Assembly: GCA_029248675.1 (NCBI GenBank)
Contig: JAQWIX010000044.1
Location: 1 to 44,753, forward strand
Source of the DNA: Pseudomonadales bacterium
GTDB lineage: Bacteria > Pseudomonadota > Gammaproteobacteria > Pseudomonadales > Azotimanducaceae
Direction of reading: 5' to 3'
DNA: 44,753 bases
Under the pieces are notes generated by a model. The model saw nothing but the letters and a program-made list of their open reading frames with translations. It was not told the origin of the DNA and did not search any database. Both the position numbers and the translations under genes were made by a program. This document shows positions 1 through 44,753 of this stretch, one piece after another; positions within the stretch are counted from its first letter, which is position 1, and every line of letters starts with the position of its first letter.

Positions 1-1319
1 AGCATCCTGAACCCGTTGGGGTCATAGACTACAGCCAACATCCTATTAATCTCAGAGTCTCGTTGCGACCAGCCTCCAATAGCTTGCTCGTGCCTTACTG
101 ATATCTCTGCCCTTGTCGCTAGTCTCACCCAAGTATGTCTGAAGCTATGACCCTTAACGTCAGGATGCTGACCTTTTAGATTTAGAACCTGTCGCAGCTT
201 GTTATTGCAGCGTGAGTTGGGTGACTCGCTTTGTGCGTTAAGCCACTTATGCAACTCTGGCAGTCCTTCTCGTATCTGTTCTAACCCAAGGACAATAGGC
301 ACGACCCTGACCCTAGCTTCCTTTTTGGTTAATCCTTCATCGCCACCCCTGAACAGAATATGAGGCACTGGTGCATCAAGAAATACGTCTTGGTCTAATC
401 TCAGCCTTGCAATCTCAGTGAGCATCAGTCCAGCGTGTAGTTGCAGTAGAAAGCAGACTAGCCACTTGTCCGGTTCATTCAGAGCCTTATCAACCAGCAA
501 ATCTAGTTCGTCCAATGTAAGCACCCTACCTTTTAGCGGTCTTGTCTCAGCTGGCAATTTCAATGACTTGCGCTTGGGTGCCAGTGAAACAGCATCAGCC
601 CAGCCTAGTTGGTATACGCCCCGTATAGCCGACATTGGTTCTTTTAAGTCTCTGGAAATAGTCTGGGCTTTAATGCCGTCCTCTGCTCGCACGTTGATAT
701 AGAGTTGCAGCCTTTGCAGCACTTCACGCTTTGTATGGTCGTTAATGACAAAGTCGCCAGTGATAGCCAGCACTCTTTCAAATCTTTGTTGAAGCTCTTT
801 CCCTTTGCCCTTGGATACGTCGGTTATCAGTTTGTCTTTAAGATAGTTGTCCCAAGCTTGCCGGAATGTCTGTTCTAGCTTTACCTCTGCTAGTTCTTTG
901 GTAGCGAAGTAGGCATCAATCATCACAGACTCTTGGAAAGTGTATGGCACTTGTCCTCTTTCAGCGTCGCTAGGAATGCTCCATATCTCTGAAAATGCAC
1001 TATCAATATGCTGGTCATCATCTTTGAACTCACCCCGCCTGAGCTTCTTCTTCCTGAGAACTTCCTCAATGGCCATTGCTCTTTCAGTGTCAGTGAATGC
1101 ATTAGGGTCGCTAGCACTAAGGGTCTTGATATGTAGCTCGTAGTGCTTCGCTGCATTAGCCAGAGCCTTGAACTTCTGTTCGTCACCAGACCCATCGTTA
1201 ATGTCGGGTAGTTCACGGCTATATTGCAGCGGGAGGTTGCTGTAGGTAGAGCGTAGCCTCAGAGGATACTTACGCAGGTACCTGTAGCTGCCGTTGGCAC
1301 GCCTGTTGAGATGTTTCAT
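1..1319 (-). CDS. Tyrosine recombinase / phage-type integrase, partial (C-terminus beyond left edge)
   Basis: Manual reverse-strand translation from ATG at 1319 stays open to the window start: MKHLNRRANGSYRYLRKYPLRLRSTYSNLPLQ...HAGLMLTEIARLRLDQDV...GLTKKEARVRVVPI...GHSFRHTWVRLATRAEISVRHEQAIGGWSQ...VVYDPNGFRM. HxxR box, beta-hairpin Lys region and candidate Tyr present. Absent from the ORF track because it has no stop inside the window. Confidence 0.85.
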   Translation of the reverse strand, partial: MKHLNRRANGSYRYLRKYPLRLRSTYSNLPLQYSRELPDINDGSGDEQKFKALANAAKHYELHIKTLSASDPNAFTDTERAMAIEEVLRKKKLRRGEFKDDDQHIDSAFSEIWSIPSDAERGQVPYTFQESVMIDAYFATKELAEVKLEQTFRQAWDNYLKDKLITDVSKGKGKELQQRFERVLAITGDFVINDHTKREVLQRLQLYINVRAEDGIKAQTISRDLKEPMSAIRGVYQLGWADAVSLAPKRKSLKLPAETRPLKGRVLTLDELDLLVDKALNEPDKWLVCFLLQLHAGLMLTEIARLRLDQDVFLDAPVPHILFRGGDEGLTKKEARVRVVPIVLGLEQIREGLPELHKWLNAQSESPNSRCNNKLRQVLNLKGQHPDVKGHSFRHTWVRLATRAEISVRHEQAIGGWSQRDSEINRMLAVVYDPNGFRM

Positions 1320-1360
1320 AGGTGCGTCTGCAGTGGCTGAATAACACCCAAAAGCATAAC

Positions 1361-1381
1361 AGGTTGACAAGAAGGTTGACA
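1361..1381. repeat. Direct repeat AGGTTGACA-aga-AGGTTGACA upstream of the integrase
   Basis: Exact 9-bp repeat with 12-bp period, 1361-1369 and 1373-1381, about 45 bp upstream of the integrase start. Confidence 0.7.
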
Positions 1382-1408
1382 GTAATGGTCGGACCTAAAC
1401 TGTTTTTA

Positions 1409-2206
1409 CTATATATAACAGTGGCTTGGTTGTAATAATTCCTGCCCATCATAAGCACCGAAACCCAGTAGCGCCTTGATCTGTTCACTTTGGCCGCGAA
1501 TGTTGGCCAAGGAGTGGTTCATAAACGTGTTCTCTACTGTTCTGAGCCACCCTGCGCAGTACGAGATGGATAACGCTCGTCTTGGTTTGTCACTGTCGTT
1601 GGCGCCGCCACGGTGAATCAAGTCGCCCCTGAAGATGATGGCATCTCCGCGTTTCATGACCGCGCGCACATAATCGGACGTTTCAGCTCTTTGTTCCTTG
1701 GGCCAGCGCCAGCTGTCCGGCGCAATCCATGTAGCCCCGTTTTCTTCTGTAAAGTCGTCCAAGGCGTAGATGGCATTAACGATAAAGGGATGGGGGTTTA
1801 GAGGGATTGGCCAAGAGTCTGAGTCTCGGTGGGCCTGCTGGCGAGGTTCGCCCGGCCGAATCTCGATTAGCTCACCGGCGTTGAGTAGCACTTCGCCAGC
1901 GAGGGGTCCCATGGTTCGATTGGCCCAGTCCACAATCTTTGTGTCCCCAATGATGTCGGAACTGGAAGGAAATTTTTCGATCAGTCCGTGCATCCGAATA
2001 GTGTTGTGCCCGAGGAATTTGTCGTAGTCCCTCGAACCCGTTGCGGGTAAGCCAAGGTTGGATGTTTCAAGGTAGGGATCTATTTCGGCGTTCAGCGAAT
2101 GCAAAACAGTGGGTGGTAGCGCACCTTTAAGAATAGCCGCGCCGGTGGTTTGGGTGGTGTGGTCGATCGTCTGCCACGGGTAGGGATGCGTAAAAGTTTC
2201 GATCAC
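1409..2206 (-). CDS. Phytanoyl-CoA dioxygenase (PhyH) family protein
   Basis: ORF 265 aa; QQAHRDSDSW (HxD) and distal His HRGGANDSDKPRRALSISYCAGWL pattern of Fe(II)/2OG PhyH enzymes. Confidence 0.8.
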   Translation of the reverse strand: MIETFTHPYPWQTIDHTTQTTGAAILKGALPPTVLHSLNAEIDPYLETSNLGLPATGSRDYDKFLGHNTIRMHGLIEKFPSSSDIIGDTKIVDWANRTMGPLAGEVLLNAGELIEIRPGEPRQQAHRDSDSWPIPLNPHPFIVNAIYALDDFTEENGATWIAPDSWRWPKEQRAETSDYVRAVMKRGDAIIFRGDLIHRGGANDSDKPRRALSISYCAGWLRTVENTFMNHSLANIRGQSEQIKALLGFGAYDGQELLQPSHCYI

Positions 2207-2223
2207 ACTGGGTCTCCAGGATG

Positions 2224-3054
2224 CTAGCGAGGGTTAACTGTGCCCAAGGGCTGTCCTAGTTGGACTATTGAACCCTCATTAATACTGTTAGCCGACATTA
2301 CCGCGTCTTTAGCAAAGCAACAAATCACCGTTGACCCAAGCAAGAATCGTCCTATCTCATCGCCGCGCTTAAAGTCTTGATCGTGGGTGGTAACGATCTC
2401 TTCACGATAGGGTGACGCAGGTCCTTCCCACACAGTTTCGATAGAGGCAACGATCAAGGCGCCGACAAGCACTAAAAGCATGGGGCCGAATTCGGTGTCA
2501 AAACGACAGACCAAGCGCTCATTGCGACAGAACAATCCCGGTATGCCCGCCTCGGTGACGCCGTTCACCGAAAACAGCGCGCCGGGAACGGCTCGGGTTT
2601 CCACCAGCTTGCCATCACAGGGCAGATGAATTCGGTGATAGTTACTGGGTGCCAGATAAATGGTGCAAAAATCGCCGTCTTCAAATCCTTTGCCCGTGGT
2701 GCCGGCTAGGGAGTTCAACGTGTATTGGTGTCCTTTGGCCTGCATCAGCAGGTCGCTTTGAATCTTTCCGATTTGGCTTACCGTGCCATCCACGGGGCAG
2801 GCCAGTGCATTAGGTTGCTGCGGCAGTGGGCGCGCACCTTCGGCCAGTGCTCGAGTGAAGAAGTCGTTGAAGCTAACGTAGTCGTCCAGATGTTTGCGCT
2901 CTGCGTCTGCCAACGAAATGTTATAGGCCTTGGCGAATAGATGGATGAAGGTCCGTCGAATAATGGTGATTTCGCTTTGGGCCAGCCAACCTACAAGACG
3001 AGACAAACCGTGTTGGGGCATCACTTTTTGCAGGCTTAAGAACATCTTGCTCAT
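2224..3054 (-). CDS. psd: Phosphatidylserine decarboxylase proenzyme
   Basis: 276 aa; YVSFNDFFTRAL, PVDGTVSQIG, YHRIHLPCDG and C-terminal FLLGSTVICCF (LGST autocleavage motif). Synteny with rhodanese and orn. Confidence 0.95.
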   Translation of the reverse strand: MSKMFLSLQKVMPQHGLSRLVGWLAQSEITIIRRTFIHLFAKAYNISLADAERKHLDDYVSFNDFFTRALAEGARPLPQQPNALACPVDGTVSQIGKIQSDLLMQAKGHQYTLNSLAGTTGKGFEDGDFCTIYLAPSNYHRIHLPCDGKLVETRAVPGALFSVNGVTEAGIPGLFCRNERLVCRFDTEFGPMLLVLVGALIVASIETVWEGPASPYREEIVTTHDQDFKRGDEIGRFLLGSTVICCFAKDAVMSANSINEGSIVQLGQPLGTVNPR

Positions 3055-3881
3055 AACGCACCTGTTTCAGAAGGGTTCACGATAGGGGTGTCTGGGTCGT
3101 TGCCCCACTCCGCCCAAGAGCCGTGATAGGCCCTTATATGCAAACCCAGTAAACGGCCGACCAAGTACGAAAGACCTGACCGGTGGTGGGTTTGGCAGTG
3201 GGTGATTACTTGATCCGCGTCCAGCAATCCTAGCGAAGCTGCAAGGCCATCAAGGTCTTCCACCAACCGCAGTTGGCGTCCGCTGTCTTTCAGCAGTTCC
3301 CAGTCTAGGTTCACTGCGCCCGGGATGTGTCCTGCACGGGCGGAGCCGGATCGTAATCCGGCGTATTCCTCTGCCGAGCGAACATCCCAAATGACCTGTG
3401 CATCGTCGTTGAGTGCAGCCATAACATCGGCGATCTCAGCGATGGGGTCCAAGTTAATGGTCAGGTTCAACGCTTCGCCGAGTTCCGCCTGAGTGGGGCT
3501 TTGGCTCAGCGGCAGTCCTGCTCCGTGCCAAGCGTGCAGTCCCCCGTCTAAATAGGCCCAATCGTGGTGGCCAATAACGTCTAAGGTCCAAAAAAAACGA
3601 CCCGCCCAGCCGCCGCCTTCGTCATCAAATGCGATGACTTTTTGGTCTGGCTGATAACCAATTCTGGTCAACGTGGATTCAATCTCGGACAATGACGGCA
3701 ACTTGCCCGTGGCCGGTGGGATGCCACAAACCAGCTCAGATGGCTCGACCAAAACCGAGCCTGGGATATGCGCCTGTTCGTACAGGGCCCTTGAGGTGAT
3801 TTGTACCAATAGGGTGTCACCCTCGGGTAAGTCTGCTACGACATCAGGTTCCAGCACTTCTACCGGGTGTTGGTGGTACAC
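3051..3881 (-). CDS. Two-domain rhodanese / thiosulfate sulfurtransferase
   Basis: 276 aa; two rhodanese domains, active-site loop THCQTHHRSGLSYL; 4-bp overlap with psd. Confidence 0.9.
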   Translation of the reverse strand: MYHQHPVEVLEPDVVADLPEGDTLLVQITSRALYEQAHIPGSVLVEPSELVCGIPPATGKLPSLSEIESTLTRIGYQPDQKVIAFDDEGGGWAGRFFWTLDVIGHHDWAYLDGGLHAWHGAGLPLSQSPTQAELGEALNLTINLDPIAEIADVMAALNDDAQVIWDVRSAEEYAGLRSGSARAGHIPGAVNLDWELLKDSGRQLRLVEDLDGLAASLGLLDADQVITHCQTHHRSGLSYLVGRLLGLHIRAYHGSWAEWGNDPDTPIVNPSETGAL

Positions 3882-3946
3882 ATGGCGCTCCGCATAAGGT
3901 TAGAGTTGCACTATAGCGGAAACAGTCCCGCAAACAGGAGAAATCA

Positions 3947-4495
3947 GTGAGTTCCGATTTGGTTTGGATCGATTTGGAAATGACCGGCCTAGACCCGTCC
4001 CACGACCGAATCATTGAAATGGCCACCATCATTACCGACAGTGATCTAAACGTCATTGAAGAAGGCCCCGTGCTGGCAATAAGCCAGCCTAAATCCTTGC
4101 TTGATGGTATGGATGAATGGAATCAAACCCATCACAGCGCGTCGGGGCTGCTGGACCGGATCGCCTCCGAGGGTGTGAGTGAGGTAGAGGCCGAAGCGCT
4201 GTCTCTTGCCTTTGTTGAAAAACATGTGGAGCCCGGGGCTGCCCCTCTCTGCGGCAATACCATTTGGCAGGACCGGCGGTTTTTGTCGCGCTACATGCCA
4301 ACCTTAGAAAGCTACCTGCATTACCGCATGATCGATGTCAGCAGCATCAAAGAACTGGCCAAGCGCTGGCATCCGGCCATCGCGTCCGGTGTTGTGAAAA
4401 CCAACCAACACACGGCGTTAGCGGATATTCGTGAATCCATTGAAGAGCTGCGTTATTACCGGGCCAAACTGTTCGTTCAAGATCCGTCCAGTTGA
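3947..4495 (+). CDS. orn: Oligoribonuclease
   Basis: MSSDLVWIDLEMTGLDPSHDRIIEMATIITDSDLNVIEEGP; DEDD exonuclease motifs. Confidence 0.97.
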   Translation: MSSDLVWIDLEMTGLDPSHDRIIEMATIITDSDLNVIEEGPVLAISQPKSLLDGMDEWNQTHHSASGLLDRIASEGVSEVEAEALSLAFVEKHVEPGAAPLCGNTIWQDRRFLSRYMPTLESYLHYRMIDVSSIKELAKRWHPAIASGVVKTNQHTALADIRESIEELRYYRAKLFVQDPSS

Positions 4496-5643
4496 GCCAA
4501 GGCCCATTGAATGTGCTCGTCGACCATGGCGTTAACCCGTCCCAGTCCTTGAGTGAGTGCAAGTACAACCTCGTCGCCCCCTTGGCTGTTACCTAGGCCA
4601 ATTGCCAGATTGCGCTGCCACTGAGCGTAGCCAATTCGGCGCATGGCCGAACCTTCGGTCATGGCCAGAAATTCCGTCTCGGATAGCGCAAACAAATCGA
4701 CTAGTCGGGGTTTGTCTAGGCCGTTGCGAACCGCGAAGTCTGCCTCTGTAGTGGTCGGTGCTTCGCGGTTCCAAGGGCAGAAGAGTTGGCAGTCATCGCA
4801 GCCATAAACTCGGTTGCCCATGGCCTGCCTAAACTCCAAGGGAATGGCGTCTTTGTGCTCGATGGTCAAATAAGAAACACAGCGCCTAGCGTCCAGCCGG
4901 CGCGGCGAAATGATGGCATCGGTGGGGCAGACGGTCATGCAGGCACTGCACTTACCGCAGGCGTCCTCGCTGTCGGGTTGGTCGACGGGCAATGGTGCGT
5001 TCGTGTAAATCTCGCCCAGAAAAAACCAAGAGCCTGCGTCCTTTTCCAGTAACAGCGTGTGTTTGCCAATCCAGCCCAGTCCTGCCTTTTCGCCCAGCGC
5101 TTTTTCCAGTACCGGTGCAGAATCGGTAAACGCGCGAAAGGTAAAAGGTGTTTGCTCTTTCCCAAGGGTGACATTGATTTGCTGGGCAAGTTTTGCCAGC
5201 CGCCGCCGCATCACTTTGTGATAGTCCCTGCCTAGGGCGTATCGCGAGATGTAGGCTAGGCCGCTGTTTTCTAGGACTTGAATGGGCTGGGTATCTGCCG
5301 GCAAATATTGCATTCGTGCGGTGATAACTCGGCAAGTGCTGGGCTCCAACAATTCTGGGTTGGACCGCTTTTCCACGTTGCGCGCCATATAGCCCATGTC
5401 GCCAGCAAAGCCGGCGGCCAACCACTCCCGCAAGTGCGGCGTATGCTGGGAGAGATCGGTGTCGGTGATCGCTAACTTATCAAAGCCGAGGGCTTTGCCT
5501 TCGGCCAGAATGTGGGTTTTCACCCGGTCCGGGTCCCAACCATTGGGGTAAGCTGTTGAATCCGTGGGTGTACTGATGACTGACTCGCTGATAGCAGATC
5601 GTCCAAAGTATACTGAAATGCAAGGTCGGGTGAGTGGTTGCAA
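4477..5643 (-). CDS. queG: Epoxyqueuosine reductase QueG (start uncertain)
   Basis: ALGFDKLAITDTDL, CGKCSACMTVCPTDAI and CDDCQLFCPWN 4Fe-4S motifs. Track ORF extends to 5826, deep into nnrD; the listed start is an in-frame TTG and is only a guess. Confidence 0.9.
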   Translation of the reverse strand: MQPLTRPCISVYFGRSAISESVISTPTDSTAYPNGWDPDRVKTHILAEGKALGFDKLAITDTDLSQHTPHLREWLAAGFAGDMGYMARNVEKRSNPELLEPSTCRVITARMQYLPADTQPIQVLENSGLAYISRYALGRDYHKVMRRRLAKLAQQINVTLGKEQTPFTFRAFTDSAPVLEKALGEKAGLGWIGKHTLLLEKDAGSWFFLGEIYTNAPLPVDQPDSEDACGKCSACMTVCPTDAIISPRRLDARRCVSYLTIEHKDAIPLEFRQAMGNRVYGCDDCQLFCPWNREAPTTTEADFAVRNGLDKPRLVDLFALSETEFLAMTEGSAMRRIGYAQWQRNLAIGLGNSQGGDEVVLALTQGLGRVNAMVDEHIQWALAQLDGS

Positions 5644-5678
5644 GGGCGGACATTGAGAACACTGAAAAAGGGTTTGGC

Positions 5679-7205
5679 ATGACGGAAGGTCGCGATACCG
5701 ACAAGCAAACGGATCTAAAGCTATACACTGCCGCGGCCTGCCGCGCTGTGGATGCTCAGGCCATGGCACCGCAGTCATCTGGCGGTATGGGCCTCGGGGG
5801 CGACGTATTGATGGGGCGAGCGGCACAATTTGCCTTGGATACGCTTATGGCGCTTCATCCCATTCTCGGCGGCATCAGTGTCGTTTGCGGCAAGGGCAAT
5901 AACGGCGGTGACGGCTACTGGGTGGCCTTTCTTGCCCAGCGCTTGGGGATTGCGGTGCAAATCATAGGGGTGGCGCCCAAAGAACAATTGAGCGGCGATG
6001 CCTTGGCCGCACGCGAACAGGCAGAAGCCGCCGGTTTGAGCGTGGAGGGCCCCGAGGCTGGGCTGCGTTACCAGGTTATCGTCGATGCGTTGTTGGGTAT
6101 CGGCGGCCGCGGCGAACCCAGACCCGCCTATGCTCGTATTATCAAAGACATAAACCAATCCGGTGGCTTCGTTTTCAGTTTGGATCTGCCTTCGGGCCTC
6201 AATGCCGATACGGGTGAGGCTGGGTTGGCGGTTCAGGCGGACGCCACCGTCTCGTTCATTGTGCGCAACATCGGTTTATATACTGGACAGGGCCCGAAGC
6301 TGTGCGGCCAGCATTTTTTCTCAGATCTGGGTGTGTCATCAACCTTTGCCGAGGCGCATCCCCACGTACCGCTGCGTTTTTGGCGGCAGACTCTGTTGCC
6401 CCGGGTGCCTGTGGATGCCTATAAGCATCAGCGGGGCCATGTGGTCATCGTCGGGGGCTGCATGGGGATGGGTGGTGCTGTCATTCTGGCGGCAGAGGCC
6501 GCCTTACGAAGCGGTGCGGGCTTGGTCACCGTGGCCACGGATATTTGCAATTTGTCGGGTCTGCAAGCTCGGGTACCCGAAGCCATGTGGGTAGACCCCG
6601 TAGGCGGCGCCTCGGATCAAACTCTGAAACAGATACTCCACAAGGCCGACGTCGTCGTTTTGGGGCCGGGCTTGGGCCGGTCTGATTGGGCAGAGGCGGT
6701 TCTTGAAGCCCTAGTCGACTACCCGGGGCCTATGCTGGTGGACGCTGACGGCCTGTTTTGGCTCGGCCAGTTTCATCGGCAATCGCGACGTATAGCCAGC
6801 GGAGGCGAGCTTTATCTAACCCCTCACGGCGGGGAGGCGGCAGGGCTGCTGGAGTGCTCAGTGCAGCAAGTGTCCAGCGACCGGCTGGGCGCCTTGTCCG
6901 ATATGACCGGGAGATACAGCGCTCAGGGTTTGATCAAGGGGCCGGGCACGGTGATGGGCAACGCTCAGGAACACGGGATTTGTGGCCACGGTAATCCGGG
7001 TATGGCAACCGCCGGTATGGGCGATGTGCTTGCCGGCTTAGCCGGCAGCCTAATGGCTCAGCATCCGGACCAGCGGCGGTCAGCATTTTCTGCTGCAGTA
7101 GTCCTGCACAGTGCGGCCGGTGACCTAGCTGCGGAAGACCTGGGAATGCGCCCTTTAACCGCAAGTGCTGTGATCGATCGTATCGCACAGTTGTTAAAAG
7201 ACTAG
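5679..7205 (+). CDS. nnr: Bifunctional NAD(P)H-hydrate epimerase / ADP-dependent dehydratase
   Basis: VVCGKGNNGGDGYW (epimerase) and VDADGLFWL, LTPHGGEAAGLL, GNPGMATAGMGDVLAG (dehydratase). Internal ATG at 5679 preferred over track start 5634. Confidence 0.93.
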   Translation: MTEGRDTDKQTDLKLYTAAACRAVDAQAMAPQSSGGMGLGGDVLMGRAAQFALDTLMALHPILGGISVVCGKGNNGGDGYWVAFLAQRLGIAVQIIGVAPKEQLSGDALAAREQAEAAGLSVEGPEAGLRYQVIVDALLGIGGRGEPRPAYARIIKDINQSGGFVFSLDLPSGLNADTGEAGLAVQADATVSFIVRNIGLYTGQGPKLCGQHFFSDLGVSSTFAEAHPHVPLRFWRQTLLPRVPVDAYKHQRGHVVIVGGCMGMGGAVILAAEAALRSGAGLVTVATDICNLSGLQARVPEAMWVDPVGGASDQTLKQILHKADVVVLGPGLGRSDWAEAVLEALVDYPGPMLVDADGLFWLGQFHRQSRRIASGGELYLTPHGGEAAGLLECSVQQVSSDRLGALSDMTGRYSAQGLIKGPGTVMGNAQEHGICGHGNPGMATAGMGDVLAGLAGSLMAQHPDQRRSAFSAAVVLHSAAGDLAAEDLGMRPLTASAVIDRIAQLLKD

Positions 7206-7419
7206 ATGAGGACCGATGGGCGTTTTGGCTCAAACCGTTCACGCCATCACCCTGAGGTTTATTAATTGATCGCTGAAACCTAGCCGAGTGCGGGTGGGCA
7301 AGAAGAAAAATAAACCCGCCCTAGGCTCGCCTTGGCGCGTCAGGTAGGTACACTTTCCTCCGACGGGTTCGCTCACCTTTCAAACAAACCCTCAGCATTC
7401 AGGAGTCGAGCAAGCGTTA

Positions 7420-7908
7420 ATGAGCAAAGCCGAACACGTGATGGATCAAGTGCTGACAGACGAGGCTGCCACAGTTGCCTTCGGTGCTCAGCTGCGCCAA
7501 GCAATTTGTTCCCGCTTGGGTGAGTCGGCCATTGTTTACTTGCACGGCGATTTGGGGGCAGGCAAAACCACATTGGTGCGTGGCATGCTCCGCAGCTTGG
7601 GCCATCTGGGCGCCGTGAAAAGCCCCACATATACGCTGTTAGAGCCCTATCAAACCGACGATCTCGACGTCTTTCATTTTGACTTGTATCGGTTGAAGTC
7701 CCCGGAGGAGCTGGAGTTTCTGGGTTTTGACGAGATCTTCGAAGGTCCTGGGTTGAAATGCCTCGAGTGGCCTGAGCAAGGCCATGGGTGGCTGCCGGCA
7801 GCAGACGTGGAAGTAACGTTGAGTTTGCATCGCGACGAATCATTGCCGGCGTCCACGGCCAATGATCCAAGCCGGATACAACGGCATGTGAGTGTGCGCT
7901 TTGCCTAG
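7420..7908 (+). CDS. tsaE: tRNA threonylcarbamoyladenosine biosynthesis ATPase TsaE
   Basis: LHGDLGAGKTTLVRGMLRSLG Walker A, VKSPTYTLLEPY, FHFDLYRLKSPEELEFLGFDE. Confidence 0.95.
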   Translation: MSKAEHVMDQVLTDEAATVAFGAQLRQAICSRLGESAIVYLHGDLGAGKTTLVRGMLRSLGHLGAVKSPTYTLLEPYQTDDLDVFHFDLYRLKSPEELEFLGFDEIFEGPGLKCLEWPEQGHGWLPAADVEVTLSLHRDESLPASTANDPSRIQRHVSVRFA

Positions 7909-9217
7909 GTTTGCTCTTGCCGCCGTCGCATGGCTGCTTCTAGCGGCAGCGCCATGGATGCATGCCAATGTGATTCAAAGTGTGCGCACCCACGAAGCCC
8001 CGGATTACATTCGTGTGGTGCTCGACACCTCTAAGCCCTCTAAGTTTTCGGTTTTTGCCCTTGAGAACCCGAACCGTATTGTCATTGATGTGAAAGACGC
8101 CAAGGCCGCGAGGGGCTTTGCCCTTCAGGCCACTAAGGATTTGACCCACATCAAGGGCCTGCGCGGCGGCAAACGTAAAGACGGTTACCGTATCGTCGTG
8201 GATGCAGAGGTGGCCTTTTCTCCGAAATCCTTCACTCTGAATCCGATACCTCCCTACGGTCATCGTCTTGTTACGGATCTTTATTTCCCCAAAGCTAAAA
8301 AACCGGTAAGCCAAGCCCGGCCCAAGCCTAAGCCGCGGCCTAAGGGACGTGATGTGATGATTGCGGTTGATGCGGGCCACGGCGGTGAGGATCCGGGGGC
8401 GCTGGGCCCCCGAAAAGCCCTTGAGAAAAACGTTGTGTTGCAGATTGCCCGCCGCACTGTAGATCAAATCAAACGACAAAAAGGTTTTGACGCGTTCTTG
8501 GTGCGCGACGGCGACTACTATCTTGGTCACCGTAAACGCACAGCCATAGCTAGAGAGAAACGGGCGGACTTGTTCGTGTCCATTCACGCCGATGCATTCA
8601 AGCAATCTTCGGTATCCGGGGCATCGGTGTACACGCTCTCAGATCGAGGCGCCACCAGTGAGACGGCAAAATGGTTGGCCGAGCGGGAAAATCAGTCAGA
8701 CATGCTGGGCGGGGTAGGCAATGTCAGCCTAGACGATAAGGACCCCATGCTAGCACAGGTGTTGCTGGATCTGTCCATGGACGGCAACCGTAGCCAAAGC
8801 ATTCGTGTGGGCGAGGCCGTGTTGCGTAATATGGGTGAGGTCACGAAACTGCACAAAAAGCAGGTGGAGCAGGCGGCGTTTTTGGTTCTTAAGTCACCGG
8901 ATATGCCGTCCATATTGGTAGAGACCGGGTTTATCTCGAATCCTGGCGAGGCTCGAAAGTTGTCTCAGGCATCGCATCAGCAGAAGTTGGCAAAAGCAAT
9001 TACAGCCGGCATTGCAGAATTTATGCGGGCCAATCCCCCGCCGGCCACCTTGTTGGCCGAGCGCCGCGAAGAGATTCGGTACACAGTGAGCCGAGGCGAT
9101 ACGATTTCGGAAATCGCTGCGCGCTACGGGGTATCAACCACCCAACTAAAGCGGCGTAACCGATTGACCGGTGACACCATTCGGGTGGGTCAAAAAATTA
9201 CGATTCCCGGTGGATAG
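7892..9217 (+). CDS. N-acetylmuramoyl-L-alanine amidase (AMIN domain + Amidase_3 + LysM)
   Basis: Signal peptide; IAVDAGHGGEDPGALGP; SILVETGFISNPGEA; C-terminal LysM YTVSRGDTISEIAARYGVS. Between tsaE and mutL as for amiB/amiC. Confidence 0.93.
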   Translation: MCALPRFALAAVAWLLLAAAPWMHANVIQSVRTHEAPDYIRVVLDTSKPSKFSVFALENPNRIVIDVKDAKAARGFALQATKDLTHIKGLRGGKRKDGYRIVVDAEVAFSPKSFTLNPIPPYGHRLVTDLYFPKAKKPVSQARPKPKPRPKGRDVMIAVDAGHGGEDPGALGPRKALEKNVVLQIARRTVDQIKRQKGFDAFLVRDGDYYLGHRKRTAIAREKRADLFVSIHADAFKQSSVSGASVYTLSDRGATSETAKWLAERENQSDMLGGVGNVSLDDKDPMLAQVLLDLSMDGNRSQSIRVGEAVLRNMGEVTKLHKKQVEQAAFLVLKSPDMPSILVETGFISNPGEARKLSQASHQQKLAKAITAGIAEFMRANPPPATLLAERREEIRYTVSRGDTISEIAARYGVSTTQLKRRNRLTGDTIRVGQKITIPGG

Positions 9218-9235
9218 TGGGATGACGAGCCGCCT

Positions 9236-11152
9236 ATGACGTTGAACAGAGTTAAAAAACTTGGGAGTTTTGTTGCTGACCAAATCGCCGCCGGCGAAGT
9301 GGTGGAACGCCCATCGTCCATCGTTAAGGAACTGCTGGAAAACAGCCTAGACGCCAAGGCTACGAATATTGAGGTGCGTACAGAAGCAGGCGGAGTCGAT
9401 CTGGTTTGGATCCGGGATAACGGCAGCGGTATTCACGCCGACGACTTACCTTTGGCATTACAGCGTCATGCCACCAGCAAGATTCAATCCGCCGAGGATC
9501 TCGTCGGTATCGGAAGCCTTGGCTTTCGAGGCGAAGCCTTGGCCAGCGTGGCCTCGGTAGCCAAGGTGCGCCTCAGCTCCGCCGTCGAGCCACAGGGCGG
9601 CGGTTGGTTTATTGAAAGCCATGGTGGCGAGGTGATTGAAAGCGGCCCGGTCGCCCATGCCCAAGGCACCACGGTGGAGGTGCGAGACCTCTTCTACAAC
9701 ACGCCAGCCCGACGGAAGTTTCTCAAAGCCGAGCGCACAGAGGTGGCCCAAATTGATCAAACTCTGCGACGTTTGAGTTTGGCCCACATGGATGTGGGTT
9801 TTACCTTGGCTCAGACGAGAACGTCAGGAAGTTCTGCCCGAGTGAATCGGCCGCTCACTTTAGCCGCCGGAAATCCAGAGGACCGGTTGGCAAGAGTGCT
9901 AAGTCAGGACTTCGTTGAAAACTCGGTTTACATCGACGAACAAAATCAAGATCTGCGGATCTACGGCTGGGTGGGGCTGCCCCATCACAACCGCCGTCAA
10001 ATGGATCAGCAGTTTTTCTACGTGAACGGTCGGGCCATTCGCGACAAGTTAGTAGGCCACGCCATTCGGCAAGCTTACAGTGATGTGATGTTTCACGGCC
10101 GGCATGCGGTCTACGTTCTGTATTTACAGGTACCCGCTGACGGCGTTGACGTGAATGTTCACCCAACCAAACACGAGGTGCGTTTTCGTGACGCCCGTCA
10201 GGTCCACGATTTTATTTTTTCCAGTCTAAATCGCGCCTTGCGAAGTTTGCGTCCGGGACCACTGGGTGAGATGAATGAGCCACAAGGTTCCACTGATACC
10301 GGTTTTGCCGAGCCAGTGCGGCCGAGCCTGACAAGCCAGCGACCCTTTGATCTGCCCAGCCGCCCCAGTGCTGGGGCACCTGCCGGCGGCCTGGCCCAGC
10401 TCATTCACGAGCATGGTTCAGGCCCATCCCAAAGCGATGTTGGTCCACAGTCAGGCTTAGTCGGCGCCCGGGCCGGCCGAGCAATTGTAGGAGAGCAACG
10501 GGTCGACTGGCCTCGTGCCGAAGTGCAAGCGGGCACTGAACCCGACTCGGAACGAAGCGAAGAGAATGGTCACCCGCTGGGCTATGCCGTTGCCCAACTG
10601 CACGGGGTCTACATCTTGGCTCAAAACCGACAGGGCTTGGTGGTGGTGGATATGCATGCGGCACACGAACGCATCGTTTACGAACAAATGAAAGCGGATC
10701 AGGCCAAGGAAGGCATTGCCCGCCAGCGATTGCTTGTGCCATTGATCTTCGACGTCAGCGAAAACGAAGCGGATCTAGTAGAAGAAAGCGCTGAACAATT
10801 TGACGAGGCGGGCCTAGTTGTCGAACGCATGGGATTGTCCAGTGTTGTCGTGCGCGAAGTCCCCGTGTTGCTGGCCAAGGCCAATATCCAGCAGATGGTG
10901 CAAGACATGTTGGGCGAGCTGGCTGAATTTGGCACCGGCGAAAGCGTTGCTCGAAAGAATTTCGACGTGCTGGCCACCCTTGCCTGTCGAGGTTCCGTGC
11001 GGGCCAACCGCCACCTGACCCTGACCGAAATGAACGCGCTGCTACGCTCCATGGAGGTCACGGAAAATGCTGGCCTGTGCAACCATGGTAGACCTACGGT
11101 GATTCAGCGCTCTCTGGCAGAACTAGACCGCCTGTTTTTGCGCGGGCAGTAG
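9236..11152 (+). CDS. mutL: DNA mismatch repair protein MutL
   Basis: ENSLDAKATNIEV, IRDNGSGI, SLGFRGEALASV GHKL ATPase motifs; CNHGRPT C-terminus. Confidence 0.97.
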   Translation: MTLNRVKKLGSFVADQIAAGEVVERPSSIVKELLENSLDAKATNIEVRTEAGGVDLVWIRDNGSGIHADDLPLALQRHATSKIQSAEDLVGIGSLGFRGEALASVASVAKVRLSSAVEPQGGGWFIESHGGEVIESGPVAHAQGTTVEVRDLFYNTPARRKFLKAERTEVAQIDQTLRRLSLAHMDVGFTLAQTRTSGSSARVNRPLTLAAGNPEDRLARVLSQDFVENSVYIDEQNQDLRIYGWVGLPHHNRRQMDQQFFYVNGRAIRDKLVGHAIRQAYSDVMFHGRHAVYVLYLQVPADGVDVNVHPTKHEVRFRDARQVHDFIFSSLNRALRSLRPGPLGEMNEPQGSTDTGFAEPVRPSLTSQRPFDLPSRPSAGAPAGGLAQLIHEHGSGPSQSDVGPQSGLVGARAGRAIVGEQRVDWPRAEVQAGTEPDSERSEENGHPLGYAVAQLHGVYILAQNRQGLVVVDMHAAHERIVYEQMKADQAKEGIARQRLLVPLIFDVSENEADLVEESAEQFDEAGLVVERMGLSSVVVREVPVLLAKANIQQMVQDMLGELAEFGTGESVARKNFDVLATLACRGSVRANRHLTLTEMNALLRSMEVTENAGLCNHGRPTVIQRSLAELDRLFLRGQ

Positions 11153-11156
11153 CCCG

Positions 11157-12125
11157 ATGGCGACGTCTGAGGGATTTGCCGACCCCAACTCGGTACTAAT
11201 CATTTGCGGGCCTACTGCTATTGGCAAGACCGCGGTTGCCATGGCGGTACAGGATGCATTGGGGGGTGCGGACAAGGTGCAACTGATCAGTGCCGATTCG
11301 GCGCTTATCTATCGTGGTATGGACATAGGTACCGCCAAGCCAACCCCAGAAGAACTGGCCACCTACCCGCACAAGCTGGTAGATATTCTTGATCCGGCGG
11401 AAAGTTATTCCGCCGCGGATTTTGTGGCAGATTCCGATGCTGCCATCCAACAGGCGCTGCAGGCGCAGAAGAAACCAGTATTTGTTGGCGGCACCATGAT
11501 GTATCTGAAGTGTCTGCTGGAGGGCATTGCCGATCTGCCAGCCACAGATCACCTAGCTCGCCAAACCCTAGAACAAGAACTGGCGCAAAAGGGCGCAGAA
11601 GCTCTGCATGCAGAGTTACAGGCCCAAGATCCTCAGGTGGCAGCTAACATTCATCCGAATAACCATCAGCGCTTGCTCCGGGCCCTGGCCGTTGTTCGTA
11701 CTACCGGAGGATCTCTGACAGATCACTGGCAGCAAAAGGCCAGCGGCGCGTTGAGTGAGCGTTTAGGGGTCGCTTCTCAGACCGTAATAATGATGCCCAA
11801 GGATCGCACCAAGCTGCATCAGCGTATCGCTGCACGATTCTCCCAAATGCTGTCAGATGGGTTTCTTGGGGAAGTTGAGGACCTGATGGATCGGGGAGAC
11901 TTGCACCGCGATCTGCCGTCCATGCGAGCGGTGGGTTATCGTCAAGCATGGGGCCATTTGCTGGGCGAAGTGGATCAGCAGACGTTTGTAGACCAAGGCA
12001 TCGCGGCAACGCGTCAGTTGGCAAAGCGGCAGCTTACTTGGCTGCGAAAATGGCCCAGCGCCTCGGTTGTGGTATCGGACAATCCAAACGAGACGACGTC
12101 GCTGATTTTATCCGGCAGCCCTTGA
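11157..12125 (+). CDS. miaA: tRNA dimethylallyltransferase
   Basis: ICGPTAIGKTAVAMA, SADSALIYRGMDIGTAKPT, FVGGTMMYLKCLLEGI. Confidence 0.97.
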   Translation: MATSEGFADPNSVLIICGPTAIGKTAVAMAVQDALGGADKVQLISADSALIYRGMDIGTAKPTPEELATYPHKLVDILDPAESYSAADFVADSDAAIQQALQAQKKPVFVGGTMMYLKCLLEGIADLPATDHLARQTLEQELAQKGAEALHAELQAQDPQVAANIHPNNHQRLLRALAVVRTTGGSLTDHWQQKASGALSERLGVASQTVIMMPKDRTKLHQRIAARFSQMLSDGFLGEVEDLMDRGDLHRDLPSMRAVGYRQAWGHLLGEVDQQTFVDQGIAATRQLAKRQLTWLRKWPSASVVVSDNPNETTSLILSGSP

Positions 12126-12404
12126 ACCCTTAGGCGTGAAGGTGCCGTTTGGAAGCTGCATGTCGCGTCAGTGTTTTAACTGCATCACACCTTGAGTAAA
12201 CAATGCCCCTTGGTTAGTGAAACCTCCCGAGCATGGGAATAGGTTAGCTCAGCGCCTGTGACCTCAAACGCCATCAACGGCGACACTGGAGGAACCCCCA
12301 AGGTTTCCAGCGTCAGGTTGAAAGGTATACGACACAGGAAAAGTCTTCGTCAGCAAGGCGCTGGCTGGGCTTTAAAAAAAGTCCAACGAGATGGCGAAAG
12401 TGAT

Positions 12405-12410
12405 TATACT
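12405..12410 (+). promoter_or_regulatory. Possible -10 element (TATACT) upstream of hfq
   Basis: gtgatTATACTcgg, about 158 bp upstream of the likely hfq start; -35 match is weak (TCCAAC at 17-bp spacing). Confidence 0.3.
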
Positions 12411-12568
12411 CGGCGCGGCTCGGCTCTTAGCTTGTCGCGTTAGTAATCACAATCGCTTGTTAACCCATCAATGAAGATGGCTAGCGTACCCCCTCTGCGG
12501 AAGACACTTGTGCGAAAGAAAGCCAGATGCGCGCGATCCTAATAGGCGTACCAACCGGGGAAGTAGAT

Positions 12569-12829
12569 ATGCAAGAAGAAAAAAGAGTGAAGAACAACGT
12601 CTCTAGAGGCCACAGCCTGCAAGACCCCTATCTCAATGCGCTGCGGCGTGAACGTGTCTCCGTATCGATCTTTCTTGTCAACGGCATAAAGCTGCAAGGA
12701 GAGATCGAGTCTTTCGATCAGTTTGTGATTTTGCTGAAAAACACAGTGAGTCAAATGGTCTACAAGCACGGTATTTCCACGGTTGTGCCCGCTCGCAATG
12801 TCACGGTGAATGATCGAGATTACGACTAG
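12569..12829 (+). CDS. hfq: RNA chaperone Hfq
   Basis: [63 protein letters not shown]. Start ambiguous (12527 ATG, 12569 ATG or a downstream GTG). Confidence 0.96.
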
Positions 12830-12959
12830 CTGCCTGAGCAACTTGGATCGGGGAGACCCGGCGAAGTATCTGTCCCGCCAAAGTCATCTTTGTCGGCTTG
12901 AAATCTGCCAGTTTGATGCCACTGTGTGCTAGTGGCGAACCAGCTTATAGACATACTTA

Positions 12960-14228
12960 ATGCTTTTTGAACGGCCAGAAGCTGGCCGCAGGGCCGTGCT
13001 GTTGCAGGTAGACCTGCGCCGGCAAGACAACCCGGACCAAGAGGAATTTGCAGAGCTTGCGCGCTCTGCAGAGATCGATGTTGTGCAGGTTGAAAACGCC
13101 AAGCGCGATGCCCCGCACCCCCGCTGGTTTATCGGTAGCGGTAAGGTGGATGAACTCAAGACGCTGCTGGCTTGGGCCGATGCGTCTCTGCTGTTGATTA
13201 ATCACGATTTGTCGCCGGGTCAGCAGCGTAATTTAGAGCAGGCCTTGAACTGCCGCATGATCACTCGAACAGAGCTGATATTGACCATTTTTGCTGAACG
13301 GGCGCGTAGTCATGAAGGCCAGCTGCAGGTTGAGCTGGCTCAGTTAAAGCATGCGCAGACCCGCTTGGTACGCGGCTGGACGCACTTGGATCGACAGAAG
13401 GGTGGCATCGGCATGCGCGGCGCCGGTGAGAAACAAATTGAGCTGGATCAACGAATGTTGGCCGAGCGGGTGAAAGCCACGGAACAAAAACTTCAGGATG
13501 TATGCCGGCGCAGGGTACAGAGTCGGCGAGGCCGTGACCGTCGGGGTACGCCTACCGTGTCGCTAGTTGGCTATACCAACGCCGGCAAATCCACGCTGTT
13601 TAACGCCATCACCAAAGCAGAGGTGTTTGCAGAGAACCTGCTCTTTGCCACCCTAGACCCCACCACTCGGAAGATCGACGTGCCAGGGGCGGGAAATGTT
13701 GTTATGACCGATACCGTGGGTTTTGTTAGCGCTCTGCCTCACGCTCTGGTGCAAGCGTTTAAAGCAACGCTTGAGGAAGTGGTGCATTCGGACTTGCTGC
13801 TGCACATTGTGGATGCCGCAGACCCGTTGCGGGACGAACGCATTGAACAGGTTAATGGCGTGCTGGATGAGATTGGTGCCAGCGAAGTGCCTCAGCTGGT
13901 CGTGCTGAACAAGGCTGACTTGCTCACTACCCAGCAGAAACAAGACTGCAATAGCGCGAGTCTGGTGTCTGCAGTGACTGGCGAAGGGGTTGATGGGCTG
14001 CTCAATGCCATTGGTGCAGCGCTGGGGGTTGTGGCCCCGCATCAGGTGAGGCTTGGGCCAGAGGATGGTAAAAACCGAGCTTGGTTGTACCAATCTGGTG
14101 CGGTGTTAAGCGAAACTATGCTGACAGATGGCAGCGTGCGGCTTACAGTACAGGCCGACGATAAGATGCTAGGTCAAATGCGGCAGCGTCAGGTAGTTAT
14201 AGAGAGCTCTGAAGCGTGCAGCACCTAA
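12960..14228 (+). CDS. hflX: Ribosome rescue GTPase HflX
   Basis: HPRWFIGSGKVDEL, GGIGMRGAGEKQIELD, VGYTNAGKSTLFNAIT. Confidence 0.96.
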   Translation: MLFERPEAGRRAVLLQVDLRRQDNPDQEEFAELARSAEIDVVQVENAKRDAPHPRWFIGSGKVDELKTLLAWADASLLLINHDLSPGQQRNLEQALNCRMITRTELILTIFAERARSHEGQLQVELAQLKHAQTRLVRGWTHLDRQKGGIGMRGAGEKQIELDQRMLAERVKATEQKLQDVCRRRVQSRRGRDRRGTPTVSLVGYTNAGKSTLFNAITKAEVFAENLLFATLDPTTRKIDVPGAGNVVMTDTVGFVSALPHALVQAFKATLEEVVHSDLLLHIVDAADPLRDERIEQVNGVLDEIGASEVPQLVVLNKADLLTTQQKQDCNSASLVSAVTGEGVDGLLNAIGAALGVVAPHQVRLGPEDGKNRAWLYQSGAVLSETMLTDGSVRLTVQADDKMLGQMRQRQVVIESSEACST

Positions 14229-14333
14229 GAAATTACAAGTTTTGGTCAGCCCGAGTTGACCTCAGCGGATGGGAAGAAAACCAAATCTGGTCAACGTGGA
14301 CCAGAGACACATTTAAACTTTCGGAGCAAAATT

Positions 14334-15479
14334 ATGGCGTGGAATGAGTCAGGCGGTGGAGACAAAGACCCCTGGGGAAATCGCGGCAACAATAACGACG
14401 GTCCCCCGGATTTAGACGAGGCGATTCGCAAGCTGCAAGGCCAACTATCTGGAATGTTCGGCGGTGGTGGTGGCCAAGGAAGCAAGGGCGGATCCGGTAA
14501 CGGGCTGTCCTCTGGCTCTATTGGGCTGGTGATTCTGCTGGCACTTGGTCTGTATGGATTTGCAGGCGTGTATCAGGTGGATGAGCAGGAACGCGGCGTT
14601 ATTTTCCGTTTTGGTCAGGTGCTTCCGGCAGAAGTAGGGCCGGGTCTGCACTGGAACCCGCCGCTCATTGATCAGGTGGATTTGGTTAACGTGACTCAGG
14701 TTCAGTCCCACAGTCATCAGGCCTTAATGTTGACCGAAGACGAAAACATTGTAGATGTAAGTCTGACCGTTCAGTGGGTTATTGATAGCGCGCCCAACTT
14801 TCTGGTAAACGTCCGCGAGCCTCGGGACAGCTTAGCTCAGGCCACGGAAAGTGCCCTGCGCCATGTCGTGGGTTCGGCATCCATGGACGAGGTGATTACC
14901 GATGGTCGTGAGGCCATAGCTATTGAGGTTCAGGATCGCCTGCAAAGCTACCTGCGCAGTTATGGGGCCGGCATTGACGTCACAAAGGTCAACATCGACC
15001 GTAGTGCGCCACCGGTGCAGGTGCAAGATGCGTTTAACGACGTGCAAAAAGCTAAGGAAGATCAGCAAAAATTCATCAACCAAGCGACGGCCTATGCTCA
15101 GCAGGTGGTGCCAGAAGCTCGAGGCCGAGCCCAGCGTCAGCTGGAAGAGGCCCAAGGGTATCGTGACCGGGTGATTGCACGTTCAGAGGGTGAAGCCCAA
15201 CGCTTTGAGAAGCTTCTAGTGGAGTATTCTCAAGCCAAGCAAGTGACCCGCGATCGTTTGTACATTGATGCCATGGAGAACGTCTTTAAAAACTCCAGCA
15301 AGGTCATGATCGACGTTAAAGGTGGCAACAACATGATGTACCTGCCTCTGGATAAAATCGGACAGGGCACCACTAGCGGCACGAGCAACGAAGTTCAAGT
15401 TTTGCGCCGAGAGCTGGAGCAGATGCGTAGAGACCTAGCCACTAGCCGATCAACGAGTAGTCGCGTACGCGGTAACTAA
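14334..15479 (+). CDS. hflK: FtsH protease modulator HflK
   Basis: MAWNESGGGDKDPWGNRGNNNDGPPDLDEAIRKLQGQLSGMFGGGGG start plus SPFH domain. Track start 14256 is probably too early. Confidence 0.95.
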   Translation: MAWNESGGGDKDPWGNRGNNNDGPPDLDEAIRKLQGQLSGMFGGGGGQGSKGGSGNGLSSGSIGLVILLALGLYGFAGVYQVDEQERGVIFRFGQVLPAEVGPGLHWNPPLIDQVDLVNVTQVQSHSHQALMLTEDENIVDVSLTVQWVIDSAPNFLVNVREPRDSLAQATESALRHVVGSASMDEVITDGREAIAIEVQDRLQSYLRSYGAGIDVTKVNIDRSAPPVQVQDAFNDVQKAKEDQQKFINQATAYAQQVVPEARGRAQRQLEEAQGYRDRVIARSEGEAQRFEKLLVEYSQAKQVTRDRLYIDAMENVFKNSSKVMIDVKGGNNMMYLPLDKIGQGTTSGTSNEVQVLRRELEQMRRDLATSRSTSSRVRGN

Positions 15480-15530
15480 GCAGCGCTCCTCGCGCCCTTA
15501 GTTAATACGTACAGTATTGGAGACATTTTT

Positions 15531-16403
15531 ATGCCTATGAAAACTTTTTTAGTAGCGGCCTTTTTGCTCATTGGAGTGGGCTTGTTTAATCAATCCGCCT
15601 ATCGGGTTATGGAAACCGAGAAAGCAATCTTGCTGGAGTTCGGTAATTTGATCGACGCGGGCCTAGAGCCGGGCCTGCATTTCAAACTGCCCATTGCCCA
15701 AGAGGTGAAGAAATTCGACGCTCGGGTTTTGACCTTGGATTCTCAGGGTGAAACTTACTACACTCTCGAAAAGAAACCGCTAATCGTAGATTCCTTCGTG
15801 AAGTGGCGTGTAGCGGATATCGAGCGCTTTTACACCGGCACGTCCTTTGACGAGCGTCGTGCTCAGCGCCTGCTTCAGGAGCGCGTCAACGAAGGTCTAC
15901 GTAACCAGATCAGCCGACGGGATATGAGTGAAGTTATTTCCGGTCAACGAGATGAACTCATGAACGAGCTGCGTGCGGATCTAGATGCGGTGATGCGTGA
16001 GTCTGTTGGTCTCGAAGTGGTAGATGTGCGAGTAAAGAAAATCGATCTGCCAGCGGAAGTGTCCACAACCGTCTATGAGCGAATGAACTCAGAGCGGGAA
16101 ATTGAAGCCAAGCAATATCGAGCCGAGGGCCAAGAGCAGGCTCTGGCAATTCGTGCTAAGGCGGACCGAGATGCCGTGGTCATTGAAGCAGAAGCGTACA
16201 GGGCCAGTGAGTTACTGCGAGGCGATGGGGATGCCAAGGCGGCAGAGATTTACGCCGGAGCCTTCAATCAAGACCCAGAGTTTTATGGCTTTTATCGCAG
16301 CATCAATGCCTATGGCGAGGTGTTCAAAGACAAAAGCGACCTCTTGGTTCTCGATCCAGACAGCGACTTCTTCAGATACTTGGAAAGTGGCAAAGCTCAA
16401 TGA
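15531..16403 (+). CDS. hflC: FtsH protease modulator HflC
   Basis: SPFH protein directly after hflK; ...DPEFYGFYRSINAYGEVFKDKSDLLVLDPDSDFFRYL. Confidence 0.95.
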   Translation: MPMKTFLVAAFLLIGVGLFNQSAYRVMETEKAILLEFGNLIDAGLEPGLHFKLPIAQEVKKFDARVLTLDSQGETYYTLEKKPLIVDSFVKWRVADIERFYTGTSFDERRAQRLLQERVNEGLRNQISRRDMSEVISGQRDELMNELRADLDAVMRESVGLEVVDVRVKKIDLPAEVSTTVYERMNSEREIEAKQYRAEGQEQALAIRAKADRDAVVIEAEAYRASELLRGDGDAKAAEIYAGAFNQDPEFYGFYRSINAYGEVFKDKSDLLVLDPDSDFFRYLESGKAQ

Positions 16404-16441
16404 GCCGCTACTAATTCGATAGCTAGACCGGCGTAAAATCT

Positions 16442-17632
16442 ATGAGTACACATTGGCGTCTGCCCAAGGGGGTAGATGAAGTTCTGCCGCCTCAAGCCTG
16501 GGAGCTTGAGCGTCTGCGTCGCCGGGTTCTTGACGTATTCGTCAGCTGGGGCTACGACTATTTAGAGCCACCGGTGATTGAGTACTTGGATGCGCTACTG
16601 GTCGGTAGTGGCGAAGACCTAGACCTGCAAACCTTAAAAGTAGTGGATCAATCCAGTGGCCGGCAGTTGGGCGTTCGAGCGGATATGACATCTCAGGCTG
16701 TGCGTGTGGACGCCCACAGTCGCCCCAGCGATAACATCCAGCGTTTTTGTTATTCCGGACCAGTGGTGTTCGCTAAACCCCAAGGAAATCAAACTTCCAG
16801 AGTGCCGTTAAAAGCTGGCGCAGAGATCTTTGGTGCCAGCGGCATAGCGGCGGATGCGGAGGTCATTGGGCTAATGCTCGAAGCCTTGGATGCAGCCGGT
16901 ATGCAAGCGCCGGTGTTGTTGCTCGGCCATATGGGTATTTATCGCGGTTTGGTGGCGCGTCTTATTGAAGAGGGCGGCCTAGACCCTGCGGACCAAGGTC
17001 AGTTATTCAGCTGTATCCAGCGCAAGGGTGCCAGCGACATTGCGGCTCTGTTGGGCCAAGGCACCATCGCGGACATGGTGATCGGTTTGCCGGACCTTAT
17101 GGGCGACCCAAGTATTTTCCCCGTGGCTCGAGGACTGCTGCAAGGCGCCCCCTCTGCCGTCGAAAAATCCTTGGCAGAGCTGGAGGGCCTAGCGGCCCTG
17201 GTGGCGCAAAATCATCCTCAGGTGGATATGCGTATTGACGTTTCCGAACTCTCTGGATACGGCTACCATAACGGCCCGGTCTTTGCGGTCTATCATCCCG
17301 AACATGGCAGTGCGTTAGCACAAGGCGGGCGCTACGATGGCGTCGGTGAAGTGTTCGGTCGTGGTCGACCAGCCACCGGCTTTGATCTGAATCTGAAGCA
17401 ATTGATGTCGAAGGATGCGAGCCCCATCGGCGGGTATTTCGCGCCCTATGTCCAAGAAGATCGACGGTTGGGCCTAAATAGCTTCGTGCGCGGGCTGCGC
17501 GCCAAGGGCGACCGGGTGGTGGTAGCAGTCAACGACGGTGAAGAGCCGCAAGCCGGTTGTCAGGGCTTGGTCGTTGAAGATCAAGGCCAATGGCAAATAC
17601 AGACAACGGGTGAGTTCACCGACAAAGGTTGA
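16442..17632 (+). CDS. hisZ: ATP phosphoribosyltransferase regulatory subunit
   Basis: HisRS-like; WRLPKGVDEVLPPQAWELERLRR, GYDYLEPPVIEY, between hflC and purA as in pseudomonads. Confidence 0.92.
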   Translation: MSTHWRLPKGVDEVLPPQAWELERLRRRVLDVFVSWGYDYLEPPVIEYLDALLVGSGEDLDLQTLKVVDQSSGRQLGVRADMTSQAVRVDAHSRPSDNIQRFCYSGPVVFAKPQGNQTSRVPLKAGAEIFGASGIAADAEVIGLMLEALDAAGMQAPVLLLGHMGIYRGLVARLIEEGGLDPADQGQLFSCIQRKGASDIAALLGQGTIADMVIGLPDLMGDPSIFPVARGLLQGAPSAVEKSLAELEGLAALVAQNHPQVDMRIDVSELSGYGYHNGPVFAVYHPEHGSALAQGGRYDGVGEVFGRGRPATGFDLNLKQLMSKDASPIGGYFAPYVQEDRRLGLNSFVRGLRAKGDRVVVAVNDGEEPQAGCQGLVVEDQGQWQIQTTGEFTDKG

Positions 17633-17677
17633 ATCGCGAAGGATACAAGTGAGTCGTGGATAAAACGCGGGGCATAG

Positions 17678-19053
<1,376 letters not shown>

Positions 19054-19054
<1 letters not shown>

Positions 19055-19242
19055 TGGATTCGAAGCTGTTAGAGCTGTTGGTGTGCCCGGTCACGAAGAC
19101 TTCCTTGGTCTGGCAGCGAGACAAGGAAGAGTTGTGGTGTGTTGCCAGCCGGCTGGCCTACCCAATTGACGATGGCATCCCCGTTCTAATTCCCGAACAA
19201 GCTCGGCAGTTACAGGACGAGGAAGTGCAATCTATCCGGTGA
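19054..19242 (+). CDS. Trm112 / YcaR-family small protein
   Basis: MDSKLLELLVCPVTKTSLVWQ...LAYPIDDGIPVLIPEQAR. Confidence 0.9.
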
Positions 19243-19458
19243 TCTAGCCGGGCCAGAACGTTGGGCGCAGTTCGTTTTACTGGCTCGACGCTCACTCCAC
19301 GAAAGCTCCTGGGACATCTCCCGGGACAGGTTAGAGTCCTTCTTAAAATACTCCCGGGTCGCCAAAGAGTCAGTGCCGTGAATGGATTCGTTCACATTTC
19401 GTTGACCGCGCGCTACGTAGCCTGACTCTTCAACTAACACCTCTAAGCAGGATTTATT

Positions 19459-20409
19459 ATGAGTACAGCAAAGCTGGTCTCCATCCCCGATATGCCCGAC
19501 ATCGCCAACCGAGCGCTGTCCGAAGCCCAAGCCACCCTAGACTGGGTAGGTATGAGCAACGTCCATCAGCCGCTGAAAGTAAAAGACGGCGACCAAATGA
19601 AGGACGTCCACGCGAACATCCAAGTCTATGTAAACCTAGCCGATCCTTTGGCTAAGGGCATTCATATGTCTCGCCTTTACTTACTGCTGGACGAACACGC
19701 GGCCACACGACCGTTGACGGCTTCCGGGCTGAAAATGCTGTTAGGTTCCGTGCTTGAATCCCATCACGACCTCAGCACCAATGCCTTTGTGCAGTTTGAG
19801 TTTGACCACTTTGTGCGCCGACGGGCTTTGCTCAGCGATAACGTTGGCTGGGCCTCTTATCCCGTCATGGTCAAAGGTACCTTGATTAAGGGTGAAGTGG
19901 CGTTGGAGCTGTCGGTGGAAGTGCAGTATTCATCGACCTGCCCGTGCTCTGCAGCGCTTGCACGCCAGCTGATACAAGAGCAGTTCAAGAAAGATTTCGG
20001 TGCTGCTGGTGACGTGAGCATTAGCGATGTAAACGATTGGCTTGGTACTGAGGAAGGCATCTTAGCCACACCTCACAGTCAGCGTAGCACCGCCAAAATC
20101 TTGGTGCGGCTAGATACCAGTCAAGACGACTTGCCCATTACCCAACTCATCAATCATGTTGAGGATGCACTCAAGACCCCTGTTCAAAGCGCAGTAAAGC
20201 GAGAGGACGAGCAGGAGTTTGCCCGACTAAACGGTAAAAACTTGATGTTCATCGAAGACGCGGGCCGTCGCTTGAAGACCACGCTTAGCGACGACGAGCG
20301 GTGGCGTGACTTCTGGGTGCGAATAGAGCATCACGAAAGTTTGCACGCACACGATGCAGTAGGCGTTTTCACCAAGGGTGAAGAAGACGGTTATCTGCCA
20401 ATCCCCTAG
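19459..20409 (+). CDS. folE2: GTP cyclohydrolase FolE2 (type IB)
   Basis: 316 aa; EVQYSSTCPCSAALARQLI, MLGSVLESHHDLSTNAFVQ, RIEHHESLHAHDAVG. Confidence 0.93.
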   Translation: MSTAKLVSIPDMPDIANRALSEAQATLDWVGMSNVHQPLKVKDGDQMKDVHANIQVYVNLADPLAKGIHMSRLYLLLDEHAATRPLTASGLKMLLGSVLESHHDLSTNAFVQFEFDHFVRRRALLSDNVGWASYPVMVKGTLIKGEVALELSVEVQYSSTCPCSAALARQLIQEQFKKDFGAAGDVSISDVNDWLGTEEGILATPHSQRSTAKILVRLDTSQDDLPITQLINHVEDALKTPVQSAVKREDEQEFARLNGKNLMFIEDAGRRLKTTLSDDERWRDFWVRIEHHESLHAHDAVGVFTKGEEDGYLPIP

Positions 20410-20454
20410 TCCGGGATTTTGGAGAGTGATTTGAAAAGAAAATCACGCAACGTA

Positions 20455-20481
20455 AAAAGGGCCGGTAAGGCCCTTTTTTTT
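20455..20481 (+). terminator. Rho-independent terminator after folE2
   Basis: AAGGGCC-ggtaa-GGCCCTT followed by a T-run. Confidence 0.85.
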
Positions 20482-20566
20482 GTGCTGACAATGAGCCCCA
20501 TATGGAGCCAGCGCATCGAAAGTCTCAATGGCTGGCAGAAAGGACCCTGTGCTCGGGTCCCCGGCG

Positions 20567-21499
20567 CTAGTGCTTAGTCTGGGTTGGCAAGGATTCCAGA
20601 TCCAGACCATCAGCCAGAGCGACAGCCCGCAGGGCGTCTTCGAAAATAGAACGGGCGTGAGCGGTCATATCAGCCAGTTGGCCGTGCAAGGCGCTCTGAG
20701 TCGGATCGTCTTCCACACACTGCATGCAGTATTTCTCGAATCCATTGATGTCGATTAACAGCTTAGCAATATGATTAGGGCATTCGCAGTTGAGGCTGGG
20801 CATCATATTAGCGATGTGAGACAGCTGCTCCGGATCAAAAGCACTAACACCTACTTGGTAGCTGGTGCTGTAGGCCTTGGGGGCTTCCACATTCAGGTAA
20901 GAGCGAATCTTTTCTGAGGTAGCCGGAGCCTTGATGGCCTGGATGCCATGGGAGCTTAGAAGCTGCTCAATTCGGCGTGGTGCAAAGGCGTAAATCACGA
21001 CGATGCGCTGATAGTGTTTGCTTCGCAGAACCACCAGTTGGTCGACGACGGTGTCGGGCAGCGTATCGCTCTCAACCACCAAGGTGCCGTGCTTAGAGTT
21101 CTTTACGTGCTGAGGCTGGTCCAGCCACTTTTCCAGCGTCTGGGAGAAGCCGCTGAACGACGGGGTTAGCGATGGCTCTGCGCGCTCAAACAGCGTGGTC
21201 AAGTTCAGGCCCACCACGTCGGCACCGCCGTCATGGTTGGCTGCGCGACTTTGCTCGTGACGAACGGCCAGAATGTCTAGCTCGTCGTTGCTCAGTCGAG
21301 CCAACTCCGCCAACGAATGACCTTCGCCCATGAGACGTTTGACCAGCAGCAACCTTTGGACGTGCTCATTAGTATAAAAGCGGCGGCCAGACTCGCTGCG
21401 GTTAGGGGTGACAATTGAGTGCCGACTTTCCCACTTTCGAAGGGTATGCGTGGGAACTCCGGTCAGGTTGGCGACAGCGCCGATAGTCAGTCTTTCCAT
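20567..21499 (-). CDS. MerR-family transcriptional regulator, LitR/CarH-like layout without an evident B12 motif
   Basis: MERLTIGAVANLTGVPTHTLRKWESRHSIVTPNRSESGRRFYTNEHVQRLLLVKRLM; 310 aa; Cys-rich C-terminus CECPNHIAKLLIDINGFEKYCMQC. Confidence 0.85.
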   Translation of the reverse strand: MERLTIGAVANLTGVPTHTLRKWESRHSIVTPNRSESGRRFYTNEHVQRLLLVKRLMGEGHSLAELARLSNDELDILAVRHEQSRAANHDGGADVVGLNLTTLFERAEPSLTPSFSGFSQTLEKWLDQPQHVKNSKHGTLVVESDTLPDTVVDQLVVLRSKHYQRIVVIYAFAPRRIEQLLSSHGIQAIKAPATSEKIRSYLNVEAPKAYSTSYQVGVSAFDPEQLSHIANMMPSLNCECPNHIAKLLIDINGFEKYCMQCVEDDPTQSALHGQLADMTAHARSIFEDALRAVALADGLDLESLPTQTKH

Positions 21500-21540
21500 G
21501 AGATTTCACCTTGATCAGTCGATCCGTAAATGGTCGTTTG

Positions 21541-21864
21541 CTAAGCTGCAGGTATCCAAGCGTTGCACCAGCCCGGGCCGGCGACCAATTTTCCTGGAAT
21601 TGCCGTGCAGGCACCGAGTCCGGCTGCGCCGGCGGTATACAGAGCGCAGTTACTGCAAAACTGCGTGGCGCCTGCCGCTCCCGCTCGCTTTGGGTACTTG
21701 GCGACGTCTACCGTAGCTGCATCTTTCTTGTAGCCGAGAGCCAAGGCGATAGGGTCCGTTTCCAAAAGTTCCGGCGGTCCCGCCGCGATGGTCGTGGTGG
21801 GAATTAGCGAGGCCGCCCATAAGGCGATACCGGCGTTTAAGAATTCACGTCTAGATTGCGTCAC
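21541..21864 (-). CDS. High-potential iron-sulfur protein (HiPIP), Tat-exported
   Basis: SRREFLNAG Tat-like signal; FCSNCALY ... GACTAIPGKLVAGPGWCNAWIPAA four-Cys HiPIP pattern. GTG at 21864 has AAAGGAG upstream; track start 21900 is a TTG. Confidence 0.88.
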   Translation of the reverse strand: MTQSRREFLNAGIALWAASLIPTTTIAAGPPELLETDPIALALGYKKDAATVDVAKYPKRAGAAGATQFCSNCALYTAGAAGLGACTAIPGKLVAGPGWCNAWIPAA

Positions 21865-22031
21865 AGCTGATTGCTCCTTTGAGTTAACCTGTCCAATCAA
21901 AATCTACCTTGATCGGCCTGATGTCAACATTTATTTGGACAATTGCCGTGAATTTCAACGATCACGCGAAATTGACCATGTTTTGGTTAACTTAATGCTT
22001 GACGAAACATGATCCAGTGAAGGAAGGGTAA

Positions 22032-22733
22032 ATGAATGTAATGATTCTTGGTGCGGCAGGTGATATTGGCAGGCACCTGTTGGAGCAGTATTTGGCACAC
22101 CCTGAGGTCCAGTGCATCTACGCCACACACCACAGGGAAGTAAGCAGTATTTGTCCATCTGTGCATTGGTTAACCGTGGACATGGCGGATCCCAGTGCTA
22201 TCGCCGAGTTGGCTGCGGCCATTGATCAACCGATTCACCGCTGGATTTGCTGTACTGGCTTGTTGGCAGGCTCTCACGGTCAGCCAGAGAAGACCTTTCG
22301 ACGATTGGCCTCACAGAAACTCCAGCACGATTACGCGGTAAACGCTGTAGGACCGGTTACGCTATTTGCGCAAATGGCCAATCACCTTCGTTCCGATGAA
22401 TTGCGCGCGGTTTTTTTGTCTGCCCAAGTGGGCAGCATAGAAGACAACCGGCTGGGCGGTTGGTACGGCTATCGAATGTCTAAGGCCGCCTTGAATATGG
22501 GTGTACGCTGTCTGGCCATTGAATGCAGCCGCTGGCGTAGCCAGCCCACCATTGTTGCGGTTCATCCCGGCACGACGGCATCGAATCTGTCCAAGCCGTT
22601 TACGAAAACCCGAACCGCTCCCGTGCAGAGCCCCAAGCAGTGCGCGACTCGGCTCTACCAACTGATAGAGACACTAGAACCCCAGCAGAACGGGCAGTTT
22701 CTAAAGCTCAGTGGTGAGATCCTGCCTTGGTAG
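22032..22733 (+). CDS. Short-chain dehydrogenase/reductase (SDR) family protein
   Basis: MILGAAGDIGRHLLEQYL; YGYRMSKAALNMGVRCLAIE (YxxxK); VHPGTTASNLSKPF. Confidence 0.9.
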   Translation: MNVMILGAAGDIGRHLLEQYLAHPEVQCIYATHHREVSSICPSVHWLTVDMADPSAIAELAAAIDQPIHRWICCTGLLAGSHGQPEKTFRRLASQKLQHDYAVNAVGPVTLFAQMANHLRSDELRAVFLSAQVGSIEDNRLGGWYGYRMSKAALNMGVRCLAIECSRWRSQPTIVAVHPGTTASNLSKPFTKTRTAPVQSPKQCATRLYQLIETLEPQQNGQFLKLSGEILPW

Positions 22734-22745
22734 CTTGGTGGTGGA

Positions 22746-23351
22746 TTATTTAAGCGCTGATGAGTCGCAGATGGGTATCAGGATTTCGTTTTTGCGCAGA
22801 AACCAAGGCATAAACGGAGGATCGTACCTAGCCCAGCGGGGGGTGCCGCAGGCACTGAGGTTCAGGGCGTTTAAACCGCTTAACAACAACTGCTCGTGGG
22901 CTTGATAGTTTTGCTGGCTCCAACCGCCGCTGTATTTGATGGCAGCAACCACCAATTCGGGCTGGGCAGTAATTTGAACATCGTCGTCGGACGGTGCTGG
23001 TACGCTTTGTTGGTTGAATTCACTGGGCACGACAAAAGAGATAAACCACCGGCCGGGCTGAGATTGATCCGACGAGGCGGTGGCCTGCTGCAGTACCGGA
23101 GCGGTCATGGCAATTTTCTCTGACCCATTGTTCTCGCCGCTGATGTAGTCAAATAGCGGACGAAAACCTTGGCTGCCCGCCTTGCTGAATTTGCCCTCAA
23201 TTTCCACGGTGGCGAGCAGATGTGGCTCATAGCGCCTAATTTCGATCTCACCCTCAGTTCGGAGCACATCGTAGGCGAGAGTTTCTAAGGCACTTGCTGT
23301 TGTGGAAAGGCAGCAAAGCAGCACTAAAGACGTAATGACCGCGTGTCGCAT
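22746..23351 (-). CDS. SOUL family heme-binding-like secreted protein
   Basis: Signal peptide; YDVLRTEGEIEIRRYEPHLLATVEIEG; GSEKIAMTAPVLQQ. Confidence 0.88.
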   Translation of the reverse strand: MRHAVITSLVLLCCLSTTASALETLAYDVLRTEGEIEIRRYEPHLLATVEIEGKFSKAGSQGFRPLFDYISGENNGSEKIAMTAPVLQQATASSDQSQPGRWFISFVVPSEFNQQSVPAPSDDDVQITAQPELVVAAIKYSGGWSQQNYQAHEQLLLSGLNALNLSACGTPRWARYDPPFMPWFLRKNEILIPICDSSALK

Positions 23352-23486
23352 GGTATGAACTCCTGAAAAACATCTAACTTTCCAAAAGTTGGGTGAATGC
23401 AGGATGAAAAACTTGCAACAACCCCATTACGGCTTTGCGCTCATGCCAGAGTAACCCGCCTTGCGGGATGATAGCCCTGTGCTCGG

Positions 23487-24050
23487 TTAACGGCTCTGGC
23501 TGTGGTACTCGGGGTTGGGCACCATGGCTGTGCCGCTAGCCACCCGGTTGGTCATGTTGAAGAACGCGGCAACGCTGGTGATATCCCAGATATCTCGATC
23601 CGAGAAGCCTTGGTCCCGCAGCCCTTGGCGGTGGCTTTCCTCTACGGATGCGCTGGAACGAGTGAGCAAGGCGGCAAAGTCCAGCATGGCCCGCTGCCGA
23701 TCATCCAGTTCGGCTGCTTTGTAGTTCATCACTAACTGTTCACCCAACAATGGATTTCCCGAAAGTTCTCGAACTGCTGCGCCGTGAGCGGTGAGGCAGT
23801 AAAAGCAGCTGTTGATAGACGAAACCACCACGGCAATCATTTCCCGCTCCAGTTTGCTCAAGCCGCTGTTGCCCAGCATGAGGTCGTTATAGAACGCGGT
23901 GAAGGTATTGAGTTTGTCGATATCAAAGGCATAGGCCTGAAGCACATTGGGTATCATCCCAAGTTTGTCCTGGCAGATATCGAAGTATTTCTGGGTGGCC
24001 TCTGGCAAGGGATCTGCCATGGGTAAATCTAGGGCGGTTGGGGTTTTCAT
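23487..24050 (-). CDS. Carboxymuconolactone decarboxylase / peroxidase-related (AhpD-like) protein
   Basis: LSKLEREMIAVVVSSINSCFYCLTAHGAAVREL, CxxC...H of the CMD fold. Confidence 0.87.
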   Translation of the reverse strand: MKTPTALDLPMADPLPEATQKYFDICQDKLGMIPNVLQAYAFDIDKLNTFTAFYNDLMLGNSGLSKLEREMIAVVVSSINSCFYCLTAHGAAVRELSGNPLLGEQLVMNYKAAELDDRQRAMLDFAALLTRSSASVEESHRQGLRDQGFSDRDIWDITSVAAFFNMTNRVASGTAMVPNPEYHSQSR

Positions 24051-24182
24051 ACAATCTCCTCTCTAATGCACGAGCGATAAAACACAGCAGACGGTAAAGC
24101 AACTTGGACGCCGTTGCGAGATGTTGCTTAGGGTGCGCGTGAGTGCTTCATCCGACCCGCCGAGGCAGGCATGGGTGGACGG

Positions 24183-24728
24183 CTAGGTGTAGGCCATAAG
24201 CGATGCCACGTTGAAGCCGCCTTGCCGGATCGCGTCACTGCCACCTAGGTTCGGTAAATCGATAAGGGCCAGCACCAAGATATTCTGTCGAGCGACGCCG
24301 AAATGTTCACTGAGCAGCTCGGCACAGGCCACAGCGGTTCCCCCGGTGGCGATCAAGTCGTCTACGACGACGACGCGGTCTTGGTCGCTGAGCTGGGTGT
24401 TTTTCTGAATTTCTAAGGCAGTGCTGCCGTATTCCAAATCAAAGGCTTGAGAAAACGAGGCATTAGGTAGCTTGTCCGGTTTTCTGGCCAGCACCAAGGG
24501 CTGGCTCAAGCGGCTGGCGATGGCGCCAGCAAATATAAAGCCACGGCTCTCAATACCTATAACAGCGGTCGGAGAAAACCCGGCGCTCAGGGCAGTCATT
24601 TCGCCACAGGCGGTAGCGAAAGCTGACGGGGTTTCCAGCAGGCTAGTGATGTCGCGAAACTTGATGCCCGGGATAGGGTAATCGTCGACGCTTCGAATGA
24701 AAGGTTTAAGGTTGTGCGGATCGCTCAT
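24183..24728 (-). CDS. apt: Adenine phosphoribosyltransferase
   Basis: SVDDYPIPGIKFRDITSLL; VIGIESRGFIFAGAIA; VVVVDDLIATGGTAVA. Confidence 0.96.
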   Translation of the reverse strand: MSDPHNLKPFIRSVDDYPIPGIKFRDITSLLETPSAFATACGEMTALSAGFSPTAVIGIESRGFIFAGAIASRLSQPLVLARKPDKLPNASFSQAFDLEYGSTALEIQKNTQLSDQDRVVVVDDLIATGGTAVACAELLSEHFGVARQNILVLALIDLPNLGGSDAIRQGGFNVASLMAYT

Positions 24729-24791
24729 ACTTCAAGTCCTGTAACTGCCTTTGGCCGAATGGAATGTAAACCGGAAGCCCTGGGCTGCGGC

Positions 24792-25247
24792 TTATGCCGA
24801 GATGGCGTTCAATCGCCGGAAGTAATAGTGGAACACTGCTGGCGGTATTAAGTAGGCCATAAAGTATTCCCCAAGCAAACGATCTAGAAGCGCCATGTCC
24901 AGATTTGTATTCACCGGGTACCAGAGAAGGATTTGAAAAACAAAGGTCGCGATGCCGCCAGCCCAGAGGAACGGAATTGTCCGTTTTGGCCTGAGTAGCG
25001 GTATCAGTCGGTAGGGCAATATCCACAGCAAGGCACCCGCCGCGGCTATTAGCAGTTGGTTTGCTATGTTGAACCATGGATAGGACCATAAAAACTCTGG
25101 GGTGATATCCCATACTGCGTCGGGTAATTCATAGAGGTTCGCAATGCCTGGAACCTCAACAATCCAGCATTCCATTAAGACAACGAAGGCAGCCATGTTC
25201 ATCGTGAGAGTAAAGCGTGCAGAGGATGTGTCGAAATAGCGCGACAT
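24792..25247 (-). CDS. Hypothetical multi-pass membrane protein
   Basis: ORF with several hydrophobic segments (FTLTMNMAAFVVLMECWIV, IANQLLIAAAGALLWILPYRLI, LWAGGIATFVFQILLWY). Likely start MSRYFD at 25247. Confidence 0.6.
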   Translation of the reverse strand: MSRYFDTSSARFTLTMNMAAFVVLMECWIVEVPGIANLYELPDAVWDITPEFLWSYPWFNIANQLLIAAAGALLWILPYRLIPLLRPKRTIPFLWAGGIATFVFQILLWYPVNTNLDMALLDRLLGEYFMAYLIPPAVFHYYFRRLNAISA

Positions 25248-25525
25248 GATTCGGTTCCTTGGAGCGCTTATCACAGGTCTTGTTGGCTAATTTGCATCCC
25301 TAGCGCCGCAACAAAGCCTCACCGCGAAAGAAGTTCTCAACGCCGAAAGAGCTAATCGGATCCGCCGCTGCGGTGGGTGGGGGTACAGTGGGCGCCCAAC
25401 GTCGTGATGGCAACTGGCGCGATGCGTCTGTAAGCGCTAAACGACCACTAATAGTTAACGAAAGCCAGCACCTTACCATTACACTTAGGGCGACGTTTCG
25501 AAACTCATTAAAGGGAGCGGTCTAC

Positions 25526-25882
25526 GTGCGATGTCTTATGTTTGCATTGTTGTTGGGTACTGTTACAACCGGTTGGGGCGAAACGTACCACTGTACATTT
25601 CGCGTTGAGGAAGGAAGCTTTCAAGAACAGTTCTTGCTGACTCGAGAGGGTTCTGAATTCAATTACCAAATGACTCTGTTCGGCAAACAGCAAAATTCCT
25701 CTTGGAAGATCAATGCCGAAACACATCGGGAGATCCGCCTCTCCAACGAGGAAATGAGCCTTCTTTTGTTTGTCGACAAACAAACTGGCTCGTTCTTGGG
25801 TGTGGAGATAGCCCAGCCAGAAGCTCAATCGGCTCAGCCGGCCTACCAGGCATCTTTGGAGTTCGGCGAGTGCCGCATGTAG
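25526..25882 (+). CDS. Hypothetical small secreted protein
   Basis: GTG start at 25526; signal-like RCLMFALLLGTVTTGWGETYHC then a hydrophilic domain ending EFGECRM. Confidence 0.5.
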   Translation: MRCLMFALLLGTVTTGWGETYHCTFRVEEGSFQEQFLLTREGSEFNYQMTLFGKQQNSSWKINAETHREIRLSNEEMSLLLFVDKQTGSFLGVEIAQPEAQSAQPAYQASLEFGECRM

Positions 25883-26119
25883 GCATCATAGAGTTTGCTA
25901 AACAGTCTTTATTAGAGTCGATCCGTGGCGGTTTAAGAATGACGATAGCAGCCTGGCCCTTAAGGCGCTTTTGATCTGGGTTTGTTTGGCCTTACCTACG
26001 TGGCTCCGCTGATGCAAGTGTGAATTACTGACGTTAGCCTCGATGAATTGACAATGAACAATCAGCGCAAAGCGCACGGGCTTGCTGTAGTGTCACCAGC
26101 TCATGGGCGTTGGCGGGTT

Positions 26120-26142
26120 AAAAACTGGTTGTACATACCAGT
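26120..26142 (-). terminator. Possible rho-independent terminator of tRNA-Leu
   Basis: On the minus strand: ACTGGT-atgtaca-ACCAGT followed by TTTT, about 50 nt after the tRNA 3' end. Confidence 0.5.
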
Positions 26143-26190
26143 GTCAATGCTCTGCCGAACCACGGCAAAGGCTGGCTCGGTTTTTCTGAA

Positions 26191-26277
26191 TGGTGCCCAG
26201 GAGAGGACTTGAACCTCCACGGGGTTTCCCCCACTAGCACCTGAAGCTAGCGTGTCTACCAATTTCACCACCTGGGC
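26191..26277 (-). tRNA. tRNA-Leu (anticodon CAG)
   Basis: GCCCAGGTGGTGAAATTGGTAGACACGCTAGCTTCAGGTGCTAGTGGGGGAAACCCCGTGGAGGTTCAAGTCCTCTCCTGGGCACCA; acceptor stem pairs, long variable arm, T-loop GTTCAAGTC, encoded CCA. Confidence 0.96.
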
Positions 26278-26324
26278 ATACGCGGTCTGATAGGGTCGCG
26301 GACTTTACTGAACACACACACAAG

Positions 26325-28922
26325 GTGTCAAACTTGACGAAACCTCGCGGCGAAAAAAACTCGTCCCCAACTAAGCTCAAGGCACAAACCCTGCTGGGCA
26401 TACTTTCCAAGCAAGAGCCTCAATCTTGGAAGTCTCTCACTGCGTCGCTGCAAGCGAACGCTCCTCACGAGATTAAAAAGCTACGGCAATTGCTTAAGGG
26501 CCTGATTCGTCAGGGCCTAGTTACCGAGCAAGATGGCCATTTGTATCGCTTGGCCCCGGATAATCCCGCGGCAGATGCTAATTCCACAGTGGGCGACAAA
26601 TCGGCGGGCTCCGGTCAATCTCTTCGGGGCACCGTTCAAGGCTATGGGGGCAGGCTCAGTGTTGGCGGTTTGCCAATACAACGCGCTGGTAATCGTGATG
26701 CCATTGCCGTTAGGCAGGGCGATGAGGTCGTTTATCGGTTGATCGACGGCGCTACAGATCCCGGTAGCGAAGCCAGTGCCCAAGTAGAGTCCATCGCTCT
26801 GCGTTCTGACCAGCCCGGTGTTGGCATTGTTAATCTTCGGGGCCGGGTGCCCTGTGTCGATCCGCTAGCCAGAAGTTTTACCGGCAGGCTGCGTTTGTTG
26901 GAGGGGCCGGGCGAGGCTACCCACGGTGATGCGGTTCGGGTTCAGATTCTCGATCAAGACCGTGATGGCCTAGTTGGTCGGGTGCTGGCGGTGTTGCCTA
27001 ATGCATCGGTGGTAGAGCAAGCCATCGACGCAACCCTCGAAAGCTTAGACATCCCTCGAGATTGGCCCGAGGCTGTGACCCGGGCGGCGGCGAAGCTGCC
27101 GAAAGCGGTTCAGCCCAAACAGCACGGTGATCGGGAAGATCTTACCGATCTGCCCTTGGTGACCATTGATGGCGCTACCGCTAAAGACTTCGACGATGCC
27201 GTCTTCGCCAAAAGCCTCGGTGGGCAGAAAGGCTGGCGTCTGGTGGTGGCTATTGCGGATGTTGCCAATTACGTAAAACCCAAGTCTGCCTTGGATTTGG
27301 AGGCGGCTGAGCGAACCACGTCGGTCTATTTACCCGGACACGTGGTGCCCATGTTGCCCGAGGCTATCTCCAACGAACTGTGTTCTTTAAAACCTGATGT
27401 TTATCGGCTTGCGCTGGTGTGTGATATGCAGGTCTCCAAAAAGGGTGTGGTGCGAGACTTTCGCTTCTGTGATGCGCTGATTCGCTCCCATGCCCGACTG
27501 ACCTACGAGCAGGTTCAAGCCCATATTGACGACGGTGCTTCCCTGCCCTGTGATGAGGTCGACCGCGTTGCGGTGGCGGCCAGCATCTCAGACTTGGCCA
27601 AGGTCCACGCGGCATTCCGTCTTGCCAAAGACGCTCGAGGTGGCTTGGACTTTGATAGCCGAGAGGGTGTTATTGAGATTGAGCAGGGCCATGTCACCGG
27701 CGTTCACGAGGTGGCTCGGCTGCAAGCCCACCAGATCATTGAAGAAGCCATGATCAACGCCAATGTCTGCGCTGCAGCCTTTATCGAGAGCAATGACAGT
27801 CGCTCTCTTTACCGGTTGCACGAAGCCCCAGATGCGCTAAAGCTGGAAACCTTGCGTCAAGACTTGATGGCCATTGGGCTGCAGCTTCCAAACGGGGTGC
27901 CCAGTTCACAGACCTATCAAACCTTGTTGCGCGACATAGCGGAAAAAGAACGGGGTTGGTTGTATCAGCAGTTGGTGCTTCGCAGCATGAAGCAGGCCGT
28001 TTACGGACCCAACAATGCCGGACACTTCGGTTTGGGCCTCGAACGCTACATGCACTTCACCAGTCCCATCCGGCGCTATCCGGACTTACTCGTGCATCGA
28101 GCGATTAAGGCAATTTTGCAACAACGAACGAACCGTGCCGGCTGGGTGCCTTCCACCGAGCAGCTGGTTGACCTTGGCGAGCATTGCTCCAGCAACGAGC
28201 GCAGGGCTGAGTCTGCGGGCTGGACTGTTGAAGCGTGGCTCAAGTGCGATTTGGTCAAGAATCATCTAGGCGATGTGTTACCCGGTACCATTGCTGGCGT
28301 CACAGAATTCGGACTGTTTATCGATTTAGACGGTTTCTATGTGCAGGGGCTACTGCACATATCCGATCTGGGCGCCGATTACTTTCGTTATGACTCCCGT
28401 GGCCAGTGCCTCATTGGCGATCGCAGTGGCCGGCGTTTCACCCTGGGCGAAGCGTTGGAGGTTCGCATCGCCAATGTGGAACCTCCCCAGGGCAAAATTG
28501 AGCTGCAACTGCTGCCTGTGGGCGGTCGTAAAACCGGTAAGACTAAAAACAGTAAACACAAGGCGGGTAAATCCAAAACCGTAGAACCCAAAACCGTCAA
28601 ACCTAACAAGGGTAAAGCCGGGGCCGATAGCGCCAGGGCTGAAAAAACCAGGGATGCTCAGGCTCGCGGAGATCTACAGTCTGGCGAGACGCGTGGCAAA
28701 GGCCGTCAGCAGGCCGTAAAGGAAAGCGCAAAACAAGCCCGTGGAGCGAAGACCTCGTCGAAAAAACAAAAGAGCGCAGGCGCAAAAGCATCAAGTAGCG
28801 CGACGACGAACAGTGTGTGGGAAAAAGCTAGCCAAGCCACCGAAAAGAAAAAGACCAAAAAACAGAAAAAACAGACAACCCCCAAGGCCGTAAAGCGCCG
28901 TAAGAGAAACGACAATGGATGA
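26325..28922 (+). CDS. rnr: Ribonuclease R
   Basis: TIDGATAKDFDDAVFA, HFTSPIRRYPDLLVHRAI, S1 domain, very basic Lys-rich tail. Confidence 0.96.
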   Translation: MSNLTKPRGEKNSSPTKLKAQTLLGILSKQEPQSWKSLTASLQANAPHEIKKLRQLLKGLIRQGLVTEQDGHLYRLAPDNPAADANSTVGDKSAGSGQSLRGTVQGYGGRLSVGGLPIQRAGNRDAIAVRQGDEVVYRLIDGATDPGSEASAQVESIALRSDQPGVGIVNLRGRVPCVDPLARSFTGRLRLLEGPGEATHGDAVRVQILDQDRDGLVGRVLAVLPNASVVEQAIDATLESLDIPRDWPEAVTRAAAKLPKAVQPKQHGDREDLTDLPLVTIDGATAKDFDDAVFAKSLGGQKGWRLVVAIADVANYVKPKSALDLEAAERTTSVYLPGHVVPMLPEAISNELCSLKPDVYRLALVCDMQVSKKGVVRDFRFCDALIRSHARLTYEQVQAHIDDGASLPCDEVDRVAVAASISDLAKVHAAFRLAKDARGGLDFDSREGVIEIEQGHVTGVHEVARLQAHQIIEEAMINANVCAAAFIESNDSRSLYRLHEAPDALKLETLRQDLMAIGLQLPNGVPSSQTYQTLLRDIAEKERGWLYQQLVLRSMKQAVYGPNNAGHFGLGLERYMHFTSPIRRYPDLLVHRAIKAILQQRTNRAGWVPSTEQLVDLGEHCSSNERRAESAGWTVEAWLKCDLVKNHLGDVLPGTIAGVTEFGLFIDLDGFYVQGLLHISDLGADYFRYDSRGQCLIGDRSGRRFTLGEALEVRIANVEPPQGKIELQLLPVGGRKTGKTKNSKHKAGKSKTVEPKTVKPNKGKAGADSARAEKTRDAQARGDLQSGETRGKGRQQAVKESAKQARGAKTSSKKQKSAGAKASSSATTNSVWEKASQATEKKKTKKQKKQTTPKAVKRRKRNDNG

Positions 28923-29646
28923 AATCATCGGCATTCAAGCCGTGCGCGCGGCCCTGCGGGAGACCCCGGCCCTAGCTCGAACCCTGTACCTGATGAAGGG
29001 GCGTAGAGACGCCCGATTTAACGAGCTAATCGGTATGGCCCGAGACGCCGGCGTTCGCTATCAAGTGGTGGAGGATGCCTGGTTTAAGCGCAAAGCCATT
29101 GAAGGGGCCCATCAGGGTGTTTTGCTGGAGTGCCACACCCGCGCCCTAGCCGATGAACGAGAACTGCACCAGCGCTGGCCTGAGTTGGGTCCGACCCCAC
29201 TGGTCCTCGTCTTGGACAGTATTACCGATCCCCGCAACCTGGGCGCTTGCCTGCGTACCGCTAACGCCGCTGGCGTAGACGTCGTCATTTTACCCAAACG
29301 CAACAGCGCGCCCCTAAGCGCGGTGGCTCTGAAAACCGCCCAAGGCGGTGCGGAGGACTTATTCATTGTGCAGGTCACGAATTTGGCCCGAACTCTGTCT
29401 TGGTTAAGGGAACAAGGCGTTTGGCTGTTTGGGGCGGATGCCGAGGGTGACGATGTGTGGCAAGCGCTGGATAGTTCAACCGCTACAGCACTGGTTATGG
29501 GCAGCGAGGGTACCGGCCTGCGTCGTTTGACTCGCAGCCTGTGCGACAAACTGGTGAGCATTCCGATGTTGGGTAAAGTCGAAAGTCTGAACGTCAGCGT
29601 CGCCACTGGCGTGCTGCTTTACGAGGTTGTTCGTCAGCGTCGGTAA
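28915..29646 (+). CDS. rlmB: 23S rRNA (guanosine-2'-O-)-methyltransferase RlmB
   Basis: VLDSITDPRNLGACLRTANAAGVDVVILPK; VMGSEGTGLRRLTR; SLNVSVATGVLLYE (SpoU). Confidence 0.96.
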   Translation: MDEIIGIQAVRAALRETPALARTLYLMKGRRDARFNELIGMARDAGVRYQVVEDAWFKRKAIEGAHQGVLLECHTRALADERELHQRWPELGPTPLVLVLDSITDPRNLGACLRTANAAGVDVVILPKRNSAPLSAVALKTAQGGAEDLFIVQVTNLARTLSWLREQGVWLFGADAEGDDVWQALDSSTATALVMGSEGTGLRRLTRSLCDKLVSIPMLGKVESLNVSVATGVLLYEVVRQRR

Positions 29647-29697
29647 AATGCGGCGGGAATAGCGTGGCCAATCGGTTTTTCTACGTTCAGATGTGCC

Positions 29698-29726
29698 TTG
29701 CACCCATGTCCTTTGGCCCCTAGAAT
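29698..29726 (+). promoter_or_regulatory. Sigma70-type promoter upstream of rpsF
   Basis: TTGCAC (29698-29703), 17-bp spacer, TAGAAT (29721-29726). Confidence 0.7.
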
Positions 29727-29774
29727 GCGCGTCCGCCAAAAAGGGCGGGCACAGACAGTAGTCTGATCACACAT

Positions 29775-29812
29775 CCTTGCTCCACAGTTTGCGCCAGCAC
29801 GCCGGGGGCTTT
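29775..29812 (+). promoter_or_regulatory. Candidate S6:S18 autoregulatory RNA motif in rpsF leader
   Basis: GCUCC (29779-29783) pairs with GGGGC (29805-29809); unpaired CCG (29802-29804) next to the stem, just upstream of the rpsF ribosome binding site. Confidence 0.55.
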
Positions 29813-29829
29813 AACCATAAGGAAGCGCA

Positions 29830-30294
29830 ATGCGACATTATGAAATTGTTTTCTTGGTGCATCCTGATCAAAGCGATCAGGTGCCTGGTATGATCGAACG
29901 TTATCAAGGCGTCATCGAGCGCGGTAACGGTGTCGTTCACCGAACCGAAGATTGGGGCCGTCGTCAGTTGGCGTATCCCATCGCCAAGATTCACAAAGCA
30001 CACTACATTTTGATGAACGTCGAAGTGGGTCAAGAAGCTATCGACGAGCTAGAAAGTGCGTTTCGATTCAACGACGCTGTGATCCGTAATTTGATCATTC
30101 GTCGTGACGCGGCAGAAACCGGCAACTCTAAGTTGTACGAAGAGGAGCTGCGCGAGCAAGAAAAAGACCGCGAGCGAGATCGTCGTCGACAAGAAGAAAC
30201 CGCATCACGGTCAGCTGCCTCCGAGGAAAAGAGGGAGCCAAAGAGTGAAGCGCCTGCCGAGGCAGCTGAACCAGCAGAGGAGAATGCAGAATGA
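29830..30294 (+). CDS. rpsF: Ribosomal protein bS6 with long charged C-terminal extension
   Basis: [25 protein letters not shown]...[10 protein letters not shown]; tail of about 55 residues rich in E/R/K/A. Confidence 0.97.
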
Positions 30295-30503
30295 GAGGCG
30301 GTAGAAGACCACAGGTCCAATTCAAAGATTTAGAAGTTGATTACAAGGACCTAGATTCCTTGCGTCAATTTGTTGGCGAAACCGGGAAGATCGTGCCCAG
30401 CCGAATTACCGGCGCTTCTGCGCGTTTTCAGCGCAACCTTGCAAAGCAAGTGAAGCGCGCGCGCTACTTGGCATTGATCCCTTACACCGATCAACACAAA
30501 TAG
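30291..30503 (+). CDS. rpsR: Ribosomal protein bS18
   Basis: [52 protein letters not shown]. Confidence 0.97.
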
Positions 30504-30520
30504 CAGGCTGAGGAACGACC

Positions 30521-30967
30521 ATGAATGTGATTTTATTGGAGCGTTTGAATAACCTTGGCGACTTAGGTGACGAAGTCTCCGTCAAGCCAGGGTTTGCGCG
30601 AAACTACCTGATTCCTCAGCAAAAAGCGGTGCAGGCAAATGCTGCCAACCGTGAAGTGTTTGAGGGACGCAGAGCAGAGCTAGAAGCGGCTGCGAATGAA
30701 CTGCTGACGGCGGCTCAGGCTCGGGCCGAGAAGCTGCAAGACCAAATCGTGACCATCATGATGAAGTCTGGTGAAGAAGGCCGGCTGTATGGCTCTGTTG
30801 GCACCCAAAATATTGCCGATGCCTTGGTAGCGGATAGCTTCGAGGTGGAGCGCAGTGAAGTGCGTATGCCCGAAGGCGCTATTCGCGCTCTGGGCGAATA
30901 CGATATCGCCCTGCAGTTGCATTCGGATGTCACGGTGAGCATTAAAGTTGCCGTTATCGAAGAGTAG
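30521..30967 (+). CDS. rplI: Ribosomal protein bL9
   Basis: MNVILLERLNNLGDLGDEVSVKPGFARNYLIPQQKAV. Confidence 0.97.
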   Translation: MNVILLERLNNLGDLGDEVSVKPGFARNYLIPQQKAVQANAANREVFEGRRAELEAAANELLTAAQARAEKLQDQIVTIMMKSGEEGRLYGSVGTQNIADALVADSFEVERSEVRMPEGAIRALGEYDIALQLHSDVTVSIKVAVIEE

Positions 30968-31001
30968 CATCGTCTGAGGGAGGCTGGCGTGTCCGGCCCG
31001 G

Positions 31002-31029
31002 AAAAAAGCGGGATTTATCCCGCTTTTTT
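31002..31029 (+). terminator. Rho-independent terminator after rplI
   Basis: AAAAAAGCGGGA-tttat-CCCGCTTTTTT. Confidence 0.85.
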
Positions 31030-31223
31030 GTGCCCGTTTGTCTGTCTGGGTTAAAGCGATCAGACCGCAGCACCCGGTTTGAGACAATGTGGCCAAGGGA
31101 TTGCTTCGAACTATTGCAAATCTCATGGGATAGGAGGAATCTTTCAAGGCTCAAGCTCCACGCCCCGATCCCAAGTCCGAGGCCAAACGCGAAACCAAAT
31201 TTCAGTCCTAAAGTACCCGACAC

Positions 31224-32603
31224 ATGTCCGACTACGCGCCCGATACAAACCCAGTTACCGCCTTAAAAGTGCCGCCTCACTCTATGGAGGCAGAGCAGTC
31301 GGTGCTGGGTGGCCTGATGCTGGACGATCAGTCGTGGTTTGATCTGATCGAAGTCGTGGCAGCGACAGATTTTTATCGCACCCAGCACCAAATTATTTTT
31401 GACGCCATGAACGAATTGGCAGCAGATGATGCGCCCTTAGATGCGGTCACGGTTTCTGAGCGCCTGTCCTCCAAGGGATTGCTGGAAAAAGCCGGCGGCA
31501 TTAGCTATTTAGCCGAGCTTGCCGAATCCACTCCGGGCGCCAGCAATGTCTTGGCCTATGGAAAAATCGTGCGAGAGCGTTCCGTGCTGCGGCAGCTCAT
31601 TGGCGCCGCCAATCAAATCGCCGATTCGGCATTTACGCCAGACGGGCGAGACACGAACACCCTGTTGGAGCTGGCAGAGCAATCGGTGTTTCAAATTGCC
31701 GAGAACCGTCTAAAGGACAGCGGCCCAGAAAAAGTAGCCCCGTTGCTGATTAAGGCCGTGGAAAAAGTCGAGTTTTTGCACGGCTCCAAGGGGGCGCTAA
31801 CGGGTCAGGCGTCGGGCTTTACGGATTTAGATCGAATGACCACAGGCTGGCAGGCCTCAGATCTGGTCATTGTGGCGGCGCGTCCTTCCATGGGTAAAAC
31901 CGCCTTCGCCGTGAACATGGTGGAGCATGCGGTGATGACCGGCGGCTCGGTGCTGGTGTTCAGCATGGAGATGCCGTCGGAACAGATTGTCATGCGTATG
32001 CTGTCCAGCCTAGGGCGTATCGACCAAACGCGTCTGCGAACCGGTGACCTAAAAGACGAAGATTGGGACCGATTTGCCAGCGCGGTGAGTCAGTTGAAGG
32101 ACAAGCGCCTGTACATTGACGATACAGCGGCCCTAACCCCCAGTGAGGTGCGTTCCCGAGCTAGGCGCGTGGCGCGTGAAACCGGCGGTCTGGATTTGAT
32201 CATGGTGGACTATCTGCAGTTGATGAGAACCGCCAAGGAAAGCGAGAACCGCGCCACAGAGATTTCCGAGATTTCTCGGTCGCTCAAGGCTCTTGCCAAA
32301 GAAATGAAGTGTCCGGTTGTCGCGCTGTCTCAGCTCAACCGACAGCTGGAGTCCCGGCCAGATAAGCGACCGATGAACAGTGACTTGCGTGAATCTGGCG
32401 CTATCGAGCAGGACGCGGACGTGATTTTGTTCATCTACCGCGACGAGGTTTATAACGAAAACACAGAAGATCTGGGCATCGCTGAAATCATCATTGGCAA
32501 ACAGCGTAATGGCCCCATTGGTAAGGTGCGCCTGAAGTTCACTGGCAACCTCACCAAATTCGAAGATCTTGCCCACGAGATGTACAACGATTTTGTGCAT
32601 TAA
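31224..32603 (+). CDS. dnaB: Replicative DNA helicase DnaB
   Basis: PPHSMEAEQSVLGGLMLD; VAARPSMGKTAFAVNM; VDYLQLM. Confidence 0.97.
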   Translation: MSDYAPDTNPVTALKVPPHSMEAEQSVLGGLMLDDQSWFDLIEVVAATDFYRTQHQIIFDAMNELAADDAPLDAVTVSERLSSKGLLEKAGGISYLAELAESTPGASNVLAYGKIVRERSVLRQLIGAANQIADSAFTPDGRDTNTLLELAEQSVFQIAENRLKDSGPEKVAPLLIKAVEKVEFLHGSKGALTGQASGFTDLDRMTTGWQASDLVIVAARPSMGKTAFAVNMVEHAVMTGGSVLVFSMEMPSEQIVMRMLSSLGRIDQTRLRTGDLKDEDWDRFASAVSQLKDKRLYIDDTAALTPSEVRSRARRVARETGGLDLIMVDYLQLMRTAKESENRATEISEISRSLKALAKEMKCPVVALSQLNRQLESRPDKRPMNSDLRESGAIEQDADVILFIYRDEVYNENTEDLGIAEIIIGKQRNGPIGKVRLKFTGNLTKFEDLAHEMYNDFVH

Positions 32604-32624
32604 GCCTCTGGCCACCTAGCGTTT

Positions 32625-33989
32625 ATGGCGAAATCAAAAACCAAAACCGCCTATGTTTGTGACGACTGCGGTGCTGAACACAGCAAATGGCAGGGTCAAT
32701 GCGGCACCTGCAGTGCGTGGAATACCCTAAGCCGAGTGAATGTGACTCCAGTGGCATCAGCCGCCCTTGGTTATGCCGGCGTAACTGCTGAAGTAAAAAA
32801 ACTCGGTGACATCGAAGCGGTGGAGGCCCAGCGTATTCGCTCTGGATTTACCGAGCTTGATCGTGTGTTGGGTGGCGGCTTTGTGCCGGGTTCCGTGGTG
32901 CTGATTGGCGGTGATCCCGGTGCTGGTAAAAGCACTTTGTTACTGCAGGCCTCCACGGCGCTGGCTGCAAATCAGGGTGTGCTCTATGTCACCGGTGAGG
33001 AATCCTTGCAGCAGTTGGCCCTGCGCGCCCAACGCTTGCAGCTGCCCATGGACGGGCTCAGCGTCGCCGCGGAGACCCGTGCTGAGGTCATCGCCAAGCT
33101 CGTTGAAACCCAACGTCCGAAAATCGTAATACTGGACTCCATACAGGTCATGCAGATGGAGTCCGTGGATTCTACCCCTGGTTCCGTTACCCAAGTCCGC
33201 GAAACCGCCTCGTTTTTTACCCGGCTCGCCAAGCAGCAGGACATCGTCATCGTTCTGGTAGGGCATATCACCAAGGAAGGCAGTATCGCCGGGCCCAAGG
33301 TGCTGGAGCATATGATCGACTGCTTCATGATGCTGGATAGCCCAGCAGGCAGCCGCTATCGCACCCTTCGCGGTCACAAAAATCGTTTTGGCGCGGTGAA
33401 TGAATTGGGCATCTTTGCCATGACTGACTTGGGTATGAAAGAGGTGGCTAATCCTTCGGCCATTTTCTTGCAGCGAGGCGACGTAGATTCGCCGGGCAGT
33501 ATAGCCACGGTAACTTGGGAGGGCACACGCCCGTTGCTGGTGGAGCTGCAGGCATTGGTTGATGATGCTGCTGGCGGCCACCCCAAGCGCGTGGCCGTAG
33601 GATTGGATCAGCAGCGTCTGGCCATGCACCTAGCAGTACTGCATCGGCACTGTGGAATCGCGCTCAGTGATCAGGACGTATTTGCCAACGTGGTAGGCGG
33701 TGTGCGAATTACCGAAACCGGTGCCGATTTGGCTTTGCTGTTGGCGGTCTTGGGATCCTTCCGGGATCGAGTGTTGCCCCGAGAGCTTATTGTCTTTGGC
33801 GAGCTTGGGCTCACTGGCGAACTGCGCCCGGTGGCTAATGGTCAGGAGCGACTGCGGGAAGCCGCCAAGCATGGCTTCAAGGCCGCCATCGTGCCCTTTG
33901 CCAATCGGCCAAAAGAACCCGTTGGCAGCATGACGGTTCATGGCGTTAAAACCCTGCCCGCGGCCCTAGAGGTGCTGCAATCTCTCTAG
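32625..33989 (+). CDS. radA: DNA repair protein RadA
   Basis: YVCDDCGAEHSKWQGQCGTCSAWNT zinc finger; GGDPGAGKSTLLLQ; KNRFG motif. Confidence 0.97.
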   Translation: MAKSKTKTAYVCDDCGAEHSKWQGQCGTCSAWNTLSRVNVTPVASAALGYAGVTAEVKKLGDIEAVEAQRIRSGFTELDRVLGGGFVPGSVVLIGGDPGAGKSTLLLQASTALAANQGVLYVTGEESLQQLALRAQRLQLPMDGLSVAAETRAEVIAKLVETQRPKIVILDSIQVMQMESVDSTPGSVTQVRETASFFTRLAKQQDIVIVLVGHITKEGSIAGPKVLEHMIDCFMMLDSPAGSRYRTLRGHKNRFGAVNELGIFAMTDLGMKEVANPSAIFLQRGDVDSPGSIATVTWEGTRPLLVELQALVDDAAGGHPKRVAVGLDQQRLAMHLAVLHRHCGIALSDQDVFANVVGGVRITETGADLALLLAVLGSFRDRVLPRELIVFGELGLTGELRPVANGQERLREAAKHGFKAAIVPFANRPKEPVGSMTVHGVKTLPAALEVLQSL

Positions 33990-34003
33990 GCTAGTATCTA
34001 GTT

Positions 34004-34037
<34 letters not shown>

Positions 34038-34079
34038 GGTCCCGGTCAGATTCTGCTGGTTATTGGCCGAACCCTGCAG

Positions 34080-35747
34080 CTACCGGTGGATGGGTTTGTA
34101 CTGAACTCGGGTCGGCTGGGCATCTCCCAACCGCTTCTTTCGGTCCGCTTCATATTCCGTGTAGTTACCCTCGAAGAAGGTCACATCGCTATCGCCAGTA
34201 AAGGCGATAATGTGCGTTGCAATACGGTCTAAGAACCAGCGGTCGTGAGAAATGACTAGGGCAGTACCCGCATAACTCAACAGCGCTTCTTCCAAGGCGC
34301 GCAGGGTCTCCACATCCAGATCGTTGGTGGGTTCGTCCAGTAACAGCACGTTGGCTCCCCGGCGCAACAGCTTGGCCAGATGCACGCGATTGCGCTCACC
34401 CCCTGACAGGTTGCCAACAAATTTTTGCTGGTCTGTGCCTTTAAAGTTGAAGCGCCCGCAATATTGGCGACTCGCGATTTCGTGCTTACCGATGCGCATG
34501 ATGTCCAGACCCTCAGACACTTCTTCCCAAACGGTTTTGTCGTCAGCCAACTGGTCTCGGCTTTGATCCACATAGGCAAGGTCGACGGTTGAGCCTTTAT
34601 CGATGGTGCCGCTGTCCGGAGTTTCCTGGCCTGTCAGCATTTTGAAGAAAGTGGACTTACCCGCGCCGTTACCGCCGATGATGCCAACAATGGCACCGCG
34701 CGGGATGATGGCGCTGAAGTTATCAATCAGCAGGCGGTCACCAAAACCCTTGCTGAGATTGTTGATCTCAATCACTTTCTCACCAAGGCGCTCGCCGGTG
34801 GGAATAAACAGCTCAGTAGTCTCACGGCGTACTTCGCTTTCTTCGGCGACCAGCTCGTCAAAACGCGCCATGCGCGATTTGCTTTTGGCTTGGCGGGCCT
34901 TGGGATTTGAGCGCACCCATTCCAGCTCAGATTTGATCGTTCGCTGGCGCGCCTCATCCGTGGACGCCTCCTGTTCCAAGCGTTTTTCCTTGGCTTCCAG
35001 CCATGTGGAGTAGTTGCCTTCGTAGGGCAGGCCGCGTCCTCGGTCCAGCTCCAAAATCCAGCTGGCGACATTGTCTAGAAAGTAACGGTCGTGGGTCACC
35101 GCCACCACGGTGCCTGGATATTCGTCTAGAAACCGCTCAAGCCAAGATACGCTTTCAGCGTCCAGGTGGTTGGTTGGCTCATCCAGCAGCAGCATGTCTG
35201 GCTTCGACAGCAGCAGCGAACACAGAGCCACCCGCCGTCGCTCTCCGCCGGACAGGCTGACCACTGGCGTTTCCCAAGCGGGAAGGCGCAAAGCATCTGC
35301 GGCAATATCCAAGGTGCGGTCTATTTCCCAGCCATCCACAGCATCGATTTGGGTGGCCAAATCGCCTTGGCGTTCCAGAAGCTTGGTCATCTCGTCGTCG
35401 TCCATGGGTTCGGCGAAACGCTCTGATATGTCGTTGTATTCTTTCAATACGGACATGATTTCCGCGACGCCAAGCTCCACGTTGCCGCGCACATCCAGAT
35501 CATCGTCCAAAGCCGGTTCTTGAGGCAGGTAACCTACGCGAATGTCTTTTTGCGCTCGGGCTTCGCCATCAATGTCCGTGTCTTGGCCGGCCATAATGCG
35601 CAACAGGCTGGATTTACCGGAACCGTTCAGGCCCAGGACGCCGATTTTAGCGCCGGGGAAAAACGACAAATTGATGTTTTGCAGGATGGTTCGCTGGGGG
35701 GGAACTACCTTGGTGACCCCCTGCATGGTGTAGACGTACTGGGCCAT
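34080..35747 (-). CDS. ettA: Energy-dependent translational throttle protein EttA (ABC-F)
   Basis: MAQYVYTMQGVTKVVPPQRTIL; two Walker A motifs (GLNGSGKSSLLR, GGNGAGKSTFFK) and LSGGERRRVAL / LSGGERNRVHL. Confidence 0.95.
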   Translation of the reverse strand: MAQYVYTMQGVTKVVPPQRTILQNINLSFFPGAKIGVLGLNGSGKSSLLRIMAGQDTDIDGEARAQKDIRVGYLPQEPALDDDLDVRGNVELGVAEIMSVLKEYNDISERFAEPMDDDEMTKLLERQGDLATQIDAVDGWEIDRTLDIAADALRLPAWETPVVSLSGGERRRVALCSLLLSKPDMLLLDEPTNHLDAESVSWLERFLDEYPGTVVAVTHDRYFLDNVASWILELDRGRGLPYEGNYSTWLEAKEKRLEQEASTDEARQRTIKSELEWVRSNPKARQAKSKSRMARFDELVAEESEVRRETTELFIPTGERLGEKVIEINNLSKGFGDRLLIDNFSAIIPRGAIVGIIGGNGAGKSTFFKMLTGQETPDSGTIDKGSTVDLAYVDQSRDQLADDKTVWEEVSEGLDIMRIGKHEIASRQYCGRFNFKGTDQQKFVGNLSGGERNRVHLAKLLRRGANVLLLDEPTNDLDVETLRALEEALLSYAGTALVISHDRWFLDRIATHIIAFTGDSDVTFFEGNYTEYEADRKKRLGDAQPTRVQYKPIHR

Positions 35748-36198
35748 GAATGCTCCTAGCAAATAAAAGCGAGCAGTATACGGTCCTGTGGCAATGGCGC
35801 CAGTTTTCTACGCAAACAAATCACGATCCGCGCAAGGGGCCGCAGATGCGGCATGGCATCTGGGGAAAAACATTCAGCCAGTGAGTCGTTAAGGTTCGAT
35901 AGGTATAGATTGTGTTTGCAAGGCGTTTTGTCCGCGCTCGGGCCATGATTGAGGAAATACAATGATCTAGGGACACGCAGGATTTTTCGCCATAAGATAA
36001 TGTCGGTAAACCGAGGCAGATCCCTAATCGCAAGTCGTTACAGTGCAAGCCTGACTTTTGCGAATGGGCGGCAATTCCTAAGAAACCTGCAAAATCAGCG
36101 GCTCAGCAGGAAACGCCCTGAGTCTTGAGGTCGGTTATCAGTTTGGTCAAACCCATTTGTTGCCGACGCGCCCGACAGTAATCGTGAGGTGAACCTAC

Positions 36199-37008
36199 GT
36201 GATATCAGACAGTACTAACCGTTTCTCCCGCAGACTAATCTCCTTTGCCCAATCCATGCCGCGCAACTGGTTTGGCCAGCAGCTAGCGCAACTTGCGCGC
36301 AAGTTAGTTCTGGGCATTGCAGATTTGCCGATCCGCTGCCAGGTCGATGGCCTCAACTTCGAGTTCCACATAAGCGACAACAACTCAGAGAAAAAATACG
36401 GCTTCATGCCTTGGCGTTTCGACCTGGTAGAAAGAAATATGCTGGTAAAGGCAATGCCCAAGGACGCCGTGTTTGTGGACATAGGCGCCAATGTGGGCAT
36501 CTACACCTTGTATGTAGCCAGTCACTTAGGCGCGGGTGGACGGGTAATTTCCTTCGAGCCTAACCCCAGTGCGTATCAGCGTTTATCCACCAATGTTGCG
36601 CTGAACGAGGCGGCGCTGTCCGCTGATATCTCGCTGCTTCAACTGGGCGTTTCGGACAAAGACGAAATCGTTGAGCTTTATTTGGATGATGGGAATCTGG
36701 GCAGTAGTTCACTGGTGATGGAGTCCGGCAACCAGACTAGGATTGAGTGCAAGCCGCTGCTGAGTGTCTTGCAATCACAGGGCGTTGAACAAATTCACGG
36801 ACTGAAAATCGATATAGAAGGCGCAGAGGACATGGCGCTGACCCCGTTTTTGCAACAAGCCCCTACAAGCTTGCTGCCGCGCTGGATCGTTATTGAGAAC
36901 TCAGACCACCTGTGGAAAACCGATTTAACCACCCTCATCTTAGCGTCGGGCTTCTGCCTGCGTCACAAAAGCCGTATGAACAGTGTGTATGAGTACGCCC
37001 AAGATTAG
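36199..37008 (+). CDS. FkbM family methyltransferase
   Basis: DAVFVDIGANVGIYTLYVASHLGAGGRVISFEPNPSAYQRLSTNVALNE; LKIDIEGAEDMAL. Confidence 0.9.
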   Translation: MISDSTNRFSRRLISFAQSMPRNWFGQQLAQLARKLVLGIADLPIRCQVDGLNFEFHISDNNSEKKYGFMPWRFDLVERNMLVKAMPKDAVFVDIGANVGIYTLYVASHLGAGGRVISFEPNPSAYQRLSTNVALNEAALSADISLLQLGVSDKDEIVELYLDDGNLGSSSLVMESGNQTRIECKPLLSVLQSQGVEQIHGLKIDIEGAEDMALTPFLQQAPTSLLPRWIVIENSDHLWKTDLTTLILASGFCLRHKSRMNSVYEYAQD

Positions 37009-37337
37009 GGCAAGTCTTACCTATTGATCACTGCCGAAGGGATTGAGTGCCTCGCTTTTATCTGGACTTCGCAAAACGCTCTGCCGAGCACTTTGAGCCC
37101 TGTATGCGCAGGGTGTTGGGCCCCGCGGACCCACTGTTGCCGCCGCCAGTTGGCTTGAGTCCGGCTGCCCGAGGGAAAGCGCGCCATAGGCAGACAGGTC
37201 ATAGGCAGGGCCAAGATCTGACGCAGCCTTGATGAGCAGCTTTTTAGTTTAAGTCGCACTTCTTTCAGGCCCTCTTATCGCCCACTTGGTTTACAATACG
37301 CGACTTGTCCAATTCTACTTTCCGAGAGTAAAAGCCC

Positions 37338-38600
37338 ATGTTTGCAGGAAACGAATCCATCGCCGAATTTGATGCCGAGTTAGCTGCTGTGATTGACGAC
37401 GAGGCCCGTCGTCAGGAAGAGCACATTGAGCTGATCGCGTCTGAAAACTACGCCAGCCCGCGTTCCATGGAAGCCCAAGGCAGCGTCCTGACGAACAAGT
37501 ACGCGGAAGGCTATCCAGGCAAGCGTTACTACGGTGGCTGCGAGTACGTGGACAAGGCAGAGGTGCTGGCGATTGATCGGGTCAAAGCCCTATTTGGTGC
37601 AGATTACGCCAACGTCCAGCCCCACTCTGGCTCCCAGGCAAATGCGGCGGTTTATTTAGCCTTGTTAGAAGGCGGCGACACAGTTCTGGGCATGAGCTTG
37701 GCAGATGGTGGACACCTGACCCACGGCGCGTCAGTGAACTTTTCAGGCAAGCTCTACAATCCGGTGCAGTATGGTATCAATGTAGAAACTGGCGAAGTGG
37801 ACTATGACGACGTGGCCCGACTGGCCCAAGAGCACAAACCTAAAATGATCGTCGCCGGCTTCTCGGCTTATTCTCGGCGCCTAGACTGGCAAAAGTTCCG
37901 TGAAATCGCGGACTCGGTTGGTGCTTATCTGCTGGTAGATATGGCTCATGTTGCGGGCTTGGTCGCTGCTGGTGAGTACCCGAACCCTGTGCCCTACGCC
38001 GACGTGGTGACCTCGACGACCCACAAGACCCTGTGCGGCCCGCGTGGAGGCATCATCTTGGCCCGGTCTAATCCGGATATCGAAAAGAAACTGAACTCTG
38101 CGCTCTTCCCCGGCAGCCAAGGCGGACCGTTGATGCACGTGATTGCGGCCAAGGCCGTGGCCTTTAAAGAAGCCATGACCCCAGAATTCAAAGAGTACCA
38201 AGCTCAAACCCTGGCCAACGCCCGAGCCTTGGCAAAAGGGTTGATCGATCGTGGTTATTCCATCGTTTCAGGCGGGACCGACAACCATTTGTTCTTGTTG
38301 GACTTGGTCGATAAGGACATTACCGGTAAGGCTGCGGACGCGGCCTTGGGTGCGGCCAACATAACCGTAAACAAAAATGCCGTGCCCAATGACCCGCGCT
38401 CGCCCTTTGTCACCAGTGGTATTCGTATCGGCTCGCCTGCGGTTACCCGCCGTGGGTTCAAAGAAGCAGAATGTGTTCAGTTGGCCGGATGGATCGCGGA
38501 TATTCTGGATGACATTGACAATGAGTCAACGAATAAAGCCGTGCAGGCCAAGGTCGTTGAACTGTGCGGGCGGTTTCCGGTCTATCCTCAAAACGCCTGA
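37338..38600 (+). CDS. glyA: Serine hydroxymethyltransferase
   Basis: [61 protein letters not shown]. Confidence 0.98.
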
Positions 38601-38615
38601 GGCTCACTGACTGAG

Positions 38616-38644
38616 AAGGTCGCTGGCAGCTCGTCGGCGACCTT
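38616..38644 (+). other. Stem-loop after glyA
   Basis: AAGGTCGC-(13 nt)-GCGACCTT, perfect 8-bp stem 15 bp after the stop; no clear T-run. Confidence 0.5.
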
Positions 38645-38683
38645 AGCGATATTGCCCACCAAGACGCGGGATCTACGTCATTA

Positions 38684-39010
38684 TTGCGAAGAGATTGCCC
38701 ACCCCATCAGTGCGCCGAGGCGAAGGGCATTTCTCTCACCACTCCAAGGTTCAATCCAACAGTGAACCTGCTTTTCCAAATCTTCTCGCAAACACCGATC
38801 AAAGTAAGACCTAGTTCGCACTTTAGGAATGCAGCCCTCGATGGACCTATTGTTTCGTTGAAGCAGCGTATTTTTTGGTGCGAGCATGCGCCGTCCTCGC
38901 AGGAAATTACTGGCGAGGCGACTCGCTAAGTCCAACGGACCACCGATACCTATATGAACTCCGGGATCACTTCTGGCTCTGGGAGCGTGCTTGGCGAACC
39001 AGAAGGCAAA
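38684..39010 (-). pseudogene. Possible degraded methylenetetrahydrofolate reductase-like remnant (tentative)
   Basis: Minus-strand ORF contains VHIGIGGPLDLASRLASN, resembling the [V]HIG[I/V].GP.DL segment of some MTHFR proteins, and RSIEG before an apparent frame loss. Recall-based resemblance only. Confidence 0.2.
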
Positions 39011-39029
39011 CATTATTGAGGACTTTGGG

Positions 39030-39560
39030 ATGAGTGAATTGCGCTCTGCGGCTTATTGGGTAGGCCATTTGTTAACAACTGTTGCCACCATTATTGGTAT
39101 CTACCTCGCCGCAATAGTCGGTTTTGATGTGGCGTTGAAATTGGACATACTCGACTCCGATCAAGGCACCTACTACGTTGCAGAATCAATGTACCAAGAG
39201 CTCGACTTTAATGTGAAAAACATGGAGTCCTACATTGAGAACATCGAAGGAAAACAATACGTGTTCAAAGAACACATCGCTGGTATTCGGTTGAATAGTT
39301 ATGTTTTTGATGCGGCTAAGTTTTCTCAATACACGTTTGAAATAGAGCCAACACTTCTCAGCGAAGTGTCGAATTTTTACTTCACTGTCGGCAATGCGCT
39401 TGATACCTACTATGACGGTGGTCAGCAATCGCCTCAAAGCCTAATGACCATTGTCAAAAAGGAAGTCGAACGTATTAAGCAGCAGGATACCCTCGCCCGC
39501 TTGGCCCTATTCAATAAAGCCGTTGCGCAGTCAGTGGAAGAACAAGGCGTGAGTTTGTAG
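39030..39560 (+). CDS. Hypothetical protein with one N-terminal TM helix
   Basis: MSELRSAAYWVGHLLTTVATIIGIYLAAIVGFDVALKLDILDSDQGTYYVAESMYQELDF...; no family recognised. Confidence 0.6.
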   Translation: MSELRSAAYWVGHLLTTVATIIGIYLAAIVGFDVALKLDILDSDQGTYYVAESMYQELDFNVKNMESYIENIEGKQYVFKEHIAGIRLNSYVFDAAKFSQYTFEIEPTLLSEVSNFYFTVGNALDTYYDGGQQSPQSLMTIVKKEVERIKQQDTLARLALFNKAVAQSVEEQGVSL

Positions 39561-39946
39561 AAGTCGGGGTTAAGCGTGTGGGCCTATGATTTGGCGCTTT
39601 TGGGGAAGTGAACTCACGCGCCGAGCTTGGGATGCTGGATGAGGAGAGCTGCGAGTCCCGCTACACGCCGGCTGTGTCTTGCGCCCCTCGTCGTTCCAGC
39701 GCCGATCCGACCTCCTGTATTCGCGTGTCCCGCCGAGACTGGCTTTTGGTGGGAGATACCACTTGCACAATAAGCAATCTTATATGCTCGTGCTTTGGGC
39801 ATCCCGGTCGAGGCAAGACGAAGCGTCGTGACGAAAGTCAGCCAACTATTTAAGGGTTTTCCAGTGTATTCTATGCGCGCCTGAATCTAGGGGTTGAGAG
39901 AGTGGCTGCCTGCAGGCTGGCGCGACTCAGCCAAGGAGCTCATCAC

Positions 39947-40423
39947 ATGCACTGTCCCTTTTGTAGCGACCTAGATACTAAGGTCATCGACTCTCGCTTG
40001 GTTGCCGAGGGGGACTCGGTGCGTCGTCGTCGTGAGTGCCTGAGCTGTGGCGAGCGATTTACCACCTTCGAGACTGCAGAACTGGTCATGCCCCATTTGA
40101 TTAAGCGCGATGGCCGGCGCGAGCCCTTCGATGAAAAAAAGTTACGTTATGGTTTGTCCAAGGCCCTCGAGAAGCGACCGGTGAGCGTGGATCAAATTGA
40201 AACCTCGGTGAATCATATTAAGAGCAAGCTGCGTTCAACCGGTGAGCGTGAGCTGCCGGCGCTCACGGTTGGCGAGGCCGTGATGGCGGAACTGCAAGCT
40301 CTGGATCCCGTAGCCTACGTGCGCTTCGCTTCGGTTTACCGCGACTTTCAAGACATCAGCGAGTTTGCAGAAGAAATTAACAAGCTGGCCGGTAGCAATA
40401 CCGCCGCCAGTGACTCAGCGTGA
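39947..40423 (+). CDS. nrdR: Transcriptional repressor NrdR
   Basis: [42 protein letters not shown] zinc ribbon and ATP-cone; track start 39902 is upstream of the real Met. Confidence 0.97.
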
Positions 40424-41520
40424 TGTCGTCCGTGTATTTATCCGACACCCTCTTTGTAAGAGCGGCCTTGGAGCTTGCTGCCCATGGTCGCAATACCTGT
40501 GCACCCAATCCTCCGGTAGGCTGCATAATCGTTCGCCAAGGTGAGGTTATCGGCCGTGGATACCATAAGAAGGCCGGCGAAGCCCATGCGGAAGTAAACG
40601 CAATCGCCGATGCCGGCGGAGACGTGGCCGGGGCCACTGTCTATGTCTCTTTGGAACCGTGCGCTTTCGTGGGCCGAACTCCAGCCTGTGCTCAGACCTT
40701 GATTGACGCAGGTGTCGCCCGGGTTGTGGTCGGGGCTGGTGATCCGCATCCACAAGTTGCGGGAAAGGGCGCCGACATGCTGCGAGAGGCTGGCATCGAG
40801 GTTGTGATGTTAGAACTGGCCGAGGCGCAGTCGATGATTGCCGGTTTTGTTTCGCGAATCATGCGTAAGCGACCTCGGGTGGTTTTGAAATCTGCCAGCA
40901 GCCTAGACGGTGCCGTGGCCCTCGCTAGCGGTCAGAGCCAATGGATTACCGGTCCCCAAGCCAGAGGGCAGGTACAGGCGCTGCGGGCCGGCTGCGATGC
41001 GGTGATCACCGGCGCGGGAACGGTAATCGCCGACAATCCCCAGCTCAATGTCCGCGATCCTCAGTTGCTCATGACTGGTGTGCAGCAGCCCTTACGGGTG
41101 GTGCTGGATCCCAAACTTCGGGTGCCCGGCAGCAGTCAGATTTTGTCGCCGGGAACCTTGGTGGTTCATGCCAAAGGGTCCGACGCCCGTTATGCGGATA
41201 TCCCCGCCGGGCAAGTGGAATACCTAGCGTTTGAGGAAGACCCCATCGACTTGCCCTTACTGCTTCAAGCATTGGCCGAGCGAGGTTGCAACAATGTGTT
41301 GGTTGAAGCAGGGCCAGCAGTGCTTGGCAGTTTTTTGAGCCCCAACAAGGTACCCCTCTGGGATGAGTGGGTTTGCTTTATCGCTCCGAAGGTTTTGGGT
41401 AGCGCTAGCCAAACCTTGGCCGCATTTACTTTAGGGGATCTTGCTCAGGCTCATGCTGCTAACATCGTCGAGCGCGCTATGGTGGGTGAGGATTTATGTC
41501 TTCGGTTGGTGCCTCAGTAG
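40420..41520 (+). CDS. ribD: Bifunctional riboflavin deaminase/reductase RibD
   Basis: [65 protein letters not shown]. Confidence 0.96.
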
Positions 41521-41621
41521 CACCGCTTAAGGCGATAGAGCAAACATGAGGCACTCGCGCCTTAAAAACCTACGAGAATTACAACGGCCGTTTGAGGCTT
41601 TTTCTTAATCACGGAAAACAC

Positions 41622-42089
41622 ATGTCAGAAGAAACTGCCGGAACCAAAAACAAAACCAACATGTGGGCGCGACGGAAGGCGCGTCGAGCGTTGGCTCAGG
41701 CCGCCTATCAGTGGCAGGTGAACAAAACCGCAGTACTGCAGCTGCGACGGGAGTTTGGTGAAAAGGCGCTGGACAAAGCCGATGCCGAGTTTTTTGCAGA
41801 CATCCTCACGCTGATGGTTCGCCACGTGGAGGAGGTCGACGCCCAGTTGGCGCCGCTGCTGGACCGATCAGGGGAGCAGCTGGATGTGGTGGAGCGTGGC
41901 ATTTTGCGGCTGGCGGCCACGGAACTGAATCATCGAATCGATGTTCCTTACTCGGTGGTCATCAACGAGTACGTAGAGCTGACCAAAACCTTTGGTGCCC
42001 AAGATGCCTATAAATATGTGAATGGGGTGCTGGATCGGCTGGCCCAATCCGTACGCAGCATCGAAGTCGCCGCCAACCAAGGGCGCTGA
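41622..42089 (+). CDS. nusB: Transcription antitermination factor NusB
   Basis: ARRKARRALAQAAYQWQ; ERGILRLAATELNHRIDVPYSVVINEYVELTKTFGAQDAYKYVNGVLDRLA. Confidence 0.95.
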   Translation: MSEETAGTKNKTNMWARRKARRALAQAAYQWQVNKTAVLQLRREFGEKALDKADAEFFADILTLMVRHVEEVDAQLAPLLDRSGEQLDVVERGILRLAATELNHRIDVPYSVVINEYVELTKTFGAQDAYKYVNGVLDRLAQSVRSIEVAANQGR

Positions 42090-42094
42090 TTTCG

Positions 42095-43006
42095 GTGAAC
42101 GGCGAGTTTGGATTGATCGATGCCATTGTCGCTGGATTGGGTGATCGCAGCGCCGGCGATTGGATTACCGTTGGCCCAGGCGACGATGCCGCGCTTATTC
42201 AATCCACCCCAGGTATGCATCAGGTTGCGTCCATAGACAGCTTGCTCGCGGACGTCCACTTTCCCTTGTCCGCGCCACCCCAGCTCATTGGATACCGGGC
42301 ACTGATGGTGGCTTTTTCCGATTTAGCGGCCATGGCTGCAACACCAAGATACTGTTTGGTTTCGCTTTCCATGGACGAGGTTCAGCTGGCCTTGGGCAGC
42401 CACTGGGTGACGGCCTTGGCCCAAGGGATGGCAGAGGCTGCTTCGGTATTGGGTGTCTATGTGTGCGGCGGTAATTTGAGCCGCGGCCCGCTAAATATCG
42501 GGGTCAGCGTGCACGGTGAAGTCGATTGGCAACAGGTCTTGTTGCGCTCTGGTGGCGCTGCTGATCAGGGACTGTACGTAACCGGTGCGCTGGGTGGGGC
42601 AGCAGCCTGTGTGCGAACTGGCAACATGGTGCCCGTGGATCCATCGGCGTTGTCGCCGCTGCAGCAGGCCTATTACCGGCCATTGGCCCGCTGTGATTTA
42701 GCGTCGGATCTAGGTTCGGTGGCTGCGGGCCTAGATATTTCCGATGGCCTTACTCAAGACCTAGGGCACTTGTGTCGCGCCAGCGGTTGTGGCGCTGCCT
42801 TAGACAGTGGGGCGATACCCCTAGCGGCAGGGGCGGCTTTAGACGATGCTTTGTTTGGGGGTGACGATTACCAACTGCTGTTGGCAAGTGAGCTTCCGGT
42901 ACCCAATGCCCATCGTATTGGGACTTTGACCCATGGTGCTGATATAACCTTAGACGGTAAGCCGCTGGCGGCAGAGGGTTTTGACCACTTTCGTCGCGAG
43001 GGTTGA
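42095..43006 (+). CDS. thiL: Thiamine-monophosphate kinase
   Basis: FGLIDAIVAG...VGPGDDAALI; DISDGLTQDLGHLCRASGCGAAL; FGGDDYQLL. Confidence 0.95.
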   Translation: MNGEFGLIDAIVAGLGDRSAGDWITVGPGDDAALIQSTPGMHQVASIDSLLADVHFPLSAPPQLIGYRALMVAFSDLAAMAATPRYCLVSLSMDEVQLALGSHWVTALAQGMAEAASVLGVYVCGGNLSRGPLNIGVSVHGEVDWQQVLLRSGGAADQGLYVTGALGGAAACVRTGNMVPVDPSALSPLQQAYYRPLARCDLASDLGSVAAGLDISDGLTQDLGHLCRASGCGAALDSGAIPLAAGAALDDALFGGDDYQLLLASELPVPNAHRIGTLTHGADITLDGKPLAAEGFDHFRREG

Positions 43007-43066
43007 TCCGTCAGATTCGCTGGAAAAGACAAAAAGACGGCAAACAGGAACCGACAAAGCATATGA

Positions 43067-43588
43067 GTGAGTTCGCAATCAGCCATGCAGCCTGTAGAGG
43101 GTTACATGCTGGCACCTAACCTTATCTTGCGACCGACGGTTCTTTGGCTGACTGCTGGGGGTTTAGGGTTTTTGCGGCCGGCCCCGGGTACTTGGGGTTC
43201 TGCCGGGGCGGTGGTGTTTTGGTGGTTCTTCTTGAGTCCGCTCAGCTGGGTGGTACAGCTTGGCATTGTGATGGCTTACTTTGTCGTCAGTTGGTGGTTG
43301 TGCAACCGGCTAATCAACCAGCTTGGGATCGAAGACGAACCCCAAATTGTTGCCGACGAGGTTGCGGGCATGTGGCTAGCCTTAGTCTGGGTGCCGCCCA
43401 CCGTGGGCTGGGTTCTCGCCGCTTTCGTATTGTTTCGCCTGGCAGACATCACGAAACCCGGCCCCATTGGTATGCTGGATCGACGCTTGCACAGCGGGTT
43501 GGGCATCATGGCCGATGATCTGCTGGCGGGAGCGCTGTGTGCCGGGTTGTTGGCGCTGGTGGCGGCCGGGTTGCCACTGCTGGTCTGA
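43067..43588 (+). CDS. pgpA: Phosphatidylglycerophosphatase A
   Basis: GFLRPAPGTWGSAGAVVFWW; IVADEVAGMWLAL; FRLADITKPGPIGMLDRRLHSGLGIMADDLLAG. Confidence 0.95.
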   Translation: MSSQSAMQPVEGYMLAPNLILRPTVLWLTAGGLGFLRPAPGTWGSAGAVVFWWFFLSPLSWVVQLGIVMAYFVVSWWLCNRLINQLGIEDEPQIVADEVAGMWLALVWVPPTVGWVLAAFVLFRLADITKPGPIGMLDRRLHSGLGIMADDLLAGALCAGLLALVAAGLPLLV

Positions 43589-44470
43589 TCAGTAGGTTCG
43601 TCTTACCGCACGGTAGGCCAAGGTTGTAAGAAGCTCCGTGGCCAAATCCGCTTGTTTGAGCAGCGCCAATGACTCTTCCAGTAATTCGTTAGCCCGCTGT
43701 TTGGCACCGTCTAGGCCCATGAGTTTCGGGAAGGTGTTTTTGTCCAGCGCTTCATCAGAACCCGCAGGCTTGCCTAGGGTCTCAGAGCTTTCGGTCACGT
43801 CCAAAATGTCATCCACCACCTGAAAAGCCAACCCGATGCGATGACCAAAGGTGCTGAGTAGGGCTAGGCGCGGGTCCTCTGGCTGGACCTCGGCGCAGTA
43901 GGCTCCCACCACCAAGGAGGACTGAATCAGCGCTCCGGTCTTTGCTGCATGCAGTGCTTCAAGCTCCGTTAGCGTCAGTTCCTGTCCCTCTGCTGCAATA
44001 TCTAAGCATTGACCGCCAGCCATGCCGGGCCAGCCGGCGGCTTTTGATAGCAGGCCAATGCATCGAAGCTTGGCGGCGTCGCTGATGGCGGGGGCTTCGG
44101 CCAAGGACTGAAATGCCAACGAATGCAGGCTATCACCGGCCAAAATCGCGTTGGCTTCGCCAAAGGCAATGTGTGTGGCGGCCTGGCCATGACGCAGGTT
44201 GTCGTCATCCATGGCCGGCAAATCGTCGTGAATCAACGAATAGGCATGGATGAATTCAAAGCCGCAAGCTGCAGGCAGAGCCGGTTGATAGTCGCCGCCG
44301 AAGGCATGACAGGCGGCGCATGTCATTAGCGGTCGTAAGCGCTTACCACCGCCTAAGACCGCGTACCGCATAGCATCGACCATGGGTTGGGCGATGTCTG
44401 ATTGGCGTGGTAGCAGGGTGTCGAGGGTTTGCGCTATGGATGCGTTAATCGTTGCAAAGGGATCGCTCAT
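43589..44470 (-). CDS. ispA: Polyprenyl (farnesyl) diphosphate synthase
   Basis: [35 protein letters not shown]...[20 protein letters not shown]. Confidence 0.95.
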
Positions 44471-44730
44471 GCATCCTCTTGGGTCAACTCTTCTAGGGTA
44501 TTGGCCGCGGTCAGAGTCTTTACTTTCAGCTCAGCCTGGCTCAGGGCGTGTTGGCATTGACGGGTCAGCTTGATGCCTCGCTCAAAGGCTTGGAGCGAAT
44601 CGTCGAGGCTTAAATCCCCTTCTTCCATCTGAGAGACCAACTGTTCCAGTTCAGCCATAGCCTTCTCGAAATTGACCGGCTCGGCATCTTCGGTTTGGGT
44701 CGCGGCGGGGGACTTTTCTTGTTTACTCAT
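44467..44730 (-). CDS. xseB: Exodeoxyribonuclease VII small subunit
   Basis: [54 protein letters not shown]; 4-bp overlap with ispA. Confidence 0.95.
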
Positions 44731-44753
44731 GGGAGCAAAGTAGCAGGGCTACG

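Follow-up and report, generated by a model that had tools for sequence, protein, structure and literature searches.

An invariant Cys3-His set in the C-terminal domain of a class III LitR-like MerR regulator from a Pseudomonadales bacterium

The window, a 44,753-nucleotide stretch of DNA, encodes a MerR-family regulator of 310 amino acids (P0001; 20567..21499, minus strand) with an invariant set of three cysteines and one histidine in its C-terminal domain. Our best overall explanation, to which we give a probability of roughly 0.5, makes the protein a repressor of the class III LitR type that carries a metal cofactor at the Cys3-His set and is released by light or photo-oxidative stress. We infer each of the repression, the metal binding, the Fe-S identity of the cofactor and the light or redox signal. 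The regulator adds a new and divergent member to a group that is already known but little understood.

The class III LitR-like open reading frame is supported by a MerR_1 match (E=7.4e-19) and by orthologs within the same genus, and its coordinates agree with the original prediction. So does the MerR HTH assigned there: Pfam MerR_1 (E=7e-19) scored 68 bits against a cut-off of 21.6. The winged HTH occupies residues 1-75 (21275..21499, minus), with the Pfam match at 5-70 and AlphaFold pLDDT values of 79-90 over residues 1-70. It is followed at about residues 95-205 (20885..21217, minus) by a receiver-like or flavodoxin-like alpha/beta domain lacking DxHxxG, delineated by secondary structure, Foldseek and a motif scan, and then by a proposed helical cofactor-site domain at residues 221-300 (20600..20839, minus), delineated by alignments and conservation ranking. 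Pfam returned MerR HTH models only, with no B12-binding or B12_binding_2 match even at E≤1, and the motif scan found no DxHxxG in the 310-residue protein; a LitR-related regulator without B12 motifs, as first proposed, is thus borne out. NCBIfam CarH matched over the HTH only (38 bits; cut-off 400), and the PADLOC mad1 match, also confined to the HTH, was taken as a MerR HTH. No Pfam or NCBIfam model covered the C-terminal Cys domain, a PDB profile search with that domain gave no credible match, and relatives of the regulator were not found in viral contigs.

All four cysteines of the regulator (238, 240, 258 and 261) fall within the segment CECPNHIAKLLIDINGFEKYCMQC, originally described as a CxCxxH...CxxC arrangement with which the protein ends. 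Nine positions are invariant in 57 cluster-bearing homologs: C238, E239, C240, P241, F254, Y257, C261, H272 and E287. H243 is replaced by Gln in two of the 57, and position 258 is C, S or T. As C258 varies, C238/C240/C261/H272 make the better site (codons 238-272; 20684..20788, minus; assigned from homolog conservation), with H243 as a secondary candidate. The conservation check suggested with the original arrangement therefore upheld C238, C240 and C261 and dismissed C258, while H272, located 11 residues past the segment, belongs to the core. The segment is C-terminal as stated but lies inside the 80-residue helical domain and not at the very end. Removal of redundancy at 70% reduced the 57 homologs to 37, all of which keep C238, C240, C261 and H272; the 57 had been selected by CECP, so that the invariance of 238-241 is partly circular. 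This circularity does not apply to a whole-family profile search of 369 genomes of the class, in which the motif was not used for selection, and all 20 homologs from that search (L053-L072) carry the four residues. Among the 310 positions, C261, C240 and C238 rank second to fourth in conservation and H272 seventh, level with residues of the HTH. The consensus reads F..L..C238-E-C240-P-x-H243-x10-F254-E-x-Y257-x3-C261-x10-H272-x14-E287. Orthologs are present in most of 36 same-genus genomes, and some match was obtained in 51 of 58 genomes searched, many of these to the HTH only. From this pattern it is likely that the Cys/His residues make up a binding site for a metal or a cluster; that the cofactor is specifically an Fe-S cluster is a tentative assignment to which we give odds just short of even.

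The second regulator found in many same-genus genomes is a paralog in which the HTH and the remainder of the sequence are retained. C238 is lost in every paralog and H272 in all but L032, and C240 and H243 are partly lost. In a maximum-likelihood tree, 17 paralogs lie on one side of a single branch with 100/100 support and a long stem, and loss of the site is confined to this one clade. Clade members include L082, L084-L101 and a gene on contig C84 of the window genome (L002). The Cys/His set is therefore either retained or lost almost as a whole, the pattern predicted by a common binding site or a bound cofactor. Such behavior would be unusual for a thiol redox switch, in which the cysteines form a disulfide without a stable cofactor, and the invariant His and Glu accompanying the cysteines also argue against it. 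The CxC pair and the distant Cys could form disulfides, and a peroxidase-related protein and a HiPIP encoded nearby point to redox stress; on balance we regard a thiol switch as very improbable.

We examined AlphaFold models of the regulator and of an HTCC2080 relative. Both were built on 13-14 sequences and their confidence is modest, with mean pLDDT values of 63 and 72, respectively. The domain order is the same in the two models, namely the HTH, a short linker of about 20 residues, the alpha/beta domain and then the Cys-bearing helices. CarH chains ranked first in Foldseek, yet the overall TM scores were just 0.18-0.28; the alpha/beta part of the HTCC2080 model fitted receiver and CpaE pseudo-receiver domains better (target-normalized TMt 0.64-0.77). 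The LitR/CarH layout attributed to the protein thus holds in a loose sense, but there is no room for a four-helix bundle before the alpha/beta domain, and extra helices lie C-terminal to it. Both models put C238/C240 close to the beginning of a single long helix of about 20-25 residues, C261 close to its end, and H272 in the helix that follows. If this predicted helix is correct, the four ligands could come together in one site only through a kink or with the participation of a second subunit. In MerR itself, the Hg(II) site is built from two chains. The specific proposal that a Cys3-His Fe-S cluster, possibly intersubunit, would act as the primary light or singlet-oxygen sensor of a class III LitR-type MerR repressor is in our estimate unlikely.

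Full-length matches in annotated plasmid and megaplasmid records were restricted to regulators of Caballeronia, Burkholderia and Methylomagnum, which show 26-28% identity over 95-98% of the query; the Caballeronia, B. anthina and B. arboris proteins match over 96-98%, the Cys/His site included, at E values of 1e-25 to 1e-27. The C-terminal signature is common to all such relatives where the sequence was read. In the tree, cluster-bearing sequences, with the paralogs nested inside, part from other MerR types, and the regulator falls on the same side as its Burkholderia/Caballeronia relatives, at a base with weak support (56/58); nearest stand-ins represented the B. multivorans reference LitR. 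The B. anthina gene is surrounded by genes for GTP cyclohydrolase I, a sigma-70 factor, an SDR, DUF3429, an FAD oxidoreductase, DUF2878 and a photolyase, and the Caballeronia gene by folE, an SDR, a sigma factor, ferrochelatase and photoactive yellow protein. The photoactive yellow protein gene (L046 810-1187) lies a few kb from the Caballeronia homolog, past IS21 genes. These surroundings match the litR/litS gene cluster of B. multivorans, whose LitR is described as belonging to class III. By genus, gene cluster and full-length similarity to the stand-ins for B. multivorans LitR, the regulator is apparently class III LitR-like. Sequence comparison indicates that the Cys module is an old feature shared by the whole non-B12 lineage, including the Burkholderia LitR-type regulators, and the proposal that B12 sensing gave way to a Cys cluster in this very protein is consequently unsupported.

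The class III LitR of Burkholderia multivorans was reported by Sumi et al. (2018), as cited in PMC9758184 and PMC6739363. According to these papers, class III LitR occurs mainly in Burkholderia and has a C-terminus unlike any known functional domain (PMC9758184), and it depends on a chromophore that is not coenzyme B12 (PMC6739363). The cysteines described here may already have been noted in the 2018 paper. Absolute conservation of the set would be equally well explained by a structural Zn site that holds together a C-terminal dimerization or tetramerization domain, the signal entering elsewhere, namely through the alpha/beta domain, a protein partner (as with class II LitR and short LOV proteins) or another chromophore. 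Entry elsewhere has a precedent in class II PmlR2, for which the switch is a separate LOV protein rather than a cofactor of its own (PMC9758184), and the alpha/beta domain has a confident fold in the HTCC2080 model. Against it, light alters the absorption of recombinant class III LitR according to PMC9758184, implying a chromophore on the protein, and the site disappeared as a whole from a paralog clade that retained the domain. We judge a purely structural Zn site somewhat unlikely and prefer a cofactor that takes part in the release of repression.

The regulator is the second gene of an operon headed by a HiPIP gene (21541..21864, minus; Pfam HIPIP, E=6e-20). As originally noted, this gene is upstream on the same strand. 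Its end is 41 nt from the regulator start; its probable start, by comparison with orthologs that begin MTQSRR, is the GTG at 21864. The Tat-type signal (SRREFL) indicates that the HiPIP probably works in the periplasm. Six orthologous loci (L014-L019) have no HiPIP between the regulator and the SDR, in a gap too short for one, and none was detectable beside most distant homologs. With its Tat-type signal and its dispensability in synteny, the HiPIP is a likelier regulated target than sensing partner, and it is not the likely signal. A role as cluster donor or partner is disfavored on the same grounds.

The constant neighbors at the window locus are FolE2, the SDR, a SOUL protein and a peroxidase-related protein, all assigned by domain matches and synteny. 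The GTP cyclohydrolase FolE2 gene (19459..20409, plus) is convergent and occurs in most orthologous loci; the divergent PRK09009-like short-chain dehydrogenase (SDR) gene (22032..22733, plus) is conserved beside the regulator, an adjacency that recurs in the distant locus L062. Farther on are the genes for the SOUL heme-binding family protein (22746..23351, minus; Pfam SOUL, E=2e-45) and the peroxidase-related, carboxymuconolactone decarboxylase-family protein (23487..24050, minus). The SOUL protein, together with the ferrochelatase near the Caballeronia homolog, would fit a tetrapyrrole at the Cys/His set, that is, heme, or cobalamin held by an unusual Cys/His ligand, in a heme/porphyrin sensor of light or redox. 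The site also contains a CP dipeptide, which resembles the heme regulatory motif. Three invariant cysteines plus a histidine exceed what heme needs as ligands, and both a B12 domain match and DxHxxG are absent; we consider a tetrapyrrole quite improbable and keep to the metal cofactor.

The gene neighborhoods are indicative of light/UV and photo-oxidative stress. Genes for photolyases or photolyase-related proteins adjoin the cluster-bearing regulators at L022, L025, L026, L040-L045, L055, L067, L070 and L116 or are no more than a few kb away, as called by Pfam DPRP, FAD_binding_7 or DNA_photolyase or by similarity to the B. anthina photolyase. DPRP-type photolyase-related genes adjoin or are close to cluster-bearing regulators at L022 2383-3870, L025 2-1303 and L055 2822-3943. 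The same similarity comparison found no photolyase gene, and no other light-type neighbor, near the site-less paralogs; the Pfam check covered one paralog locus. No photolyase gene is among the window neighbors examined. The window genome has four photolyase/cryptochrome genes (contigs C126, C161, C118 and C158; L108-L112).

The Cys domain also occurs in stand-alone proteins of about 100 amino acids (CxCPxQV...C...VH...E) without an HTH, two of which were checked and matched no Pfam or NCBIfam model. They are encoded at L118 1477-1803, L119 1486-1824, L120 1477-1803, L121 1471-1809, L122 1453-1830 (minus), L123 1477-1806 and L124 240-527. The L121 gene is followed by genes for a pyrimidine-dimer glycosylase-DUF1722 protein and a 2-thiouracil desulfurase-family protein, and a pyrimidine-dimer glycosylase gene is near the stand-alone gene of L119.

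A candidate operator, TGTCCAAATAAATGTTGACA (TGTC-N12-GACA; 21922..21941, minus), overlaps the -35-like TTGACA of the HiPIP-regulator operon. Most HiPIP-type loci have a TGTC-N12-GACA/T palindrome overlapping a -35-like element, TTGAC(A), and the exact TGTC-N12-GACA was observed six times in 21 loci, where 0.065 would be expected, these loci being related to one another. The site at the HiPIP promoter is the sole exact match in its own genome and one-mismatch matches are not above control, which gives no basis for claiming a wider regulon. The operator is absent upstream of all four photolyase/cryptochrome genes of that genome, and neither TGTACA-type nor TGTC-N12-GACA sites occur upstream of the regulators from Burkholderia, Caballeronia and Luminiphilus. 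No sigma-70 consensus pair emerged from a simple promoter scan of the region. Before the SDR gene, a block conserved by eye among close orthologs, TTGACCATGTTTTGGTTAA (21972..21990, plus), is a weak candidate for a second operator or a -35 element.

An operator overlapping the -35 element fits a repressor. In the mechanism we propose, the regulator would act as an autorepressor: bound to the inverted repeat at the -35 region of the promoter shared by the HiPIP gene and its own, it would keep the operon off, and the divergent SDR gene would probably be kept off as well. The C-terminal helical domain would hold a metal cofactor, most likely an Fe-S cluster, via C238, C240, C261 and H272. Light or photo-oxidative stress would alter or remove the cofactor and weaken DNA binding, upon which the photoprotection and redox genes would be expressed.

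Placing an invariant Cys3-His set on the C-terminal domain of the class III LitR lineage makes the chromophore question testable and offers a concrete handle on how the B12-independent LitR branch senses light or redox stress. The paralog clade is a natural site-less control, and the stand-alone version of about 100 amino acids is convenient for biochemistry. An Fe-S cluster in the site, if confirmed, would add a new chemistry to the sensing of light or photo-oxidative stress, and an Fe-S photoreceptor or photo-oxidation sensor would parallel the B12 photoreceptor CarH. Zn in the site would also be informative, placing the chromophore elsewhere.

Like class I LitR/CarH, the AdoB12 photoreceptor represented by T. 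thermophilus CarH (PDB 5c8d), the regulator has an HTH and then an alpha/beta domain. In CarH a four-helix bundle sits between the HTH and the B12 domain, for which the regulator has no room; its domain order thus differs, with an extra C-terminal helical Cys domain and no DxHxxG. Membership in the CarH class is rejected, as both the B12 domain and the DxHxxG motif are absent. The class II LitR proteins PplR1-3 and PmlR1/2 of Pseudomonas are similar in being B12-independent, in their repressor logic and in an SDR/folE/photolyase regulon (PMC9758184). In class II LitR the HTH is followed by a B12_binding_2-like helical domain, and the protein acts via short LOV proteins, whereas the regulator shows no such domain and no LOV gene is among the neighbors examined at the locus. 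Class II is likewise rejected, given the lack of a B12_binding_2 match and the mere 20 or so residues from the HTH to the alpha/beta domain. SoxR shares the MerR fold and clustered cysteines, with similarity to the regulator at the HTH level only; it is a protein of about 150 amino acids with a 2Fe-2S cluster near the end of its dimerization helix. Compared with class III LitR, the regulator has 26-28% identity to the stand-ins, its operon holds a HiPIP, and its locus has folE2 and the SDR but no ECF sigma or photolyase gene among the neighbors examined. Both have a MerR HTH without a recognizable B12 domain, and the Burkholderia/Caballeronia class III-type relatives share with the regulator the CECPxH...FExYxxxC...H module as well as similarity over the full length.
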